A stretch of DNA of 64,000 nt from positions 4,049,001-4,113,000 of the forward strand of contig NZ_CP134772.1 of NCBI RefSeq assembly GCF_031882575.1, given 5' to 3'. A program made the position numbers and the translations under genes. Each line of letters begins with the position of its first letter. The stretch's first letter is position 1. This DNA comes from Pseudomonas sp. VD-NE ins. GTDB lineage: Bacteria; Pseudomonadota; Gammaproteobacteria; Pseudomonadales; Pseudomonadaceae. The notes beneath the pieces were generated by a model. It was not told the origin of the DNA and ran no database searches. It was given only the letters and a program-made list of their open reading frames with translations. This document shows, in pieces, positions 1 through 64,000 of the stretch.

Positions 1-756
1 GTCCTGCTTGCTCGCCAGGTCCTTGCCGATCATCCGCGTCTGCACGATCGAGGTGTGCAGATAGAGGTTATGCGGCATCACCGTCGCGCCGAGAATACCG
101 ATGGCCAGGTATAACGGCGCCGCTTCGCTGATCGCCGCCAAGGACGGTTTGAAACCTTGGGCGACATCCGGCCAGTAGGGTTTGATCAGCAGCAGTTCAA
201 CGAAGAAACACACGCCGATGGTTGCGACCAATACCAGCATGATCGCTTCCAGCCGACGGAAACCACGGTTTTGCAGGGCCAGCACCAACAACGTGTCAAA
301 CGCCGTCAAGGCAATGCCGAAGGTCAGCGAACAACCGAGCAACAAGTGAAACGCCAGCGCGCAACCGAGTACTTCGGCCAGATCGGTGGCGATGATCGAG
401 ATCTCCGCCAGCACCCACTGCAGCCTTGCGGTCGGTGTGCTGTAGCGCTCGCGGGACAGTTGCGCCAGATCGCGCCCGGTGGCAATGCCCAATCGCGAAC
501 ACAGGCATTGCACGACCATGCCCGCCAGACTCGCCAGCAGCACCACAAACAACAGGCTGTAACCGAAACGTGAACCGGCCTCGATGGCGGTGGCCCAGTT
601 GCCCGGATCCATGTAGCCGATCGACACCAGCAAACCGGGGCCGGCGAAACGCAGCACGCGTTTGAAGAACGCGGCATTGGGATCAACCGCAACACTGCCA
701 GCCACTTCCGGCGGACAAAACGGCGCGGTGGCGATTTTGGGCAAACTGAATTTCAC
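1..756 (-). CDS. mntH: Nramp-family divalent metal (Mn2+) transporter MntH, C-terminus cut by window edge
   Basis: Proton-coupled importer of Mn2+/Fe2+ in the inner membrane. The minus-strand frame from a GTG at 756 gives 252 residues with the two Nramp signatures: DPGN at residues 50-53 (TM1 metal site) and MPHN at 227-230 (TM6 metal site), embedded in hydrophobic helices. Family members are about 410-450 residues, so roughly the last 40% lies left of the window. The start is uncertain: GTG 762 is also in frame, and 756 was chosen because the protein then begins KFSLPK. It follows the chalcone-isomerase-like gene on the same strand by 72 bases. No MntR or Fur site was identified. Confidence 0.93.
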   Translation of the reverse strand, partial: MKFSLPKIATAPFCPPEVAGSVAVDPNAAFFKRVLRFAGPGLLVSIGYMDPGNWATAIEAGSRFGYSLLFVVLLASLAGMVVQCLCSRLGIATGRDLAQLSRERYSTPTARLQWVLAEISIIATDLAEVLGCALAFHLLLGCSLTFGIALTAFDTLLVLALQNRGFRRLEAIMLVLVATIGVCFFVELLLIKPYWPDVAQGFKPSLAAISEAAPLYLAIGILGATVMPHNLYLHTSIVQTRMIGKDLASKQD

Positions 757-828
757 GCACACATCCAGAAACAAGTCGGAAAGACGCAGCTTAGAGGTTT
801 CAGCCGGAGCCTTGAAGTGCAAAAGAAT

Positions 829-1365
829 CTATCGACTCACCCCTAACAACTGTTCGCGCAACTCCGGACTACGCGTGCGCGGATCCAGCCAGATATCAAA
901 AAACGCCCGGGCAAACAGCGGGTCATCGATTTCATGCTGCAACTGCTGACCGACAAAAAACCGCGCGCCCTGCCCCGGCAGATACACGCCGGTAATCCGC
1001 GTGCCGGCTTGCACGTCGACAAACGATTGCTGCATCTGGATCTGCCAACCGGCTAATTGCGCCGGGCTGACGCGGCCGTCGGCCAGGCGTTTGATTTCGT
1101 CGACGCTGGCCTTCACCAGGTCGTCGCGGGAAATGTTGCGGCGGTAAATCAACTCCAGCGCAAACGGCTGACCGTCGACCAAGGGCCGCGCGGCACTCCA
1201 CAATCGCGCGTTGTAAACATCGAAACCGAACACGCTGTAATCGCCGGTGCCGATGATCTGCGCGCCGGGCACGGCGTCCTGCCAATTGGCCCAGGTCGGC
1301 GTCAGCAATAGCGCCCACAAGCCAATGCCGCAGCATCCCCGCAACACCTTGGGTGTTCTGTTCAT
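829..1365 (-). CDS. Exported chalcone-isomerase-like domain protein
   Basis: 178 residues. A signal peptide (positive start, hydrophobic GLWALLL core, likely cleavage after TWA near residue 26) points to the periplasm. The mature part contains the pattern of the bacterial chalcone isomerase-like family (Chalcone_3): GTGDYSVFGFDVYNARLW, a central LIYRRNI strand, then ITGVYLPGQGARFF. Bacterial members are not thought to act on chalcones and their role is unknown; fatty-acid binding is one suggestion for the fold. It lies directly upstream of mntH on the same strand, which may only be co-transcription. Family assignment is fairly secure; function is not. Confidence 0.8.
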   Translation of the reverse strand: MNRTPKVLRGCCGIGLWALLLTPTWANWQDAVPGAQIIGTGDYSVFGFDVYNARLWSAARPLVDGQPFALELIYRRNISRDDLVKASVDEIKRLADGRVSPAQLAGWQIQMQQSFVDVQAGTRITGVYLPGQGARFFVGQQLQHEIDDPLFARAFFDIWLDPRTRSPELREQLLGVSR

Positions 1366-1512
1366 CGCGGTATCGACTCCGGCAAGCCCTGACAGTCAAA
1401 GCATAGCCGGGTATCGCCGCCGGCACCTTGTATACAAAAACCGCGCAGATAGGCAGCAATCGCCGATCGACAATGCTAACGTGGCGAACCTTCAACGGAT
1501 GGAGACTCCTGC

Positions 1513-2286
1513 GTGCTGATCCTCAAACTGCTGCTGATTCCCGGTTTTCTGCTGCTGATTTCCCTGGCGGGCAAACGCTGGGGGCCGAGCGTGGCCGGGT
1601 GGCTGTCGGGATTGCCGGTGGTGGTCGGGCCGATTCTGTTTTTCCTCGCCATCGAACAGGGTCCGGCGTTTGCCGCGCAGTCGGCGGTGGCGGCGTTATC
1701 GGCGATGTTCGCGATGATTGCGTTCTGCATCACCTACGCACAGGTCGCGCAACGGGCGAACTGGCCGCTGGCGTTGGCGGCGTCGCTGTCGGTGTGGGCC
1801 GTGATCGCTGGGGTGTTGTCACTGATTCCGGAGTCACTGCCGTTTTCGGTGGCGGCGGCGGCGATTGCGTTGCTGGCATCGCCTTATCTGTTTCCCACGG
1901 TGCAACCGGTGCTCAACGGCCCGGCGCCGAAGTCGGACAAACTGATCTGGCGAATGATCGCCGGTGCCGCGTTGACGCTGGTGGTGACGATGTTTGCCAG
2001 CACCGTCGGCGAGCGTTGGAGCGGTTTGCTCGCGGTGTTCCCGGTGCTCGGCAGCGTGATGGCGGTGTTCTCGCAACAAACGCGCGGCCCGGCATTTACC
2101 GCCGCATTGTTACGAGCGACGGCGACCGGCATGTATTCGTTCTCGGCGTTTTGTCTGGTCTCGGCACTGACCTTGCCAAGTATGGGGCTGAGCGGATTTG
2201 CCGTCGGTGTGGCGGTGTCGGTGGCCATGCTCGGTGTGACCAAACGCCTGTTGGCCCGTCCGTTGCGGAAAGCGCAGGCGCAGTAA
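1513..2286 (+). CDS. Integral membrane protein of unknown function
   Basis: 257 residues, almost entirely hydrophobic, with about eight predicted membrane segments separated by short loops and a basic C-terminus (TKRLLARPLRKAQAQ). The start is a GTG at 1513 preceded by GGAG at 1500-1503, which fits a ribosome binding site. A glycine-rich stretch near residues 25-45 (GPSVAGWLSGLPVVVGP) could be a helix-packing motif. I do not recognise a named family and see no catalytic motif; a small-molecule transporter is possible but unsupported. It is divergent from the chalcone-isomerase-like gene across 147 bases. Confidence 0.8.
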   Translation: MLILKLLLIPGFLLLISLAGKRWGPSVAGWLSGLPVVVGPILFFLAIEQGPAFAAQSAVAALSAMFAMIAFCITYAQVAQRANWPLALAASLSVWAVIAGVLSLIPESLPFSVAAAAIALLASPYLFPTVQPVLNGPAPKSDKLIWRMIAGAALTLVVTMFASTVGERWSGLLAVFPVLGSVMAVFSQQTRGPAFTAALLRATATGMYSFSAFCLVSALTLPSMGLSGFAVGVAVSVAMLGVTKRLLARPLRKAQAQ

Positions 2287-2369
2287 CCGCTCAGACGATT
2301 CGCGCTGGAACGCCCGCCCCCTCCATGGGATGATCGCCCGCCTCGCGCGACCATCCACCGGAGATTCAC

Positions 2370-2926
2370 ATGTCATTGTTGAGTAAAAAGCCGTCGTCCT
2401 GCTGGTGGCGGCCCTCGCCGGTTTCGGCGCCCTCCACGCGCAAGCGGCCAAGAAAAATGCCGGCACCGAGAAAGTCTCGATGCTCGAGGGCAAGTTCACT
2501 TTTGTGCTGCCAAAAGGTTTCATCGCCGACCCGCTGCCGGCCAGCCCGAGCGGGACCAAGGGCACGATGTACACCAACGAGGCCACAAAAACCGTGGTCA
2601 TTACCGCTGAAAACCAGATCCCCGAAGGCCAGCACGTCAAGGACAACGACGGGCAGTTCCTCGACAGCACCGTCTCGAGCTTCATCGACGACCAACGCAA
2701 AGCCCTGCCAGACTTCAACAAACTCAGCGAAAAAAGCCTGACCCAAAAAGGCACCGGCTTGGGCCTGCGTCAGGTCGACAGCACGGCGACCCAGGGCGGT
2801 GGCCAGACCCTCAACACTACGCTGATGGCCGGCTCCGGCACGAAGATGGCGTTGGTGCAGGTGATCTCCCGCGCCAGCGACAAGAAAGGTCACGACGCCC
2901 TGGTGAAAACCATCCTCAAGGATTGA
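2370..2926 (+). pseudogene. Small exported protein gene with an apparent -1 frameshift in its signal sequence
   Basis: The coding frame that ends at 2926 is open only from 2387; an in-frame TAA lies at 2384. A well-placed ribosome binding site (GGAG 2360-2363) and ATG at 2370 are in another frame. The frames meet in a run of five A at 2385-2389: with six A the product would begin MSLLSKK followed by AVVLLVAALAGFGALHAQA, a textbook signal peptide. The mature part (about 155 residues, beginning near AAKKNAGTEKVS) is intact and has no recognised domain. Either an assembly error in a homopolymer, a real mutation, or slippage. A GTG at 2405 could start a product lacking most of the signal. The 3' end overlaps the convergent esterase by 11 bases. 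Confidence 0.75.
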
Positions 2927-3632
2927 GCTGCTGCAACCAGCCATTCAAGTCACGCAGCTCGGCCGCACTGATACTGTGGCCGACGCCGGGATAGGCGTGG
3001 AACTGCGGTTTGTAACCGAGTTTCTGTAGTTGCGTGTTGGCCTCGGTGCCGTTTTTGTACGGCACCGGATCATCGGCCGTACCGTGGCCGATGAAGATGC
3101 TCAGTGGCAACGGCTGCTGTCCGGCCTTGAGTTCACTCTTCAACACCGGCAACAAACGCCCGCTCAACGCCGCGATCCCGCCGACAGCAACCGGCGGCCG
3201 CAGCCCCACCTCGTAGGTCATCATCGCGCCCTGGCTGAAACCGATCAGGTACACCTTGCTCGGGGTGGTGTGATATTTCTTCGCTGCTTGCGCGATAAAG
3301 TCGCGCAGCTTCTGGCCACTGACCTTCAGATCATCGGTCTCGCCGTTGTAGGCGCCTTCGCCTTTCTTGCGAAACCACTGGAAACGTCCTTCACCGAGCG
3401 ACAGCGGTGCCTGCACCGACAGGTAGTTGTATTGCGCCGGCAGCTGGAATTTCATGCCGATCAGATCGGCTTCGTTACTGCCGTAGCCGTGCAGGAAAAT
3501 CACCAGCGGCCGCGGCTCGGCATCGGCGTGCACCTGTTCGAGGTACTTGAGCGGCAGATCGGATTGCAGCGTGGTTTGCGCCTGCACGGCGCTGGACGCC
3601 AGCAGGGTCAAGAGAGCAAAGACCTTCAACAT
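2916..3632 (-). CDS. Exported alpha/beta hydrolase, phospholipase/carboxylesterase family
   Basis: 238 residues from ATG 3632, preceded by a good GGAAGG site; the longer reading frame starts inside a REP element and was rejected. Signal peptide of about 18 residues (VFALLTLLASSAVQA). The hydrolase hallmarks are LHGYGSN at 48-54 (oxyanion side), nucleophile elbow GFSQG with Ser133, an acid in GTADDPVP (Asp187 or 188) and His219 in PGVGH, so the triad is complete. The family (Abhydrolase_2) hydrolyses carboxylic or thio-esters; the substrate cannot be read from sequence. Probably periplasmic. Confidence 0.87.
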   Translation of the reverse strand: MLKVFALLTLLASSAVQAQTTLQSDLPLKYLEQVHADAEPRPLVIFLHGYGSNEADLIGMKFQLPAQYNYLSVQAPLSLGEGRFQWFRKKGEGAYNGETDDLKVSGQKLRDFIAQAAKKYHTTPSKVYLIGFSQGAMMTYEVGLRPPVAVGGIAALSGRLLPVLKSELKAGQQPLPLSIFIGHGTADDPVPYKNGTEANTQLQKLGYKPQFHAYPGVGHSISAAELRDLNGWLQQLNP

Positions 3633-3716
3633 AGAGCCTTCCTTCACAGAGTGTCGGGTTCGGGGGGAGCCTAACATCCTGCGGCGAGGATCCAAATTCG
3701 GTGGTGCTGTCGATGC

Positions 3717-3812
3717 CGCCATCGCTGGCAAGCCAGCTCCCACAGGATTTGTGTGAACAAAATGCTTGTGAACACCTTCAATCACTGTGGGAGCTGGCTT
3801 GCCAGCGATGAG
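3717..3812. repeat. REP pair (REPIN-like), AGCTGGCTTGCCAGC subtype
   Basis: Two inverted copies of a REP unit: the first reads CATCGCTGGCAAGCCAGCTC near 3719, the second is its reverse complement near 3786-3806. About 40 bases separate them, as in Pseudomonas REPINs that fold into a long hairpin. Confidence 0.88.
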
Positions 3813-3854
3813 GCCAGTAGCCCCAATGAAGGTTTATATATTGGTTTGCTGATG

Positions 3855-3931
3855 GCCCCTTCGCGAGCAGGCTCGCTCCCACAGGGGGAATGCATTTCCA
3901 GGGTGGGAGCGAGCTTGTTCGCGAAAGGGCC
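3855..3931. repeat. REP pair (REPIN-like), GCGAGC subtype
   Basis: Two inverted units with cores GCGAGCAGGCTCGCTC and GAGCGAGCTTGTTCGCG, immediately following another REPIN of a different subtype. The second core carries a mismatch (TTGTTCG for TTGCTCG). Confidence 0.88.
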
Positions 3932-3952
3932 AGTGAATCCGACGAAGATCCG

Positions 3953-5065
3953 TCAGTCGTTGGTCAACTTACCCGTCCGAAACGCCACCCGCCCCGCCAC
4001 TTTCGCCTGCCAGATCCCCGGCTCGGTATAACGCCCGCGATCCAGCGCAAACAACACGCCACTGGTGCCGGCACGCACAGTGGTGACGCGATCCTGCAAC
4101 GGATCGACCACCTCAAACAGCGCATCGCCCTTCTCTACCCACTCGCCGGCATTGCGCAGGAAACTGACCACACCATGGTGCGGCGCGAACAGATATTCGG
4201 TGCCCTCGAACGGCTGACCTTCGCAGCACTCGCTTGGCGCCGCCGGCCACTCGCCGCTGATGAAACCCTGCTCCGCGAGGAAGCCGAGAATCGCCTCACA
4301 ATTGGCTTGAGCCTGATCGACCCGGGTGTCGCCCATGCTGCCCAGCTCCAGCGTGGTCGCCAGGTTCGCCGCCGGAATCGCAGCATTCGGAAACGCCCGC
4401 GCCAGACGCAGCCACGGCGTCGAGCAAGACTCATCGAACGAACTGCCGCCGGAATCTTCACACAGCAGCGCCACGCCGGCCTTCAGACGCGCCGCCAATG
4501 ATTGCCACTGTGGCCAGTGCTGCGGCAACGCGTACAAGTGAATCGCCGCGTCGAAATCACAATGCAGATCGAGGGTGATGTCGGCATCGCAGGCATGGCG
4601 CAGCAACAGGCGATGCAAGGCTTCCAGTTGCGAGGCCGGGGCCGGCAGCTCATCGAAGACCTGGCCCATGGCTTGGCGGATCAGCGCAACGTTGGCCTCG
4701 GCGTCAGTGCCCAGACGCTCACCGATCAACGCCGCGACCGGGGCACTGAGTTCGACGAAGGCGCGGTTGAAATTCTTGCCGCTGCCCAGTTCGAAGCGGC
4801 CCATGTGCGCACCTTGCACGTGTTGATCGAGACCGATTGGGTTGGCGACCGGCACCAGTTCGATCACGCCCTGCAAACGGCCTTGCTGTTCGAGTTGGTT
4901 GAGGCGTTGCTTGAGTTCCCACGCGGTGCGCATGCCCGGCAGTTCATCGGCGTGCAGGCTGGCCTGGATGTACACCTTGCGTGGGCCGGCGCCATAGCGG
5001 AACACGCTGAGCGAACGTTCGCTGCCCAAGTGGCTCCAGGGCAGAACATGGTCGATGCGTTGCAT
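3953..5065 (-). CDS. Succinylglutamate desuccinylase/aspartoacylase-family zinc deacylase
   Basis: 370 residues. The zinc-carboxypeptidase-like fold of the AstE/AspA family is indicated by HADE near residue 38 (first zinc ligands), the LVPVANPIGLDQ segment, and DLHCD near residue 165 (third ligand region); a C-terminal beta domain ends in a lipoyl-like VEKGDALFEVVDP stretch. Family members remove N-acyl groups from amino acids. In P. aeruginosa a similar gene (PA0891) sits inside the aotJQMOP-argR arginine/ornithine uptake operon; here it follows an AotJ-like gene across a REPIN, but no permease or ATPase genes are present. The exact substrate is unknown. Confidence 0.85.
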   Translation of the reverse strand: MQRIDHVLPWSHLGSERSLSVFRYGAGPRKVYIQASLHADELPGMRTAWELKQRLNQLEQQGRLQGVIELVPVANPIGLDQHVQGAHMGRFELGSGKNFNRAFVELSAPVAALIGERLGTDAEANVALIRQAMGQVFDELPAPASQLEALHRLLLRHACDADITLDLHCDFDAAIHLYALPQHWPQWQSLAARLKAGVALLCEDSGGSSFDESCSTPWLRLARAFPNAAIPAANLATTLELGSMGDTRVDQAQANCEAILGFLAEQGFISGEWPAAPSECCEGQPFEGTEYLFAPHHGVVSFLRNAGEWVEKGDALFEVVDPLQDRVTTVRAGTSGVLFALDRGRYTEPGIWQAKVAGRVAFRTGKLTND

Positions 5066-5107
5066 GGGGAAACTCCTGCAGTCTGGTAGATCTGAATCAA
5101 TGAGATC

Positions 5108-5203
5108 TCTGTGGGAGCGAGCTTGCTCGCGAATGCAATTTGACAGTCAATAAAGATGTTGAATGTTAAACCGTATTCGCGAGCAAGCTCGCTCCCACAG
5201 GGA
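5108..5203. repeat. REP pair (REPIN-like), GCGAGC subtype
   Basis: Inverted units, GTGGGAGCGAGCTTGCTCGC near 5111 and its reverse complement near 5180-5199, between the binding-protein gene and the deacylase gene. Confidence 0.9.
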
Positions 5204-5227
5204 TCTCCATCTGTAGAAAGAAAGCAT

Positions 5228-5265
5228 AAAAAAAGTGGCCACCGCGCAAACGGGGCCACTTTTTT
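5228..5265. terminator. Rho-independent terminator, likely bidirectional
   Basis: An A run, stem AGTGGCC/GGCCACT with a 12-base loop, then a T run. It lies 11 bases past the stop of the AotJ-like gene (minus strand) and would separate it from the downstream deacylase gene. Confidence 0.85.
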
Positions 5266-5275
5266 CTACGGCGTA

Positions 5276-6055
5276 TTAATGGCCGTACACATCAAAGTCG
5301 AAGTACTTGTCCTGGACTTTCTTGTACTCGCCATTGGCGCGGATTTCGGTGATGGCTTTGTTGAATTGCTCGGCCAGCGCGGTATCGCCCTTGCGCACTG
5401 CAATGCCGGCGCCGCCGCCGAAGTACTTGGCGTCTTCGTAGGTCGGGCCAACGAATTCAAAACCTTTACCCGCGTCGGTTTTCAGGAAACCGTCGCTCAG
5501 GTTGACCGAGTCGGCCAGCATCGCGTCGATACGCCCGGAAACCATGTCGAGGTTGGCTTCCTGCTGCGAGCCGTAGCGCACCAGGTCGATCCCGGCCGGC
5601 ACCAGTACTTCGGTGGCGTAACGGTCGTGGGTACTGGCACGCAGTACGCCGACTTTCTTGCCTTTGAGCTCAGTCAGCGGGTCTTTGACACCGGAGCCTT
5701 CCTTCATCACGAAGCGCGCCGGGGTGTGGTAGTACTTGATGGTGAAATCGACGTTCTTCTTGCGATCATCGGTGATGGTCATCGACGACAGGATCGCGTC
5801 GATCTTTTTCACTTTCAGCGCCGGGATCAGGCCGTCGAATTCCTGCTCGACCCAGGTGCATTTGACTTTCATCTGCGCGCACAGCGCATCGCCGATATCA
5901 ACGTCGAAACCGGTGAGTTTGCCGTCAGGGGTTTTCATCGAGAATGGTGGGTAACCGGCTTCGATACCGATGCGGATCGGCTTGGCGTCTTCGGCCACGG
6001 CGGTCAGGGACAACATCGACAGTGCCAGGGCACCGAACATCACTAGCTTCTTCAT
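5276..6055 (-). CDS. Periplasmic amino-acid ABC transporter binding protein, AotJ/HisJ-like
   Basis: 259 residues: signal peptide ([21 protein letters not shown], cleavage before EDAKP), then a type-2 periplasmic binding fold. The family pattern is clear: [20 protein letters not shown] (ligand site), [32 protein letters not shown], and [14 protein letters not shown] at the domain hinge. The closest family I can name is the basic amino-acid group (AotJ, HisJ, ArgT). No permease or ATPase follows: a strong terminator and a REPIN come next, so this may be an orphan or second copy serving transporters encoded elsewhere. An ATG with AGGAG about eight bases upstream supports the start. Confidence 0.9.
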
Positions 6056-6206
6056 TTATAACTCCTGTGTGCGGAGGCTTTTATTGGCAGCTTTCGATTC
6101 AGCGTTCGGTCATGGCCAATTGGCTACAAACACCGAAGTGGCCGGCAGTCTATGGCGGCGCGCACAGGGTAAATTGTGTTTAAGCGACAAATACTTATGA
6201 AAGATC

Positions 6207-6240
6207 GGCGCACCGATTGACCGGGATCAACGGGTGCGCC
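6207..6240 (-). terminator. Possible terminator hairpin
   Basis: Perfect 8-bp inverted repeat GGCGCACC (6207-6214) and GGTGCGCC (6233-6240) with an 18-base loop, between the rhodanese gene and the AotJ-like gene. The T-rich tail is weak, so it could also be a protein-binding palindrome. Confidence 0.4.
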
Positions 6241-6302
6241 GTCGTGGTGCAAAGGCTGTAGGACAAGCGCTTTTTTTGCTCAGGAATTCTCCTAAACGAA
6301 CG

Positions 6303-6731
6303 TCAGCATTCGCAGCCGATTGCGGTTTTGGCGGCTTGCGCAACGCTCAGTTGAAAGCCTTCATCCAGCCATCCAGTAACGCCGCCAATCATCTCCTTGA
6401 CCGGGTAACCCAGTGCCGCCAGTTTCACCGCTGCCTTGTTCGCGCCGTTGCAGTGTGGGCCGGCGCAATAGACCACAAACAGCGTGGTTTTCGGGTAACT
6501 CGCCAGTTCCGCCGCCGTCAGCAAACGGTTCGGGATATTGATCGCCCCCGGTACATGCCCGCGCTCATAGGCCAGCGGCCCACGGACATCGACCAGGACA
6601 AAATCGATCTCGCCGGCCTCCTGGCTGCTGAACACGTCAGAACAATCGGTTTCGAAAGTCAGACGATTGCTGAAGTGCATCAGGGCGATCGCCGACGGCG
6701 CTGCAGGGATGTCGCGTACCAGACTGACCAT
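6303..6731 (-). CDS. Rhodanese-like sulfurtransferase domain protein
   Basis: 142 residues, a single rhodanese domain without signal peptide, so cytoplasmic. Features: VLVDVRGPLAYERGHVPGAINIPN (CH2A region, residues 46-68), and the active-site loop starting at Cys89 in VVYCAGPHC, with a second Cys94 in the loop. Such domains carry persulfide sulfur or act in thiol/oxidative stress. Start ATG 6731 has AAGGAG upstream. It is divergent from the FtrA-like regulator across about 100 bases, and this pairing suggests the regulator controls it. Confidence 0.9.
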   Translation of the reverse strand: MVSLVRDIPAAPSAIALMHFSNRLTFETDCSDVFSSQEAGEIDFVLVDVRGPLAYERGHVPGAINIPNRLLTAAELASYPKTTLFVVYCAGPHCNGANKAAVKLAALGYPVKEMIGGVTGWLDEGFQLSVAQAAKTAIGCEC

Positions 6732-6832
6732 GGGTGTTGCTCCTTTATCTGAACGGGTGTGAACAGACTTTAACGAGCGGCCGCTTGCGGCTACAGTGGC
6801 GCACAAGACACTCACCGGGAATTTTCCGCCAA

Positions 6833-7807
6833 ATGCCGACATCACCAGGTCTGGTCGCGATTCTGGCCTACGACGGCCTCTGCACATTCGAGTTTGGCAT
6901 CGCCGTGGAGGTCTTTGGCCTGACCCGGCCGGAGTTCGATTTCCCGTGGTACAGCCACGCCATTGCGGCGGTCGATCAAGGCCCGATGCGCGCCTTGGGC
7001 GGCATTCAGGTGCTGGCCGATGGCGGTCTGGAATTGTTGGCCGAAGCGCGCACCATCATCATTCCCGGCTGGCGCGACCGCAACGCGGCAGTGCCTCCAG
7101 CATTGATCGACGCGCTGTGCCAGGCCCACGCCCGAGGTGCGCGGTTGCTGTCGATCTGCTCCGGTGTATTTGTGCTGGCGGCCACCGGCCTGCTCGACGG
7201 CCATGGCGCCACCACCCATTGGCGTTACACGGCGGAACTGGCGCAGCGCTTCCCGGCGATTGCGGTCGATCCGGATGTGCTTTACGTCGATTCCGGTCAG
7301 TTGATCACCTCGGCCGGCAGTGCTGCCGGGATCGATGCCTGCCTGCATCTGGTGGCGCGGGACTTCGGCACGCAAGTCGCCAACTCGGTGGCGCGGCGAC
7401 TGGTGATGTCGCCGCAACGCACCGGCGGCCAGGCGCAGTTCATTCCAACACCGGTCAGCCCGACGCCGCGCAACGATCTGTCGCGCGTCATGCAGTGGGC
7501 GCGCGAGCGTTTGCATGAACCGCTGGAAGTGCGTGATCTGGCCAGTGAAGCGGCGATGAGTGAGCGCACGTTTCTGCGGCGTTTTACCGAGGCCAGCGGG
7601 CAGTCGCCCAAGGCGTGGTTGCAGCATGAACGGTTGGCGCGGGCGCGGGAGTTGCTGGAGAGTACGCCGCATAACACTGAGCAGATTGCCGAGCGTTGCG
7701 GTTATCGGTCGGTGGAGAGTTTTCGCGTGGCGTTTCGTGGGGTGGTGGGGGTGCCGCCGTCGGTGTATCGGGAGCGGTTTGGGCGGGGTGTGAGGGTTGA
7801 ATCCTGA
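6833..7807 (+). CDS. ftrA: FtrA-type transcriptional regulator (DJ-1/PfpI domain plus AraC HTH)
   Basis: 324 residues from ATG 6833. The N-terminal part (1-190) is a DJ-1/PfpI amidotransferase-like domain (VAILAYDGLCTFEFG; SICSGVFVLAATGLLDG with a nucleophile-elbow Cys). The C-terminal 100 residues form an AraC/XylS DNA-binding domain: RDLASEAAMSERTFLRRF as first HTH and QIAERCGYRSVESFRVAFR as second. This architecture is that of GlxA/FtrA activators. A longer in-frame extension upstream was rejected because it runs into the divergent rhodanese promoter. The ligand is unknown. Confidence 0.86.
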   Translation: MPTSPGLVAILAYDGLCTFEFGIAVEVFGLTRPEFDFPWYSHAIAAVDQGPMRALGGIQVLADGGLELLAEARTIIIPGWRDRNAAVPPALIDALCQAHARGARLLSICSGVFVLAATGLLDGHGATTHWRYTAELAQRFPAIAVDPDVLYVDSGQLITSAGSAAGIDACLHLVARDFGTQVANSVARRLVMSPQRTGGQAQFIPTPVSPTPRNDLSRVMQWARERLHEPLEVRDLASEAAMSERTFLRRFTEASGQSPKAWLQHERLARARELLESTPHNTEQIAERCGYRSVESFRVAFRGVVGVPPSVYRERFGRGVRVES

Positions 7808-7821
7808 GGTGATTTTGAAGG

Positions 7822-7899
7822 CGCCTTCGCGAGCAGGCTCGCTCCCACAGTTTGGAATGCGTTCCCCCTGTGGGAGCGAGCTTGCTCGCGAAAGCGCCG
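7822..7899. repeat. REP pair (REPIN-like), GCGAGC subtype
   Basis: Inverted units with cores TTCGCGAGCAGGCTCGCTCC and its complement GAGCGAGCTTGCTCGCGAAA, flanked by GGCGCC/GGCGCT on the outside, just after ftrA. Confidence 0.9.
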
Positions 7900-7949
7900 G
7901 GTAAAACGCAGCATCATTTAGACATCAGCCGCAAGGCTACAGCGCCTTG

Positions 7950-8244
7950 CGCCTTTGCCTACAACTACGCCAGAATCCGCCGGCTTGTGCGGCTTGGGGG
8001 CTGCCGGTAACTTGGTTCGCGTCACTGAATGTTCAGTGATCGGGTTTAGTCGCTCGGTGTTTTCTCAAGTTCGCAAGCTGTTATTCAGTCTGGCATTTCC
8101 ATGCCTGCACTCAATGGCGGCTGTGCGCAGGGCGCTTTCGAGCGCGCCGGTAATGCTTGGGATGCCGGTCGACTAACCTGCGTATAGCTGCCACCTAATG
8201 TTTAGTCGCAGAACGGTGTCAGCCTCATTGAGGTTTCCCAGCAT
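7950..8244 (+). promoter_or_regulatory. Long structured leader upstream of the DUF6124-like gene
   Basis: About 300 bases without a convincing gene. It contains a perfect hairpin TCACTGAA-TG-TTCAGTGA (8022-8039) and a second one, GCGCT-TTCG-AGCGC (8132-8145). From memory, a very similar segment precedes small DUF6124/DUF3077-like genes in other pseudomonads; I cannot verify this here. It may be an untranslated leader, a small RNA, or a conserved regulatory element. A 73-codon frame (7955-8176) crosses it but has no convincing ribosome binding site. Confidence 0.45.
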
Positions 8245-8625
8245 ATGTTCAAGATAACGCCGAATCCGCCCGAAACAGGTGCGGAAGTTGATCAAAATCC
8301 AACGTCCCCCTATTCCACACCGGGCTCCAGAAAACTCCACGAAGCCGCCGAACGCGCCCTCGATCACTACCTGAAACCCACACCCCCAGCGCCACCGCGC
8401 AAACCCAGCACCATGTTCCTCGTCGACCCGAACACCGGCGCCGAAGACCTCATGGCCCACGCCTGCGAATCCATGGCCTCGGCCAGCATCATGCTCAGCG
8501 ACTTCGCCGCCCTGCTCGACTCGCCCTACCGCAACACCGTGCTCGGCATCCAGCAAGTGGTCATGCTCGGCGAACTCGCGGTCAACCGCGCCCTCGACAA
8601 AATCGAACCCGCCCTGAGGCAATAA
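8245..8625 (+). CDS. DUF6124-like Pseudomonas protein
   Basis: 126 residues. The N-terminal half is proline-rich and probably disordered (TPNPPETGAEV... PTPPAPPRKPSTMF); the C-terminal half is helical (LMAHACESMASASIMLSDFAALL ... VVMLGELAVNRALDKI). This layout, including KLHEAAERALDHYL and MFLVDPNTGAEDL, is what I know as DUF6124, a small family common in Pseudomonas with unknown function. The next gene starts two bases after the stop, so the two are very likely co-transcribed and perhaps translationally coupled. Confidence 0.8.
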   Translation: MFKITPNPPETGAEVDQNPTSPYSTPGSRKLHEAAERALDHYLKPTPPAPPRKPSTMFLVDPNTGAEDLMAHACESMASASIMLSDFAALLDSPYRNTVLGIQQVVMLGELAVNRALDKIEPALRQ

Positions 8626-8627
8626 AC

Positions 8628-8897
8628 ATGTCCAACAAAACCGATGCACAAGTCGTCGCAGCACTGGTGGCCATGGGCTTCAACGAACGGGACGGACGCT
8701 GGGCACAGAACGCCTGCCTGGTGCTGTTCGAAAGCGAACGCGAAACCATCGTCGCCTCCGCCGTCACCGTCCTTCCCCAACTCGATGAACTGGAAATCGA
8801 CGCCGTCCTGCCCGCACTGCGCCGCGTGACCCGCCGGTTCCCCTCACTGCAAAAAACCGTGGCCGACACACTGGCCGAGATGGCACATGCGGCCTGA
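8628..8897 (+). CDS. Small HEAT-like helical protein, paralogue of the gene at 9126
   Basis: 89 residues, soluble, all-helical in appearance. It aligns with the product of 9126-9461 over most of its length: V-AALV--G-NE-D--WAQ--CL, then IVA-A-T-L, AL, and PSLQ near the end. The pattern of paired helices suggests a HEAT-like solenoid. Follows the DUF6124-like gene by two bases, with GAGGC just upstream of ATG. No family name recognised; small HEAT-like proteins of this sort are sometimes immunity proteins, but no toxin gene is visible here. Confidence 0.75.
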   Translation: MSNKTDAQVVAALVAMGFNERDGRWAQNACLVLFESERETIVASAVTVLPQLDELEIDAVLPALRRVTRRFPSLQKTVADTLAEMAHAA

Positions 8898-8910
8898 TTG
8901 ACCGCGTGAT

Positions 8911-9015
8911 CGTTCTTCGCGAGCAGGCTCGCTCCCACAGTTGTTCGCGGTGACTCGCGACATTCGAGTACACCGCCGTCCCAATGTGGGAGCGAGCCTG
9001 CTCGCGAAAGCGTTC
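8911..9015. repeat. REP pair (REPIN-like), GCGAGC subtype
   Basis: Inverted units around 8919-8940 and 8987-9010, between the two HEAT-like paralogues. Confidence 0.9.
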
Positions 9016-9063
9016 TTTCAGCTGACGAATATCTGAAAGCCAAATACCAGGAAGGCTTAAACC

Positions 9064-9129
9064 ATGAAGGAACATCAACCCCGCTTCCAAAGCTTCTCTT
9101 GTGTCTGGGATGCACTGGAAGACACATGA
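9064..9129 (+). CDS. 21-residue ORF resembling the N-terminus of a small HTH (XRE) protein, overlapping the next gene
   Basis: ATG 9064 to TGA 9127-9129 encodes MKEHQPRFQSFSCVWDALED plus a final Thr. The segment RFxSFxxVWDALEDT resembles the first residues of small XRE-type antitoxin-like proteins of pseudomonads (FxSVWDAIEDTP...), after which the reading frame stops. Its TGA overlaps the ATG of the following gene (ATGA), and GGAAG at 9115-9119 would serve as that gene's ribosome binding site. Either a decayed antitoxin remnant or a translationally coupling leader peptide. Resemblance is by eye only. Confidence 0.4.
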   Translation: MKEHQPRFQSFSCVWDALEDT

Positions 9130-9461
9130 GCCTCATCTACCAAAACCCATCGATAAACCACGATGAGGCCATCCGCCTACTTTCCAGCGGCATAGATGCA
9201 AACGTTATCGCCGCACTCGTATCCATTGGCCTGAATGAAACCGATAGAAATTGGGCTCAGGACATCTGCCTGAAACACCTCACCAGCAAAACCGAAGCAA
9301 TTGTGGCCGCTGCGGCGACTGCACTCGGGCACATCGCTCGCCGACATGGCGAGCTGGATACTGAAACAGTTTTTGCGGCACTCGAATCAGCCAAGCAAAC
9401 GCACCCTTCCCTGCAAGGAATCATCGAAGACGCGCTTGACGATATAGACGTATTCACCTGA
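9126..9461 (+). CDS. Small HEAT-like helical protein, paralogue of the gene at 8628
   Basis: 111 residues from ATG 9126. Residues 24 onward match the product of the gene at 8628 (VIAALVSIGLNETDRNWAQ versus VVAALVAMGFNERDGRWAQ; PSLQ near the C-terminus), with an N-terminal extension and a longer middle. The codons are noticeably more AT-rich than those of the first copy (AAA, GAA, TTT common), so it may be a separately acquired copy rather than a recent duplicate. No family name recognised; soluble, acidic C-terminus (EDALDDIDVFT). Confidence 0.72.
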   Translation: MSLIYQNPSINHDEAIRLLSSGIDANVIAALVSIGLNETDRNWAQDICLKHLTSKTEAIVAAAATALGHIARRHGELDTETVFAALESAKQTHPSLQGIIEDALDDIDVFT

Positions 9462-9520
9462 TCCACCCTGACGGCATTTGGATGAAGTAACGGACTTCAT
9501 CCAAATCGACGCCCCCCACC

Positions 9521-9859
9521 TCAATCCTCCCGCGTCAGCACTTCCAACAACTCAATCTCAAACACCAGATTCGAATTCGGCGGAATCTTGCCCATCGTCC
9601 GTTCGCCATACCCCAGATGCGCCGGCACCAGCAATTTGCGTTTGCCCCCCACCTGCATCCCCATCAAGCCCTGATCCCAACCCTTGATCACCCGCCCGGT
9701 GCCAATCACGCACTGAAAAGGTTTGCCACGGCTGTAGGAAGAATCGAACTCGCTGCCGTCTTCCAGCCATCCGGTGTATTGGGTGGTGATCAGCGCGCCT
9801 TTGACGGCGGCTTTGCCTTCGCCGACCTGAAGATCGATTACCTGCAGTTCATCATTCAT
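9521..9859 (-). CDS. FKBP-type peptidyl-prolyl cis-trans isomerase
   Basis: 112 residues, a single cytoplasmic FKBP domain that speeds cis-trans isomerisation at proline bonds. Family landmarks: YTGWLEDGSEFDSSY near 30-44 (active-site Tyr and Asp), PFQCVIGTGRVIKGWDQGLMGM, and AHLGYGERTMGKIPPNSNLVFEIELL. This is the usual length for minimal FKBPs. ATG 9859 was preferred over the in-frame GTG 9868 because AGAG lies eight bases upstream of it. Confidence 0.92.
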   Translation of the reverse strand: MNDELQVIDLQVGEGKAAVKGALITTQYTGWLEDGSEFDSSYSRGKPFQCVIGTGRVIKGWDQGLMGMQVGGKRKLLVPAHLGYGERTMGKIPPNSNLVFEIELLEVLTRED

Positions 9860-10022
9860 AACATTCACTCTATTGTTCAGCCGGTCGCCGTTTTCCCAGA
9901 AATGCCGTGGATTGGCAACCTGCCAGCGCAGATCAACATGGTATCGGAACTGAGTATTGAAGCATTAACATAGCCAACCGCCACTACTCCACGGATCGAC
10001 CCGCCATGCTGGCAGCGCCCGA

Positions 10023-11102
10023 ATGACTCTGTTCTGGATCAGCCTTGCCGTGGGCGCGATCTTGCTCACCATCATCGCCCTCCTGCTGTGGCGCGAACGC
10101 AGTTTGCGCAGGCAGCTTGCGCAGTACCGCGATCTGCTGACACGGGCCGCCGAGGGCCGAAACCTTCAGCCGGACGGCGACGTCGAGCGTTTCAAACGCA
10201 GCCAGTACTTTGCGCGCATCGGCACATGGGACTGGGAAGTCGACACGGATCGGCTGTACTGGTCGGATGCGATTTACGGCATGTTCGGGTTCAAGATCGG
10301 CGAGATCACCCCGTCCTATGCGCTGTTCTGTTCCTGCGTCCATCCGGACGACCGCACCAGGGTGCGCGAAGGTGAACTGCGCTGTCTTGAAACCGGCGAA
10401 AACCACGATGAGGAATACCGCGTGGTCTGGCCCGACGGCACGATTCGCTGGCTGCGGGAAACCGGCAACGTGGTGCGCAACGACCATGACGCGGTGGTGA
10501 AAATGATGGGCGTGGTGCGCGACATCACCGAAGAAAAAGCCTCGGCCAGCTACCTGCAACACCTCGCTCACTTCGATCCGCTGACCGGCCTGCCCAATCG
10601 CCTGGTGCTGGAACAACGCTTGTCGGAAGCGCTGGTTCACGCGCGGCAGACCGAGACCCGCGTCGCACTGGTGTTCGTCGACCTCAACGGCTTCAAAACC
10701 ATCAACGACCGCTACGGCCATGCCGCCGGCGACCGGGTGCTGATCACCATGGCCACGCGGCTGAAACGCATCTTGCGAGCGACCGACACCGTCGCGCGCA
10801 TTGGCGGTGATGAGTTTGTCGTGATCCTGCAAGGCCTGGCGCCGAGCCTGAGTTTGCAGGACGAAGCCCGCAGCATCTGCCAGAAAATCTTCATCGAACT
10901 GTCGCCACCGATCAGCATCGGCAACGACCAGCGCCACATCGGCACCAGCCTTGGCGTGGCGGTGTTTCCGGATCATGCTACGGCTATGGATCGCTTGCTG
11001 CACATTGCCGATCTGGCGATGTATGAGGCCAAGCGCAGTGGCAACAATCAGTATCGGCTGGGTCACGCCTCAACCACACAATTGCAATGTCTTCGCACCT
11101 AA
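10023..11102 (+). CDS. Membrane-anchored PAS-GGDEF diguanylate cyclase
   Basis: 359 residues. One N-terminal membrane helix (FWISLAVGAILLTIIALLLW), a short coiled linker, a PAS domain of the PAS_3 type (about 65-170: IGTWDWEVDTDRLYW ... YRVVWPDGTIRWLRE ... VVRDITE), then a GGDEF domain (about 185-345). The active site GGDEF is intact (RIGGDEFVVIL) and the inhibitory I-site RATD lies exactly five residues upstream, so the enzyme should make cyclic-di-GMP from GTP and be product-inhibited. The PAS domain presumably senses a redox or small-molecule signal. No EAL domain. Confidence 0.92.
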   Translation: MTLFWISLAVGAILLTIIALLLWRERSLRRQLAQYRDLLTRAAEGRNLQPDGDVERFKRSQYFARIGTWDWEVDTDRLYWSDAIYGMFGFKIGEITPSYALFCSCVHPDDRTRVREGELRCLETGENHDEEYRVVWPDGTIRWLRETGNVVRNDHDAVVKMMGVVRDITEEKASASYLQHLAHFDPLTGLPNRLVLEQRLSEALVHARQTETRVALVFVDLNGFKTINDRYGHAAGDRVLITMATRLKRILRATDTVARIGGDEFVVILQGLAPSLSLQDEARSICQKIFIELSPPISIGNDQRHIGTSLGVAVFPDHATAMDRLLHIADLAMYEAKRSGNNQYRLGHASTTQLQCLRT

Positions 11103-11175
11103 CCCCCATGAATGAAAAATATTTCCATACTGAAATTACACGCACCGCTCTTCCACCTAATTAATACCACTTTAA

Positions 11176-11940
11176 TCAATTCAGACTTAACAATGCGATC
11201 TCATTTGAAATCCGATACTCCTCAGGAAATTTTGTCTGCACCAAGTCCTCAACACTCTTCAACGCCTGATCTATATCATTGTCATCGATAGACAAACCAC
11301 TAAGAATGGTTCTGGTTTTAACACCTATCACTCCATCAATGTCACCTATAACATAGCCACAACGAATGAGTGCTGCCTGAAGCTGAGCCTCACGTTGATG
11401 TTCACCAAACTTATCGACCTTACCTCCGCTCGCCAGAATTGCCGAAGCAGCTCCCGCCGTATAAGGTTTTTCAAAATTACTACCATTGCCAGCCTTATAA
11501 TAATCTATGACAACTTGATGACTGCCTCTGCATTCAAAATGCCATGACTCACTAATTTTGGTCTTTGGCTCGTCAATAATAGGGTTCAATCCATAAGCTG
11601 CTGCAACCTCCCAAAATTTCTGCAGAGAAACTTTCAAGTCAGATAAAGAGATATCCATGGCCCGCCCGGACTCATGAAAGCTACCGCCTGGAGCGGGGCT
11701 AAATGCGCTTTTATTCTTCTTGACATAGTCAAGATGGGCCTGCATTTGCATATCATAACTTCGATACAAATCTGACAAAACCAATCTGCCACCCAGTTTT
11801 TCTAGTTCATGCCCCACTCGGGTAATCGCCAACGCCATATCTGGACTTGCCGACGCAAGGCGCCGCGGCAAAGAAACAGCAATACCGTGTTTATTCTCGT
11901 AAATCGACGGAACATCGATTAACACCAACGGAGTTTTCAT
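11176..11940 (-). CDS. M15-family (VanY-like) peptidase with C-terminal peptidoglycan-binding domain
   Basis: 254 residues. The zinc site of D,D-carboxypeptidases/endopeptidases is present: His89 and Asp96 in SFHESGRAMD and WHFE at 133-136 with His134, preceded by SDLYRSYDMQ (the SxYR element). The C-terminal part (about 185-225: REAQLQAALIRCGYVIG-DIDGVIGVKTRTIL) looks like a PG_binding_1 domain. No signal peptide is visible, unlike the two genes upstream, so the product is either cytoplasmic until lysis, or exported in another way (as an effector or endolysin would be). Last gene of the AT-rich three-gene island, 23 bases after the lipoprotein gene. Confidence 0.8.
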   Translation of the reverse strand: MKTPLVLIDVPSIYENKHGIAVSLPRRLASASPDMALAITRVGHELEKLGGRLVLSDLYRSYDMQMQAHLDYVKKNKSAFSPAPGGSFHESGRAMDISLSDLKVSLQKFWEVAAAYGLNPIIDEPKTKISESWHFECRGSHQVVIDYYKAGNGSNFEKPYTAGAASAILASGGKVDKFGEHQREAQLQAALIRCGYVIGDIDGVIGVKTRTILSGLSIDDNDIDQALKSVEDLVQTKFPEEYRISNEIALLSLN

Positions 11941-11963
11941 GACTTAAGCCCCTGTAATTATCA

Positions 11964-12800
11964 TTATTTATCAGAAATTGACCTCCATTCAACTTTTGCA
12001 TTTTTCTCCACATCAATAGTCGGTGAAAACCAGGAGCCCGAAGACGCAAACCCTGTACTGCTGTATTTCGAAAGTTCCCCTGCAACATAAAAATCATCTA
12101 CAGACGTCAACGTCAGCTCTTCACTTTTCTCCCACTTAACATTTAACGCTGCTCCAAGATCACCATTAATAGGTTTTAATACGCCATCTTTCAATTTAGC
12201 ATTCAGGGCGGCTGCGGTTGCAGTATCGAATGAGAGTTTCGCTTTAAACCCTCTGACCAGTAACGCTCGATACATAACCAAGCGGCCGTCTTTATTTATA
12301 TCAAGTTTAATCGGAGAGGTATCTGGAAGAGCCATAATTTTCTGCTCAAATGGTCCTTCCAAAATAGTATCCCATCTCATCATTGATATTTTTACATCAA
12401 CATTTTTTGCTTTGCCAAGTTCACTCTTCACATCTACCGAAAACGGTGTCAAATCCGTAGTAAACGCTGCCGAGGCACTACCACTAAATTTTGTAACCGT
12501 TTTACCCTCGCAATCAAACTCCCGACCCGCCTTAATCCATGATGTGCTATCAGGAATCGATGTCGAGTCCCAGCGAACACGATATCCACCACCGTCCTGA
12601 CTATCCATCTTTCGCCAAACAGAACCTGGCCCTAATGCATTCGACGGCCCAAAGAACAGTGCTTTATCGGAATTAAGCTCGCTAAACGCACAATTCTTCG
12701 CAACATCTGTCCATGCTTCTTCCATATCATGACGACAACCAGTAATAAAAAAAACAATCGTCAAAGAAATGATTCCACGAAGAACAAACACGTTTCTCAT
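11964..12800 (-). CDS. Lipoprotein of unknown function
   Basis: 278 residues from ATG 12800, preceded by GGAGG eight bases upstream; the in-frame ATG 12815 was rejected because it overlaps that site. The N-terminus is a lipoprotein signal: hydrophobic IISLTIVFFITGC with lipobox Cys. Mature part without recognised domain, mixed alpha/beta, with one region suggestive of a beta sandwich (VDVKISMMRWDTILEGPF). Middle gene of the AT-rich island; starts 15 bases after the protease stop codon, so probably translated from the same mRNA as the protease and the M15 peptidase. Confidence 0.78.
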   Translation of the reverse strand: MRNVFVLRGIISLTIVFFITGCRHDMEEAWTDVAKNCAFSELNSDKALFFGPSNALGPGSVWRKMDSQDGGGYRVRWDSTSIPDSTSWIKAGREFDCEGKTVTKFSGSASAAFTTDLTPFSVDVKSELGKAKNVDVKISMMRWDTILEGPFEQKIMALPDTSPIKLDINKDGRLVMYRALLVRGFKAKLSFDTATAAALNAKLKDGVLKPINGDLGAALNVKWEKSEELTLTSVDDFYVAGELSKYSSTGFASSGSWFSPTIDVEKNAKVEWRSISDK

Positions 12801-12815
12801 AGCAGCCACCTCCAT

Positions 12816-14750
12816 TCATTTGAATAGTTTTTTTATATCAAGATTAAATCTCTCGCCTGACTCCATTCCGCCTACACGCGCTTGACGAAAGATATCCCTT
12901 AACTGGATACCTCTATCCGGGCCAGGCGGATCAAGTGTATTTAAATCGGTGTATGCCAATTTGGCGGCTAACAGCCAAGCGATTCTAGGAGCAGAAAAAC
13001 TGGTTCCACAAACGTCTTTACTCACAGTTCCGTCCATCGAAAACGCCAATGGATCCGTTCTTTTTGACCCGACGATGCTTGATCTACACTGCAAATAGCC
13101 ATCCCGGGTAGTATTCATCACCGCTATGACATCCTGCCCCTCCACGGATCGCGTTGCGAAGAGTTGTTCTTTAGCGGCAGCATTCTCAGCGCATTTACAT
13201 TCATCTTGTCCAGCAAGATAAGGCCGACACTTAGTGCAATCGTTCAAGGAACCGTTTCCCGCCGCTGACACCAGCACCCCTTGATTGAAGCTAAATGACG
13301 CGAACTTGCTCTGCAGCCTAGGAGTTGTCCAGGAAAAATTGACAACATACGGCACACCTGTAGCTTGAGAATATAAATCAACAAACAATAGAACAGACTC
13401 AATAACCGCCTTATCTGTTCTTAACTCGGGAATTCCAAAATCACTTTTCAGTCGACCGACAATATCCTTTGAAATTCTCTGTGCATTGCTAATATTTTCC
13501 TTCGGTACAGCATCCCCCCTACGGGTGAGCATTCCATCATCAAGTATCCGAAGAGCAATCAAGTCTTCCAAAACAGTTCGCGAGTTTTTTTGAGCGACTG
13601 ACAATGGGAGATAAACGACCTTTACCTTTTTGCCACTTGGCGATCCAGACTCCAAATCTACCAGCGCCTGTAACGACTGTTGAATATATAGCGAATGGAA
13701 CACGCTCTTGGGATAATCTGTTTCGAGTTGAGAAGAAAGCAACTCCTTCGTTTTTCCAATCGGATAACGAAATTTTTCATGAATTCTTTCAAAAGCGTCC
13801 GCAAAAAAAGCAATCGATTCGCGATAAGCCTCATTACTTGGCCATCCATCGTCCAGAATGATGAGAACTGACTGCTGAAATGCGGGAGTAGAAAACTTAT
13901 CTATTATGATTGCTTTTTCAGCAACTGAAACAAAATCAACAGGCACATTATCGCCAGGAGATGTGGAACCGGTATTGACAGTCAATATTTCCGATTGAGT
14001 TTCGTCTTTCTCCGACGGCAGTATTTTTCTGAGCCTTTGTTCATTAAATGACCGAGGCAACCAGACATACTGGAATACCAGTGGTGAGCCCTCACGCTCT
14101 CGCGATAAAACTATGGGGCGACTCTTGATTGCCATCGATTCAAAATTATACTCATTATTATAAATAACTTCCTGCAACCTTGGATAAACGCTAATCCTAG
14201 GGATCAGATTATTAGCATTATTCGGATTTGGTCTCTCCAAAGCAATTTTTGGAACAGCAGGAATCTTGATGGTACTGCCTGCCAATATCAACTTATCCTG
14301 AGCATCCAAACCATTTAATTGCACAATCTTTTTTTCAATTTCAGCATAAGCCTTTGACGCATTTTTCTGGCCAAATCCATACTCCCGAAAAACGACATTC
14401 GAAACACCATCATTTTTTTCAACTTTTACTTCACGAGCGAATCCCGCCTCAAGTGTTTCGCCAAGTGACAAGGATGGTCGCAACCTCACCCCTGACTGAT
14501 ACGGCTCCTTAATACCCTCCACCTCTTTAGGAGTACTTTTTGGTGTTTCAAAGTCATAGTAGCGCGTGTCGATAATCCGGCGGACCAAAACAAAGTCATC
14601 AGGCGAAACCTCATTAGCTTGCAAGTTCACGTCGGCACCAGCCGAGCAAAAACCTAACCCAATGAGAAAAACAGGAATCCCAAAAGAATATCGCGCCAAG
14701 ACTAATAGCAGAGAATGTTGTTGATAGGTCTCCACATCGGCGCGCTCCAT
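12816..14750 (-). CDS. Exported subtilisin-like (S8) serine protease with LysM-like N-terminal domain
   Basis: 644 residues. After a signal sequence (about 18-40) comes a LysM-like segment near 110-170 (VEKNDGVSNVVFREYG ... IVQLNGLDAQDKLILAG-STIKIP). The protease region has a plausible triad: Asp300 in ILDDGWPS, His352 in VFHSLYI, and Ser584 in CGTSFSAP, with the oxyanion Asn in VSAAGNGS. The 52-residue gap between Asp and His and the long stretch to the Ser exceed those of classical subtilases. Six Cys cluster in NDCTKCRPYLAGQDECKC and nearby, perhaps disulfides or a metal knot. First gene of an AT-rich operon with a lipoprotein and an M15 peptidase, pointing to cell-wall work. The triad assignment is by motif only. 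Confidence 0.8.
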   Translation of the reverse strand: MERADVETYQQHSLLLVLARYSFGIPVFLIGLGFCSAGADVNLQANEVSPDDFVLVRRIIDTRYYDFETPKSTPKEVEGIKEPYQSGVRLRPSLSLGETLEAGFAREVKVEKNDGVSNVVFREYGFGQKNASKAYAEIEKKIVQLNGLDAQDKLILAGSTIKIPAVPKIALERPNPNNANNLIPRISVYPRLQEVIYNNEYNFESMAIKSRPIVLSREREGSPLVFQYVWLPRSFNEQRLRKILPSEKDETQSEILTVNTGSTSPGDNVPVDFVSVAEKAIIIDKFSTPAFQQSVLIILDDGWPSNEAYRESIAFFADAFERIHEKFRYPIGKTKELLSSQLETDYPKSVFHSLYIQQSLQALVDLESGSPSGKKVKVVYLPLSVAQKNSRTVLEDLIALRILDDGMLTRRGDAVPKENISNAQRISKDIVGRLKSDFGIPELRTDKAVIESVLLFVDLYSQATGVPYVVNFSWTTPRLQSKFASFSFNQGVLVSAAGNGSLNDCTKCRPYLAGQDECKCAENAAAKEQLFATRSVEGQDVIAVMNTTRDGYLQCRSSIVGSKRTDPLAFSMDGTVSKDVCGTSFSAPRIAWLLAAKLAYTDLNTLDPPGPDRGIQLRDIFRQARVGGMESGERFNLDIKKLFK

Positions 14751-14814
14751 CGTGTTATAGGTCCTACTGAACCTTCACGCTAGCTGGGAGAATAAAAAAA
14801 TCAAGCGGGGCGCG

Positions 14815-14846
14815 AAAAAAATCGAGACAGTTTTGTAAACTGTCTC
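14815..14846 (-). terminator. Probable rho-independent terminator of the RcnB-like gene
   Basis: Perfect 10-bp inverted repeat GAGACAGTTT (14824-14833) / AAACTGTCTC (14837-14846), followed on the minus strand by a run of seven T. It lies about 110 bases after the RcnB-like stop and about 75 bases before the protease start, so it could also act as an operator for the island. Confidence 0.6.
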
Positions 14847-14955
14847 TTCAACATTACAGTCACGGAATTTTAGCTATTGTCTTAGTATGTAATTAGCTAT
14901 AAACACAATTCCAAAGTTACTCAAGTTTCGTTGACTGGCGTTTCCTCATACACAG

Positions 14956-15264
14956 CTAGCGTTCGACAGGCTGAATCGCCACGATCGTCCCGTTTGTGAT
15001 CTTCACCAGCACATACTTGTCATTGATCTGCACCCATTGCGACTGGTCTTCCGGCTGCTTCAAACCTTTCTGTTTCCAGTTGCCCAAAGCTTTTTCGCTA
15101 CGCTGATAAACGTCCGGTGCGCGGTCGCCTACGGTCAGTTCACGGTCACCGGTGGGGGAATGTTCGACGGTGTTGTTTGAGGTTTGCGCCGCTTGAACAA
15201 GTGGGCTGATCCCGGCAATGCCGGCGACAAGGGCCAGGCTGGCGATTAGGGTTTTGCTGTTCAT
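14956..15264 (-). CDS. RcnB-family periplasmic protein
   Basis: 102 residues with a clean signal peptide (MNSKTLIASLALVAGIAGISPLVQA). The mature part matches the RcnB pattern: GDRAPDVYQRSEKALGNWKQKGLKQPEDQSQWVQINDKYVLV-KITNGTIV, i.e. the W-x-x-x-x-x-Y-x-L-I/V repeat. In E. coli RcnB helps retain Ni/Co in the periplasm; in Pseudomonas the family is widespread and its role is less clear. The start ATG has GGAGG upstream. No rcnA-type exporter is nearby. Confidence 0.8.
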   Translation of the reverse strand: MNSKTLIASLALVAGIAGISPLVQAAQTSNNTVEHSPTGDRELTVGDRAPDVYQRSEKALGNWKQKGLKQPEDQSQWVQINDKYVLVKITNGTIVAIQPVER

Positions 15265-15732
15265 CGGTGAACCTCCTGAATTGGGTAGTACCTCAACTCC
15301 GACTGCGTGGGGCGGGAATCATTCCTTTTTTGCCGGGGGTGGCCGCTTGAGGTCATTGGAATTCGGGGGTCCTGGAGACAAAAGCAAAATCAAGAGCCCC
15401 TCACCCTAGCCCTCTCCCGGAGGGAGAGGGGACTGACCGAGGTGTTTGGCAGAAGTGCGCCGACGTGCGATACCGAGTCGAATGCAAGTTTCAAAACCAA
15501 CCGAAATCGGCTCCCTCTCCCTCGGGAGAGGGCTGGGGTGAGGGCGAAACCATAAGCAGCCGTTACCGCAGCAATGGATTTGTACCAAAAAAACCATTGA
15601 TCCACTTTGCACATCAATCCATGCCAACAATGCAATTAACATCTCGTTACACCTGCGCCACCATCCGCCTCAATAAAAACCGTGCGCCGCCCTCCCGTCG
15701 CGCACGTCATAAAAGCGGTGGAGTACTTTTCT
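15265..15732. other. Intergenic region rich in dispersed repeats
   Basis: No gene seen in 468 bases. It holds a pair of inverted CCCTCTCCC-type repeats (15398-15545) and a 45-base segment (15541-15586) that recurs at 54128-54172, followed by the promoter region of the MFS transporter. Confidence 0.6.
15398..15545. repeat. Inverted pair of CCCTCACCC...CTCTCCCGGAGGGAGAGGG repeats
   Basis: Left unit at 15399-15435 (CCCTCACCCTAGCCCTCTCC then GGAGGGAGAGGG) and an inverted unit at 15511-15545 (CCCTCTCCCTCGGGAGAGGG then GGTGAGGG). Each is itself palindromic. This element is widely scattered between genes of fluorescent pseudomonads. Confidence 0.8.
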
Positions 15733-17025
15733 ATGACAGCCTCAATCCCACACAACGGCTCGCGGGCCGGCGCCATTTTCCGGGTGACCTCGGGCAACTT
15801 CCTCGAACAGTTCGATTTCTTTCTGTTCGGCTTCTATGCCACGCAGATCGCGGCGGTGTTTTTCCCGGCGAGCAGTGAATTTGCCTCTCTGATGATGACC
15901 TTTGCCGTATTCGGCGCAGGCTTTTTGATGCGTCCGCTGGGCGCCATTGTGCTCGGTGCGTACATCGATGATGTCGGCCGGCGTAAAGGTTTGATCGTCA
16001 CCCTGTCGATCATGGCCAGCGGCACGATATTGATTGTGCTGGTGCCCGGTTACGAAAGCATCGGCCTGTTTGCACCGGCGTTGGTGTTGATCGGGCGCTT
16101 GCTGCAAGGCTTCTCGGCCGGGGCGGAACTGGGCGGTGTGTCGGTGTACCTCGCCGAGATCGCCACGCCGGGCCGCAAAGGTTTCTTCACCGCTTGGCAG
16201 TCGGCCAGTCAGCAAGTGGCGATCATCGTCGCCGCTGCTTTGGGCTATGCCTTGAACGCGTGGATGGCGCCGGATGTGATTGCCGATTGGGGCTGGCGGA
16301 TTCCGTTTTTCGTTGGCTGCATGATCGTGCCGTTCATCTTTTTCCTGCGCCGTAACCTGGCGGAAACCGAAGAGTTCGCCGCACGCAAACACCGTCCGAG
16401 CATGGGCGAAGTGTTCCGCACCCTCGGCCAGAACTGGGGTGTGGTACTTGGCGGCATGTTGATGGTCGCGCTGACCACCACCGCGTTTTACCTGATCACC
16501 GTGTACGCGCCGACCTTCGGTAAAACCGTACTGCACCTGAGCACCTCCGATGCACTGTTGGTGACCCTGCTGGTCGGTGTGTCGAACTTCTTCTGGCTGC
16601 CGATTGGCGGCCTGTTGTCCGACCGTATAGGCCGTCGTCCGGTGCTAATCGCCATGTCGCTGCTGGCCTTGGCCACCACCTACCCGGCGCTGTCGTATCT
16701 GGTGCAGGCGCCGAGCTTCAGCCACATGCTGCTGTCGCTGTTGTGGTTGTCGTTTATCTACGGTTTGTACAACGGCGCAATGATTCCGGCGCTCACCGAG
16801 ATCATGCCGGTCGAGGTTCGCGTTGCCGGTTTCTCCCTCGCCTACAGCCTGGCCACCGCCATTTTCGGCGGTTTCACCCCGGCGATGTCGACCTTCCTGA
16901 TTCAGTACACCGGCGACAAAGCCGCGCCGGGTTACTGGATGAGCATCGGTGCGCTGTGTGCCTTGTGCGCCACTCTTTATCTGTACCGCCGTGCCGGTGG
17001 TCGTCTGCAACCTGTCGCGGCCTGA
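15733..17025 (+). CDS. MFS transporter of the citrate/tricarballylate:proton symporter type
   Basis: 430 residues, 12 predicted membrane helices. Family signatures: [21 protein letters not shown] at the first helix, the MFS motif [12 protein letters not shown] between TM2 and TM3, [15 protein letters not shown] in TM4 and a second DRIGRRPVL. These match the metabolite:H+ symporter group containing CitA and TcuC. ATG 15733 has GGAG nine bases upstream; the longer frame upstream was rejected. A ModA-like binding protein gene starts 12 bases after the stop, so the two form an operon; a LysR gene follows convergently. Substrate presumably a tricarboxylate. Confidence 0.88.
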
Positions 17026-17037
17026 GGAAAACTCGCC

Positions 17038-17808
17038 ATGAAAAAACTCTTTACTGTCACCGCCCTGCTCGCCGGTCTCGCGTTCAACCTCGCGGCCCAG
17101 GCCGAAGAATTGAACGTGATGACCTCCGGCGGTTTCACCGCTGCCTACAAGATTCTCGGGCCGAAATTCGCCGCCGCCAGCGGCAACACACTGACCACCA
17201 GCCTCGGCCCATCGATGGGCAAGGCGCCGGAGGCGATCCCCAATCGTCTCGCGCGCGGCGAGCACGCCGACGTGGTGATCATGGTCGGCTACGCCCTCGA
17301 TGACTTGATCAAACAAGGCAAGGTCGACCCGGCCTCGCGCGTGGAACTGGCGGATTCGCGGATTGGCCTGGTGGTGCGTGAAGGCGCGCCGAAACCGGAC
17401 ATCAGCAGTGTCGACAGCCTGAAGAAAACCCTGCTCGACGCACAATCGGTGGCCTACTCCGACAGCGCCAGCGGCGTGTACATCGAGCAGCAGTTGTTCA
17501 AGAAACTCGGCATCGAAGATCAACTGAAACCGAAGGCCAAAATGATCCCGAAAATCCCGGTCGGCTCGGTGGTTGCCACTGGCGACTACCAATTGGGCTT
17601 CCAGCAGGTCAGCGAATTGCTGCCAGTACCGGGCGTGAGTTTCGTCGCGAAGATTCCGGAATCGGTGCAATCGGTAACGCGATTTGCCGCCGGGATTCCA
17701 GTCGGTGCGCAGCATCCAGAAGAGGCCAAAGCCCTGCTCGCCTACCTCGCCGCGCCGGCCGCACAAGCAGACGTGCAGGCCACCGGGCTGGACTCGGTCA
17801 AGCGCTGA
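17038..17808 (+). CDS. Periplasmic substrate-binding protein, ModA-like (SBP_bac_11)
   Basis: 256 residues. Signal peptide (KKLFTVTALLAGLAFNLAAQA), then a molybdate-binding-protein-like fold: LNVMTSGGFTAAYKILGPKF, a TSLGPSMGKAPEAI ligand loop, LARGEHADVVIMVG, and VAYSDSASGVYIEQQL. Such proteins usually feed an ABC permease, but here the partner gene is an MFS carrier and no permease is visible. It may instead act as a binding or sensing protein for organic acids. The 3' end overlaps the convergent LysR gene by 11 bases. Ribosome binding site GAGGAAA before ATG. Confidence 0.85.
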   Translation: MKKLFTVTALLAGLAFNLAAQAEELNVMTSGGFTAAYKILGPKFAAASGNTLTTSLGPSMGKAPEAIPNRLARGEHADVVIMVGYALDDLIKQGKVDPASRVELADSRIGLVVREGAPKPDISSVDSLKKTLLDAQSVAYSDSASGVYIEQQLFKKLGIEDQLKPKAKMIPKIPVGSVVATGDYQLGFQQVSELLPVPGVSFVAKIPESVQSVTRFAAGIPVGAQHPEEAKALLAYLAAPAAQADVQATGLDSVKR

Positions 17809-18712
17809 CAATCGGCGGCTGGACCTTCATTTCCACCACCAGCCGCTCCAGTTCCAGTGCCGCCGGGGTCAACGTGCGACCCCGGCGCTTGATGATGCCG
17901 ACACTACGCATCACTTGCGGGTCGGTCAGCGGCACCCGCGTCAGGATCGGATGATCCGGCCCGGGCATCGCCATCAACGGCACCGCCGCCACGCCCAACC
18001 CCGCCTCCACCAGACCAATCATCGTCGTCACATGGCGGGTTTCGCAGATGCTCGAGCGCTGCGGCACCACGCTGCTCAACGCCTGATCGAGCAGAAAGCG
18101 GTTGCCGGAGGTCTTGTCGAGCGAGATGTAATCCTGCTGATAGAACTCGTCCCAGCTCACACTGCTGCGCCCGGCCAACGCATGATCGCGGCGACAAGCG
18201 ACGACGTAGCACTCCTGCACAAGCGGTTCGAACTCGACTTTGGCATCCTGCGTGCCGAGGAAACTCAAGCCGAAATCCGCCTCGCCATTGACCACCGCAC
18301 TCAAGACATCGTGCGCGCTGGAGTCGAGCACTTTGACTTTGATCCGTGGGAATTGCTGGTGATAGCGCGCCACCACGCGGGGCATGAAGTAGTACGCCGC
18401 CGAGGGCACACAGGCGACGGTGACATGGCCCAGACGCGTCGAAGCGACTTCGCTGATGCCCAATAACGCAACGTCGAGATCATCGAGCAAACGCTCGACA
18501 CTGGGCATGAAGCCGCGTCCGGCTTGAGTCAGGCTGACCTTGCGTGTGGTGCGTTCGAAGAGTTTGACGCCGAGGGCGTCTTCAAGCTTCTCGATGCGCC
18601 GGCTCAGCGCCGGTTGCGACAGGCGCACGGTGTCGGCGGCCTTGCGGAAACTGCCCTGCTCGACCACGGCGCGGAAGGCTTGCAGGTCGTTGAGGTCGAA
18701 GTTGATGGCCAT
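17798..18712 (-). CDS. LysR-type transcriptional regulator
   Basis: 304 residues. N-terminal winged HTH (residues 6-65: LNDLQAFRAVVEQGSFRKAADTVRLSQPALSRRIEKLEDALG) and a LysR effector-binding domain (about 92-300: GHVTVACVPSAAYYFMPRVV... AVPLMAMPGPDHPIL). It is convergent with the transporter/binding-protein pair and overlaps the binding-protein gene by 11 bases. Linkage suggests control of that uptake system, although the usual divergent arrangement is absent. Effector likely an organic acid; this is inference. Confidence 0.9.
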   Translation of the reverse strand: MAINFDLNDLQAFRAVVEQGSFRKAADTVRLSQPALSRRIEKLEDALGVKLFERTTRKVSLTQAGRGFMPSVERLLDDLDVALLGISEVASTRLGHVTVACVPSAAYYFMPRVVARYHQQFPRIKVKVLDSSAHDVLSAVVNGEADFGLSFLGTQDAKVEFEPLVQECYVVACRRDHALAGRSSVSWDEFYQQDYISLDKTSGNRFLLDQALSSVVPQRSSICETRHVTTMIGLVEAGLGVAAVPLMAMPGPDHPILTRVPLTDPQVMRSVGIIKRRGRTLTPAALELERLVVEMKVQPPIVSA

Positions 18713-18784
18713 GGCGGGACTCGGGGATTGATTCGCTTAGGCTATAAATGTAACCAATTGATGCAATTTATTACAGACCACATG

Positions 18785-18902
18785 AAGATCCCCTGTAGGA
18801 GCTGCCGCAGGCTGCGATCTTTTGATCTTGATTCTTCGAAGGCAAAAGCAAGAGCAAAAGATCGCAGCCTCGTTGCACTCGACAGCTCCTACAGGGGATC
18901 TT
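18785..18902. repeat. Inverted repeat of the TGTAGGAGCTGCCG-type REP family
   Basis: Arms of 20 identical bases, AAGATCCCCTGTAGGAGCTG (18785-18804) and its exact reverse complement (18883-18902), with an inner GCTGCGATCTTTTG/CAAAAGATCGCAGC pair. The same family recurs at 38243, 44284, 49301 and 61452. Confidence 0.9.
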
Positions 18903-18972
18903 CGGTGGATGAAAAGTCGCTGTAGCCCTTATCCTTGTCACCCCCGCCGTACCGTTGTCAGGAGTAACCCCC

Positions 18973-20781
18973 ATGCCCCATGAAGGCAATCTGTTGCAAG
19001 CCGCTGTCGTCTTTCTGTTCGCGGCCGTGCTCACCGTGCCTTTGGCCAAACGTCTGCAACTGGGCGCCGTGCTCGGTTATCTGTTTGCCGGCGTAATCAT
19101 CGGCCCTTCGGTGCTGGGCCTGATCGGCAATCCGCAAAGCGTTGCGCATATTTCCGAACTGGGCGTGGTATTGCTGCTGTTCATCATCGGCCTTGAGCTG
19201 TCGCCGCGACGCTTGTGGGTGATGCGCAAATCGGTGTTCGGCGTCGGTCTGGCGCAGGTGCTGCTGACCGCTTCAGTGATCGGCGTGCTGGCGCTGTCGG
19301 TGTTTGGTCAACCACTGAACAGTGCGATTGTGCTCGGCCTCGGTCTGGCCCTTTCCTCGACGGCATTCGGTCTGCAAAGTCTGGCCGAGCGCAAAGAACT
19401 GACCAGCCCCCATGGGCGGTTGGCGTTTGCGATTCTGTTGTTCCAGGACATCGCCGCGATCCCATTGATTGCGCTGGTGCCGATGTTGGCGGGTGGTGCT
19501 CACGACACCAGTAACGCGGAAAGCCTGAACCATGCGTTGCAGGTGCTCGGCGGTATCGCCGTGGTCGTGGTCGGTGGGCGTTATCTGCTGCGTCCGGTGT
19601 TCCGCGTGGTGGCGAAAACCGGTTTGCCGGAAGTGTCGACGGCTACGGCGTTGCTGGTGGTGATCGGCACGGCGTGGTTGATGGATCTGGTCGGTGTGTC
19701 GATGGCGCTGGGCGCGTTTCTTGCCGGTTTGCTGTTGGCGGATTCGGAATATCGCCATGAACTGGAAGCGCAGATCGAACCGTTCAAAGGGCTGCTGCTC
19801 GGGCTGTTTTTCATCAGTGTCGGCATGGGTGCCAACCTCAGCTTGCTGCTGAGTGCGCCGATCACCGTGTTGGGGCTGACGCTGCTGTTGATTGGTCTGA
19901 AATTGCCGTTGCTGTTTGTCGTCGGGCGTCTGGCCGGTGGCTTGAACAAGGTCAGTGCGATTCGCCTCGGTATCGTTTTGGCGGCCGGTGGTGAATTTGC
20001 GTTTGTGGTGTTCAAGATTGGTCGTGATCAGGGCTTGTTCGAACCACGCCTGTATGACTTGCTGGTGCTGACCATCACCTTGTCGATGGCGGTGACGCCG
20101 TTGTTGCTACTGATCTGCGCGCGGCTGGTCAGCCCGAAAGTGCAGCCGGTGGAAGTACCGGAAAAATACCGCGAGATCGACACTGACACGCCGCGTGTAG
20201 TGATCGCCGGCATGGGCCGGATGGGCCAGATCGTCGCGCGGATTCTGCGTGCGCAAAACATCAAATTCGTTGCGCTGGATACGTCGGTGGAAACCATTGA
20301 ACTGTCGCGCAGTTTTGGTGGTGTGCCGGTGTTCTACGGCGACCCGATGCGCCCGGAAATCCTCAATGCGGCCAAGGTCGGCGAGGCGGAATATTTCGTG
20401 ATTGCCACGGATGATCCGGAGACCAATATCAAGACCGCCGAGGTGGTGCGCAAGCTGTATCCGCACATGAAGATCATCGCCCGGGCCCGTAACCGTCAGC
20501 ACGTACACCGCTTGGTCGATGTTGGCGCGGAGGCGATTCGTGAGACTTATTATTCGAGCCTGGAAATGAGCCGGCGTACCTTGGTGGGACTTGGTTTGAC
20601 CCAGGCCCAGGCCGATGCGCGGATCAAGCGTTTCAAGCACCACGACGAACAGGTGCTGGAGGCGCAGCACGCGATCTACGACGACGCGGCGAAAGTCCTG
20701 CAAACCGCCCAGGAAGCCCGGGCGGAACTGGCGCGGTTGTTTGAATCCGACCAGCTTGAAGAAGAATCCCGCAAATCCTGA
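18973..20781 (+). CDS. Kef-type monovalent cation:proton antiporter (CPA2) with TrkA-N domain
   Basis: 602 residues. An N-terminal membrane domain of about 12 helices (8-385) carries the CPA2 patterns LGYLFAGVIIGPSVLG, ELGVVLLLFIIGLELSPRRLW and GLGLALSSTAFGLQSLAE; it exchanges K+ or Na+ for H+. A cytoplasmic NAD-binding TrkA-N domain follows (about 400-520: RVVIAGMGRMGQIVARILRAQ), then a charged tail with coiled-coil character. This is the KefB/KefC layout. No KefF/KefG-like ancillary gene is adjacent. ATG 18973 has AGGAG eight bases upstream. Role: pH and electrophile-stress control by potassium efflux, by analogy with the family. Confidence 0.92.
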   Translation: MPHEGNLLQAAVVFLFAAVLTVPLAKRLQLGAVLGYLFAGVIIGPSVLGLIGNPQSVAHISELGVVLLLFIIGLELSPRRLWVMRKSVFGVGLAQVLLTASVIGVLALSVFGQPLNSAIVLGLGLALSSTAFGLQSLAERKELTSPHGRLAFAILLFQDIAAIPLIALVPMLAGGAHDTSNAESLNHALQVLGGIAVVVVGGRYLLRPVFRVVAKTGLPEVSTATALLVVIGTAWLMDLVGVSMALGAFLAGLLLADSEYRHELEAQIEPFKGLLLGLFFISVGMGANLSLLLSAPITVLGLTLLLIGLKLPLLFVVGRLAGGLNKVSAIRLGIVLAAGGEFAFVVFKIGRDQGLFEPRLYDLLVLTITLSMAVTPLLLLICARLVSPKVQPVEVPEKYREIDTDTPRVVIAGMGRMGQIVARILRAQNIKFVALDTSVETIELSRSFGGVPVFYGDPMRPEILNAAKVGEAEYFVIATDDPETNIKTAEVVRKLYPHMKIIARARNRQHVHRLVDVGAEAIRETYYSSLEMSRRTLVGLGLTQAQADARIKRFKHHDEQVLEAQHAIYDDAAKVLQTAQEARAELARLFESDQLEEESRKS

Positions 20782-20798
20782 GCCACATACAAACCCCA

Positions 20799-20890
20799 TG
20801 TGGGAGCGAGCCTGCTCGCGAATGCAGTCTGTCAGTCATTGAGATGTTGACTGACACACCGCTTTCGCGAGCAGGCTCGCTCCCACAGGG
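20799..20890. repeat. REP pair (REPIN-like), GCGAGC subtype
   Basis: Inverted units near 20801-20822 and 20864-20887, just beyond the antiporter gene and before the hcnC stop codon. Confidence 0.9.
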
Positions 20891-20898
20891 GATATGTG

Positions 20899-22158
20899 TC
20901 ACGCCGGCTCTAGCGTGCGCTCCTGTTTGACCGGCGCGACTTCAAACCGGTCCGCCAGAAACGGAGTGATGTCCAACGGCAGCGGTTCGTCGTTGACCAG
21001 TTTGTCCAGCAGCACGCCAGTAATCGCCGAGGTCAGAATCCCGGTGCGGAAATGCCCGCAGGCATTCAAGTACCCCTCCACCCCGCGCATCGGCCCGAGA
21101 ATCGGCAACTCATCCGGCGAGCCCGGACGCAAGCCCGCCCACGTGCGTTTCAGATTGACGTCCTTGAGTTCCGGCAAACAACGCACCGCGCCCTGCACCA
21201 ACCCGGCGATTTCCGGGTAGGTGGTAGTGACGTCGAAGCCTTTGTCTTCGGTGGTGCTGCCGATCAGGATCTCACCGTTGTCCTTCTGCGCCACGTAGCA
21301 ATCGCTGGTGGTCAGGCAACCGTTGAGGATTTTCGGCATGCGCTCGGTCAACAGAATCTGGCCTTTCACCGGTTTCACCGGGATGCGAATACCCGTCGCC
21401 CACTCACTCAAATCCGCCGCCCACGCGCCGCTGGCGTTGATCAGCGTCTTGCAGTGGAACACGCCCTCCTCGGCCGTCTGCACACCGGTGACACGGCTGC
21501 CGTGATGCAACACGCCGGTGACGTTGGTGTTGACGAAGATGTCGACGCCGTTCTGCCGCGCGCCTTCCATGTAGGCATCGGCGAGGCGGAACGGGCTGAC
21601 CTGGTGGTCGCAGAGAAACTCCAGCGCCCCGCGTGCTTCATGGCTGACGCTCGGCTCGGACTCGCGCAGCGCAGCCTGATCGAGCCAGCGCACCTGATCG
21701 GCCAGGTGCGGAATGCAACCGACGATGTGCTCGGCGTAGAGCCGGTCTTCATCGTCATAGATGACGAATTTCAACCCGGTTTTTTCGAACTTGAAATCCA
21801 TCCCGTGATTGTCTTTCAGCTCACGGTGCAGCGCCGGGTACAGCGCATTGGATTGCAGGGCAAAATCGAAAAACGACTCCGGCAGAATGTGCGGCGTGCT
21901 CGCGTCCACGGCGACCGCCGCGCCCTGGGTTTCGCGCTTGCGGTTGGCCGACATCATGCGGAAGAAAATCACCCCGCAGCCGAGGCCGACCGACTCACCG
22001 ATCGCCCACAAACCACCGGCCGAAGCCCGGGTTGCGTTGCCCGGGCGTTTGGCATCGATCAGCGCGACCTTGAGGTTTTTGCGTTTGGACAATTGATAGG
22101 CGCAGGACGCCCCGATCACGCCGCCACCGGCAATGACCACGTCATAGAACTTACTCAT
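20899..22158 (-). CDS. hcnC: Hydrogen cyanide synthase subunit HcnC (FAD-dependent amine oxidase)
   Basis: 419 residues, the usual HcnC length. N-terminal FAD-binding motif VVIAGGGVIGASCAYQLSKR (5-24), then the HcnC-typical GLGCGVIFFRMMSANRKRE, and a C-terminal FAD contact GYLNACGHFRTGILTSAITG. It belongs to the DadA/glycine-oxidase superfamily and, with HcnA and HcnB, oxidises glycine to HCN and CO2 at the inner membrane. Its start overlaps the hcnB stop by eight bases, indicating translational coupling. Last gene of the operon. Confidence 0.9.
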   Translation of the reverse strand: MSKFYDVVIAGGGVIGASCAYQLSKRKNLKVALIDAKRPGNATRASAGGLWAIGESVGLGCGVIFFRMMSANRKRETQGAAVAVDASTPHILPESFFDFALQSNALYPALHRELKDNHGMDFKFEKTGLKFVIYDDEDRLYAEHIVGCIPHLADQVRWLDQAALRESEPSVSHEARGALEFLCDHQVSPFRLADAYMEGARQNGVDIFVNTNVTGVLHHGSRVTGVQTAEEGVFHCKTLINASGAWAADLSEWATGIRIPVKPVKGQILLTERMPKILNGCLTTSDCYVAQKDNGEILIGSTTEDKGFDVTTTYPEIAGLVQGAVRCLPELKDVNLKRTWAGLRPGSPDELPILGPMRGVEGYLNACGHFRTGILTSAITGVLLDKLVNDEPLPLDITPFLADRFEVAPVKQERTLEPA

Positions 22159-23560
22159 GGGCAGCGGCCTCCGTGCCGACAGACTGGAACGCGGAAAAAG
22201 GAATCGGATCGATCGGGAAACGCGGGCGCAGCCAACCGACGTCCTTGCGCCCGGTAGCCTGACGCAAGCGATCGCTGCAGTAGCCGACGCACATCCGGCC
22301 CTGGCAATCGCCCATGCTCACGCGGGTGCGCATTTTCAGGCTGGCGATGTCTTGCACACCCTGCTCCAGCGCCAGGTCGATGTCGGCACGGGTGGCGTGC
22401 TCGCAACGACAGATCACCGTGTCAGCGGCGGGCAATGCGGTCTGGCCGACGCCGCGTTCGGTGTAGCGATCCACGGCAGCGCGAAAGCGCACGATGGCTT
22501 TGAGTTTGCTCAAGTAGCGGTCGCGGCGCACGCGAGCCAGTTCCTCTTCGAGGACACCGCGTTGCAGGAGAATCGAGGTTGCGGCGATCTTACCGGCGAG
22601 CATCGCCGCCTCACCGCCGCGAATCCCGCCCATGTCGCCGGCCAGATGCACGTGCGGTTCGTTGCTTTGCTGCCAGACGTTGGCGTTGGCGCGCAGATAT
22701 CCGTCGTCGCTGAAGCCGTGATCCAGGCCCATCTGCTGGCTCAATTGGGTGCGCGGAATGAAACCGTAACCGACCGCGAGGGTCTTGGCTTCGAAACGCT
22801 CAACACGCGACATGTCCGGTTCCCAAGTGGCCGAATATGGCGCGACGCTGACGCTTTTCAGCTCGCCCTCGCCATGCGCCTCGACCACGCCCCAGCCGTA
22901 GTTCATCGAGATACCGTGCAGTTTCAGGTAGGCGAGCATGCTCAAACCGTCGAGGAACAGCTGCGGTTTGTTCAGCAGCGCCAGACTTTCGCGGGCAATC
23001 TTGCCGAACGCACAGGACTCATACACGCCAGCAACGCTGACGCCTGCGGCATGCAGTTGTGTCGCTACCAGCGGCAGCAACGGCCCGGTGCCAGCGATGA
23101 TCACCGGCCCTTGCGGCTTGACCACGCCGCTTTTGATTTGCAGTTGCAGACCGCCGAGCATGATCACCCCCGGCAAGGTCCAGCCAGGAAACGGCACGCT
23201 GCGTTCGTGGCAACCGGCAGCCATGAGCAATTGCGAATACTCGATCTCATGCAATTGCTCGTCGCCATCGAGCACCACCAGCGCGCGGGTGCCTTCGGCG
23301 CCGACCACGCGATGGTTGAGGCGCACGTCGATCAGCCCGGCCTGCTCCTGAAAATCACCGTGCAGTTTGCCCAGTACTTCGGAGTAACGCGGGCCGAGAT
23401 AATCCAGTTGCACGCCGTCACGCAGCGGACCGCGATAGACCACACCGCCGAGGCGTGAAGCTTCTTCGAGCAAGGTGCAGCGCACGCCGTGGCGCGCCAG
23501 TTCGATGGCCGCCGCCATCCCCGCCGGGCCGCCGCCGACAATGACCGGTTGCTGGCTCAT
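22151..23560 (-). CDS. hcnB: Hydrogen cyanide synthase subunit HcnB (FAD/NAD-type oxidoreductase with Fe-S domain)
   Basis: 469 residues. N-terminal dinucleotide fold with GGGPAG at 9-14, a second one (VIIAGTGPLLPLVATQL, about 152-170), and a C-terminal cysteine-rich BFD-like domain with ligands in CRCEHATRADI and CQGRMCVGYC. Matches HcnB in length, order and neighbours. Overlaps hcnA by four bases (ATGA) and hcnC by eight. In the complex it probably relays electrons between HcnC and HcnA or the quinone pool. Expression should follow hcnA. Confidence 0.9.
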   Translation of the reverse strand: MSQQPVIVGGGPAGMAAAIELARHGVRCTLLEEASRLGGVVYRGPLRDGVQLDYLGPRYSEVLGKLHGDFQEQAGLIDVRLNHRVVGAEGTRALVVLDGDEQLHEIEYSQLLMAAGCHERSVPFPGWTLPGVIMLGGLQLQIKSGVVKPQGPVIIAGTGPLLPLVATQLHAAGVSVAGVYESCAFGKIARESLALLNKPQLFLDGLSMLAYLKLHGISMNYGWGVVEAHGEGELKSVSVAPYSATWEPDMSRVERFEAKTLAVGYGFIPRTQLSQQMGLDHGFSDDGYLRANANVWQQSNEPHVHLAGDMGGIRGGEAAMLAGKIAATSILLQRGVLEEELARVRRDRYLSKLKAIVRFRAAVDRYTERGVGQTALPAADTVICRCEHATRADIDLALEQGVQDIASLKMRTRVSMGDCQGRMCVGYCSDRLRQATGRKDVGWLRPRFPIDPIPFSAFQSVGTEAAAHE

Positions 23561-23874
23561 ACGATCACCTCTTGCGTGGTGATGCGGTTGACCTGGGTTT
23601 CAATCTGCATGCCGTCCCGCACCACGGTCTGGCAGGCGCGGCGTTTGTGCCGGCCATTGATTTTCACCAGACAGCACTGGCACACGCCCATGCCGCAGTA
23701 GGCGCCGGAGATCTGGTCGTGATCGTTGCGTGCGATCTGGCGCACGCCGAGGGCCTGGATAACGCTGAGGACGGTTTCGCCAATGGCGGCGGTGACCGCT
23801 TGACCGTTGATGTGGACGGTCATGTCCGCCTGCGCCAACGGCTGGATATCGAAAGTTCTTTCTTGGCAGTGCAT
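23557..23874 (-). CDS. hcnA: Hydrogen cyanide synthase subunit HcnA ([2Fe-2S] ferredoxin-like)
   Basis: 105 residues, as expected for HcnA. The [2Fe-2S] ligands are Cys60, Cys65, Cys68 and Cys81 (CGMGVCQCC ... RRACQT). ATG 23874 was chosen because the ACGGATG ribosome binding site, sitting in the loop of an Rsm hairpin, lies just upstream; in-frame ATG 23886 is part of that hairpin. First gene of hcnABC, which makes HCN, a volatile toxin important in root disease suppression. Control is expected from the Gac/Rsm cascade and from ANR under low oxygen. Confidence 0.91.
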   Translation of the reverse strand: MHCQERTFDIQPLAQADMTVHINGQAVTAAIGETVLSVIQALGVRQIARNDHDQISGAYCGMGVCQCCLVKINGRHKRRACQTVVRDGMQIETQVNRITTQEVIV

Positions 23875-23881
23875 TGCAATG

Positions 23882-23893
23882 TTCATCCGTGAA
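23882..23893 (-). promoter_or_regulatory. RsmA/RsmE-binding hairpin over the hcnA ribosome binding site
   Basis: On the minus strand the sequence is TTCACGGATGAA: a 4-bp stem UUCA/UGAA presenting CGGA in the loop, the consensus for RsmA/CsrA proteins. It overlaps the Shine-Dalgarno of hcnA, so bound RsmA/E would block translation until RsmX/Y/Z RNAs, made under GacA control, remove it. The same arrangement is known at hcnA in P. protegens CHA0. Confidence 0.85.
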
Positions 23894-24077
23894 AGTTCGG
23901 TTGAGGTGGTGTCAGCTCCTTGCTGCACTACACCGTGTCGACGCGTTTATTGTTGCTGTGATTGGGGCGTCGACGCGGGTACTCCGTCAGCGCAACAAGG
24001 TGCGCGTGAAGCACTGTAGTTCATACCTCAGCAAAGGCCGGGATCATTTACGTTTGGCGATCTCGCCGCAGTGAATA

Positions 24078-24091
24078 TTGATCCAGGCCAG
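24078..24091 (-). promoter_or_regulatory. Candidate ANR (FNR-type) box upstream of hcnA
   Basis: Minus strand reads CTGGC-CTGG-ATCAA against the consensus TTGAT-N4-ATCAA: one half perfect, the other half degenerate. It lies about 205 bases upstream of the hcnA start. hcn operons are known to need ANR at low oxygen, but the poor half makes this site tentative. Confidence 0.5.
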
Positions 24092-24116
24092 TGAAAACGA
24101 TTGGATTGTCCAACGA

Positions 24117-24665
24117 TCAGTTGGAGAAGACGAACTGCCCTTTGATCTTTTTTGCACCGAAGAAACCCAGGTCAGGAAACAGCAGGTTTTTCAGCCAAGC
24201 GACGAAAAAGACCATGGCCAACGTGATCGCTACGCCAATCACCGTGCCTATCGGATCTTCGCCATAGTCCTTGAACATACGTGGCATCTGGGTGATCGAG
24301 AGAAATACATACACGGTGTAGGCCTGCGCCACGTTGCGGTAAAACCCCCAAGCGAACAGCAAAGGGACGACACCGGCAAACAACCCCATGCCGATGGCCC
24401 AACCGGTGCTGATCGTCAGACCGAGGAAATAACCACCCACCAGCCCGATCAACGCCTGGATATAGGTCAGCCCGAGCAGCACCTTTATCTTGCCGGCGTG
24501 ACGATCAATCAGTTCTGGATCGGGCCACGAGCCGATCAGATACGCCAACACCTTGTCCTTGACTGCGCCGCCGGACAACGCCTTGAAGGTTTCGGTTTTC
24601 GAGCGACCGGCGCCGAGCATCTCGCTCACCTGACGTTTGATTTCCTTCTTGTTCAACGTTCTCAT
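24117..24665 (-). CDS. Inner-membrane protein of unknown function (Yip1-like topology)
   Basis: 182 residues. A soluble, basic N-terminus (MRTLNKKEIKRQVSEMLGAGRSKTETFKAL, residues 1-60) with sequence VFKALSGGAVKD-type character is followed by about four membrane helices (LLGLTYIQALIGLVGGYFLGL; GMGLFAGVVPLLFAWGFY; AYTVYVFLSITQM; TVIGVAITLAMVFFVAWL). No catalytic motif. The topology recalls Yip1/DUF1282-type proteins, but I cannot assign it firmly. It sits between hcnA and a terminator; the hcn promoter region begins past its 3' end. Confidence 0.72.
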   Translation of the reverse strand: MRTLNKKEIKRQVSEMLGAGRSKTETFKALSGGAVKDKVLAYLIGSWPDPELIDRHAGKIKVLLGLTYIQALIGLVGGYFLGLTISTGWAIGMGLFAGVVPLLFAWGFYRNVAQAYTVYVFLSITQMPRMFKDYGEDPIGTVIGVAITLAMVFFVAWLKNLLFPDLGFFGAKKIKGQFVFSN

Positions 24666-24734
24666 CCTTAATCAGAGGTCTATCGAAATACAGCACAGCG
24701 CGGATTCTCGCCTTGTTGCCCGCCAGAAAGCAAA

Positions 24735-24770
24735 AAGCCGCTTCCACCCGAAGGTGGAAGCGGCCGAGGC
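24735..24770 (-). terminator. Strong rho-independent terminator
   Basis: Stem GCCGCTTCCACC (24738-24749) with its complement GGTGGAAGCGGC and a CGAA/TTCG loop; the minus strand continues with TTTTTGCTTTC. It ends the operon of the membrane protein at 24880 and the 24-residue peptide gene, 20 bases after the latter's stop. Confidence 0.88.
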
Positions 24771-24789
24771 ATGGGCCTCAATGGAGCAA

Positions 24790-24864
24790 TCAGTGCACGA
24801 ACAGGGCGATCAGGATGATGATCGGGATCGGTACGCCGAGGAAAAACAGCAGTAGTGAGCGCAT
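24790..24864 (-). CDS. 24-residue hydrophobic membrane peptide
   Basis: ATG 24864 preceded by AAGGAG (spacing about eight) encodes MRSLLLFFLGVPIPIIILIA followed by LFVH and TGA. It is a single membrane helix with a conserved-looking Pro-Ile-Pro in the middle, too short for usual gene calls. It starts 15 bases after the stop of the membrane protein at 24880 and is followed at once by a terminator, so it is the last gene of a two-gene operon. I recall very similar tiny proteins in other pseudomonads, function unknown. Confidence 0.75.
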   Translation of the reverse strand: MRSLLLFFLGVPIPIIILIALFVH

Positions 24865-24879
24865 GGTGATGCTCCTTGT

Positions 24880-25809
24880 TTAACGGACTGGAGTGGTCGT
24901 GGTGTAGGTGTCGACTTCAACGTACTCGACAGCATCCCGACGACGACCGCCGAAGGTGGCCGCGAAGCTGGCGAAGAACGCACCGGCCAACAGCGAGATG
25001 AACATCCACAGCGAGGTCCAGGCAGCGACTTTCGCAGCGGTGTCGGCGGCTTGTTGAGCTTTCAGTTTGGCGTCGGCCAGGGCTTTCTGAGTGCGGGCGT
25101 AGATCTCATCGACGCGGCGCTCGGCATCGGCCTGAGTCAGGTTGGTGCGTTGTGCGACCAGTTGCGCAAGGTAGGTACGGTCTTCGGCGCTGAGCTGACC
25201 GTTGGCCAGGCTTTGCGCGAAGATGCGGGCCACGGCGCCATGCGCAGCGTCATCACTGACGGAAGCCGGACGGTCATCGCGGAACAGGCTGTCGATGTAG
25301 TAGCCGTACTGGTTGCTGTCGGTGTTGGCCGCAGCAGAACCGGCCGCTTGAGTCATGGCGCTGGCAGCACCGCCGGCGACGCTGGCACCGGCCTGCACAC
25401 CACCACTGATGACGCTGCTGACCGAACCGACCACCAGCACTGCGGTAACCAATGTAGCCACACACCAGGCAAGGAAGCCGTGCGCGGTGTCGCGGAAATA
25501 CACTTCGTCACCGTGCATGTTCGCCCACTTCACCCGCAGACGACCGGCGATGTAGCCGCCCATGCCGGAGGCGATGATTTGCGTTGCCGCCAACCAGACA
25601 ATCGTGGAAATGCCCAAGCCCTTGGCGCTGACGCCCTCTCCGGCCCACGGTGAAACGGCAGAGAAACCCAAACCGAACCCGAGCAACACCAAAATCATCG
25701 ACAGTGCAGCTGCAGCCGCAGCACCGGCAAAGATCGCGCCCCAGGACACGCCCGAAACGCTGCTCGACTCTTCAACGGCGGGATAAAACCCATCAGGGGA
25801 TCTATTCAT
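24880..25809 (-). CDS. Membrane protein of unknown function with glycine/alanine-rich helices
   Basis: 309 residues from ATG 25809 (GGAG upstream); an in-frame start 45 bases earlier lacks such a site. Predicted topology: helix at about 25-50 (WGAIFAGAAAAAALSMILVLLGFG), two or three further helices up to residue 165, a soluble helical part (170-265) rich in Ala and Gln resembling a coiled coil (YARTQKALADAKLKAQQAADTAAKV), and a final helix (WTSLWMFISLLAGAFFASFAA) before a basic tail. No known domain recognised. Probably co-transcribed with the 24-residue peptide; divergent from the two-component system. Confidence 0.78.
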   Translation of the reverse strand: MNRSPDGFYPAVEESSSVSGVSWGAIFAGAAAAAALSMILVLLGFGLGFSAVSPWAGEGVSAKGLGISTIVWLAATQIIASGMGGYIAGRLRVKWANMHGDEVYFRDTAHGFLAWCVATLVTAVLVVGSVSSVISGGVQAGASVAGGAASAMTQAAGSAAANTDSNQYGYYIDSLFRDDRPASVSDDAAHGAVARIFAQSLANGQLSAEDRTYLAQLVAQRTNLTQADAERRVDEIYARTQKALADAKLKAQQAADTAAKVAAWTSLWMFISLLAGAFFASFAATFGGRRRDAVEYVEVDTYTTTTPVR

Positions 25810-26116
25810 TGTTGTTCTGCTCCAGGCATGAAAAATGGTGTTACAACTCGTCATCAGAGGAATTGCAGTGACCGTGCCAGTCGAGAGAATTAAATAAACC
25901 CTTTGATTTCAGATAGTTATAAAGAATGAACTTCCGCAAACCTTGCAAATTGCAACAACTGCCGGATAACAGCGGGTTTTATGCATTGGCCTCGAATACC
26001 AATAGCGTTCGAAATTTGCGTTTGTGACAGGTCAACATGAAAGTTAATTTAAAGCGCCAGCGGATTTTCTTGGCAAAATGCTGCCATTCCGTTTGAACCG
26101 ATCAGCAGGCCTGCCT
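25810..26116. other. Intergenic region between divergent operons
   Basis: About 300 AT-rich bases that must hold the promoters of the membrane-protein operon (minus) and the two-component operon (plus). No repeat, RNA gene or clear operator was recognised. Confidence 0.5.
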
Positions 26117-26800
26117 ATGACTCGTATCTTGACCATCGAAGACGACGCCGTGACTGCGCGGGAAATCGTCGCCGAACTGAGCAGCCACGGGCTGGAAGTC
26201 GACTGGGTCGACAATGGCCGCGAAGGCCTCGACCGCGCCGTGAGCGGCAACTACGACCTGATCACCCTCGACCGCATGCTGCCCGAACTCGATGGCCTGG
26301 CCATCGTCACCACGCTGCGTACCATGGGTGTGGCCACGCCGATCCTGATGATCAGCGCCCTCTCCGATGTCGACGAACGCGTACGCGGCTTGCGCGCCGG
26401 CGGCGATGATTACCTGACCAAACCGTTCGCCACCGATGAAATGGCCGCGCGGGTGGAAGTGTTGCTGCGTCGGCAGAACAGCGGCGCCACTCAGGCAACG
26501 ACGTTGCAGGTGGCCGACCTCGAACTCGACTTGATCAGCCATGAAGCACGCCGTGCCGAACAAGTGCTGACGCTGCTGCCGACCGAGTACAAATTGCTCG
26601 AATTCCTCATGCGCAACAGCGGCCAGATCCTTTCGCGCATGATGATTTTCGAAGAAGTCTGGGGTTATCACTTCGACCCCGGCACCAACCTGATCGACGT
26701 GCACATCGGCCGTCTACGCAAGAAGATCGACGCCGCCGGCCATGTGCCGCTGATCCGCACGGTACGGGGCTCGGGTTATGTCATTGCCGAACCCGTCTGA
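26117..26800 (+). CDS. OmpR/PhoB-family response regulator
   Basis: 227 residues from ATG 26117. Receiver domain (1-120) with acidic pocket EDD at 8-10, phospho-acceptor Asp in LITLDRMLPELDG (about 53), Ser in MISALSD, and Lys in YLTKPFA. The C-terminal winged helix (130-225) contains LLPTEYKLLEFLMRNSGQILSRMMIFEEVWG and the recognition part DVHIGRLRKKID. It overlaps its kinase gene by 23 bases. Closest in style to QseB/PmrA/CopR-type regulators; the regulated genes are not evident. Confidence 0.93.
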   Translation: MTRILTIEDDAVTAREIVAELSSHGLEVDWVDNGREGLDRAVSGNYDLITLDRMLPELDGLAIVTTLRTMGVATPILMISALSDVDERVRGLRAGGDDYLTKPFATDEMAARVEVLLRRQNSGATQATTLQVADLELDLISHEARRAEQVLTLLPTEYKLLEFLMRNSGQILSRMMIFEEVWGYHFDPGTNLIDVHIGRLRKKIDAAGHVPLIRTVRGSGYVIAEPV

Positions 26801-28172
26801 CGGCTGGCGTTCCTCCAGCAGCCGCCTGCTGGCGCTGTACAGTTCGCTGTTCGTGGCGTGGAGCGCGATTCTCATGGGGGTCATGTATTACGAGGTCTCC
26901 GGCTACCTCGACAACCTCGCCAAACACTCGCTGATGCAACGTCAGCACCTGTTTTCGCACTTTCGCGGCGAACAACTGGAAGACGCCCTCGCCGCCAGCA
27001 TGACTTTCGATATTCGTGGCATCGACGCCTATGGCTTGTTCGACGCCGACGGCGTTTACCTCGGCGGCGCCTTGCAGCAGATTCCCGAAGGCCTGCCGCT
27101 GGACGGCAAGATCCACATGCTCGCCGACTGCGCCGACTCCGATGACCCGACCCTGCCCAATGACAGCTGCGACGCGGTCGCCACGCAAACCCGCGACGGT
27201 CGCTGGCTGGTGTTGCTGCGCGACAACGGCTCGCTGTTTGCGGTGACACGGATCATTTTGCATGCGTTGTTCTGGGGCGTGTCGCTGACGATTCTGCCGG
27301 GCATTGCCGGTTGGCATCTGCTGCGGCGCCGGCCGTTGCGGCGGATTCGAGCGATTCAGGACAGCGCCCAGGCGATTGTCGCCGGCGATCTGACTCATCG
27401 ATTACCGCTGTCCAATCGCCGCGACGAGCTGGACATGCTTGCGGCCATCGTCAACGCCATGCTTGAGCGCATCGAGCGTTTGATGAATGAAGTCAAAGGT
27501 GTCTGCGACAACATCGCCCATGATTTGCGCACGCCGCTGACGCGCCTGCGCGCGCAGTTGTATCGCATGCAGCAGCAGGCTGGCGAAGGCTCGCAGGAAG
27601 CGGCGCAACTGGATTTGGTGCTGGCTGAAGCGGATACGCTGATGGCGCGTTTTCGCGGGTTGTTGCGGATTTCCGAACTGGAAGATCGCCAGCGGCGCTC
27701 GGGTTTTGTCGAACTCGACCCGGTGCAATTGCTGGAAGAACTGCATGAGTTTTACCTGCCGCTGGCTGAAGAAGGCGAGCTGCGTTTCGAGTTGAACATG
27801 CCGGAAACCCTGCCGCCGCTCAATGGTGACCGGGCATTGATGTTCGAGGCGTTGGCGAATCTGCTCAGCAACTCGATCAAGTTCACGCCCCCGGGCGGAA
27901 CGGTAATGTTGCGTGGGGTGAACGCCGGTGGGCAGACGCGGATTGAAGTGCACGACTCAGGACCGGGGATTCCCGAGGCTGAGCGCGAGGCGGTGTTCCA
28001 GCGTTTCTATCGCGCCGAGGGCGGGCAGCCGCAGGGTGGCTTTGGTCTCGGATTGTCGATTGTCGCGGCGATTGTCAGCTTGCATGGCTTCGGTCTTGAA
28101 GTCGGCAGCAGTGATCTGGGCGGGGCGAAATTGGTGCTCAACTGCCGGCAGAGCCTGATCGAGAATTCCTGA
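26778..28172 (+). CDS. Sensor histidine kinase
   Basis: 464 residues. Two membrane helices (about 17-40 and 155-180) flank a periplasmic sensor region of some 115 residues that contains three Cys (ADCADSDDP, NDSCDAVA). A HAMP domain follows (RRRPLRRIRAIQDSAQAIVAGDLTHRLP), then the HisKA dimerisation domain with phospho-acceptor His in DNIAHDLRTPLTRLR, and the ATPase with N box NLLSNSIKFTPPGG, G1 DSGPGIP and G2 GFGLGLSI. All catalytic elements are intact. Starts inside the regulator gene (23-base overlap), so they are translated together. Signal unknown. Confidence 0.93.
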   Translation: MSLPNPSDGWRSSSSRLLALYSSLFVAWSAILMGVMYYEVSGYLDNLAKHSLMQRQHLFSHFRGEQLEDALAASMTFDIRGIDAYGLFDADGVYLGGALQQIPEGLPLDGKIHMLADCADSDDPTLPNDSCDAVATQTRDGRWLVLLRDNGSLFAVTRIILHALFWGVSLTILPGIAGWHLLRRRPLRRIRAIQDSAQAIVAGDLTHRLPLSNRRDELDMLAAIVNAMLERIERLMNEVKGVCDNIAHDLRTPLTRLRAQLYRMQQQAGEGSQEAAQLDLVLAEADTLMARFRGLLRISELEDRQRRSGFVELDPVQLLEELHEFYLPLAEEGELRFELNMPETLPPLNGDRALMFEALANLLSNSIKFTPPGGTVMLRGVNAGGQTRIEVHDSGPGIPEAEREAVFQRFYRAEGGQPQGGFGLGLSIVAAIVSLHGFGLEVGSSDLGGAKLVLNCRQSLIENS

Positions 28173-28180
28173 TTCCCGAC

Positions 28181-28300
28181 ATGATCGTTCCCACGCTCTG
28201 CGTGGGAATGCCTCAAGGGACGCTCCGCGTTCCAGCTTGAGAATGGGACGCAGAGCGTCCCGGGCTGCATTCCCACGCAGAGCGTGGGAACGATCATCAG
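28181..28300. repeat. Inverted repeat of the CGTTCCCACGCTCTGCGTGGG family
   Basis: Outer arms ATGATCGTTCCCACGCTCTG (28181 region) and its reverse complement up to 28300; inner arms GGGACGCTCCGCG / ACGCAGAGCGTCCC. A large cruciform-like element between the kinase gene and the SRPBCC gene, of a type scattered through Pseudomonas genomes. Confidence 0.88.
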
Positions 28301-28301
28301 C

Positions 28302-28712
28302 TCAGGTTGGGTAATTGGCTCGGAGTGCCTCGAGTCCACCCTGATAGATGCCGCTGAACAGCGCCACCACTTCTTCATCACTCACGCCTTTGGCGTTGAA
28401 GCGCCCCGACCACGTCACCCGGGCGCCCTGCCCCTGAGCTTCAACCTTGATCGTCGCCAGGTAATCAGTCGCCGGAAACGGTGCCTGTTCAATCGAATAG
28501 CTGTAGGTCTTCGCGGCGTTGTCGAACGCTTGCAGTCGCTCGATCACCACAGCGCCGTCAGCGGTCTGCAAGGTGCGCACACGGCCACCGTCGCTCAGTT
28601 CACTGTTGGGAATAAACGGCAGCCAATCGGGCAGCGTGTTGAAGCCGCCGATCAATTGCCAGACCTGATCGGCCGAAGCCGGGATGTCGATGGTTGCAGA
28701 TGCTGTAGGCAT
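28302..28712 (-). CDS. SRPBCC (START-like) family protein
   Basis: 136 residues forming one helix-grip domain: SATIDIPASADQVWQLIGGFNTLPDWLPFI at the N-terminus, YSYSIEQAPFPATDYLATI in the middle and a long C-terminal helix (DEEVVALFSGIYQGGLEAL). These Polyketide_cyc2-like proteins bind hydrophobic ligands; catalysis is not proven for this subgroup. Third gene of a minus-strand operon after the AKR and SDR genes, 23 bases after the SDR stop, so it may handle the same substrate. Confidence 0.85.
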   Translation of the reverse strand: MPTASATIDIPASADQVWQLIGGFNTLPDWLPFIPNSELSDGGRVRTLQTADGAVVIERLQAFDNAAKTYSYSIEQAPFPATDYLATIKVEAQGQGARVTWSGRFNAKGVSDEEVVALFSGIYQGGLEALRANYPT

Positions 28713-28735
28713 AGATAAATGTCTCTCTCGGGAAT

Positions 28736-29533
28736 TCAGATCGTGAGGCTGTCGACCACGCCGCCATCGACGCGCAATGCGGCGCCGGTGGTGGCCGAGG
28801 ACAACGGCGAAGCAATGTAGGTGACCAGGTGCGCGACCTCTTCAACATCGGCGACACGCTGGATGATCGAAGTCGGGCGGGCCTTGAGCACAAAGGCATC
28901 GGCCTCATCGCGCAGGTTGCGCCCGGATTCGGCGGCAGCTTCTTTGAGCATGTCTTGCAGGCCGTCGGTGAAGGTCGGCCCCGGCAGGATCGCATTGACC
29001 GTCACCCCGGTGCCAGCCAGACGTTTGGCCAGACCGTGGGACACCGCCAGATTGGCGCTTTTGGTCACGCCGTAATTGATCATGTCGGCCGGCGTGGCGA
29101 CGCCGGATTCCGAGGACAGGAAAATTACTCGGCCCCAGCCTTGCTCGACCATCGCCGGCACATAATGCCGCGCCAGGCGCACACCGGAAATCACGTTGAC
29201 CTCATAGAAGCGCGTCCACTCGCTGTCCGGCGCTTCGAAGAAATCGACGGCGTCGAAGATACCGAGGTTGTTCACCAGAATGTCCGCGCGCGGTTCAGCG
29301 GCGAACAGCTTCTGCGCGCCCTCCGCGGTGCCCAGATCGGCAGCCAGACCACGCAACTGCGCACCCGGGACTTTCTCGCGAATACTCGCCAACGCCTGTT
29401 CAACCTTGCCCGTGTCGCGGCCGATCACCACCACCGTGGCGCCTGCTTCGGCCAGTGACTGGCTGATACCCAAGCCGATACCCGCAGTGCTGCCGCTGAC
29501 AATGGCCAGTTTTCCACTCAGATCAATCTTCAT
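28736..29533 (-). CDS. Short-chain dehydrogenase/reductase
   Basis: 265 residues, classical SDR fold. NAD(P)-binding motif SGSTAGIGLGIS at 14-25 (Ser replacing the usual first Thr), NNLGI near 90 for the NNAG motif, Ser in FLSSESG and the catalytic pair YGVTK (Tyr-x-x-x-Lys, about 155-159). A TVNAILPGPT segment follows, as in most classical SDRs. Its ATG overlaps the stop of the aldo/keto reductase gene by four bases (ATGA), which indicates coupling. Substrate unknown. Confidence 0.9.
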   Translation of the reverse strand: MKIDLSGKLAIVSGSTAGIGLGISQSLAEAGATVVVIGRDTGKVEQALASIREKVPGAQLRGLAADLGTAEGAQKLFAAEPRADILVNNLGIFDAVDFFEAPDSEWTRFYEVNVISGVRLARHYVPAMVEQGWGRVIFLSSESGVATPADMINYGVTKSANLAVSHGLAKRLAGTGVTVNAILPGPTFTDGLQDMLKEAAAESGRNLRDEADAFVLKARPTSIIQRVADVEEVAHLVTYIASPLSSATTGAALRVDGGVVDSLTI

Positions 29534-30552
29534 GCTTTCACCTCATCGATTGGCAATGGTGCACGTTCGGAAACCAGTTGGGCGTCGCGCATCGCCTGCC
29601 AGAAACCGGCAGGAATGCTGGCCGACAATGCCGCGACATCTTCGGCGATGCGTTGCGGTTTGCTTGCTCCGGGAATCACCGCCGCAACAGCGGGATTGGC
29701 CAGCGAGAACTGTAGCGCAGCGGCTTTGATATCGACGTTGTAAGCGGCGGCGATGCGTTTGATCTGCTCGACCTTGGCGATGATTTCAGGGCTGGCCCGC
29801 TGGTATTCGAAGTGCGAGCCACCGGCCAGAATTCCTGAGCTATAAGGGCCGCCGACGACGATTTCAACGTTTTGCGCTAGGGCCGAATCCATCAGGCGTT
29901 GCAACGGACGCTCGTGGTCGAGCAGCGTGTAGCGACCAGCCAATAAAAAGCCATCCGGTTGCGCTTCGGTAAGGTCGAGAGTCAGTTCGCACGGCTCGAC
30001 CTTGTTTACGCCCAGACCCCAGCCCTTGATCACGCCTTCTTCGCGCAACCGGGTGAGGACTTTGAACGCGCCAGTGCGAGCCTGATTGAAGTATTCCAGC
30101 CATTGATCGCCATAGAAGTCCTGCGCGATGTCGTGCACCCAGACGATGTCGAGGCGATCGGTTTGCAGGCGGTTGAGGCTGTCTTCGATCGAACGCAAGG
30201 TTGCGTCGGCGCTGTAGTCATTGACGATCTTGTTCGGGCGACCGTGTTCGAATACACCACTTTTTTCGCCCAGATCGCGGGTGGCGGCGTCTTCGATTTC
30301 ATCGAGAATCACCCGGCCGACCTTGCTACTCAGCACATAGTCGTCGCGCTTGTATTGCTTGAGCGCTTCACCGAGGCGGATTTCCGATAGACCGGAGCCG
30401 TAAAAAGGCGCGGTATCGAAGTAGCGCACACCGGCATCCCACGCAGCATGCACGGTCGCTTGCGCTTCTTCTTCGGGGATAGCGCGGAACATGTTGCCCA
30501 GTGGCGCGGTGCCGAAGCCCAGTTGGCCGGGCAGTTTGTCTTTCAAGCTCAT
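29530..30552 (-). CDS. Aldo/keto reductase
   Basis: 340 residues. The catalytic tetrad of the superfamily is present: Asp46 and Tyr51 (YFDTAPFYGSG), Lys77 (SSKVG) and His in VWVHD (about 139). Length and the AATRDLGEKSGVFEHGRPNKIVNDYSADATLRSIEDSLNRLQ insertion resemble the D-threo-aldose 1-dehydrogenase/L-fucose dehydrogenase/pyridoxal reductase group. First gene of the AKR-SDR-SRPBCC operon and divergent from a LysR gene, which probably controls it. Reduces or oxidises sugars or aldehydes with NAD(P)(H). Confidence 0.9.
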   Translation of the reverse strand: MSLKDKLPGQLGFGTAPLGNMFRAIPEEEAQATVHAAWDAGVRYFDTAPFYGSGLSEIRLGEALKQYKRDDYVLSSKVGRVILDEIEDAATRDLGEKSGVFEHGRPNKIVNDYSADATLRSIEDSLNRLQTDRLDIVWVHDIAQDFYGDQWLEYFNQARTGAFKVLTRLREEGVIKGWGLGVNKVEPCELTLDLTEAQPDGFLLAGRYTLLDHERPLQRLMDSALAQNVEIVVGGPYSSGILAGGSHFEYQRASPEIIAKVEQIKRIAAAYNVDIKAAALQFSLANPAVAAVIPGASKPQRIAEDVAALSASIPAGFWQAMRDAQLVSERAPLPIDEVKA

Positions 30553-30665
30553 GGGTTTTTCCTCAATAGGTTCTGGGTCTGTGTGACCGTTGAGCAGATC
30601 CTAGATTGCGACACCGAGACCGTCCAAGACATAATGCGCAGCACTTGAGTCCCTATAGGTCTGAC

Positions 30666-31562
30666 ATGATCGACATCCGCCAATTGCGCTACTTCGTTGT
30701 AGTCGCCGAGGAAGAACACGTCGGCCGCGCCGCCGAACGGCTGCACATTTCCCAGTCGCCGCTGAGCCGACAAATCGCCCAGCTCGAAGAGCGCCTGGGC
30801 CTGACTTTGTTCGAGCGCAGCCAGCAACGCATTCGCCTGACCCGCGACGGTCAGACCTTCCTCGCCGAAACCCGCGCCTTGCTGACCCACGCCAATCGCC
30901 TGGAATCCCTCGGCAAACGTCTGGGCCGTGGCGAAGAAGGCGGTTTGTGCATCGGCTATATCGAGAACGCCATGCACGCCGGGGTTCTGCCCAATGCCTT
31001 GCGTGTGCTGCGCGCGGATCGGCCGAATGTGCATGTCGCGTTGTACAACCTCAGTTCCGCCGAGCAATTGGAGGGCCTGCGACAGCGTAGTCTCGATATT
31101 GCCTTGGTGAGTGAGCCGCCGACCGATGACGACCCCGATCTGTTGGGTTTCCAGGTGCTCGATGACCCGATGCTCTTGGCGTTGCCGGAACATCATCCAT
31201 TGGCGCAGCAAGCGGCGTTGAGTCCCGAGGATCTGGCCGATCAGGAATGGATCGGCGTGCAGCCGCGACAGGATGCCAACGATGAGTTCGTCAGCGCCTG
31301 CATCCGCGCCGGCTTCACCCCGGATGTGCGCATGCAGGCGACCGAACCGTTTACTGCGCTGGGGTTGGTGGCGTCGGGGCTGGGGATTGCGATGATTCAG
31401 AAAGGCCTGAGCCATAACGCCCCGCCGGGTGTGGTGTTGCGCGAACTGCCATGGCTGAGGTTGACCACACCATTGTGGGCAGCGTGGCACCGGATCAATT
31501 TGCGGCCATTGGTGGAGACCTTCCGCACCGTTTTGACAGGTAATGAGATTTCCGCTGACTGA
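30666..31562 (+). CDS. LysR-type transcriptional regulator
   Basis: 298 residues from ATG 30666; the longer frame begins with TTG in the promoter region and was rejected. Winged HTH at 1-60 (IRQLRYFVVVAEEEHVGRAAERLHISQSPLSRQIAQLEERLG) and a periplasmic-binding-like effector domain (about 90-290), of the BenM/CatR/CbbR style. Divergent from the AKR-SDR-SRPBCC operon with 113 bases between the starts, the standard arrangement for a LysR regulator and its target. Confidence 0.9.
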   Translation: MIDIRQLRYFVVVAEEEHVGRAAERLHISQSPLSRQIAQLEERLGLTLFERSQQRIRLTRDGQTFLAETRALLTHANRLESLGKRLGRGEEGGLCIGYIENAMHAGVLPNALRVLRADRPNVHVALYNLSSAEQLEGLRQRSLDIALVSEPPTDDDPDLLGFQVLDDPMLLALPEHHPLAQQAALSPEDLADQEWIGVQPRQDANDEFVSACIRAGFTPDVRMQATEPFTALGLVASGLGIAMIQKGLSHNAPPGVVLRELPWLRLTTPLWAAWHRINLRPLVETFRTVLTGNEISAD

Positions 31563-31565
31563 ACG

Positions 31566-31668
31566 GGCCTCATCGCGGGCAAGCCCGCTCCCACAGGTTC
31601 ATGGGTGAGCCTGAACTTTGTGTACGCCGCAAATCCCTGTGGGAGCGGGCTTGCCCGCGATGAGGCCA
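31566..31668. repeat. REP pair (REPIN-like), GCGGGCTTGCCCGC subtype
   Basis: Inverted units CATCGCGGGCAAGCCCGCTC (31570) and GAGCGGGCTTGCCCGCGATG (31644), the only copy of this core subtype in the window. Confidence 0.9.
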
Positions 31669-31734
31669 GCAGCCACAACCATTGCCCTCGGGCGATCTAC
31701 ACTCAACGGATACGCACCCAGCGGTGAGATCGCC

Positions 31735-32394
31735 ATGAAAATGTCTGCGCAAATGACCGTCGTTGCGGTACTCGCCACCCTCGCCTACCTCGGCCTGGCA
31801 GTGTGGGGTATTGGCGGCGTGGCGATGTTCTTTTCCCACGGTTCGCTGGTGATCGTCGCACTGGCGACGGTGGCCATGGTGATCGCTTCGCTGTTCAGCG
31901 AGGTCAACCTCAGTTCCGGCGAGCGCGAAGACCGCGCCAATCGCTGGGTGATTCCGGCGTTCGGTGTGATCGGGCTGGTCAGTGGTTTTCTGCCGGCTTA
32001 CTGCGACCGGGTGAATTTCTGGACAGTGGGCAGTGAAGGCGTGCGCTGGCTCGGTGCTCTGTTGTTTATCGTCGGCGGCACACTGCGGTTGTGGCCGGTG
32101 TTTGTGCTGGGGCGGCGGTTCAGTGGGTTGGTGGCGATTCAGCCGGGGCACCGATTGGTGACCGATGGCATCTATCAACACCTGCGCAATCCGAGTTATC
32201 TGGGGCTGGTGGTCAATGCCGTGGGCTGGGCGCTGGCTTTTCGTTCGGTGGTCGGACTGATGCTGGCAGCGCTGACACTGATCCCGTTGATTGCCCGGAT
32301 TCATTCGGAAGAAGCCCTGCTGCGGGCGCAGTTTGGGGCGGAGTACGAGGCTTATTGCGCGCGGAGTTGGCGTTTGGTGCCGGGGGTTTACTGA
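31735..32394 (+). CDS. Isoprenylcysteine carboxyl methyltransferase-like membrane protein
   Basis: 219 residues, about five membrane helices. The C-terminal half has the ICMT/PEMT signature: GHRLVTDGIYQHLRNPSYLGLVVNAVG for SAM and lipid binding, then a short pair of helices and EEALLRAQFGAEYEAYCARSWRLVPGVY. Bacterial members methylate unknown membrane substrates. ATG 31735 was preferred because the upstream part of the frame lies in a REP element. No clear operon partner. Confidence 0.85.
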   Translation: MKMSAQMTVVAVLATLAYLGLAVWGIGGVAMFFSHGSLVIVALATVAMVIASLFSEVNLSSGEREDRANRWVIPAFGVIGLVSGFLPAYCDRVNFWTVGSEGVRWLGALLFIVGGTLRLWPVFVLGRRFSGLVAIQPGHRLVTDGIYQHLRNPSYLGLVVNAVGWALAFRSVVGLMLAALTLIPLIARIHSEEALLRAQFGAEYEAYCARSWRLVPGVY

Positions 32395-32412
32395 CCACAG
32401 GGCAACACTTGA

Positions 32413-32508
32413 CCCTGTGGGAGCTGGCTTGCCAGCGATAGCAGTGGTTCAGTCAAATTTAAAGTGACTGACAGCGCCTCATCGCTGGCGAGCCAGCTCC
32501 CACGGGGA
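32413..32508. repeat. REP pair (REPIN-like), AGCTGGCTTGCCAGC subtype
   Basis: Inverted units GTGGGAGCTGGCTTGCCAGC (32417) and CGCTGGCGAGCCAGCTCCCA (32486), between the methyltransferase and HAD genes. Confidence 0.9.
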
Positions 32509-32518
32509 TTGTGTTGTG

Positions 32519-33187
32519 TCAGTTTTTTTGCAGGTGGAGCTGGCCGTTGCTGTCGACTGCGACACGTACGTCAGCATAACTGGCCAACGTCGCGTGAACC
32601 GTTTCCAGCGGATGCTGATGCGTCGTGGTGATGATCATCAGCGGCGCACCGGCCGCTTCGGCAGCCTGAATGCCAACGGTAGCGTCTTCGAAGATCAGGC
32701 AATCACGCGCTTCCAGACCTAGACGTTTGGCCGCCAGCAAATAGCCGGCCGGATCAGGTTTACCCGCCTTCACATCTTCAGCCGTGATCATCACCGCCGG
32801 CGCTGGTATCCCCGCCGCCGCCATGCGCCGCAAGGCCAGATCCCGTGGCGCCGAGGTCACCATCGCCCAGCGATCTTTGGGCAGGCTGTTGAGAAATTTC
32901 GCCGCGCCGGGAATCTCGACAATGCCTTCGACGTCTTCGATTTCCGCTTCGGTGATTAACGCGGCTTGCACCTCGGCATCCACGCCCGGCAGATCCAGGC
33001 GATTGATCGTGTCGATGGCACGCGCGCCATGAATGGTCGGCAAAAAGGTTTCCACATCGACGCCATGGCGCACGGCCCAGGCTGCCCATATCCGCTCGGC
33101 GGCGGCAATGGAGTTGAGGACGGTGCCGTCCATGTCGAACAGAAACGCGCCGAACGCGCGATCGAATACACGAGTGTTAGCAGACAA
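32519..33187 (-). CDS. HAD-superfamily phosphatase (sugar-phosphatase type)
   Basis: 222 residues assuming a TTG start at 33187, which has AGAGGATG upstream; another in-frame TTG lies at 33223. HAD motifs are complete: FLFDMDGTVLNS (nucleophile Asp and acid Asp), VTSAP for motif II, Lys in DVKAGKPDP, and IFEDATVGIQAAEAAG for motif IV. The helical cap of about 65 residues after motif I makes it subfamily IA, close to sugar-phosphate phosphatases such as YfbT/HxpA or GPP1-like enzymes. No linked pathway genes. Confidence 0.87.
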   Translation of the reverse strand: MSANTRVFDRAFGAFLFDMDGTVLNSIAAAERIWAAWAVRHGVDVETFLPTIHGARAIDTINRLDLPGVDAEVQAALITEAEIEDVEGIVEIPGAAKFLNSLPKDRWAMVTSAPRDLALRRMAAAGIPAPAVMITAEDVKAGKPDPAGYLLAAKRLGLEARDCLIFEDATVGIQAAEAAGAPLMIITTTHQHPLETVHATLASYADVRVAVDSNGQLHLQKN

Positions 33188-33256
33188 AGGTTCGCATCCT
33201 CTGGCAAAAGACCGGGCGGGCAATGTAGCACTTGCCCGGTCGATTCACCCAGCGTG

Positions 33257-33670
33257 TCAGTGCAGGCGAGGGGCCTTGGATTTGAAGGCGCTGTCGACGC
33301 AGTCGAGCAATTGACCAATGGCCCACGGCTTTTTGATGAACGCCACCGGATGCTTGACCCCGGAGGTCTCGGGCGTTTCATAGCCGGACATGACCATCAC
33401 CGGTTTGTCCGGCCAGCGGTCGCCGACCAGGTTGGCCAGATCAGCACCATTGAGGGTGCCGGGCATGGTGATGTCAGTCAGCAACAACGCCACGTTCGGG
33501 GCGTTTTTCTCAAGGTACAGTGATGCGGCGTCGGCACTGGTCTGCGGCTCGACCTTGAAACCTTCCTCCTGAAGAATTTCGCAGAGAAACTCCAGAATCA
33601 ACGGATCATCCTCAACCACCAGAATCAATCCGTCAGGAAGGTGCGCGTCCGCCGTCGGTGTTGGGCACAT
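33257..33670 (-). CDS. Stand-alone receiver-domain response regulator
   Basis: 137 residues from ATG 33670 with GGGAG ten bases upstream. One CheY-like receiver domain: acidic pocket VEDDP, phospho-acceptor Asp in LLLTDITMPG, Ser in VMSGYE, and Lys in FIKKPW. No output domain, so it must act through protein contacts or as a phosphate sink, as the receivers of hybrid-kinase systems do. No kinase is adjacent. Divergent from the methyltransferase gene. Confidence 0.87.
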   Translation of the reverse strand: MCPTPTADAHLPDGLILVVEDDPLILEFLCEILQEEGFKVEPQTSADAASLYLEKNAPNVALLLTDITMPGTLNGADLANLVGDRWPDKPVMVMSGYETPETSGVKHPVAFIKKPWAIGQLLDCVDSAFKSKAPRLH

Positions 33671-33869
33671 GGAACTGCACTCCCTGAATTGCATTAACGA
33701 TTTAGCGGCTTGAATCCGCTGCTTAACTGGTATGAGCAGCGGGCTCTGCAGAAATTCATTTTTGATACAGGTCTTTTGCGAAACGGCGTTTTTGCCAGTC
33801 AGCGGCAATCGTTCGCGACGGTGTATTTGTGGTTAAAATGCCGGCCCTTTTGCTTGCCGATCCTGACCG

Positions 33870-34811
33870 ATGAACCCTGAAGCCCTCGCCACCCTCCACG
33901 CCCATCTGCTGCCGGCCCTCGCGGCTGCACCCAGCGAAACCCGTCGCCTGTTCCACGGGCGCGGACGCTGCTGGGCCGGGCTGGAGCAGTTGACCGTGGA
34001 CTGGCTGCAAGGCGTGGTGCTGGTCTCGCTGTTCAAGGAGCCGGCACCTGAGCAACTGGACAATCTCAAAGCGTTGCTGCTGGAACTCACGGGGTCCGCC
34101 GAATGGCAGCAGTCGGGCGCCCACACGCTGCTGATCCAGCATCGCTACTTGCCACAGAGCACCGCCGAATGGTTGCTGGGTGATGAGATCGACGAAATGA
34201 GCATCGTCGAGGGTGGTTTGCAGTACCGCGTCGATCTGGGTCGCAAACAGAACGCCGGGCTGTTTCTCGACATGCGTTACGGGCGCAACTGGGTGCGCGA
34301 ACAGGCCGACGGCAAACGCATCCTCAATCTGTTTGCCTACACCTGCGGTTTTTCCGTGGCGGCCATCGAGGGTGGCGCCAGCCATGTGGTCAACCTGGAC
34401 ATGTCTCGCGCCGCACTGAGCCGGGGCCGCGACAACCATCGCTTGAACGGCCATGACCTGAGCAAAGTCAGCTTCTTGGGCCACGACCTGTTCAAGTCCT
34501 GGGGCAAGGTGATCAACAGCGGCCCTTATGACCTGGTGATCATCGATCCGCCGTCGTTCCAGAAAGGCAGTTTCCTGCTGACCAAGGATTACCAGCGCGT
34601 GCTGCGTCGTTTGCCGGAACTGCTCACGCCCCAAGGCACGGTGCTGGCGTGCATGAATGACCCGGCGTTCGGTTCGGACTTTCTGATTGAGGGCGTGACG
34701 CAGGAAGCGCCGGGTTTGCGCTTTGTAGAGCGGCTGGAAAATCCGCCGGAGTTTCCGGATATTGACCCTGAAAGCGGCCTCAAAGCCTTAGTCTTCCAGC
34801 GCACCCCCTGA
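33870..34811 (+). CDS. SAM-dependent methyltransferase (RlmI/RlmK-like, Methyltrans_SAM)
   Basis: 313 residues. C-terminal Rossmann methyltransferase domain: QNAGLFLDMRYGRNWVRE, ILNLFAYTCGFSVAAIEGGA (SAM motif I), VVNLDMSRAAL (motif II), and catalytic-region motif YDLVIIDPPSFQKGSF (motif IV, DPPSF). The N-terminal 110 residues are an RlmI-like beta domain lacking an evident PUA domain. Such enzymes methylate 23S rRNA cytosine or act on unknown RNA. The DPPxF motif favours an rRNA base substrate, but this is not proven. Confidence 0.88.
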   Translation: MNPEALATLHAHLLPALAAAPSETRRLFHGRGRCWAGLEQLTVDWLQGVVLVSLFKEPAPEQLDNLKALLLELTGSAEWQQSGAHTLLIQHRYLPQSTAEWLLGDEIDEMSIVEGGLQYRVDLGRKQNAGLFLDMRYGRNWVREQADGKRILNLFAYTCGFSVAAIEGGASHVVNLDMSRAALSRGRDNHRLNGHDLSKVSFLGHDLFKSWGKVINSGPYDLVIIDPPSFQKGSFLLTKDYQRVLRRLPELLTPQGTVLACMNDPAFGSDFLIEGVTQEAPGLRFVERLENPPEFPDIDPESGLKALVFQRTP

Positions 34812-34841
34812 CACTCCACCATCGCGCAAACACCACTGCCC

Positions 34842-34938
34842 CCTGTGGGAGCTGGCTTGCCAGCGATGAGGACGGCGCAGTCGACATCTTCATCGCCTGA
34901 CATACCGCCATCGCTGGCAAGCCAGCTCCCACAGGGAA
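34842..34938. repeat. REP pair (REPIN-like), AGCTGGCTTGCCAGC subtype
   Basis: Inverted units near 34845-34870 and 34910-34935 in the gap between convergent genes. Confidence 0.9.
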
Positions 34939-34947
34939 AGTGTTGAG

Positions 34948-35727
34948 TCAGGGAGTTGGTGGGCGCAGCACCAGCGCAAACAACTCGCCATGCCCGGTGA
35001 CATTGAGCTTGTGATACAGATTGCGCCGATGCACTTTGACCGTCTCCGGCGAGATGCCCATCTGCTGGGCCATCGCCTTGCTGGAGAAACCCTGCAAAAT
35101 CAGCCGCGCCGTATCGACCTCGCGCACCGTCAGCCGCGCATCGAAGCGGTCGAGCAACGCCGCCAGATCCCCGACCACCGCCTCCGCCACCGCACCCTGT
35201 GGCGGCAGCAACTGCACATGCCGACGCATCGCCGCCAGCACCCAGTCACGCACGCACAGTAGCCTGCCCTGCTCGGCCATATCGAACGGCGTGGAACGCC
35301 CCAATGACAAACCGAGCACGCCGCCTTCGATGTTGATCATGAACTGCAACTCGTCTTCGCCGACCACCGAACGAAAGTAACTCTGGTAGTACTCGCTGTG
35401 CAGAAACTGGTCCGGCGCCACCGAGGCCAGGCTGTGCAAGCCGTCGGCGACGCCGATCGATGCGGCTTGATAAAACGGATCGAGCAGGTACATCCCGGCG
35501 CTGTAGCCGGCCAGTTCTTCCTGCTCGTCGGCACGTCCGCTGCTGTCGAAGTCGATCAGCAATTGCGGCGCCTGCCCGGCCTTCATCAGCGCCACCAGCG
35601 CGTTGTCCAGCGGCACCAGTAACCGCAACGTGTCCACCAGCGCACGCCAGAAACCGTCCTGACCGACACCGGCAAATACCCGCGCCAGGCTCTGATGCAC
35701 TGGCAGTTCCTGCAACAAGGCGTCCAC
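34948..35727 (-). CDS. LuxR-family transcriptional regulator
   Basis: 259 residues starting at a GTG. The C-terminal 65 residues form the LuxR/GerE HTH: LTVREVDTARLILQGFSSKAMAQQMGISPETVKVHRRNLYHKLNV. The N-terminal 180 residues have no named domain by eye and lack the residues typical of acyl-homoserine-lactone binding, so this is not an obvious quorum-sensing receptor. Divergent from the polyamine-binding-protein gene across about 110 bases; probably controls that gene and the P1 peptidase. Confidence 0.88.
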   Translation of the reverse strand: MDALLQELPVHQSLARVFAGVGQDGFWRALVDTLRLLVPLDNALVALMKAGQAPQLLIDFDSSGRADEQEELAGYSAGMYLLDPFYQAASIGVADGLHSLASVAPDQFLHSEYYQSYFRSVVGEDELQFMINIEGGVLGLSLGRSTPFDMAEQGRLLCVRDWVLAAMRRHVQLLPPQGAVAEAVVGDLAALLDRFDARLTVREVDTARLILQGFSSKAMAQQMGISPETVKVHRRNLYHKLNVTGHGELFALVLRPPTP

Positions 35728-35837
35728 GCACTACCCCTTTTGAGTAACCCATGATGGGAATGGGTCAGGCGTGACCGGCCCGATAGGCTGAGCACTCCTG
35801 TTCATCACCGGCCTGCACAGGCCAGGAGTGCCGCATC

Positions 35838-36953
35838 ATGCGTCGTCACCGTGGCTGTATCAACCTCAGCATTCAACTGGGCCTGCTGGCCGGTATCGGC
35901 GCCGGCTCAATGGCCATGGCCGCCGACGCGCCGAGCGTGCACGTCTACAACTGGTACGACTACATCGGCCCGAACACACTCCACGATTTCCAGCGCGACA
36001 GCGGTATCCAACCGGTCTACGACACCTTCGACAGTGCCGAAGTCCTCGAAGGCAAACTGATGACCAGCCGCAGCGGCTACGACGTGGTGGTGGCAAGCAA
36101 CTTCAGCCTGCCGACGCTGATCAAGGCCGGCGCACTCGCCCCACTGCCGCGCGAACAACTGCCGGGCTGGAAGAATCTCGACAGCGAACTGCTGGCGAAA
36201 CTGGCCAACAACGATCCCGGCAATCAATACGCAGTGCCGTACCTGTGGGGCACCAACGGCATCGGTTACAACGTCGACAAGGTGCGCGCGGCGCTGGGCG
36301 ACAAGGCGCCGGTGGATTCGTGGGATTTGGTATTCAACGAAGACAACCTCGCCAAACTCGGCCAGTGCGGTGTGGCGATGCTCGATTCGCCGTCGGAAAT
36401 GCTGCCGGTCGCCCTGCACTATCTCGGCTTGCCACCGAACAGCACCGATCCCGAAGACTATAAAAAAGCCGAAGCGCTGCTACTGAAACTGCGCCCGCAC
36501 ATTGCTTACTTCAACTCGTCGAAATTCATCAGCGACCTGTCCAACGGCAACATTTGCGTGGCAGTCGGTTGGTCGGGCGCGATGCTGGAAGCCAAGACCA
36601 ATGCAGAGCAGGCCAACAACGGCGTGAAGATCGCCTACAGCCTGCCCAAGGAGGGCGCGCCGGTGTGGTTCGACACGCTGGTGCTGCTCAAGGACGCGCC
36701 GAATCGAACCCAAGGCCTGGCCTTTATCGACTATCTGCTGCGGCCCGAAGTGATCGCGCCGGTCAGTGATCATCTGTCGTATCCCAATGGCAACCGCGCG
36801 GCGACTGCGCTAGTTGCAGAAGCCACGCGGGACAACCCGGCGGTTTATCCCTCCGCCGCAGCGATGGCCACGCTGTACACCCTTGAGCCTTTACCGAAAG
36901 CCACCGAACGCGTGCGCACGCGGGTGTGGAGCAAGGTCAAGAACGGGCAGTAA
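35838..36953 (+). CDS. Polyamine-type ABC transporter periplasmic binding protein (PotF/SpuD-like)
   Basis: 371 residues. Signal peptide to about residue 28 (LSIQLGLLAGIGAGSMAMAA). Mature protein follows the PotF/PotD pattern: VHVYNWYDYIGPNTLHDFQRDSGI, VYDTFDSAEVLEGKLM, YDVVVASNFSLPTLIKAGAL, YAVPYLWGTNGIGYN and the final KVWSKVKNGQ-type tail. The WYDY and WGT segments line the ligand pocket for putrescine/spermidine. No permease genes follow; a REPIN and a P1 peptidase gene are next, so the transport partner is elsewhere or this is a sensor. Confidence 0.9.
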   Translation: MRRHRGCINLSIQLGLLAGIGAGSMAMAADAPSVHVYNWYDYIGPNTLHDFQRDSGIQPVYDTFDSAEVLEGKLMTSRSGYDVVVASNFSLPTLIKAGALAPLPREQLPGWKNLDSELLAKLANNDPGNQYAVPYLWGTNGIGYNVDKVRAALGDKAPVDSWDLVFNEDNLAKLGQCGVAMLDSPSEMLPVALHYLGLPPNSTDPEDYKKAEALLLKLRPHIAYFNSSKFISDLSNGNICVAVGWSGAMLEAKTNAEQANNGVKIAYSLPKEGAPVWFDTLVLLKDAPNRTQGLAFIDYLLRPEVIAPVSDHLSYPNGNRAATALVAEATRDNPAVYPSAAAMATLYTLEPLPKATERVRTRVWSKVKNGQ

Positions 36954-36978
36954 TCCCTTTTTGAACATTCCACAAAAC

Positions 36979-37073
36979 CCTGTGGGAGCGAGCCTGCTCG
37001 CGAAAGCGGTGGGTCAGGCACTGATGAGTTGAAAGTGCCGGCGCATTCGCGAGCAGGCTCGCTCCCACAGGGT
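36979..37073. repeat. REP pair (REPIN-like), GCGAGC subtype
   Basis: Inverted units near 36981-37007 and 37046-37072, between the binding-protein and peptidase genes. Confidence 0.9.
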
Positions 37074-37112
37074 CAGTGCACAACCCTGCATTTTTCAGAG
37101 AGACAACAATCA

Positions 37113-38231
37113 ATGAAACCTCGTGCCCGTGACCTCAACATCCGCATCGGCCAACTGCTTCCCGGCCCGTTCAACGCCATCACCGATGTACCCGGCGTGC
37201 GCGTCGGCCACAGCAATGTGCGCGGTCGCAGCAGCGCCGGGCGGGACATCTGCACCGGCGTCACGCTGATCGAACCGCGCTCGGGCTCGACCAATCAGCA
37301 ACCGTGTTTTGCCGGCGTGCATGTGCTCAACGGCAACGGTGACGCCACCGGCCTTGAATGGATTCGCGAAGCGGGTTTGCTGACCAGCCCGATTGCGTTC
37401 ACCAACACCCACAGCCTCGGTGTGGTACGCGATGCCTTGGTTGCCCTGGATCGCCAGCAGCAACCCGACGACGGTCGCCTCTACTGGAACATGCCGGTGG
37501 TGCTGGAAACCTTTGACGGTTTGCTCAATGACATCAACGGTTTTCACGTCCAGCCTGAACACGTCGCCGAAGCGCTCGCCGCCGCCGTCGTTGGTCCTGT
37601 CACGGAAGGCGCCGTCGGCGGCGGCAGCGGCATGATCTGCCATGAATTCAAGGGTGGTATCGGCACCGCTTCGCGGCGTTTGAGCAGTGCCCTGGGCGGC
37701 TGGACCGTCGGCGCGATCGTGCAGGCGAATCACGGTATTCGCAGTGAGCTACGGGTCGATGGCTACCCGGTCGGGCGCTATATGGAACAGAAAGATTCGC
37801 CGTTCCTGCGCGCCTCATTGCCGCATCCGGGCATGGGCTCGATCGTCGTCTGCCTGGCCACCGACGCGCCGCTGTTGCCGCATCAATGCACACGTCTGGC
37901 GCAGCGTGCGAGCCTCGGCCTGGCGCGCACCGGCGGCGGTAACGAGGATCACAGCGGCGACATCTTCATCGCCTTCGCCACCGGCAACGATCACGTGCCG
38001 CCCGCCGCCTACGAAGGCAAAGGCGCGCCGACCTGCGACGGTTTGCGCATGGTCAACAATGACCATATCAGCGAGCTGTTTCTGGCCGCGACCGAGGCGG
38101 TTGAAGAAGCGATCATCAATGCCTTGCTGGCCAGCGACAGCACCGAGGGCAACGGGCATTCAGTGCCGGGACTCGACGCCGACACCCTGCTCGCTGCTCT
38201 CGAAAAATCAGGCTGGCCCGGTGCCCGCTGA
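37113..38231 (+). CDS. P1-family (DmpA-like) self-processing aminopeptidase
   Basis: 372 residues from ATG 37113; the longer frame starts in a REPIN. DmpA-type Ntn-hydrolase: ITDVPGVRVGHSNV at the start, GGGSGMICHEFKGGIGTASR in the middle, and the autocleavage site MGSIVVCLATDAPL, where cleavage before Ser243 should create the N-terminal nucleophile of the beta subunit; GLARTGGGNEDHSGDIFIAF completes the pocket. Releases N-terminal residues from peptides, amides or beta-peptides. Follows the polyamine-type binding protein gene, so amide or N-acyl amine catabolism is possible. Confidence 0.9.
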   Translation: MKPRARDLNIRIGQLLPGPFNAITDVPGVRVGHSNVRGRSSAGRDICTGVTLIEPRSGSTNQQPCFAGVHVLNGNGDATGLEWIREAGLLTSPIAFTNTHSLGVVRDALVALDRQQQPDDGRLYWNMPVVLETFDGLLNDINGFHVQPEHVAEALAAAVVGPVTEGAVGGGSGMICHEFKGGIGTASRRLSSALGGWTVGAIVQANHGIRSELRVDGYPVGRYMEQKDSPFLRASLPHPGMGSIVVCLATDAPLLPHQCTRLAQRASLGLARTGGGNEDHSGDIFIAFATGNDHVPPAAYEGKGAPTCDGLRMVNNDHISELFLAATEAVEEAIINALLASDSTEGNGHSVPGLDADTLLAALEKSGWPGAR

Positions 38232-38242
38232 CACCGCAAAAA

Positions 38243-38325
38243 CACTGTAGGAGCTGCCGAAAGCTGCGATCTTTTGATTTTAAGAACAAGATCAAAAGAT
38301 CGCAGCCTTCGGCAGCTCCTACAGG
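38243..38325. repeat. Inverted repeat of the TGTAGGAGCTGCCG-type REP family
   Basis: Arms CTGTAGGAGCTGCCGAAAGC and GCCTTCGGCAGCTCCTACAG around an AT-rich TTTTGATTTTAAGAAC centre, between the peptidase and the broken oxidoreductase gene. Confidence 0.9.
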
Positions 38326-38326
38326 G

Positions 38327-38914
38327 TTATGTGAGCATTTGGCTGCCGAGCTCCCTTGCAACCGCCAATTGCTCCTGCGGATCGCGCAACTCCGATTCCG
38401 GCAACAACGTCGAACTCAGCACCGTCGCTCCGCAGTAGTCGAAAATCCCGTGCTCAATCTGCGCCTTCATCGCAGCGCCATAGCCGTGGCGCTCGTAAGT
38501 GCGTGCATCCGCGCCGGCGAGGCCGACCAGATGCACGCGCAGTCGCTGCAGCAGCTTCACATGCTTGAGGTCACCACTGAAATCGAAGGCCCAGCCATTG
38601 CTGAACACCCGATCGATCCAGCCTTTGAGCTGTGCCGGCATCGACCACCAGTACACCGGATACACCAGCACCAAGGTATCGGCGCGGTCGATGCGTGCCT
38701 GTTCGGCCAGGACATCAGCGGGCGGCGCGGACTCGCGGTGATGCACGGCGAAATCCGCCGCGCCAAAACGTGGCTCGAAGCCCTCGGCATAGAGATCGGC
38801 GATTTCAAAGGTGTTGGCCGGGTTGGCCTGAACAAGGCTTGCAGCGATTTACGCGGCGACGCTGTGGGTCAGCGAGCGTGGGTCGTGATGCGCGACGACG
38901 ATCAAGGCGTGCAT
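38327..38914 (-). pseudogene. Flavodoxin-fold NAD(P)H:quinone oxidoreductase gene interrupted by a stop codon
   Basis: ATG 38914 opens a frame reading MHALIVVAHHDPRSLTHSVA and one more Ala, then TAA at 38849-38851 (codon 22), after which the same frame continues without indels: IAASLVQANPANTFEIADLYAEGFEP, YPVYWWSMPAQLKGWIDRVFSNGWAF to the end. A CAA-to-TAA change would explain it. The pattern is the KefF/MdaB-type flavodoxin_2 fold that reduces quinones with NAD(P)H. Translation might restart at GTG 38746, but that product lacks the FMN-binding start. Divergent from a TetR gene that probably controlled it. Could be a true mutation or an assembly error. Confidence 0.85.
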
Positions 38915-38961
38915 GGCAATTCTCCGGTTGGTGATTGTTCACCAAGGCTTATATACTCTTG

Positions 38962-38985
38962 GTAAGTTACGAACAGTAAGTTACG
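38962..38985. promoter_or_regulatory. Candidate TetR operator: two GTAAGTTACG copies
   Basis: Two identical 10-base copies (38962-38971 and 38976-38985), 14 bases apart, each a near-palindrome GTAA-G-TTAC, in the 86-base gap between the oxidoreductase and TetR start codons; TATATA-like sequences flank both sides. Position and symmetry suit autoregulation by the adjacent TetR protein. Confidence 0.6.
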
Positions 38986-39000
38986 TTTGGTATATAAACG

Positions 39001-39636
39001 ATGTCAACCACTGAAATCAGCGAACCCGACTCCCCCGCTCCTCGGCGTCGCCTGTCCCGTGAAGATCGCCTGCGCCAATTGCTCGATGTCGCCTGGCAAA
39101 TCATCCGCGCCGAAGGCTCTGACGCCCTGACCCTCGGCTATCTCGCCGAAATGGCCGGGGTGACCAAACCGGTGGTGTACGATCATTTCGTCACCCGAGC
39201 CGGTTTGCTTGCAGCGCTCTATCGGGATTTCGATGCTCGGCAAACGGCGTTGATGGACGCCGCGATTGCCCGAAGCGAACCGACACTGACCGGCATCGCT
39301 TCGGTGATTGCCACGGCGTACGTTGATTGCGTGATGCTGCAAGGCAGAGAAATCCCCGGGATCATAGCAGCGCTGGCGAGCACTCCGGATCTGGAGAAGA
39401 TAAAGCGTGAGTACGAGGCGATCTTCCTCGAAAAATGCCGTCGCGATCTACAACCGTACGCCCACGGCGGGGAAATTACTCAAGCCGGATTGCGCGCAAT
39501 GCTCGGCGCTGCCGAAGCGCTGTCGCACGCGGCGGCCAACGGTGAAGTCAGCGCGAAAGAGGCCAGCGACGAGTTATTCGCAACCATCCTTGCCATGGTC
39601 GGACGCGCCGCCGTTCGGGCGACTGGCGGTACTTGA
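39001..39636 (+). CDS. TetR-family transcriptional regulator
   Basis: 211 residues. N-terminal HTH (about 25-70: LLDVAWQIIRAEGSDALTLGYLAEMAGVTKPVVYDHFVTRAGLLAALYRDF) and an all-helical ligand domain. Divergent from a quinone oxidoreductase gene with a two-copy palindromic site between them, the standard layout for a TetR repressor of a redox-enzyme gene. Since the target gene carries a stop codon, the regulator may have lost its main function or control only itself. Confidence 0.9.
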   Translation: MSTTEISEPDSPAPRRRLSREDRLRQLLDVAWQIIRAEGSDALTLGYLAEMAGVTKPVVYDHFVTRAGLLAALYRDFDARQTALMDAAIARSEPTLTGIASVIATAYVDCVMLQGREIPGIIAALASTPDLEKIKREYEAIFLEKCRRDLQPYAHGGEITQAGLRAMLGAAEALSHAAANGEVSAKEASDELFATILAMVGRAAVRATGGT

Positions 39637-39659
39637 GCCGTCACTTGCACACTCCTACG

Positions 39660-39807
39660 ATGGAATCACGCAGTGGCTCCGCTCTTCGAGCGCTGCGTAG
39701 GCACGGGTGCTCTGAACCCCAATCAAGCCCGTGCCTTGCTTCATGCGCATCTTGAGCCTCGAGGGCTCTACTTCCTCCCCATCAAAGAGCTTTGAGGCTC
39801 TTTTTTT
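39660..39807 (+). ncRNA. Candidate structured RNA with four consecutive hairpins and terminator
   Basis: Hairpins in order: 39668-39698 (ACGCAG/CTGCGT with inner CGCTC-TTC-GAGCG), 39699-39736 (AGGCACGGG/CCCGTGCCT), 39754-39768 (GAGCC-TCGAG-GGCTC), and 39784-39803 (AAAGAGC/GCTCTTT) followed by seven T. The last is a rho-independent terminator. No convincing reading frame fits the region. It could be an independent small RNA or a long 3' end of the TetR mRNA (stop at 39636). I do not match it to a known Pseudomonas sRNA. Confidence 0.5.
39784..39807 (+). terminator. Rho-independent terminator
   Basis: Stem AAAGAGC/GCTCTTT with loop TTTGAG and a run of T. Ends the TetR transcript or the candidate RNA. 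Confidence 0.75.
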
Positions 39808-39920
39808 GTCTGCGAAAATCAGTCGTCCGGCGCCTGATCGGCGTGAATCGAGCGCCAGGCCAGCCAGGCACGGCAGTGACTGTCAGCCATGAACGTCAAA
39901 CTCGGCTGAATGACGCGCAC

Positions 39921-39960
39921 AAAAAAGCCCTTGCTGCGGCATTCACAGCAAGGGCTTTTT
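39921..39960. terminator. Strong bidirectional rho-independent terminator
   Basis: AAAAAAGCCCTTGCTG - CGGCATTCA - CAGCAAGGGCTTTTT. On the minus strand it lies 13 bases after the GNAT stop codon. Confidence 0.88.
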
Positions 39961-39973
39961 CAGCGATGTGAAG

Positions 39974-40660
39974 TCAGTGCACGGTCAGGCGCTGGCGGAC
40001 AAACTCCTCGACATGGCGAGTGGTCTGATCGAGGTGCCGGTCGCGCTGTTTCTCGGCATCGAGCATCGCCCGTTTGCCATTTTTCTGCAGCAGGTAAGTG
40101 TGGATCTGCTGCACCTCCAGCGAACGGTAAATCGGCGTGGTGTCGATAAACCCGCGCAAGCCATTGCTGCGGTGATGCCGGGTGCTCATCAACACCTGGG
40201 TTTCACGCTGGCCAATCACCTCAAAGCCCAACGCTTCGAAGTACGGCACTTTGCCGATCGTGCAGGCCAGTTCGGCATGAGGATATCGCCCGACCATTTC
40301 GCCAATCATCGCCCGCGCCACGCCCTGACGCCGGTGCCCATCGCGCACCGCCATGTAGGCCACGCTGCAGGCTTCCCAGTCGCCCTGCACCGGCAGGTAC
40401 AGAAGAAAACCGATCACTTGCTCCGGATCATCCTCGTCGGTGGCAACCAGCAACTCGACATCGGTGCCCTTCTCGCCATTCAACGCTTCCAGATACAGAT
40501 GCACCTCATAACCGACCGCGTACTGATAGACGTTGTACAGCAGGTTGCTCGGGCCGAGACCGACCGCGCTGATGTCGGTCAGGTAGTCGACGACCATCTG
40601 CAGAATCTGGCTGTTGACGGCCTCGGGGCATGGGGTTTTGTAGTGGGTGATGCGTGGCAT
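39974..40660 (-). CDS. GNAT-family acetyltransferase domain protein
   Basis: 228 residues from ATG 40660 (GGAG ten bases upstream). The acetyl-CoA-binding region is recognisable: ACSVAYMAVRDGHRRQGVARAMIGEM (V-x-x-x-x-R/Q-x-x-G-x-A/G with strand and pyrophosphate loop), preceded by VIGFLLYLPV and followed by YFEALGFEVIGQRE. An additional helical C-terminal tail of about 60 basic residues (DAEKQRDRHLDQTTRHVEEFVRQRL) is unusual for the family. Substrate unknown. Followed by a strong terminator. Confidence 0.83.
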   Translation of the reverse strand: MPRITHYKTPCPEAVNSQILQMVVDYLTDISAVGLGPSNLLYNVYQYAVGYEVHLYLEALNGEKGTDVELLVATDEDDPEQVIGFLLYLPVQGDWEACSVAYMAVRDGHRRQGVARAMIGEMVGRYPHAELACTIGKVPYFEALGFEVIGQRETQVLMSTRHHRSNGLRGFIDTTPIYRSLEVQQIHTYLLQKNGKRAMLDAEKQRDRHLDQTTRHVEEFVRQRLTVH

Positions 40661-40738
40661 GACGGTTGAGCTCCGGCGGAAAACCGCGACATCATACCTT
40701 GTGGGTTGAGCCAACCTGCATTGGCAACGACAAATCGA

Positions 40739-40832
40739 AGGTGGGAGCGAGCCTGCTCGCGAATGCAGTAGCCCATTAAACATAGAAATTGACTGACCCG
40801 ACACCATCGCGAGCAGGCTCGCTCCCGCAGGG
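40739..40832. repeat. REP pair (REPIN-like), GCGAGC subtype
   Basis: Inverted units near 40741-40762 and 40807-40830; the right arm has a mismatch (CTCCCGCAG). Confidence 0.88.
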
Positions 40833-40938
40833 CTGTGCCTGAAAAAAATTTCATCCGCCGCAGACGGGATCTTTGGCAATTCAGGCATCCAATTCTGCAG
40901 CTGCGTTCACTTTTCAACGCAGGCCTTGAGGAGTTGTC

Positions 40939-41262
40939 ATGAGCGTTTTGCGTTCCCTGTCCAAATGGCGAAAAACCCTGCTGCTAGTGCCGTTGACGCT
41001 GGCGGCGCTGAGCAGCGCCCCGGTGTTTGCGCAACCGGTGATGATCGTCCAGCAAGCCCCACCGCCGATGCGCATGGAAGTGATGCCCGGCGCGCGTCCA
41101 GGTTATGTCTGGGATCAAGGTCATTGGCGCTGGCAAGGACGCGGATATGTGTGGATGCCCGGCCACTGGCAACCGGTGAGGTACGGCGCGCACTGGAAAC
41201 CCGGGCACTGGCAGGCGCGCGGGCCTAACTGGTTCTGGGTCGAAGGGCATTGGGTGCGATGA
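40939..41262 (+). CDS. YXWGXW-repeat exported protein
   Basis: 107 residues. Signal peptide (LLLVPLTLAALSSAPVFA, residues about 14-31). The mature part has three tandem units of the Y-x-W-x-x-G-H-W type: GYVWDQGHWRWQG, GYVWMPGHWQPV, HWKPGHWQARGPNW, ending in VEGHWVR. Very rich in Trp and His, so metal or carbohydrate surface binding is conceivable, but the function is unknown. A shorter relative starts 42 bases downstream, probably in the same operon. Confidence 0.85.
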   Translation: MSVLRSLSKWRKTLLLVPLTLAALSSAPVFAQPVMIVQQAPPPMRMEVMPGARPGYVWDQGHWRWQGRGYVWMPGHWQPVRYGAHWKPGHWQARGPNWFWVEGHWVR

Positions 41263-41304
41263 ATGCGCAACAGCCTGGACATCACTTCTTGCGGGAACAC
41301 CACC

Positions 41305-41517
41305 ATGTCGAAAACCGTTAAAGCACTGCTGGCCGCCACGCTGGTGGCCGTTACGTTGTCCGGTTGCGTCGTCGAGCCGGCCCGTCCGCATCGGCCCCCA
41401 CCGCTGGTCGAAGTCGTTCCGGTGATGCCGGCGCCGGGTTATCACTGGGTTGCCGGGCACTATCGCTGGGGCGGCAATCAATGGCGCTGGGTGCCGGGGC
41501 ACTGGCGGGCCTATTGA
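41305..41517 (+). CDS. Small YXWGXW-repeat lipoprotein
   Basis: 70 residues from ATG 41305 (GGGAA upstream). Lipoprotein signal with lipobox LSGC (Cys near 21), a proline-rich linker (EPARPHRPPPLVEVVPVMPAP), and two YXWGXW-type units: GYHWVAGHYRWGG and QWRWVPGHWRAY. Likely anchored in a membrane facing the periplasm. Paralogous to the preceding protein. Confidence 0.82.
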   Translation: MSKTVKALLAATLVAVTLSGCVVEPARPHRPPPLVEVVPVMPAPGYHWVAGHYRWGGNQWRWVPGHWRAY

Positions 41518-41532
41518 TCGAAAACGGTGGTG

Positions 41533-42090
41533 TCACTGCTGTGGCGCCACCACTTTGAATTTGATGGCGATGTCCTTGGACACCACGGTGTCCGCCCACT
41601 CGCCCGCGCCGAGGCCGAACTCGTCGCGCTTGAGCACCAGGTCACCGTCGAAAATGCCGATGTCGCTGCCCGGCTTCAATTCCACCGGCACCTGCACTTT
41701 GCGGGTAATGCCCTTGAGGGTGAGTTGTCCGTCGATCAGATAGCGACGCTCGGCCACTTGGGTGAAACGCCGGGACTCAAACACCGCCACGGGAAATTTT
41801 TCGGTGTCGAACCACGCCGGTTTCACCAGTTCGGTGTTGGCGTCTTCGCTGCCGGCATCGATGCTGTTGAGGTCGATGTGCAGCGTTGTACGGGCGTTGG
41901 CGAGGTTATCGGTATCAAGGTCCAGCGTCGCCTCGAACTTGCCAAAGGTGCCGTACATCGGCGTGCCCATCTGGTTGTAGGTGAAGCTGATCTGGCTGGC
42001 GTTGGTATTGACCCGCGTGTATTCGACAGCCTGCGCGGCACAGACGATGCACAGCGAACACGCGGCAGCCAGCAGCAATCGGATCGACAT
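41533..42090 (-). CDS. YceI-family periplasmic protein
   Basis: 185 residues from ATG 42090 with GGAGAG upstream; the frame extends further but only through the MATE gene in another frame. Signal peptide (LLLAAACSLCIVCAAQA). The YceI lipocalin-like barrel is clear: VNTNASQISFTYNQMGTPMYGTFGKFEATLDLD, HIDLNSIDAGSEDANTELVKPAWFDTEKFPVAVFES, and LTLKGITRKVQVPVEL. The family binds isoprenoid-like lipids. Distance to the neighbouring MATE gene is 74 bases, same strand, so co-transcription is possible. Confidence 0.9.
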   Translation of the reverse strand: MSIRLLLAAACSLCIVCAAQAVEYTRVNTNASQISFTYNQMGTPMYGTFGKFEATLDLDTDNLANARTTLHIDLNSIDAGSEDANTELVKPAWFDTEKFPVAVFESRRFTQVAERRYLIDGQLTLKGITRKVQVPVELKPGSDIGIFDGDLVLKRDEFGLGAGEWADTVVSKDIAIKFKVVAPQQ

Positions 42091-42164
42091 GGGACTCTCC
42101 AGGCGGGGCTGGCCGTCGAGGGCCTCGATTGACTTAAGCAAACATCCACGCGTTACGCCAGCGC

Positions 42165-43535
42165 CTAGACCAGCCGCTCGATCTTCTGATGCTGCCAGAC
42201 CAGTTTGTAATACAAGGTCTGCAGCACCAGCATGCCCAGATACGCCACCGGAAACGCCATCCACACACCCTGCAAACCGTACTGCCCGTCCAGCCAGTAC
42301 GCCGCAGGCAGTTGCACACCGACCACGCAAATGATCGCAATCACCACCGGCACCAGCACCGTGCCACTGGCGCGCATGATCCCGCCAATGATTGCCTGGA
42401 AGCCGAACACCAACAGGCTCCACAACATGATGTGCAGCAGATGCTCAGCCATCGCCCTGGTCGAGTCCTCGGTCAGGAACAGCCCCAGCAGCCAGTGCGA
42501 CAACAGGTAACCGAGCACAATCAAACCGCCGGTCAGGCACACGTTGATCAGCAGTCCGGTGCGCAGAATCGGCCCCATGCGTTCCAGCCGCCCGGCGCCG
42601 ATGGCCTGGGCACCGAGGATCGACGCGGTGATCGCAATCGACAAGGCCGGGAACTGCACGTAGTTGACGATCTGCGTCACCGCGCCATAGGCCGCCGTCG
42701 CTTGCGAGCCGTGCTGATTGACCAGCGCCAGGATCACCAGCTCCGACAGCGACAGCACAATCATCTGCACGCCGGTCGGCAGGCCGATGCGCAACACTTT
42801 GCCGAGAATCGCCCCGTCGAGGCGCAGCGCGGCGAAGAACTCGCGATCCGGCGCCAGCGGATGGCCCTTGCGAATCAGGCGCCAGGCCAGCCATGCCATC
42901 GCCGCCAGGTTACCGGCCAGGCCAGCATAAGCCGCACTCTGAATACCCAGTTGCGGCAAGCCGAACCAGCCGCGAATCAGCGCCGGCGTCAGGGCCAGCC
43001 CGACACAGGTCGAGACCATCAGCGCCAGCAACGGCGACAGCGTGTCGCTGACCCCGCGCAACAGCTGCGTGAACAACACAAACACCAGCAGCGACGGCAA
43101 GATCCACATCATCACATGGGCATACGCCACTGCATCGTCGAGCACATCCGCCGGCGTCCCCAGCCCCGCCAATGCCTGTCGCGCAAATACGCTGCCCAAT
43201 ACTGCGGCCACCAGACCGATCAATACGCCCAGCAACAGCGTCGCCCCGGCAATCGCCTTGACCATGTGTGGCTCCCGCGCGCCCCACGCCTGACCGATCA
43301 ACACCCCGGCGCCCGCACCGAGGCCGATCACCAGCGCGATAAAGAAGAACACGATGGGAAACATCCCCGACACCGCCGCCAACGCCTGGGTCCCGAGCAT
43401 CTGGCCGATGTAAATGCTGTTGACCGTGCCCGACATCGATTGCAGAAAGTTCGACAGCACCATGGGTGCGAGGAATAGCAGGTAGGTTTGCCAGAGTGGG
43501 CGTTGGGCGACGGCTTGCATTGAATAGAGGTCCAT
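42165..43535 (-). CDS. MATE-family multidrug efflux transporter (NorM-like)
   Basis: 456 residues, 12 membrane helices in two similar halves. Landmarks: LFLAPMVLSNFLQSMSGTVNSIYIGQMLGTQALAAVSG at the start and SILGAQAIGAGRLERMG in the second half, both MATE signatures. Exports cationic compounds with H+ or Na+. The start is ambiguous between ATG 43535 and ATG 43520; neither has a strong ribosome binding site, and the upstream extension to 43592 is less likely. Substrate unknown. Confidence 0.9.
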   Translation of the reverse strand: MDLYSMQAVAQRPLWQTYLLFLAPMVLSNFLQSMSGTVNSIYIGQMLGTQALAAVSGMFPIVFFFIALVIGLGAGAGVLIGQAWGAREPHMVKAIAGATLLLGVLIGLVAAVLGSVFARQALAGLGTPADVLDDAVAYAHVMMWILPSLLVFVLFTQLLRGVSDTLSPLLALMVSTCVGLALTPALIRGWFGLPQLGIQSAAYAGLAGNLAAMAWLAWRLIRKGHPLAPDREFFAALRLDGAILGKVLRIGLPTGVQMIVLSLSELVILALVNQHGSQATAAYGAVTQIVNYVQFPALSIAITASILGAQAIGAGRLERMGPILRTGLLINVCLTGGLIVLGYLLSHWLLGLFLTEDSTRAMAEHLLHIMLWSLLVFGFQAIIGGIMRASGTVLVPVVIAIICVVGVQLPAAYWLDGQYGLQGVWMAFPVAYLGMLVLQTLYYKLVWQHQKIERLV

Positions 43536-43719
43536 CTCGATGGCGGGAGGGCTGATGGAGGATAGCTTCGGTGAGTTGCACGCGGGGCGCAATTAACATT
43601 TCAAATCGGTGTTTATCAGCGCTACCCGCACCTGTGTAATTGGCACGGATCTGTAGGTGTCGGTTCAGAGCTGTGGTAAACAACTGCCCACTTCCATTGC
43701 TCTCATTGAGGCTCTGTTC

Positions 43720-44283
43720 ATGCCGCACTTTGCCAATCTGTTGACCGGCACCCTCCTCGCTCTGCTCGCCAGCAGCGCTCATGCCGCCGCGCCCGGCGAA
43801 ACCTTGAAGCCGTTGCTGGAAACGCTGAACGAACGCCTGAACATCGGCGACCTCGTCGCGCTGACCAAATGGGACAGCGGCAAGCCGATTCAGGACAGCC
43901 CGCGTGAGGCGCAGGTCATCGCCAATGCCCGAACGCTGGCCACCGAGCGTCAGCTCGACCCTGAGGACGTGGCGCAACTGATCGCCGCGCAAATGGAGGC
44001 GAACAAACTGGTGCAGTACGGCTTGCTCGCGCAATGGCAGGCGGCCGGTACCGCGCCGGACACGCCGCGCCCGGACCTCGGTAAACAGATCCGCCCACGT
44101 CTGGATGAGCTGCAAACCCGCCTGCTGCAGCAATACGCCGACTTTGCGCCGTATCGCCATGACGTCAATTGCCCGGTGTGGCTGGCCAAGGCGCGCAGTG
44201 ACCTGAGCCACGACGCGCTGCATGAGCTGGCCCTGACGCGGGCGACGGGTGAGCTGTGCGTTCGGGCGGCGAAGTCGCTCTGA
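43720..44283 (+). CDS. Periplasmic chorismate mutase (AroQ-gamma type)
   Basis: 187 residues from ATG 43720. Signal peptide (LLTGTLLALLASSAHA, cleavage near 24). The AroQ helix has its active-site residues: LLETLNERLNIGDLVALTKWDSGKPIQDSPREAQVI (Arg, Lys, Asp in the first helix), then ANARTLATERQLDPEDVAQLIAAQMEANKLVQYGLLAQW. Total length and the helical C-terminal domain fit the secreted gamma class, which converts chorismate to prephenate outside the cytoplasm. Physiological role in pseudomonads is unclear. Confidence 0.9.
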   Translation: MPHFANLLTGTLLALLASSAHAAAPGETLKPLLETLNERLNIGDLVALTKWDSGKPIQDSPREAQVIANARTLATERQLDPEDVAQLIAAQMEANKLVQYGLLAQWQAAGTAPDTPRPDLGKQIRPRLDELQTRLLQQYADFAPYRHDVNCPVWLAKARSDLSHDALHELALTRATGELCVRAAKSL

Positions 44284-44326
44284 GAAAGATCAAAAGATCG
44301 CAGCCTGCGGCAGCTCCTACAGGGGA
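44284..44326. repeat. Single unit of the TGTAGGAGCTGCCG-type REP family
   Basis: GATCAAAAGATCGCAGCCTG followed by CGGCAGCTCCTACAGGGG; no inverted partner nearby, so a solitary copy right after the chorismate mutase stop. Confidence 0.8.
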
Positions 44327-44440
44327 TTGGTGAACCATCATTGCGGTCGATGTTCACCATCACGGCAATGAAGTTCTCATAAAAAATCCACGGCGTAACA
44401 TCGGCTCCAGACAAACAACGACCCCTTGGAGCACACGATC

Positions 44441-44842
44441 ATGAAACGCCAGACCCTTCTCAGCATCGCTTTCTCGGTTTTCGCCATTAACGCTTTTGCC
44501 GCCACTCCGGCACACACCCAGCTCGCTGAAGGCGGCTCGGACAAGTTGATTGAAAGTCGTGTTGCTGAGGGTGGTTCTGATCGTCTGCTCGAACGCCGCG
44601 TTGCCGAAGGTGGCTCCGATCGCCTGCTCGAACGCCGCGTTGCCGAAGGTGGTTCTGATCGCCTGATTGAACGTCGCGTTGCCGAAGGCGGCTCCGATCG
44701 CCTGCTCGAACGCCGCGTTGCCGAAGGCGGTTCCGATCGTCTGATCGAACGCCGCGTTGCCGAAGGTGGTTCCGATCGCCTGCTCGAACGCCGCGTTGCC
44801 GAAGGTGGCTCCGATCGTCTGATCGAACGTCGCGTTGCCTAA
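44441..44842 (+). CDS. Exported protein made of eight tandem 13-residue repeats
   Basis: 133 residues from ATG 44441. Signal peptide (MKRQTLLSIAFSVFAINAFA, cleavage near 20-21), a short spacer, then eight units of AEGGSDRLLERRV starting at residue 29 (first unit AEGGSDKLIESRV) and running to the C-terminus. Units differ mainly by LL/LI. At the DNA level they are 39-base near-identical tandem repeats (44525-44836), so the copy number can change by recombination. I recall similar proteins in pseudomonads carried under the label phage infection protein, without evidence I could check. Followed by a strong terminator. Confidence 0.85.
   Translation: MKRQTLLSIAFSVFAINAFAATPAHTQLAEGGSDKLIESRVAEGGSDRLLERRVAEGGSDRLLERRVAEGGSDRLIERRVAEGGSDRLLERRVAEGGSDRLIERRVAEGGSDRLLERRVAEGGSDRLIERRVA
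44525..44836 (+). repeat. Eight tandem 39-bp repeats within a gene
   Basis: Each unit codes for 13 residues; units differ at a few positions, mostly silent (GGTGGT/GGCGGC) or LL/LI. In frame, so gain or loss of a unit keeps the reading frame. Confidence 0.9.
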
Positions 44843-44870
44843 ACCACCGGCTTCATCGCAGTTCCCAAAC

Positions 44871-44900
44871 AAGCCCGGCCTGATCAGCCGGGCTTTTTTT
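44871..44900 (+). terminator. Strong rho-independent terminator
   Basis: AAGCCCGGC - CTGATCA - GCCGGGCTTTTTTT, about 30 bases after the stop of the 13-residue repeat gene. Confidence 0.88.
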
Positions 44901-44968
44901 ATGGCTTGTGTTGGAGAACGGGCCATGCCTGCTCGTGACCCCGGGTTTGATCGCCAACGGTCGCGACG

Positions 44969-46588
44969 TTATAAATTCGCTCGGGTTATACCGCGAAAAA
45001 TCTTCTCGATTTCCTGAATGGCGCTGGTTTGAGTGCGTTTGAAAATCTGTTTGAATTTCAGCCCCTCAGTCTCCTTCATATACTTCTTTGCCAGCTCCAC
45101 TTTGGTCAGTTTGGTGCCGATAGATACGGCTCCGTTCTTTTTCCTGACCAGGTATTTTTTAAAGGCGTCGGGCAAATAGCTTTCCATCGTATAGCCCCGA
45201 GTAATCCAGGTGCTGCTTTCATCCAGCTGATCAAGCACCTTGTACTTTGCCGAATCTTTCTTCGTACGGTGGGCGACATCACCGTCGAACTCAAAATCGT
45301 GGTCACGATCGATGACGACAAAAGAATTCCTGTTGATACGCAGCATCGAGATTGCCTCTTCTGTCTGCAGCTCTTCACCCGCGTGATAGTGGGACAATAT
45401 CGACCCGCCATAGAGCACGAACGAGTAATGCACATTCTCTACCAGTTCGGCTTCGGCATGCTCTCGACACCAGCGTTGCAACCAGTACTTTATGTACAGC
45501 CGATCCGACGGGCCTTCGACCCATATCACGAAATTTGACTGGTACAGATCACTTGCCCGCACGCCCAACTCGTCCAGCAGCTTTTGTGGCGAAACGGTGA
45601 CACGCGGCCCCTGCAAGCTATGGATATGGCGTCCGTCCACATGGAAGTGAGCGATCGAAACAGAGGCTGTTGCGTCAGCTGCGCCCCAGACATCAGGGCT
45701 GAGAAAAACCGAGGAATGCGAAGAAACCAGCAATTGCAGGTTCTTTTCCTTCGCCAATCGCGCCAGATTCATCGCCAACAAGCGCTGGAGTCGAGGGTGC
45801 AAATGAGACTCCGGCTCCTCAATGATGACAATAGAACCGTTTGCTTGTTCGCGGAGCCAGCCGAGCATGCCCGCGGCCGCTTTCCAGCCCGAAGGCAAAT
45901 ATTCAAACGGGACAGCTTGTGAAACCATCAGATCAGAATAAAGCTGCAACTTCACAACACCCGTTTCTTGCAGTTGTTGCGTCGTAGCCAGTTCCACGCG
46001 TTTGACCCCACACAACTCTGGCTGAATTTCACGCAAGGCGACAATGAACGCCGCATCGAAACAGGTTTGCTCGGGACCTCGCCAATAGGAAACGTTGATC
46101 CCCATCCTCGATACGATCTGACTGATTTTCTGTATATCGTTGGCCGCCACGCCCGTCGCCGGAATGCGCGCGTATATTTCATCCAGAATTTCTTCCGAAT
46201 GATCTGCCCGGTCGAAAACGCGCAATGCCAGGATCGGCGGCCGGGCCGGCTCGAACTCGACATGCAGGACCAACGGAGCAGGCGCGGGCGTGTAGCTCGA
46301 ATCATCGCCCTTGAAGGTAATATCCAGCCCATGAAAGACGCGTTCGCCAAACGCCGTTCGTTTAAGGGTTTGAAATAACTCTGGCCTGGACAATGCCCCT
46401 ACCACATCCAGAAGCGTTGACTTACCTGCACCGTTCCTGCCGCCAAACACATTGATTTGCTCAAGATCAGCGCGTTGCATGTCGTGAAAACCGGCGTCGG
46501 ATCCGTGAATATCTGCACCGACGCCTACGTAAAACGCCACACCTCTGAGAGCACTGAACTTGATTCTTTCTATATGCAAAGCAGCCAC
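44969..46588 (-). CDS. OLD-family ATPase with TOPRIM nuclease domain (solitary; possible phage defence)
   Basis: 539 residues. N-terminal SMC/ABC-type ATPase: Walker A GRNGAGKST at 50-58 and Walker B IVIIEEPESHLHP (about 250-262), with a QLLVSSHSSVFL switch region. The C-terminal TOPRIM-like part has FVIWVEGPSDRLYIKYW (Glu of the active site) and FVVIDRDHDFE (DxD). This is the layout of OLD nucleases and GajA; there is no UvrD-like GajB gene, reverse transcriptase, or other partner next to it, so it would be a class 1 (solitary) OLD protein. Such genes often protect against phages; P2 Old is the prototype. Base composition is lower in GC than its neighbours. Confidence 0.85.
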   Translation of the reverse strand: MAALHIERIKFSALRGVAFYVGVGADIHGSDAGFHDMQRADLEQINVFGGRNGAGKSTLLDVVGALSRPELFQTLKRTAFGERVFHGLDITFKGDDSSYTPAPAPLVLHVEFEPARPPILALRVFDRADHSEEILDEIYARIPATGVAANDIQKISQIVSRMGINVSYWRGPEQTCFDAAFIVALREIQPELCGVKRVELATTQQLQETGVVKLQLYSDLMVSQAVPFEYLPSGWKAAAGMLGWLREQANGSIVIIEEPESHLHPRLQRLLAMNLARLAKEKNLQLLVSSHSSVFLSPDVWGAADATASVSIAHFHVDGRHIHSLQGPRVTVSPQKLLDELGVRASDLYQSNFVIWVEGPSDRLYIKYWLQRWCREHAEAELVENVHYSFVLYGGSILSHYHAGEELQTEEAISMLRINRNSFVVIDRDHDFEFDGDVAHRTKKDSAKYKVLDQLDESSTWITRGYTMESYLPDAFKKYLVRKKNGAVSIGTKLTKVELAKKYMKETEGLKFKQIFKRTQTSAIQEIEKIFRGITRANL

Positions 46589-46772
46589 CTGACGGGGAAT
46601 TGTTCTACCTGAGCGATCAGGGAAAAACCGAGCGCTGGTATCTGGGCAGACACCTTACTGAAAGTGATGGCTCTTTGAAATCGCTGTCGACACACTCATA
46701 AACCACTTCGCTGGCAGCCCGTTGACGATGTCGCATACCATTGCGCCACACCAATAAAGACAGACCTCGCCC

Positions 46773-48413
46773 ATGCTCAAAGCCAGTCTGCGTAGCCACC
46801 TCACCCTTTGGTTTGCCGGTTTGTCCCTGCTGACGCTGCTGAGTGTGGGCTTCTATGTGGGTCACATCGCCACGGAACAAATGAAGCAGGCCAGCGGCAA
46901 TGCCTTGCTCAACACGGCACGCTCGGCGGCATCGTTATTGGGCGAGCAACTGCGCGAACGCCAGTTGGAGGTGTATCTGCTCAGCCGCGCGCCGCATCTG
47001 GAGCGTGGCGACCTGGACAACCCGGCGATTCTGAAATCGATGCAACTGCGCACTCAGGCCCGCGCCGAGTACGCGTGGATGGGCGTTACCGATGCCGAGG
47101 GCAAGGTGCATCAGGCGGTGAACGACTTGCTGGTCGGCCAATCGGTGCAGCAACGCCCCTGGTTCCAGGCCGGGTTGCGCGGCGAGTACACCGGCGATCC
47201 TCATGAGGCGGTGTTGCTGGCGAAAATGCTGCCGGCCCTGCCGAACGGTGAACCGCTGCGCTTCATCGATTTCGCCGCACCGATCCGCAACGCCGACGGC
47301 CAGGTGATTGGTGTTCTTGGCGCCCACGCACACTGGAGCTGGGTGACGCGCATTGTTGAGTCGGCGGCGTTCTCGCATAAAAATTCAACGCCGGATGTCG
47401 AAGCGTTGATCATCGATCACGATGGCAAGGTGCTCTACCCGGAAGCGCTGATGGGTCAGCAACTGGCAATTGACACCAAAGGGCAAGGCTGGACGGCGGG
47501 CAACGGATTCCTCACCAGCATGGTCACCGTGCCGACGCCATCGAGTACGGTGCTGTCGTGGTCGATTGCCGTGCGCCAGCCATTGGAAACCGCACTGCAA
47601 CCGGCGCGCCTGCTGATGTACAAATTACTGATTCTCGGGGTTTTCGCGGCGGTGCTGTTCGGCTTGGTGGCTTACTACCTGGCGCTATACCTGAGCCGCC
47701 CGATCGAACAGCTCGCGCATTCGGCCCGACAGGTGCAGAACCAACAGCCCGGCGCACAATTCCCGCTGCAACACCCGGTGCGGGAAATCGCTCAGCTTGG
47801 CCAGTCCATTGATGCCATGACGCAATCGCTGCTCGGCAAGGAGCGCGAACTGCAAGAGGCCAATGCCTCGCTGGAAGCCACTGTGGCGCAACGCACCGCA
47901 GCGCTGACGCAGGCCAACGCCGAACTGCTGAGCCTGGCGACTCACGACGGTTTGACCGGCGTTTACAACCGTCGCCGTTTCGACGAAAAGCTCACCGAAT
48001 ACACGCTGCTGTTCCGGCGCACCGGGCGTCCGTTTGCCCTGCTGCTGATCGATGCCGACCACTTCAAGCGCATCAATGACAGCCACGGCCACGCCGTGGG
48101 TGATGATGTGCTGCAACAGTTGGCGCAACTGATTCAGAGCAGCTTGCGCACCACCGATTTCGTCGCCCGTTACGGCGGCGAAGAGTTCGCCGTACTGTTG
48201 CCGGAAATTGCCCAACCCGACACCCCGGAAGTGGTCGCCGAGAAAATTCGCGTGGTGGTTGCCGAGGCCGAATTTCCTGTGGTCGGGAATGTGACGGTGA
48301 GCATCGGCGTCGGTCTGGCAGACCCGGCGGACAACAGCCACAACGCTCTGATCAAACGCGCCGATCAGCAGCTGTATCAAGCCAAGGCGGCGGGCCGTAA
48401 TCAGGTGGCGTGA
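46773..48413 (+). CDS. dCache-type sensor diguanylate cyclase (GGDEF)
   Basis: 546 residues. Two membrane helices (about 13-32 and 285-308) enclose a 250-residue periplasmic sensor of the Cache type (YAWMGVTDAEGKVHQAVNDLLVGQSVQQRPWFQAGLRGEY is the characteristic PAS-like part). A HAMP domain and coiled coil (LGKERELQEANASLEATVAQRTAALTQAN) connect to a GGDEF domain with an intact RYGGEEF site and I-site RTTD five residues before. Should make c-di-GMP in response to an external small molecule, perhaps an amino acid. Single gene, no obvious operon partner. Confidence 0.92.
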   Translation: MLKASLRSHLTLWFAGLSLLTLLSVGFYVGHIATEQMKQASGNALLNTARSAASLLGEQLRERQLEVYLLSRAPHLERGDLDNPAILKSMQLRTQARAEYAWMGVTDAEGKVHQAVNDLLVGQSVQQRPWFQAGLRGEYTGDPHEAVLLAKMLPALPNGEPLRFIDFAAPIRNADGQVIGVLGAHAHWSWVTRIVESAAFSHKNSTPDVEALIIDHDGKVLYPEALMGQQLAIDTKGQGWTAGNGFLTSMVTVPTPSSTVLSWSIAVRQPLETALQPARLLMYKLLILGVFAAVLFGLVAYYLALYLSRPIEQLAHSARQVQNQQPGAQFPLQHPVREIAQLGQSIDAMTQSLLGKERELQEANASLEATVAQRTAALTQANAELLSLATHDGLTGVYNRRRFDEKLTEYTLLFRRTGRPFALLLIDADHFKRINDSHGHAVGDDVLQQLAQLIQSSLRTTDFVARYGGEEFAVLLPEIAQPDTPEVVAEKIRVVVAEAEFPVVGNVTVSIGVGLADPADNSHNALIKRADQQLYQAKAAGRNQVA

Positions 48414-48421
48414 TCAGCCCT

Positions 48422-49117
48422 TCACTGCTTCAAGTGTTCGACCAGCTTACCGACCACCAGATCTGAGACATGGCTGAATGCCTTGCGCAACGCTTCGGGA
48501 TCCGTTGCGTATTGCTCCGGTGTATAGGCGATGGTGTTGGCATCGTTGGAAACGGAGATGGTGTCGAAATTGCGCCACACCGCCGAGCCGTTGCGCTTGA
48601 TTTGAGCCGTAGCGCCGATCACCGGGTACAACACGGTGCTGAAATTCTTCAGGCAGAGCCCCCATTGCGAGACCATAATTTCGACCTCGGCATCGGCTCG
48701 CTCCCCCTCGCCCACCACGGTAAACAGATGTTCCTGCTGCACGCGTTTTTCGAAGCTTTGCCGAATCAACTTGCTCAGGTCAATGTCATGGGTCTTCATG
48801 TTGTTGCGAATCGCCAGAGTAATATCTCCGGTGGCCACGTCCGCCGCTTTCGTCCCTGCCACAGAGCCCGCCCCCGTTAACCCGCCAGCACCGATGGTCG
48901 AAGCACCGGAGGCCATGCCCGCCGCTGCGCCGGCTCCGGCGCCCAAGCCTGCGCCCCAGGCCTGCGTCATGCTGGTGTACTGAAAGTTATCGACGGCGAC
49001 AAACACCGGCAACACTTTCACGGTTTTGATTTGCTGGCGATCTTCAACGCTGAGATCTTTGGTCACGCAACCCGTCAGCAAAACGAGGGCAGCAACAGCG
49101 ACGAGTAGCTTTTTCAT
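48422..49117 (-). CDS. Glycine-zipper lipoprotein of unknown function
   Basis: 231 residues from ATG 49117; an in-frame TTG at 49129 is a weaker option. Lipobox LLTGC (Cys17 or so) after a hydrophobic stretch. Residues about 55-100 hold a glycine-zipper (WGAGLGAGAGAAAGMASGASTIGAGGLTGAGSVAG), able to span or insert in a membrane. The rest (GDITLAIRNNMKTHDIDLSKLIRQSFEKRVQQEHLFTVV...) looks globular and periplasmic, with no named family. Convergent with the dCache-GGDEF gene (stop codons 9 bases apart). Confidence 0.8.
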   Translation of the reverse strand: MKKLLVAVAALVLLTGCVTKDLSVEDRQQIKTVKVLPVFVAVDNFQYTSMTQAWGAGLGAGAGAAAGMASGASTIGAGGLTGAGSVAGTKAADVATGDITLAIRNNMKTHDIDLSKLIRQSFEKRVQQEHLFTVVGEGERADAEVEIMVSQWGLCLKNFSTVLYPVIGATAQIKRNGSAVWRNFDTISVSNDANTIAYTPEQYATDPEALRKAFSHVSDLVVGKLVEHLKQ

Positions 49118-49300
49118 GTCATTTTTCAATCAGGGACTTGGGTATCCGGCATATCGCCCGAACACTGCAATACTTGAGTCGCGAAGAAGACGTGGTGCTG
49201 ACGGTCATGACCCTGGCGGCGGAATCAATCGAGCGTGATGGAGGGGGTTGTCACAGAGAGCATCAACCGACATCGCTGCACCTCAAAAACACGCATGCCC

Positions 49301-49384
49301 TGTAGGAGCTGCCGAAGGCTGCGATCTTTTGCTCTTGACCTTGCAAAGCAAAATCAAAAGATCGCAGCCTTCGGCAGCTCCTAC
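49301..49384. repeat. Inverted repeat of the TGTAGGAGCTGCCG-type REP family
   Basis: Arms TGTAGGAGCTGCCGAAGGCT (49301) and AGCCTTCGGCAGCTCCTAC, ending two bases before the cytochrome c stop. Confidence 0.9.
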
Positions 49385-49386
49385 CG

Positions 49387-49773
49387 TTATTGCGAGAAGG
49401 TCTGGAGGTAGGCCAGCAGATTGTCGAGTTTTTCTTCGTCGCTCAGCCCCCAGAAAATCATCCGCGTGCCGGGCACCACGCCTTTCGGATCCTTCAGATA
49501 GGCGATCAGCGTTTCACGATCCCAGGTCACTCCCGAGTTCTTCATTGCATCGGAATACACGTAATTCGCCGACGTACCGGCGGGCCGACCAATGATGCCA
49601 TTGAGCTGCGGACCGAATCCCGGTCGGGCCGATTCGCCGACCTGATGGCAGCCGCCGCACAGACGCGGGAAGATTTTCGCCCCGGCTTCGGGGTCGCCTG
49701 CGGCATGACTGAACGTACTGAACAGGCTGGTGCCAAGCATCAGGGCGAGTGACAGTGCAGCGGTGTTTTTCAT
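49387..49773 (-). CDS. Periplasmic class I c-type cytochrome
   Basis: 128 residues from ATG 49773. Signal peptide (LSLALMLGTSLFSTFSHA), then heme-attachment motif CGGCH with Cys39, Cys42 and His43, and the distal Met in GTRMIFWG near residue 104. The order GFGPQLNGIIGRPAGTSANYVYSDAMKNSGVTWD matches soluble cytochromes of the c552/cytochrome c2-like group. Electron carrier in the periplasm; its partner enzyme is not linked. Confidence 0.9.
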   Translation of the reverse strand: MKNTAALSLALMLGTSLFSTFSHAAGDPEAGAKIFPRLCGGCHQVGESARPGFGPQLNGIIGRPAGTSANYVYSDAMKNSGVTWDRETLIAYLKDPKGVVPGTRMIFWGLSDEEKLDNLLAYLQTFSQ

Positions 49774-49825
49774 CGAGGGTTCCGGGTCGGTCTGCATCGG
49801 GCGGCGCAAGGGTAGCATTTTGTTT

Positions 49826-51172
49826 TTACAGGTAAGCGCCAATGATCCTTCTGATTTTGCTCAATGCCTGGCGCAACACCTCCATCTCTACCGAACCCAG
49901 CGCCAGACGAATCGCATGGGGCGCATGACCTGACACCGAAAACGGCTCCGCCGTGGTGACGGAAATCTGCTCGTGCATCAGCTCGACGACAATCTGATCG
50001 GCGCGCACATCTTCCGGCAGCGGCAGCCAGAGGAAATACGACGCCGGATGGCCAATGCTCGGCAACCCTTTCAGCACCTCGGCCGCCAGCGCTTGCCGCG
50101 CCTTGGCGTCGTTGCGTTTCTGCTCCTCGAGCAGCGTCACCGTGCCGTCGTCGAGCCAGCCGCAGGCGATGGCAGTCATGATGCCCGGCGTGTTCCAGGT
50201 GGTGGCGCGGATGACTCGCTCGAGCGCTGGTACCCACGTTGTCGGGGCGGCAATGAAACCGACGCGCAGGCCGGTGGCGATGTTTTTCGACAGACCCGAG
50301 ACGTACACCGTGCGCTCCGGCGCCAGATCGATCAGCGTACGCGGTGGGTTTTCCACCAGAAATGCGTAGGCCGCGTCTTCGATGATCGTCAGATCATGGC
50401 GACGGGCAATCGCCACCAACTGCTCGCGCTGTTCCAGCGGCATCACCCAGCCCAGCGGATTGTGCAATGTCGGCATGCTGTACACGGCACGCACCGAGCG
50501 ACTGCGACAGAGTTTGTCCAGCGCGGCGAGATCCGGCCCCTGATCGCTGAACGGAATCGCCACGACCTCCAGATGCAGCGCTTCGGCCAGCACCTTGAAG
50601 CCGGAGTAGGTCAGCGCGTCAGCGGCAATCACATCGCCGGGTTTGAGCAATGCCATCAGCGTCACCGCCAAGCCTTGCTGGGCGCCATTGACGATCAGCA
50701 CTTGCTCGGCTTCGACCGTCACCCCGCGCGTCAGCAGATGCCGAGCGACGGACGCGCGCTCGTGGGCGCGACCGGCGTGGGGCTGATAACGCAGCAACGC
50801 TTCCAGATCGCCCGACAACGCCAATTGCCGCAACGCGCTGCGCAACAAATCCGCCTGATCGGGCAATGACGGGTAATTGAAATTGAGGTCGATCATGCCG
50901 ACCGCCACGTCTTTCTGATCGATGCCCTGCCCTGGCGACAACGAGGTTTCACGGACAAACGTGCCGCGCCCGGTCTCGCCGCTGATCAGGCCCATGGCCT
51001 CCAGCTCCGCGTAAACCCGCGAAGCCGTGACCAGCGCCAGTCCTTCCTGAGCCGCTAATTGCCGATGGGTCGGCAACCGTGTACCCGGCGGCAACTGCCC
51101 CGAGCGAATGTCCGCCGCGTAGGCGTCAACCAATGTTTTGTAGCGCGAGCGTGGCATGCCGGATGTATCCAT
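49826..51172 (-). CDS. MocR/PdxR-like regulator (GntR HTH plus PLP aminotransferase-like domain)
   Basis: 448 residues from ATG 51172 (ATG 51157 is also possible; the longer frame crosses the divergent EamA gene). N-terminal GntR winged helix (about 5-70: YKTLVDAYAADIRSGQLPPGTRLPTHRQLAAQEGLALVTASRVYAELEAMGLI). The C-terminal 350 residues are a fold-type I PLP domain with the Schiff-base Lys in VSGLSKNIATGLRVGF and DDAA-type region IIEDAAYAF. Such proteins sense PLP or amino acids. Divergent from an EamA-type exporter gene, the likely target. Confidence 0.9.
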   Translation of the reverse strand: MDTSGMPRSRYKTLVDAYAADIRSGQLPPGTRLPTHRQLAAQEGLALVTASRVYAELEAMGLISGETGRGTFVRETSLSPGQGIDQKDVAVGMIDLNFNYPSLPDQADLLRSALRQLALSGDLEALLRYQPHAGRAHERASVARHLLTRGVTVEAEQVLIVNGAQQGLAVTLMALLKPGDVIAADALTYSGFKVLAEALHLEVVAIPFSDQGPDLAALDKLCRSRSVRAVYSMPTLHNPLGWVMPLEQREQLVAIARRHDLTIIEDAAYAFLVENPPRTLIDLAPERTVYVSGLSKNIATGLRVGFIAAPTTWVPALERVIRATTWNTPGIMTAIACGWLDDGTVTLLEEQKRNDAKARQALAAEVLKGLPSIGHPASYFLWLPLPEDVRADQIVVELMHEQISVTTAEPFSVSGHAPHAIRLALGSVEMEVLRQALSKIRRIIGAYL

Positions 51173-51247
51173 GACAATTCTTTGATTGTGCTGATTCTCG
51201 GCTCTAGCATGACTGCAATGCAACCCACTTTCTGAGCGTGATCTGCT

Positions 51248-52141
51248 ATGGAACGGACTTCGAATCTGACGACGCCGGCACTGGAAAAAACCAGTGGCTG
51301 GATCAACGGTTTTATCGGCGTAGTGATCTTCAGCGGCTCGCTGCCGGCCACGCGCCTGGCGGTGCTGGAGTTCGATCCGGTGTTTCTCACCGTGGTCCGC
51401 GCGGCCATCGCCGGGGTCTTGGCGATGGCGCTGTTGTGGCTGTTTCGCGAACGGCGTCCGGCGCGCGATCAGTGGCTGTCGCTGTTGATTGTCGCGCTGG
51501 GCGTAGTGCTCGGCTTTCCACTGCTGACCGCCCTGGCGCTGCAACACGTGACGTCGGCGCATTCGATTGTGTTTGTCGGATTACTGCCATTGGCCACGGC
51601 GATATTTGCCGTGCTGCGCGGCGGTGAGCGGCCGCGACCGGTGTTCTGGATCTTTTCGATTCTCGGCAGCGCGCTGGTGGTCGGCTTCGCGCTGGCACAA
51701 GGGCTGACTGCCTCGCCCACCGGCGACCTGCTGATGCTGGCGGCGATTCTGGCCTGCGGCCTCGGCTATGCCGAAGGCGCAAAGTTGTCGCGCACCCTCG
51801 GCGGCTGGCAGGTGATTTGCTGGGCGCTGGTGCTTTCATTACCGGTGATGGCGATGTTGAGTCTGTGGCTGGCGCCCGCTTCGTTCAGCACCATCAGTCT
51901 TTCGGCGTGGGTGTGTCTGGGCTATGTGTCGCTGTTCAGCATGCTGATCGGCTTTGTGTTCTGGTATCGCGGTCTGGCTCAGGGCGGGATTGCGGCGGTG
52001 GGTCAGTTGCAATTACTGCAACCGTTTTTCGGTCTGGCGCTGGCGGCGACCCTGCTGCATGAACACGTCAGCGTCGGCATGCTCGCCGTGACATTGGGCG
52101 TGATCCTGTGCGTGGCCGGGGCGAAGAAATTCGCCAAATGA
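51248..52141 (+). CDS. EamA/DMT-superfamily transporter
   Basis: 297 residues, 10 membrane helices in two EamA repeats: FIGVVIFSGSLPATRLAVLEFDPVFLTVVRAAIAGVLAM (first) and WVCLGYVSLFSMLIGFVFWYRGLAQGGIAAVGQLQLLQPFFGLALAA (second, with the typical late PxxxLP-like segment). Exports amino acids or related metabolites in most characterised cases. Divergent from the MocR-type regulator gene across 75 bases, a common pairing in pseudomonads. Confidence 0.9.
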   Translation: MERTSNLTTPALEKTSGWINGFIGVVIFSGSLPATRLAVLEFDPVFLTVVRAAIAGVLAMALLWLFRERRPARDQWLSLLIVALGVVLGFPLLTALALQHVTSAHSIVFVGLLPLATAIFAVLRGGERPRPVFWIFSILGSALVVGFALAQGLTASPTGDLLMLAAILACGLGYAEGAKLSRTLGGWQVICWALVLSLPVMAMLSLWLAPASFSTISLSAWVCLGYVSLFSMLIGFVFWYRGLAQGGIAAVGQLQLLQPFFGLALAATLLHEHVSVGMLAVTLGVILCVAGAKKFAK

Positions 52142-52144
52142 TGC

Positions 52145-52960
52145 TCAGGCGCCAGCCTTCCATTCGCGAGGGCTGAGCCCGGTCTTACGCCGAAACGCCC
52201 GGGCCAGCGCCGAAGGACTTTCGTAACCGACCTCTTCGGCAATCAGCGCAATCGGTTTGCCTTCGCGCAGGCGTTTCTGCGCCAGACTGACCCGCCAGCT
52301 CAGCAGATAATCGGCCGGGGTCTGCCCAACAACCCGGCGAAACTGCTCGGCGAAACCGGCGCGGGACAGGTTGGCGACCGCGGCCAGATCCGCCACGCTC
52401 CATGGCTTTTGCGGTTGCTCGTGCATCAGATTCAAGGCGCGCGACAGACGTGGATCAGCCAGCCCGGCGATCATCCCCGGTTGTTGTTCGCGGCTGCTGA
52501 TCAAGTGCCGCAGCAACAGAATCACCAGCAGTTCGAACAGGCGATCCATCACCGCCACCCGCCCGCAATGCCCTTCGAACGCTTCCTTGAACAGCCATTC
52601 CACGGTGCTGCCCAATTCCGGGATGTCCGTCAGTTTCAGCACCATATAATCCGGCAGTGCCGCCGCCAGCGCATTGCCGGAACCGCCGTCAAACGTCAGC
52701 GTTGCGCAGACCACTCGGGTGTCCATGGCTTCGTCGGCGAACATGCGATGGGCAAAGGGTCGGGGGAAGAAAATCAGCGACGGTTCGCTCAGGCGAATTT
52801 CACGCTCGCTGCCCGGCTTGAGCCGCATTTCACCGGCCTGCAAGAGATGCACATGCCCGACCGGTTCATTTTCATGAACCGCGACGCCGCAGAACGTACC
52901 ACTGTGAAAAGTGCCGGCAGTCACGCCGAAATGGCTGAGTAACGTAGACAGGCGATCCAT
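52145..52960 (-). CDS. AraC-family regulator with N-terminal cupin
   Basis: 271 residues from ATG 52960, chosen for GGAG eight bases upstream. The N-terminal half is a cupin_6-like domain (HLLQAGEMRLKPGSEREIRLSEPSLIFFPRPFAHRM); the C-terminal 100 residues are two HTHs: VADLAAVANLSRAGFAEQFRRVVGQTPADYLLSWR and IALIAEEVGYESPSALARAFRRKTGLSPREW. Such CupR-type activators respond to small molecules. Divergent from the AhpD-like gene (131 bases between starts), which is the likely target. Confidence 0.9.
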   Translation of the reverse strand: MDRLSTLLSHFGVTAGTFHSGTFCGVAVHENEPVGHVHLLQAGEMRLKPGSEREIRLSEPSLIFFPRPFAHRMFADEAMDTRVVCATLTFDGGSGNALAAALPDYMVLKLTDIPELGSTVEWLFKEAFEGHCGRVAVMDRLFELLVILLLRHLISSREQQPGMIAGLADPRLSRALNLMHEQPQKPWSVADLAAVANLSRAGFAEQFRRVVGQTPADYLLSWRVSLAQKRLREGKPIALIAEEVGYESPSALARAFRRKTGLSPREWKAGA

Positions 52961-53091
52961 GGTCGACTCCAAAGGCATATCTGGACGATCTGCCGCATAT
53001 CCTCGACGATTTGCCGCCAATCCACCAGCCTCACTCAATAACATGACCTCCATCCCCGGCGCACTTCGCACCGGACTTTCGGAGAATCACC

Positions 53092-53604
53092 ATGAGCCGC
53101 ATCCACGCTATCAGCCTCGAAACCGCCACCGACGCCAGCCGCCCTGTGCTGGAAGGCGTGAAAAAGAAAATCGGTTTCCTGCCCAATGTCTTCACCACCC
53201 TGGCCAAAGCGCCGGTGGCCCTGGAAACCTACGTGCAAGCCTCGGCGATCCTCGGCAAGACTTCGCTGAGCGCCCAGGAAAAAGAAGCCGTGTACCTCGC
53301 CACCTCACAGGTCAACGGTTGCGACTACTGCCTGGCCGCACACACCTTGTTTGCCGGCAAGGCCGGGCTCTCGGCACAAGACATCGTCGCCGCCCGCCAA
53401 GGCGAACTCAACGCCTACGCCACCCTCGCCCGCCAGTTGACCGAAAGTCGTGGCCACTTGAGTGACGAACAGATCGCCACCGCCCGGGCTGCCGGCATCG
53501 ACGACGTGAAAATCATCGAAGTAATCGCACTGGTGGCCGTGCAGAGCCTGACCAACTACCTGAACAACGCGGCGCTGACCGATATTGACTTCCCGGCCAT
53601 CTGA
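53092..53604 (+). CDS. AhpD-like carboxymuconolactone-decarboxylase-family protein
   Basis: 170 residues, cytoplasmic. The redox motif is Cys77-x-x-Cys80 with His84 (GCDYCLAAHT) and the proton-relay Glu in AQEKEAVYLATS. This is the AhpD/CMD fold: alkylhydroperoxidase-type thiol chemistry rather than lactone decarboxylation. The C-terminal IIEVIALVAVQSLTNYLNN is typical of the peroxidase-related subgroup. Linked to a divergent AraC regulator. Confidence 0.9.
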   Translation: MSRIHAISLETATDASRPVLEGVKKKIGFLPNVFTTLAKAPVALETYVQASAILGKTSLSAQEKEAVYLATSQVNGCDYCLAAHTLFAGKAGLSAQDIVAARQGELNAYATLARQLTESRGHLSDEQIATARAAGIDDVKIIEVIALVAVQSLTNYLNNAALTDIDFPAI

Positions 53605-53628
53605 ATTCTGGCCACACAACAACACCAG

Positions 53629-53719
53629 TGGGAGCGAGTCTGCAAGCTAGCGGCGTGTCATTCAAAGCATCTTTGACCGACACACCGCTATCGCGAGCAG
53701 GCTCACTCCTACAATTGGA
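53629..53719. repeat. Degenerate REP pair
   Basis: GTGGGAGCGAGTCTGCAAGC and ATCGCGAGCAGGCTCACTCC are imperfect inverted copies; a third decayed unit (GAGCAAGCTCACTCCCACAG) follows near 53780. Confidence 0.75.
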
Positions 53720-53879
53720 TCGCCTGCAATCCGCCAGAAACAGGTCGGCTGTCAGGCCGCCTTCGTCAGATCGCTGCCCGGAGCAAGCTCACTCCCACAG
53801 AAAAGCAAAAAATAACGCCCACTTCACACCGCATCGCTTCTAACCACTCAACAGGATGAGCGTTAGCTCGGCTGCCGCT

Positions 53880-54175
53880 CTTGATCTTGATCCACGGGCG
53901 ACGTCGGAAGGCTGAGTGGAGGGATTCATCCGGGGGTGGGAGCGCAGCGACCGTTTGGCGAAGCCAAACACAGCGAGAGGAGGTGCAGCGAAGCAAACCG
54001 TAGGCGCTGCGCCCGGAGGGATCCCGGAGCGAAGGAACCTCGAGCCCCAGCGAGCGGGCCGCACGTAGGAGCAAGCGTTTTTTTGCTTACTTTTTTTAGG
54101 CGTTTGTAAAAAAAGTGAGTCGCCGTAAGGGCGAAACCCTAAGCCGCCGTGACCGCAGCAACGGATATGTACCCA
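53880..54175. repeat. Long mosaic intergenic repeat of fluorescent pseudomonads
   Basis: Runs of familiar dispersed segments: CGTTTGGCGAAGCCAAAC, GGAGGGATCCCGGAGCGAAG, GTAGGAGCAAGCGTTTTTTT, GTAAAAAAAGTGAGTCGCCG and the end piece shared with 15541-15586. From memory, similar strings occur many times in these genomes; the exact family name (perhaps one of the R repeats of SBW25) cannot be confirmed here. Confidence 0.6.
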
Positions 54176-54188
54176 GTCAGCCAGATAA

Positions 54189-55634
54189 TCAGTGATGCTC
54201 CTCACCCGCCCGCTTAAGCAACTTCTTGCACCGCTCAGACAAATGAAACACCTGCAAATGCTTCCCCGCCTTGGCATAACGCTCGCGCAAAGTCTTCAAC
54301 GCCGCAATCGCCGAATAATCGACGAAACTCAAATGCCGACAATCCAAAGTCACGCGGACCGGATCATTAGCCGGGTCGAACTGATTGAGAAACGGCGCAG
54401 TCGAGGCAAAAAACAACGTGCCATGCAGACGATAAAGCTTACTGCCGTCAGCCTCCAGATGCTCATCGGCATACAACTCACGCGCCTGCTGCCAGGCAAA
54501 GTTGAGCGCCGCGATAATAATGCCGCACAGCACCGCAGTGGCCAGATCGGTGAACACCGTGATGGTAGTCACAGCAATGATCACCAGCACATCGTTAAGC
54601 GGCACTTTGTTCACCACCCGCAACGACGCCCAGGCAAAAGTCTGCTGCGACACCACAAACATCACACCCACCAGCGCCGCCAGCGGAATACGCTCAATCA
54701 GCGGCGACAGAAACAGGATAAACAACAGAATCAGCACGCCAGCGACCACGCCAGACAAACGCCCGCGCCCGCCGGAACTGAGGTTGATCACGGTCTGGCC
54801 GATCATCGCGCACCCGCCCATACCGCCGAACGCACCCGAGACCATATTGGCCGCACCGAGCGCCACACACTCGCGATCCGGATAGCCACGGGTTTCAGTG
54901 ATTTCATCGGTGAGGTTCAACGTCAACAGAGTTTCCAGCAGACCGACCAGCGCCATCAGAATCGCGTAAGGCGCAATAATGCGCAGGGTTTCAAGATTCC
55001 ACGGGATGTCCGGCAAAGCGAAAGTCGGCAAGCCACCGGCAATGTGCGCCATGTCGCCAAGGGTGCGGGTCGGCAGGCCGAACAGGTAGACCAACAGACC
55101 GACGCCGAGGATCGCCACTAGCGCCGGCGGCACCGCGCGGGTCAGGCGCGGCAGGATGTAGACGATGGCCATGGTCAGCGCCACCAGCCCGGCCATCAGG
55201 TACAGCGGCGTACCGCTGAGCCATTCCTCACCGTTCTTGAAATGTTCCAGTTGTGCCAGCGCAATGATGATCGCCAGGCCGTTGACGAAGCCGAGCATCA
55301 CCGGATGCGGCACCATGCGCACCAGTTTGCCCAGGCGCAGCAGCCCGAACGCCATCATGATCAAACCACCGAGCAACACCGTCGCCAGCAAATACTGCAC
55401 GCCGTGTTGCACCACCAGCGCGACGATGACCACGGCCATCGAACCCGCCGCGCCGGAGACCATGCCCGGCCGCCCGCCGAACAACGCCGTCAGCGTACAA
55501 ATGATGAACGCGCCGTAAAGGCCCATCAGCGGATTGAGGTGCGCCACCAGCGCGAACGCAATGCATTCGGGCAACAGGGCGAACGAGGTGGTGAGTCCGG
55601 CCAGGACATCGGCGCGCAGACGAATCGGTTTCAT
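54189..55634 (-). CDS. SulP-family anion permease with STAS domain
   Basis: 481 residues. About 11-14 membrane helices with the SulP signatures: DVLAGLTTSFALLPECIAFALVA at the N-terminus, GLYGAFIICTLTALFGGRPGMVSGAAGSMAVV (substrate site) and GQTVINLSSGGRGRLSGVVAGV. A short cytoplasmic STAS domain (about 385-475: LYRLHGTLFFASTAPFLNQFD...VTLDCRHLSFVDYSAIAAL) follows. Family substrates include sulfate, bicarbonate and dicarboxylates. The C-terminus is close to the long mosaic repeat. Confidence 0.9.
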   Translation of the reverse strand: MKPIRLRADVLAGLTTSFALLPECIAFALVAHLNPLMGLYGAFIICTLTALFGGRPGMVSGAAGSMAVVIVALVVQHGVQYLLATVLLGGLIMMAFGLLRLGKLVRMVPHPVMLGFVNGLAIIIALAQLEHFKNGEEWLSGTPLYLMAGLVALTMAIVYILPRLTRAVPPALVAILGVGLLVYLFGLPTRTLGDMAHIAGGLPTFALPDIPWNLETLRIIAPYAILMALVGLLETLLTLNLTDEITETRGYPDRECVALGAANMVSGAFGGMGGCAMIGQTVINLSSGGRGRLSGVVAGVLILLFILFLSPLIERIPLAALVGVMFVVSQQTFAWASLRVVNKVPLNDVLVIIAVTTITVFTDLATAVLCGIIIAALNFAWQQARELYADEHLEADGSKLYRLHGTLFFASTAPFLNQFDPANDPVRVTLDCRHLSFVDYSAIAALKTLRERYAKAGKHLQVFHLSERCKKLLKRAGEEHH

Positions 55635-55791
55635 GGCTTACCTGATTGAGCGGCCGTCGAGCGCGGCTGCAGGTGTTCGGGAAAAAGAGGGTTGCGGATG
55701 TTACGGAATTGTCGCGGATCGGGCCAGTGAACGCTGACAGTTGTCGGCTCGGGCTTTATGCTGGCGCGCTCCTGTATCCGTAGAGTTGAAC

Positions 55792-56118
55792 ATGTCTGCA
55801 GTTCTGAGCGCCCGCCAGGTGTGCCAGCGTTTGCGTGAAGCTGCGCTGGGTGTGCTCGCTTTCAACATCTTAGAGGTGCCCGACGCACCGGGTCTGATCG
55901 CGGTCGATATCGAGGGCTGGCGGCTGCTGCTGGATGTTGAAGGTGGCCGCTTGCACCACTGTGAATTTGCCCGCAGCGGTGATGGGCAAGAAGGCGCGCT
56001 GGACAGTTGGCAGCGTTATGGCACCGATCCGGTGAGTTTACTCAGTACCTGGGAATTGGCGCAGATCGAGCAAATGCTGATGGCGACCGTTCAGCCCTGC
56101 CGCAAGTCGAGCATGTAG
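55792..56118 (+). CDS. Small conserved-looking protein of unknown function
   Basis: 108 residues from ATG 55792. Soluble mixed alpha/beta protein: SARQVCQRLREAALGVLAFNILEVPDAPGLIAVDIEGWRLLLDVEGGRLHHCEFARSGDGQEG, ending in a helix LAQIEQMLM. No recognised domain. The 3' end overlaps the convergent GNAT gene by 28 bases, and the last residues (VQPCRKSSM) share their DNA with that gene. Confidence 0.7.
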   Translation: MSAVLSARQVCQRLREAALGVLAFNILEVPDAPGLIAVDIEGWRLLLDVEGGRLHHCEFARSGDGQEGALDSWQRYGTDPVSLLSTWELAQIEQMLMATVQPCRKSSM

Positions 56119-56549
56119 GTGTAATAACCGCTGTCGCGGACGTAGCCGAGGGATTCGTACAAGCCTTGCGCCGTGAAATTGTCGGTGGCGGTTTCCAGCA
56201 CCAGGCCCTTGGCGCCGGTGGCCAAGGCAAAATCCCGCGCAGTGTTCATCAGCAGCCGGCCAACCCCGCGTCCACGGGCGGCAGGCGCGGTGAACAGGTC
56301 GCTGAGCAGCCAGGTGCGGTGAGCATCGATGGACGAGAAGGTCGGGTACAACTGCACGAAACCCAGCGCTTCAGCCCTTTCATCCTCAACCAGAAAAATC
56401 ACTGATTCGTTGCCGGCCATGCGCTCGGCGATGAAGGCTCGCGATTGTTCAAGGTTCGAAGGTTGCTGGTAGAAACCTCGGTAAGCGTCGAACAACCGCG
56501 CCACCGCATCGAGGTGTGTCGCGTTGGCGCGCAGTGCCTGAAGGGTCAT
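56091..56549 (-). CDS. GNAT-family N-acetyltransferase
   Basis: 152 residues from ATG 56549. Typical GNAT order: AVARLFDAYRGFYQQPSN, VIFLVEDERAEALGFVQLYPTFSS, LSDLFTAPAARGRGVGRLLMNTARDFA (acetyl-CoA pyrophosphate loop RGRGVG), and GLVLETATDNFTAQGLYESLGYVRDSGYYTYML. Acetylates a small amine or a protein N-terminus; the substrate is unknown. Convergent with the small gene at 55792, divergent from a TetR gene. Confidence 0.9.
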   Translation of the reverse strand: MTLQALRANATHLDAVARLFDAYRGFYQQPSNLEQSRAFIAERMAGNESVIFLVEDERAEALGFVQLYPTFSSIDAHRTWLLSDLFTAPAARGRGVGRLLMNTARDFALATGAKGLVLETATDNFTAQGLYESLGYVRDSGYYTYMLDLRQG

Positions 56550-56692
56550 GTCCCTGCTCCGTTCCCGATAAATGATTGATACAGCATAGCGCTGTGCGTC
56601 GAGTCTACTGGCCTTATCGCTATATAGTTTTGTATATTGCGAAACCAAAATCGCCAGAACCTTTCCATGTCGTCCAGCCAACCTGTGTGTCC

Positions 56693-57337
56693 ATGAGCGC
56701 CATCCGCGTACGCAACGAGCAGTTGATCCTCGCCGCCGCCAGCGAAGAATTCGCCGCCAATGGCTTCGACGCCACCCAGACCCGCGACATCGCGGCGCGC
56801 GCCGGGGTGCCCAAGGCCAATCTGTATTACTACTTCCAGACCAAGGAAAACCTCTACAGCAAAGTGCTTTTGGGGTTTGTCGAACCGTTGCTGGAAGCCT
56901 CGGCGGTGCTGCGTGAAAGTGATGATCCGCTGACGGGACTGCGCGCCTATGTCGCCGCGCGGATCCGGATTGCCCGCGAGCATCCGGCGATTGCCAAGGT
57001 GTTCAGTGGCGAGTTGCTGTTGGGCGGTCGCCAGTTGCCGGATGAGTGCCGCGACCTGTTGCAGGCCGAAGCACGACGTAACGTTGAATGTCTGCGCAGC
57101 TGGATCGAGCGCGGTTTGCTCGCGCCGGTGGATCCTGAGCATTTGATGCTGTTCATCTGGTCGGCAACACGGACGTACACCAACATTGGCTGGCAGATGG
57201 GCCGGATCATGGGGCGCGAAGTGCCGCAGGATGAGGATTATCAAACGGCGGCGCAGACGATCACGCGCATGGTGCTGGAGGGCGTGGTGATGGCGCCGCG
57301 GGTGGGCGAGATTCGTGGGGTTTTGTTTGCGACTTGA
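56693..57337 (+). CDS. TetR-family transcriptional regulator
   Basis: 214 residues from ATG 56693. HTH at residues 7-55 (LILAAASEEFAANGFDATQTRDIAARAGVPKANLYYYFQTKENLYSKVL) and a helical ligand domain including LIVxRIAREHPAI-type RIRIAREHPAIAKVFSGELL, similar in character to RutR/CerR-type regulators. A divergent GNAT gene lies 144 bases upstream; either gene may be the target, or the regulator only controls itself. Confidence 0.88.
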   Translation: MSAIRVRNEQLILAAASEEFAANGFDATQTRDIAARAGVPKANLYYYFQTKENLYSKVLLGFVEPLLEASAVLRESDDPLTGLRAYVAARIRIAREHPAIAKVFSGELLLGGRQLPDECRDLLQAEARRNVECLRSWIERGLLAPVDPEHLMLFIWSATRTYTNIGWQMGRIMGREVPQDEDYQTAAQTITRMVLEGVVMAPRVGEIRGVLFAT

Positions 57338-57348
57338 GGCGTTTGGAA

Positions 57349-58362
57349 TCAGGGCATGAAATCCAATGGGATCGAGCGATTTCCATTTGTGCGTTGGTAC
57401 CAGGCTTGCAGAACATCGGGCAGATGCCCTTTCCATTTCACCGCGTTGGTGTAATAGCGCGCCCGCTGATGACCTTGCTCATCGTAGGTCAGCAGGATGA
57501 TCCAGAAACGCTGGTCGGTTGTGCTCATGATGATGCCGGTGCCCCCCAGGCCACGCATCCACATTTCCACCACCTGACTGCCCGGCACGTCGGCTGAGGG
57601 ATCACCGACTTGCAGGGTGCCCGAGAGCTCAACGAGCCTTTCATAATCGTCCTTGAGCAATCCATGCAGGACCTGGTTTTCCTCAGGCGTTCGCGCCAAG
57701 CCAAGGCTGAGCATGTCGTAATCAAGCGTCACTGGTTGTTCCGAGGCGACATAAGTGCCGGCGTAATACACGCCCATACCGCCACCGCAATCGGCATCTG
57801 TGCCGACTTGCGAGATATTCAGAACGCCATTTAGGGGGGTGAAAGTCAACGCGCACTCCCCTTCGGCGTAATGCGCTTCTTTGCCTTCAAATACGGCGAC
57901 ACCCTCGAGATTTCCCGAGTTGGCGCCCTCGCCCGCTGCAATATCAAAAGTGAGGTGCGCCGCATCGCGACGATGGGTTGTCACCGTTGCCGCCGTTGAC
58001 GTATTCGGCGGAATGAGCTGCCAGGTCGCGTCCCAACTGAAGGGCTGAGTGGCGTGTTCCAGCTCGGCCTGACGCATCAAATACTGGTGGCGCAAACAGG
58101 CCGTGAGGGCGCCACAGGCATTACGACTTTTCAGCCATTGCCGTTGATCGGTCTTGAGAGACTTGGGATCGGGAACGTTGGCGAGGGTTGAGCGCCAACG
58201 TTCTGCAAGCTGCTCATCAAGCTGCGAAAGATACGGATCACCGCAAATGGCTTTTTCAGTTTTGCTGTTCGCGATAGCGCAATCGAAACTGCTGGCTTGG
58301 GCGACAGAGGCAAACGCAAGGGACGTCAGCGCCAAAGCATGACGCAGAGAGAGAGCGAACAT
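57349..58362 (-). CDS. Exported protein with LprI/DUF1311-type N-terminal domain
   Basis: 337 residues from ATG 58362. Signal peptide (LALTSLAFASVAQA). Residues about 27-95 match the lysozyme-inhibitor LprI-like domain: FDCAIANSKTEKAICGDPYLSQLDEQLAERW and RQWLKSRNACGALTACLRHQYLMRQAELE, with four Cys in the family positions. The remaining 240 residues form a beta-rich C-terminal domain of unknown type (two Cys in ECALTF and DADCGGGMG). Probably periplasmic; lysozyme inhibition is only a family suggestion. Confidence 0.82.
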   Translation of the reverse strand: MFALSLRHALALTSLAFASVAQASSFDCAIANSKTEKAICGDPYLSQLDEQLAERWRSTLANVPDPKSLKTDQRQWLKSRNACGALTACLRHQYLMRQAELEHATQPFSWDATWQLIPPNTSTAATVTTHRRDAAHLTFDIAAGEGANSGNLEGVAVFEGKEAHYAEGECALTFTPLNGVLNISQVGTDADCGGGMGVYYAGTYVASEQPVTLDYDMLSLGLARTPEENQVLHGLLKDDYERLVELSGTLQVGDPSADVPGSQVVEMWMRGLGGTGIIMSTTDQRFWIILLTYDEQGHQRARYYTNAVKWKGHLPDVLQAWYQRTNGNRSIPLDFMP

Positions 58363-58443
58363 CGAGAGATTCCATTCTTCGGACGGCGCGCAGTATGCCG
58401 GAAATCCCGGTGTCATGAAGCCCACAGGGTTTTGTATGCATTA

Positions 58444-58977
58444 TCAGAACGTGATGTCGGCCGCAGGTTTGACGTCAATGCGGCCAGTAGCGCCGGTCAG
58501 GTGCGCCAGGTCCTTGTTGTGTTCGGCAATGATATCTTCGGCGCTCATGTTGCCGTTGTCGATCGTCGAATGTGCGTCTGCGACGAGCACCACGTCATAA
58601 CCCGATTGATGGGCCTGGCGCACGGTGGCGTTGACGCAGTAGTCGGTTTGCAGACCGCAGATGACCAGGCGTTCGAAGTCTTCACTTGGCAATAATTTAC
58701 GCAGGTCAGTCTGGTAAAACGAATCCGGGGTGGTCTTGCGTACACGCCGATCGTTCGGCGATGTATCAAGCCCTTCGGCCAGTTGCCAGCCTTCGGCACC
58801 ATGGGCCAACGGACTGTCCTTTTCTTCATGCTGGATCAGCACCACCGGCACGCCGGCCTTGCGTGCGCGTGCACTGAGACCGTTGATGGTGTCGATCACG
58901 CGCTGAATGTCGTAGCACTGATATTCGCCCGAGCAGAGGGCGCGCTGGACGTCAATGATCAGCAATGCGGTGGTCAT
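58444..58977 (-). CDS. Isochorismatase-family cysteine hydrolase
   Basis: 177 residues. The catalytic triad is complete: Asp9 (LLIIDVQ), Lys81 (VRKTTPDSF) and Cys114 (CGLQTDYCV, with the cis-peptide-adjacent sequence). The family includes nicotinamidases, isochorismatases and YcaC-like hydrolases; the sequence DSFYQTDL and single domain fit the small YrdC/PncA-like group, but nicotinamidase metal ligands are not evident. Substrate unknown. Single gene. Confidence 0.9.
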   Translation of the reverse strand: MTTALLIIDVQRALCSGEYQCYDIQRVIDTINGLSARARKAGVPVVLIQHEEKDSPLAHGAEGWQLAEGLDTSPNDRRVRKTTPDSFYQTDLRKLLPSEDFERLVICGLQTDYCVNATVRQAHQSGYDVVLVADAHSTIDNGNMSAEDIIAEHNKDLAHLTGATGRIDVKPAADITF

Positions 58978-59043
58978 GATGAGCCTTCCTTGATCAGTCC
59001 TTGAGACAGGGGCGAACCTGAGCCCGCCCCCTTTTTACGCCCC

Positions 59044-60771
59044 TCAGTAACCCAGTGACAACCCGGTATTGCGGCGTGGATCGTTGGCGCCGTAGAAGCG
59101 ATTCTTGCCGACCGGTTTACCGCCCAGCGATGGCGCACCGACCAGAATCGCGGCGATGTGATTGGCGTCCTGCGGCCCGGCGAACTTATGACCCCAGCTC
59201 TCGAGGATCTTCTTCGTGTCGGGGCTGGCGGCGAAGTCTTCGAGGTTGGTTTCCTCCGGCATCCACTGCTGGTGGAAGCGTGGCGCATCGACCGCTTCCT
59301 GCAGGCCCATGCCGTAGTCGATGACGTTGAGCATGGTCAGCAACGTCGCGGTGATAATGCGGCTGCCGCCCGGTGTGCCGACCACCATCACCACTTTGCC
59401 GTCCTTGGTGACGATAGTCGGGCTCATCGACGACAGCGGCGCCTTGCCTGGAGCGATGGCGTTGGCTTCACCCTGCACCAGACCGTACATGTTCGGCACG
59501 CCGACCTTGGAGGTGAAGTCGTCCATTTCATCGTTGAGAATCACCCCGGTCTTGCTCGCCATCACGCCCGCGCCGAACCAGTCGTTGAGGGTGTAGGTGA
59601 CCGACACCGCATTGCCCCACTTGTCGACGATCGAATAGTGGGTGGTGTTGCTGCCTTCATGGGGCGCTACGCCGGGCTTGAGTTCAGCCGACACGCCGGC
59701 CTTTTGCGGCTGGATGGCGTCGCGCAGTTTGGTCGCGTAGTTCTTGTCCAGCAGGTGCTCGATCGGGTTTTTGACGAAATCCGGATCGCCGAGGTAGCTG
59801 TTGCGATCGACATACGCGTGGCGCATGGCTTCGATCTGGTAGTGCATGCCTTGGGCCGAATGGAAGCCCAGATCCTTCATCGGATAGCCTTCGAGGATGT
59901 TCATGATCTGGCAGATCACCACCCCGCCGGAGCTTGGCGGTGGTGCCGAGACCACGTGGTAACCACGGTAATCGCACTCCACCGGCGCCAGTTCGCGGGT
60001 CTTGTATTTGTCGAGGTCGGCCTGGGTGATGATGCCTTTGTTGGCCTGACTGGAGGTCACGATGGCATCGGCGACCCAGCCTTTATAGAAGCCGTCGGCG
60101 CCTTTCTCGGAAATGGTCCGCAGGGTTTTGCCGAGATCCTTCTGCACCAGTTTCTGCCCGACCTGCATCGGCTCACCGTTGTGCAGGAAAATCGAGCCGG
60201 AATCGCGCATGTCCTTCTTGAACACATCGGTGGCGTATTCCAGCAGCTCGACGTCACCCTGCTCCAGCGCAAAACCGTCTTCCGCCAGTTTGATCGCCGG
60301 GGCAATCATCTCCTTGCGCGGCTTGGTCCCGTATTTGCTCAGCGCCAACTCCATGCCGGACACAGTGCCCGGCACGCCTACCGCCAAATGCCCACGGGTA
60401 CTCAGGTCGGGAATGACGTTGCCTTCCTTGTCGAGGTACATGTTGGCGGTGGCCGCCAGTGGCGCTTTTTCACGAAAATCGAGGAAGGTCTTGCGCCCGT
60501 CCGCCAGTTGAATGGTCATGAAGCCGCCACCGCCGAGGTTGCCGGCTGCGGGATAGACCACCGCCAGTGCGTAACCCACGGCGACCGCCGCATCGACGGC
60601 GTTGCCGCCACTTTTCAATACGTCGACACCCACATGGGTGGCCAGGTGTTGCGCGGTGACCACCATGCCGTTTTCGGCGGCAACCGGTGCGACTGACGCC
60701 GCGTGAGCCATGAGACAGCTAAGTGCCAGTGAGGTCGCTATCAGCGATTTGGCCAAAGGTTCGTACTTCAT
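59044..60771 (-). CDS. ggt: Gamma-glutamyltransferase (glutathione hydrolase)
   Basis: 575 residues from ATG 60771. Signal peptide (SLIATSLALSCLMAHA) leading to the periplasm. The Ntn-hydrolase precursor is cleaved autocatalytically before the Thr of EGSNTTHYSIVDKWGNAVSVTYTLN; the PSSGGVVICQIMN region and MSPTIVTKDGKVVMVVGTPGGSRI are gamma-glutamyl-binding segments. Cleaves glutathione and transfers the glutamyl group to acceptors. Usual length for bacterial GGT. No RBS anomalies. Confidence 0.93.
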   Translation of the reverse strand: MKYEPLAKSLIATSLALSCLMAHAASVAPVAAENGMVVTAQHLATHVGVDVLKSGGNAVDAAVAVGYALAVVYPAAGNLGGGGFMTIQLADGRKTFLDFREKAPLAATANMYLDKEGNVIPDLSTRGHLAVGVPGTVSGMELALSKYGTKPRKEMIAPAIKLAEDGFALEQGDVELLEYATDVFKKDMRDSGSIFLHNGEPMQVGQKLVQKDLGKTLRTISEKGADGFYKGWVADAIVTSSQANKGIITQADLDKYKTRELAPVECDYRGYHVVSAPPPSSGGVVICQIMNILEGYPMKDLGFHSAQGMHYQIEAMRHAYVDRNSYLGDPDFVKNPIEHLLDKNYATKLRDAIQPQKAGVSAELKPGVAPHEGSNTTHYSIVDKWGNAVSVTYTLNDWFGAGVMASKTGVILNDEMDDFTSKVGVPNMYGLVQGEANAIAPGKAPLSSMSPTIVTKDGKVVMVVGTPGGSRIITATLLTMLNVIDYGMGLQEAVDAPRFHQQWMPEETNLEDFAASPDTKKILESWGHKFAGPQDANHIAAILVGAPSLGGKPVGKNRFYGANDPRRNTGLSLGY

Positions 60772-60925
60772 GAGTCGATCTCTTTTTTTGTTTTCAGGGT
60801 CTGTGCAAAACAGAGGGGGGAACGCTTCAGGAGCAACAAGCAGTATGGTCGGCTTTGCGTATTGCGCCTCCCCGATCAGGCAGTATGCTGGGCGCTGTTG
60901 CCGCCCTGATCCGGAGTCTGCCGTC

Positions 60926-61441
60926 ATGCCTTACACGTTCATCACCCTGCCCTCGCCTGTCGGCGAGCTGAAGCTGGTCGCGAACGGTTCACGACTGGCA
61001 GCCATCCTCTGGGAAAACGACAAACCGAACCGCGTGCGCCTCGGGCCGATGAGCGAAGCGCCCGACAATCCGGTCCTGATTCGAACGGCTCGACAACTTG
61101 AAGAATATTTTTCCGGGACGCGTGACTGTTTTGATCTGGAACTGGATTTCGCTGGCACCGACTTTCAGAAAAAGGTCTGGACGGCGCTGCTGACCATTCC
61201 ATTCGGCGAGACGCGCACCTACAGCCAGATTGCCGAACAGATAGGCAATCCCAGCGCCGTGCGGGCAGTGGGCGCTGCCAACGGACGCAACCCGATTTCC
61301 ATTGTGGCGCCGTGTCATCGGGTGATCGGCGCCTCGGGGAAACTCACCGGGTTTGCCGGGGGGCTTGAAGCGAAAGAGCGCTTGCTGACCCTGGAGGGTG
61401 GCGACTGGTCGACGGTTGGCAAAACCAGGGATTTGTTTTAG
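60926..61441 (+). CDS. Methylated-DNA--[protein]-cysteine methyltransferase (Ogt-like)
   Basis: 171 residues from ATG 60926 (GGAG ten bases upstream). Suicide repair protein taking alkyl groups from O6-methylguanine. Active-site motif PCHRVIG with acceptor Cys130, preceded by the helix-turn-helix GETRTYSQIAEQIGNPSAVRAVGAANGRNPISIV with the Arg finger, and followed by GFAGGLEAKERLL. No AdaA-type N-terminal domain, so the Ogt form. Divergent from ggt. Confidence 0.92.
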   Translation: MPYTFITLPSPVGELKLVANGSRLAAILWENDKPNRVRLGPMSEAPDNPVLIRTARQLEEYFSGTRDCFDLELDFAGTDFQKKVWTALLTIPFGETRTYSQIAEQIGNPSAVRAVGAANGRNPISIVAPCHRVIGASGKLTGFAGGLEAKERLLTLEGGDWSTVGKTRDLF

Positions 61442-61451
61442 TCAGTTAAAA

Positions 61452-61540
61452 CAGATCAAGAGATCGCAGCCTTCGGCAGCTCTTACCCTAAAATGCGTTT
61501 TCCTGTAGGAGCTGCCGAAGGCTGCGATCTTTTGATTTAT
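61452..61540. repeat. Inverted repeat of the TGTAGGAGCTGCCG-type REP family
   Basis: GATCGCAGCCTTCGGCAGCT (61462) and TGTAGGAGCTGCCGAAGGCT (61503), with flanking GATCAAG/TTTTGAT. Ends next to the NUDIX stop codon. Confidence 0.88.
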
Positions 61541-62127
61541 CAGGTAAACACGTTATTCATCGCCGCATACTGCAACAGCATGATGGTCTTGGCATCGCAG
61601 ATCTCACCGCGCTGAAACGCCGCCAACGCGTCGTCGAATCGCCACTCCAGCACTTCGAGTTCTTCGGTCTCCTCTTCCAGACCGCCACCGTCGCTGACCT
61701 TCGATGCGGCGTCGTATTCGGCAATGAAAAAATGCAGCTTCTCGGTCACCGAGCCGGGGCTCATGTAAGCCTCGAATACCTTCTTCACATCGTGCACGCG
61801 ATAACCGGTTTCCTCCTCGGCTTCATCGCGAATCCGTTGCTCTGGTGCAGCACCTTCGAGCAGCCCGGCCGCCACTTCGATCAGCAAACCATCATGGCCA
61901 TTGACGAACACCGGCAAGCGGAACTGCCGGGTCAGCACCACCGTGCGCTGTTCGCGGTTGAACAGCAGAATCGCTGCGCCGTTACCGCGGTCGTAGACCT
62001 CACGGGTCTGACGCTGCCACTCGCCGTTGTTGCGGTGATAGTCGAAGGTGATTTTCTTCAGTAGATACCAGTCATGGGACAACACCTGAGTGTCGACAAT
62101 ATTGACCCGCTCGGCTGTGTTGGACAT
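61540..62127 (-). CDS. NUDIX hydrolase (ADP-ribose/GDP-mannose pyrophosphatase-like, NudK type)
   Basis: 195 residues. NUDIX helix at about 87-109: AGLLEGAAPEQRIRDEAEEETGY, with the metal-binding EAEEETGY core. The N-terminal part (DWYLLKKITFDYHRNNGEWQRQTREVYDRGNGAAILLFN) matches the NudK group, which cleaves nucleoside diphosphate sugars. Length and the SPGSVTEKLHFFIAEYD segment (catalytic loop) agree. Single gene on the minus strand. Confidence 0.87.
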   Translation of the reverse strand: MSNTAERVNIVDTQVLSHDWYLLKKITFDYHRNNGEWQRQTREVYDRGNGAAILLFNREQRTVVLTRQFRLPVFVNGHDGLLIEVAAGLLEGAAPEQRIRDEAEEETGYRVHDVKKVFEAYMSPGSVTEKLHFFIAEYDAASKVSDGGGLEEETEELEVLEWRFDDALAAFQRGEICDAKTIMLLQYAAMNNVFT

Positions 62128-62323
62128 GACGCTTGATCCTTTTCATTGAAGGCCCCTGGGTAGGTAAAAGCCCTTTTTTGTGAACGAAAAAACGAAACCC
62201 TATACCGCCCTACAAACCATGTCGAAACATCCTACAGATATCGCCTACTCGCCCGACTTCTTTCCTGATTGATCCCCCGCAAAGTCCGCGCACCTTTTTC
62301 TTCACGTGCGCGAGTGCCTGCCC

Positions 62324-62647
62324 ATGTTTCAACCCGATCGGCTTCTGGCTCTGAACAACAGCATCGGCCTGCTCGTTGTTGCTGCTTTGAATCCCGACGA
62401 GCCGGACTTCGAACACCTGATCCGCGAGTTCCGCCTGTGCCTGAACAACTACGACGCCTGGGCCGAGCAGTTCTGGACGGGGACTGCACTGGATGTACGA
62501 TGTCAGCTATCCCATAGACGTAGCAGAACATCAGGGCACCTTCTATATTCTAGATGGACATCACCGTGCAGCAGCTGCAAGACAAACAGCAACGCCAATA
62601 ACTATAAATTTGATCACGAACATCAGAGAGCACAAAGGACAACTTAA
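62324..62647 (+). CDS. Small unidentified ORF, probably truncated by the adjacent toxin fragment
   Basis: 107 codons from ATG 62324. The first 55 residues look like a real protein (MFQPDRLLALNNSIGLLVVA, then ALNPDEPDFEHLIREFRLCLNNYDAWAEQFW), high in GC. After about 62480 the frame runs through low-GC DNA that belongs to the toxin fragment in another frame, and the residues become odd (RSRTSGHLLYSRW). The original gene was probably longer or of different end, and was cut off by a recombination event. No family recognised. Confidence 0.45.
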   Translation: MFQPDRLLALNNSIGLLVVAALNPDEPDFEHLIREFRLCLNNYDAWAEQFWTGTALDVRCQLSHRRSRTSGHLLYSRWTSPCSSCKTNSNANNYKFDHEHQRAQRTT

Positions 62648-62720
62648 TACGATCGAAGAAGTCATTGAATCAGCTAACAATGTCGGACACGACCGATTGG
62701 AGCATCACAGACGAAGATGA
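62493..62720 (+). CDS. ParB-like nuclease-type toxin C-terminal fragment
   Basis: 75 residues starting MYDVSYPIDVAEHQGTFYIL and continuing DGHHRAAAARQTATPITINL. The segment GTFYILDGHHRAAAA matches the ParB/Srx-like fold found in C-terminal toxin domains of polymorphic toxins (Rhs, CdiA and similar). Far too short for a full toxin protein, and the frame is closed by a stop at 62442, so this is a detached C-terminal module. Its last codons overlap the ATG of the next gene (62717), as toxin and immunity genes often do. Distinctly AT-rich. Confidence 0.55.
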   Translation: MYDVSYPIDVAEHQGTFYILDGHHRAAAARQTATPITINLITNIREHKGQLNTIEEVIESANNVGHDRLEHHRRR

Positions 62721-63136
62721 AAACAGCCGATAAAAATCTTGAGGACCTAATAACCGACTTTCTTTCAAAAGTTGAGAGTGGAACAGAGTTACTACAAAAA
62801 AAATTTGGCACTCGGAATATTTTAAGACTCTGGCGGAGCAAGCAAATCGAACGCTGCGGTGAAATAACTGATGAAATTCAATATGAACTGCACGGCGTAG
62901 GGTGTGCCATTCATTTCCCATCAGAATCAGTGGACTTCGATTACGGTTCGAACAGCAGAATCGACGGCTTTGACGTATGGCGCCTTTACATTTACGCTTC
63001 GGACAGGCCGCTTATATATGAAAAATACTGCGACAAGAAAACACTCGAAAAAGAATTCAAAGAGCTTATCTCTTTAAACAGAATCGAAAAAATGTCGATC
63101 AATGACAATCTTTATGTCCTGGTTAAAACCGAATAA
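62717..63136 (+). CDS. DUF6896-like presumed immunity protein
   Basis: 139 residues. YELHGVGCAIHFPSESVDFDYGSNSRIDGFDVWRLYIYA is the pattern I associate with DUF6896, a family found as immunity proteins next to polymorphic toxins. It overlaps the ParB-like toxin fragment by four bases and is AT-rich like it, so both came together. Acidic and soluble. Assignment to the family is from memory of the pattern; function as immunity is inference from the neighbour. Confidence 0.6.
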   Translation: MKTADKNLEDLITDFLSKVESGTELLQKKFGTRNILRLWRSKQIERCGEITDEIQYELHGVGCAIHFPSESVDFDYGSNSRIDGFDVWRLYIYASDRPLIYEKYCDKKTLEKEFKELISLNRIEKMSINDNLYVLVKTE

Positions 63137-63168
63137 AAACATACCCACACGCATTCCAAACCGACAAA

Positions 63169-63199
63169 GAAGCCCGGCAGCGCTACCGGGCTTCTTTAT
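63169..63199. terminator. Rho-independent terminator shared by convergent genes
   Basis: GAAGCCCGG - CAGCGCTA - CCGGGCTTC, then TTTATTT on the plus strand. Lies 33 bases after the immunity gene and just past the chitinase stop on the minus strand. Confidence 0.8.
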
Positions 63200-63205
63200 T
63201 TGCAA

Positions 63206-64000
63206 CTAACGAGCGTTGAGCGACAGCCTGTCATCGGATAACGACTCGGCGGAACCCACCCCGTGAATCAACGGCCCATAACGCCGACTGAACTCCCAGT
63301 TGTACGGCAAGCCATCCTTGCTGCTGCCGTTGTCCCAATTCACCGACCAGGTCATCAAGCCTTTGATCGGCAGCCCTTTGATCGCCAGACGCTTGAGGAC
63401 ATTCCCGACCACGGTTTTGTCGATCACATAACCGGTGGCAGCCGCATCGTTATTGGCCGGCAGGCCGATGACAAACTTGTCCGCCGGGATCCGCGTGAAG
63501 CCGCGAGTGCCGGTCACCAGACTTTCGGTCAGGTAATAAAGGAAATCCTCCTTCAGCGCATCGTTGTTCTGCGCAATCCACGCACCCGCGCCGTTGTTGG
63601 CTTCCGGTACCCAGACCCCATCGCCGCCCTGGTTGTAGAACTGCGGAGCAACGAAGTCGTAGTAGCCTTCCAGCGCCTGCAAGTAGCTCACGTATTTACC
63701 AGTGCTGGTCAGGTACGGAAACTCCGGGGCCATGCTGATGATGAAGTGCTTGCCCTGGCCTGCGTAGTGATCCTTGACCAGTTTCAGCGCGGCCGGCAGG
63801 ACGGTCTTGTTGGCAGCGAAGTCAATCGCGCTCTGTTCAAGATCGATGTCCAGGCCGTCGAAGCCGTAGGTTTCCACCAGACGGATGATTTCATTGGCCA
63901 GCGGTTGTTCCTGACCGCTGCGCAACTCGATGTGCGCATCAGCGCCACCGAGGGAAATCAACACGGCCCGCCCTTGGCTGTTGAGCACGCCGACCTGACG
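63206..64000 (-). CDS. Glycoside hydrolase family 18 chitinase, N-terminus cut by window edge
   Basis: 265 codons visible on the minus strand; the gene continues to the right. GH18 landmarks: AVLISLGGAD (SxGG substrate strand), the catalytic DGLDIDLE (DxxDxDxE, with the proton-donor Glu), VAPQFYNQ for the substrate-assisted Tyr, and MTWSVNWD near the C-terminus. Ends soon after the barrel with SLNAR, so no C-terminal chitin-binding domain. Similar to ChiC/ChiD-like enzymes of pseudomonads. Hydrolyses chitin; secretion cannot be judged without the N-terminus. Confidence 0.92.
   Translation of the reverse strand, partial: RQVGVLNSQGRAVLISLGGADAHIELRSGQEQPLANEIIRLVETYGFDGLDIDLEQSAIDFAANKTVLPAALKLVKDHYAGQGKHFIISMAPEFPYLTSTGKYVSYLQALEGYYDFVAPQFYNQGGDGVWVPEANNGAGAWIAQNNDALKEDFLYYLTESLVTGTRGFTRIPADKFVIGLPANNDAAATGYVIDKTVVGNVLKRLAIKGLPIKGLMTWSVNWDNGSSKDGLPYNWEFSRRYGPLIHGVGSAESLSDDRLSLNAR

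Follow-up and report, generated by a model that had tools for sequence, protein, structure and literature searches.

A predicted subtilase-like protease and lipoprotein gene pair in an acquired Pseudomonas segment recurs at four loci and is carried once by a prophage

Periplasmic serine proteases that operate with an outer-membrane lipoprotein and are linked to peptidoglycan hydrolases have been described in Pseudomonas aeruginosa (CtpA-LbcA) and Escherichia coli (NlpI-Prc); with CtpA-LbcA, four peptidoglycan hydrolases are degraded, according to the available part of PMC6050968. A gene pair of similar layout is present in the window, the 64,000-nucleotide stretch of Pseudomonas sp. VD-NE ins that was analysed. 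However, CtpA and Prc are carboxy-terminal processing proteases while the protease of the window is subtilase-like, and LbcA and NlpI carry TPR motifs while the lipoprotein of the window matches no family above cut-off. Pfam matches with E values up to 1 include neither an S41 nor a TPR family, the two components by which CtpA-LbcA would be recognized. Unlike the pair studied here, CtpA-LbcA and NlpI-Prc are not described as mobile cargo in the available part of PMC6050968.

The window copy lies in an acquired AT-rich segment between a GGDEF gene and a RcnB-domain gene (11063..14955). The acquisition follows from related genomes that keep both flanks without the insert: the two flank matches end at a distance of 43 bases from each other in G005 and of 622 bases in G011, blastn matches the insert itself in neither genome, and a protease match is absent from G005, G011 and G020. 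From 11103 to 14955 the GC content is 0.433 compared with 0.598 in the remaining window, where 3853-base windows outside the insert have a mean of 0.600 (sd 0.013, minimum 0.549). The first-pass annotation had reported a clearly GC-poor island of three co-directional, nearly touching genes, and on both points it was right. All three frames are intact and on the minus strand, and encode the subtilase-like serine protease (12816..14750; 644 amino acids, predicted to be exported), the lipoprotein (11964..12800; 278 amino acids, lipobox ITGC then RHD) and an M15/VanY peptidase (11176..11940; 254 amino acids), with gaps of 15 and 23 bases, respectively.

Four loci were compared: those of the window, Pseudomonas sp. 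BMS12, G453 and G1486. The protease and lipoprotein genes are adjacent in all four, with order and strand kept and 15-19 bases between them, at identities as low as 25% for the protease and 22% for the lipoprotein. The homology is far above shuffled controls (E 8.7e-34 for P0015, 2.6e-50 for P0008, 4.5e-36 for P0014 and 1.8e-45 for P0007), and each locus is AT-rich. At the three codon positions the window and BMS12 genes differ by 0.37/0.27/0.65 for the protease and 0.37/0.23/0.64 for the lipoprotein, a pattern typical of protein-coding genes under constraint. The unit is this two-gene pair and not the three genes originally proposed, as three of the four loci have, where the window has the M15 gene, either an unrelated wall enzyme or none; the conserved adjacency sought across neighbourhoods exists for the protease and lipoprotein but not for the M15 gene. 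The BMS12 locus was the only one found in a scan of genome_contigs, whose sensitivity was low because only two N-terminal peptide patterns were used. Searches of phages and plasmids and scans of viral_contigs gave no confirmed homologue of either core protein. There was no match for P0001, P0002, P0003 (the M15 protein), P0007, P0008 and P0014 in the plasmid protein searches or for P0001, P0003, P0014 and P0015 in the phage protein searches. Among the matches listed by a literature search, whose coverage left out preprints and most subscription papers, none describes a protease-lipoprotein pair of this kind.

The protease is, judging by its sequence, a divergent subtilase-like protein with an export-type N-terminus. 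It has the Asp, His, Asn and Ser positions of the subtilase (S8) family (LDDGW, H352, AAGN and CGTSFSAPR), and D300, H352, N499 and S584 are invariant across the four aligned proteases even at 25% identity, in a putative catalytic region of residues ~290-600 (12951..13883, minus strand; extent set by eye). It differs from the family by the absence of the GHGTH-type His motif, a subtilase motif, and by the presence of a ~290-residue N-terminal region with a LysM-like segment and of two invariant cysteines (C555 and C581, in 4/4 proteases). The Peptidase_S8 profile scores below the Pfam cut-off of 21.8 bits in the window (E 0.026, 14.3 bits), G453 (15.4) and G1486 (18.9) proteases and just over it in that of BMS12 (22.6). 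The LysM-like segment (residues ~106-166; 14253..14435, minus strand; extent by eye) is likewise under the Pfam cut-off, with E 0.056 in the window and 0.014 in each of the BMS12 and G453 proteases, the latter match extending over the whole model length (13.8, 15.7 and 15.8 bits in the three homologues, cut-off 20.9); LysM was not listed among the Pfam matches of the G1486 protease. In the window protease neither S8 nor LysM reaches its profile cut-off; the invariant catalytic residues fit the subtilase-like assignment first made. PDB sequence matches up to E 1 include no subtilase.

A hydrophobic N-terminus is present in all four proteases and a lipobox in all four lipoproteins, as judged from a simple scan of hydropathy and from matching to a lipobox pattern, in place of a dedicated predictor. 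By the same means the M15 protein has neither feature, in agreement with the earlier reading that the protease and lipoprotein carry export signals and the M15 protein does not. In the lipoprotein homologues Cys22, Cys37 and Cys97 are invariant (4/4). The lipoprotein of the window reaches the cut-off of no Pfam or NCBIfam family, PADLOC lists none for it, and its matches in PHROGs (E 0.14 or worse) and the PDB (E 0.49) are weak. A lipoprotein match in G714 (E 0.004, 64 residues) was rejected, its neighbours being, by eye, ordinary metabolic genes.

The third protein of the insert is recognized by the VanY profile (27.4 bits, Pfam cut-off 25), which at E 0.01 matches nothing else in the 6.7-Mb genome. 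The zinc motifs of M15/VanY enzymes are SxHxxGxAxD and ExWH, and the protein has SFHESGRAMD at 87 and ESWH at 131. The peptidoglycan-binding domain that the first-pass annotation placed beside the M15 domain fares less well, as PG_binding_1 is matched partially and below cut-off (residues 186-210, E 0.017, 15.7 versus 23 bits); the same C-terminal stretch gives a sub-cut-off NCBIfam match to HxsA (residues 185-217, E 7.7e-4). At E 0.001 the protein has no match in 198 Pseudomonas genomes, a result that shows little given that the sample holds no genome known to match. Without an export signal, the M15 protein is apparently cytoplasmic and would need a breach of the inner membrane to gain access to the wall.

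A cell-wall link does recur, as originally suspected. The next gene encodes a wall enzyme in three of the four loci (M15 in the window, a convergent Amidase_2 in BMS12 and a YkuD-family enzyme in G453; G1486 has none), and in two loci it appears to form an operon with the pair. Together with the LysM-like segment of the protease and the P. aeruginosa precedent, in which peptidoglycan hydrolases are the targets, this would fit control as in CtpA-LbcA, the lipoprotein presenting the neighbouring peptidoglycan enzyme to the protease for degradation or activation. However, the M15 and amidase proteins both lack an export signal and so would normally not encounter the protease, the BMS12 amidase gene is on the strand opposite to the pair, no two of the three wall enzymes share a family, and in the prophage copy the pair stands without a wall enzyme beside it. 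The missing export signals and the G1486 locus thus weaken the protease-regulated peptidoglycan remodelling first suggested, which we still entertain as a possible, though somewhat unlikely, role. Interbacterial competition would give the M15 protein the part of a secretion-delivered, wall-targeting effector and the lipoprotein that of its periplasmic immunity protein. Effector-immunity pairs usually combine an effector that lacks a signal sequence with a neighbouring exported lipoprotein, and the window genes conform to this layout. Yet an immunity protein should follow its effector, while the lipoprotein accompanies the protease irrespective of which wall enzyme is present and even where there is none, and no secretion-system gene was recognized by eye among the listed frames around the insert. 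The lytic or competition module proposed at first finds no direct support, and we regard the effector-immunity explanation as very improbable.

The strongest contextual clue found is prophage carriage, which the first-pass annotation did not consider. The G1486 copy lies inside a 39,147-base citexvirus-like (P2-family) prophage whose ends are marked by a perfect 31-bp repeat at tRNA-Ser, and which has integrase, primase, head and tail genes and its own holin elsewhere. The pair is located downstream of the portal gene, at a distance of 242 bases, and the GC-poor slot that it occupies varies in content between public sister phages. In E. coli P2-like phages the gpA-gpQ region beside the portal gene is an anti-phage hotspot according to PMC9122126; the terms protease, subtilisin, lipoprotein and periplasm are all absent from the main text of that paper. 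The G1486 copy resembles P2-family accessory slots (the old/tin hotspot and the portal-adjacent citexvirus slot) in its position directly downstream of the portal gene, its low GC and its sister-variable content; however, the replication gene does not border the slot opposite the portal gene, and as primase and integrase are at the far end, the slot adjoins the portal gene without being the E. coli gpA-gpQ interval. Only this copy, one of four, occupies a variable slot beside a P2-family portal gene. The window copy does not and is in no recognizable prophage; one further locus is near an integrase, and no mobility gene was recognized at the window and G453 loci, the G453 frames having been profile-scanned in part. 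Accessory slots may carry virulence or fitness genes, and phiCTX, a member of the same phage genus, carries a conversion gene. The pair could on these grounds be a lysogenic conversion factor for host or niche fitness that is unrelated to phages, such as a nutrient protease or a means of predation resistance, and given its export-type N-terminus the protease might be secreted outside the cell. Against that, the conserved lipoprotein partner and the LysM-like segment point to retention in the envelope, and no autotransporter domain is among the Pfam matches of the proteases, making this role rather unlikely. Alternatively, the insert could be a decaying prophage fragment, in which the M15 protein would be what remains of an endolysin or tail hydrolase and the two core genes would be morons without present function. 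Phage endolysins may combine an M15 domain with a PG-binding-like segment and no signal sequence, as the M15 protein does, and in PHROGs its M15 region matches a tail tape-measure family with E 2.1e-4, next to a weak match of the protein to an endolysin family (E 0.13); carriage of the G1486 pair by a prophage fits as well. Against this, the three frames are intact and the core genes show constraint, and the insert has no other minus-strand frame of at least 80 amino acids and therefore no structural gene. No holin or spanin was recognized alongside the M15 gene, the G1486 prophage has a holin of its own, and a tblastn search of 50,697 phage records at E 0.001 gave no match to the M15 protein. 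A decaying fragment is accordingly a doubtful explanation, well on the improbable side.

The explanation we prefer, with a probability of about 0.38, is that the pair encodes a mobile periplasmic protease and its lipoprotein partner, that prophages and islands carry it among their accessory genes, and that the two products would act on envelope proteins and possibly exclude other phages. On this reading it is probably a mobile weapon or shield of the envelope, to which a wall enzyme may or may not be added. We infer complex formation, protease activity, substrate and phage exclusion from sequence and context: the subtilase-type protease would be exported and probably held near the peptidoglycan by its LysM-like segment, the lipoprotein would most likely bind it at the outer membrane and help to hold or activate it, and the complex would cleave envelope or incoming proteins in the periplasm. 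If the pair travels as moron cargo of prophages and islands, the bacterium that harbours the prophage or island is the most likely beneficiary, and the leading candidate for the benefit is that other phages are kept out at the envelope. The wall enzyme would be an exchangeable partner, here an M15 peptidase that could act on the wall only after an inner-membrane breach. In a more specific and unlikely form of this proposal, a peptidoglycan-associated subtilase and its lipoprotein partner, put into the periplasm by a lysogen or island carrier, would act against competing phages there by cleaving their injection or lysis proteins, and some versions would have a cytoplasmic wall hydrolase as a second arm, freed only once a phage holin breaches the inner membrane. 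Most known anti-phage systems act in the cytoplasm. A role in defence or lysogenic conversion would make the pair, found once in a prophage accessory slot, a testable case of protein cutting in the envelope by a mobile protease and lipoprotein. Even without a defence role, a lipoprotein that falls under every family cut-off in the libraries searched is here conserved alongside a protease that is not of the carboxy-terminal processing kind, and the wall enzyme that goes with them is exchangeable.

Identity with IetAS was considered and rejected. The PADLOC IetS profile matches the window protease P0001 (E 0.006) and the G453 protease P0007 (E 0.0028), but the likeness is confined to 22-31 residues around the active-site serine; the window protease differs in being predicted as exported, and no ATPase partner was recognized in the frames of the window insert. 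In that scan, which among the proteases covered P0001, P0005 and P0007, the BMS12 protease P0005 had no IetS match. Rfam gave no match up to E 0.1, and neither repeats within the insert nor promoter-like sites in the region (9 found, 6.6 expected, sd 2.7) were informative. A hairpin 5' of the operon (14824..14846, minus strand) has a perfect 10-bp stem and a 3-base loop followed by a T run; as 3 terminator-like sites were found in the region and 4.1 expected from shuffles, it is a weak candidate for a terminator, and no counterpart with arms of at least 8 bases occurs in the 520 bases before the BMS12 protease gene or the 350 before the G453 YkuD gene. The P0010 search of phage proteins gave one partial match, to the amidase of a Rhodobacteraceae phage.

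The three genes lie on the minus strand of the window, and their open frames, for a subtilase-like protease (P0001, 14750-12816, 644 aa), a lipoprotein (P0002, 12800-11964, 278 aa) and an M15/VanY peptidase (P0003, 11940-11176, 254 aa), are separated by 15 and 23 bases, in keeping with the first-pass annotation of them as co-directional and nearly touching. Also upheld is the low GC content of the island, 0.433 for 11103-14955 versus 0.598 in the remaining window; 3853-base windows outside the segment have a mean of 0.600 (sd 0.013, minimum 0.549). The segment is an acquired insert; of its two flanking genes, one encodes a GGDEF protein and the other a protein with an RcnB domain. In one of the five relatives compared (G005), the matches to these flanks stop 43 bases apart, versus 3893 bases between the same ends in the window. 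In another (G011), they stop 622 bases apart versus 3912 in the window, and the site holds other content; one 154-aa frame there matches no Pfam family. G020 matches the window at the GGDEF flank but neither at the RcnB flank nor in the insert. G023 and G024 are uninformative on the insertion site because they keep the GGDEF match alone. In the genus search, the protease had no match in G005, G011 or G020. The window yielded no tRNA gene, and none of the frames listed for the insert was recognized as a mobility gene. Near the insert, at 15398-15550, is an inverted pair of CTCTCCC-rich repeats that by eye resemble short dispersed Pseudomonas repeats.

Relatives were sought in overlapping samples, with the own genome counted wherever it was sampled. 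The protease was matched in the own genome (1/1), in 2 of 298 genomes of the genus (single-sequence query), 2 of 137 of the family, 2 of 390 of the order (two-sequence profile), 1 of 398 of the phylum (the own genome), and, among 140 genomes from the family to which G453 belongs, in G453 alone. For the lipoprotein, the own genome was the single match among 274 of the class, where distant copies were possibly missed because the profile was built from two sequences. Around G453, 2 of 124 genomes matched the lipoprotein; one was G453 and the other match was rejected after inspection of its surroundings. For the M15 protein, none of 198 Pseudomonas genomes gave a match; the sample contained no genome known to match, so this result is uninformative alone. 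In total, the protease-lipoprotein pair was found at four loci: the window, Pseudomonas sp. BMS12, G453, which belongs to a different family within the order, and G1486, from a different genus within the family.

Homology of the protease and lipoprotein relatives is secure, with profile scores of 119.6-173.7 bits versus no more than 11.1 for any listed shuffled copy. The window and BMS12 proteins are 54% (protease) and 53% (lipoprotein) identical; the remaining pairs share 25-28% and 22-31%, respectively. Between the window and BMS12, differences at codon positions 1, 2 and 3 are 0.37, 0.27 and 0.65 for the protease and 0.37, 0.23 and 0.64 for the lipoprotein, as expected of protein-coding genes under constraint. 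At all four loci the lipoprotein gene directly follows the protease gene on the same strand, after 15, 17, 19 and 16 bases. Of the three genes, these two stay together, but among the four loci the M15 gene is present only in the window; all conclusions on pairing rest on four loci, a small number. D300, H352, N499 and S584 are invariant in the four aligned proteases, as are Cys 555 and 581; in the four lipoproteins, Cys22 (of the lipobox), Cys37 and Cys97 are invariant. The export signals predicted earlier for both proteins recur, as a hydrophobic N-terminus in every protease (hydropathy scan; the G1486 start is uncertain) and a lipobox in every lipoprotein (lipobox pattern).

The description of P0001 as subtilase-like agrees with the invariant Asp/His/Asn/Ser residues of the homologues. 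In Pfam, Peptidase_S8 (E 0.026) and LysM (E 0.056) both fall below their cut-offs for P0001. PADLOC listed only IetS for it (E 0.006, 31 residues), and PHROGs gave no match. P0002 matched DUF1155 alone in Pfam (E 0.02, below cut-off) and two unknown families weakly in PHROGs. The last gene does encode an M15 peptidase: VanY is above its cut-off (27.4 versus 25 bits), and P0003 contains SFHESGRAMD and ESWH, motifs of the type expected of M15 zinc peptidases. For its peptidoglycan-binding domain, PG_binding_1 matched partially and below the Pfam cut-off; over the same residues the NCBIfam model HxsA matched at E 7.7e-4, far under its cut-off. P0003 also matched LdcB in NCBIfam (E 0.012), and in PHROGs a family of tail tape-measure proteins (E 2.1e-4) and one of endolysins (E 0.13). 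Its closest PDB sequences belong to LdcB and to the D-Ala-D-Ala carboxypeptidase family (E 0.016-0.04).

A wall enzyme adjoins the pair at three of the four loci, within one apparent operon at two. The M15 gene is 23 bases downstream in the window; in BMS12 an Amidase_2 protein (E 1.4e-22) is encoded 138 bases away on the opposite strand; and in G453 the gene for a YkuD-family protein (E 5.9e-15), in the same orientation as the pair, is 9 bases upstream of it. Ahead of that YkuD gene lies one for a possible nuclease (Exo_endo_phos2, below cut-off). No wall enzyme adjoins the pair in G1486. As the 6.7-Mb host genome has one VanY match at an E threshold of 0.01 (P0003 itself) and four YkuD matches, chance would not often supply neighbours of this kind, a qualitative judgement since the loci are four and the families were picked post hoc. 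An N-terminal hydrophobic segment is present in the YkuD protein and absent from the amidase and M15 proteins, the latter as noted before. At the G453 locus, the nuclease-like protein (L008:7528-8511) and a SprT-like protein (11857-12510, below the Pfam cut-off, with a lipobox-like N-terminus by eye) flank the module; their genes share its low GC and may belong to the same island. Near the BMS12 module, a short frame (L003:19437-19799) weakly matches PDC-S31, a candidate family in PADLOC (E 0.013).

Each of the four loci is AT-rich, with GC of 0.476 versus 0.660 in BMS12, 0.453 versus 0.555 in G453, and 0.463 for the G1486 pair segment beside a portal gene with 0.647. In BMS12, about 1.1 kb separates the protease gene from the end of a phage-type integrase gene upstream of it, a stretch holding one 189-aa frame. 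The G1486 pair sits inside a prophage of 39,147 bases between perfect 31-bp repeats, one copy at a tRNA-Ser gene, with terminase, scaffold, major head, sheath, tape measure, baseplate, holin, primase and integrase genes. The portal gene runs on the other strand, and the lipoprotein gene ends 242 bases downstream of it; beyond the pair comes an anti-repressor gene. The portal protein matched 333 phage records, the best from Pseudomonas phages (about 78%). Three of the phages matched were compared, OQ658368 and the Citexvirus members Dobby and Sirocco. In these the stretch downstream of the portal gene has a low GC of 0.46-0.48; it is identical in Dobby and OQ658368, Sirocco shares just its last 743 bases with them, and the G1486 stretch matches none of the three at E 1e-5. 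The portal genes are 78-95% identical between the three types of phage, and the stretch appears to be an accessory slot. The gpA-gpQ region next to the portal gene of E. coli P2-like phages is an anti-phage hotspot (PMC9122126). In the main text of that paper, the words protease, subtilisin, lipoprotein and periplasm are absent. The G1486 slot borders on the portal gene yet differs from the gpA-gpQ interval, because primase and integrase are at the opposite prophage end. Beside the tail genes of the prophage is a HigA/HigB-like toxin-antitoxin pair (L040:4255-5054, by eye), apparently a second accessory slot; its first frame matches a PHROG regulator. Next to the prophage, a single frame (L039:14489-15706) has a start like the response regulator GacA/UvrY followed by a UvrC-like part (by eye), either a deletion fusion or an assembly artefact.

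The best reading of these sequences is that the protease is periplasmic and works as one unit with a lipoprotein partner. Among the matches listed in searches of an open-licence library, including one on strain BMS12, we found no description of the pair. According to PMC6050968, the lipoprotein LbcA brings the periplasmic protease CtpA to the outer membrane and is needed for its activity, and four wall hydrolases are degraded. As a functional parallel CtpA-LbcA comes closest, in layout alone: neither S41 nor TPR families appeared among the Pfam matches at these loci. Because the pair is carried in a prophage slot and on islands, the leading candidate function in our view is to exclude other phages at the envelope, with lysogenic conversion for another purpose a serious rival. 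The M15 protein, having no export signal, could presumably reach the wall only after inner-membrane damage, for example by a phage holin.

Elsewhere in the window, a 539-aa protein that by eye resembles an OLD-type AAA-ATPase whose C-terminus is TOPRIM-like is encoded at 44969-46588 on the minus strand in a lower-GC stretch (0.52-0.55) and is possibly a stand-alone defence gene. At 44426-44842 on the plus strand is a small exported-looking protein consisting of many near-identical repeats of the type VAEGGSDRLIERR. A second AT-rich stretch (62001-63500, GC 0.47-0.49) contains a 139-aa orphan frame (62717-63136, plus strand) adjoining a gene that by eye is chitinase-like.
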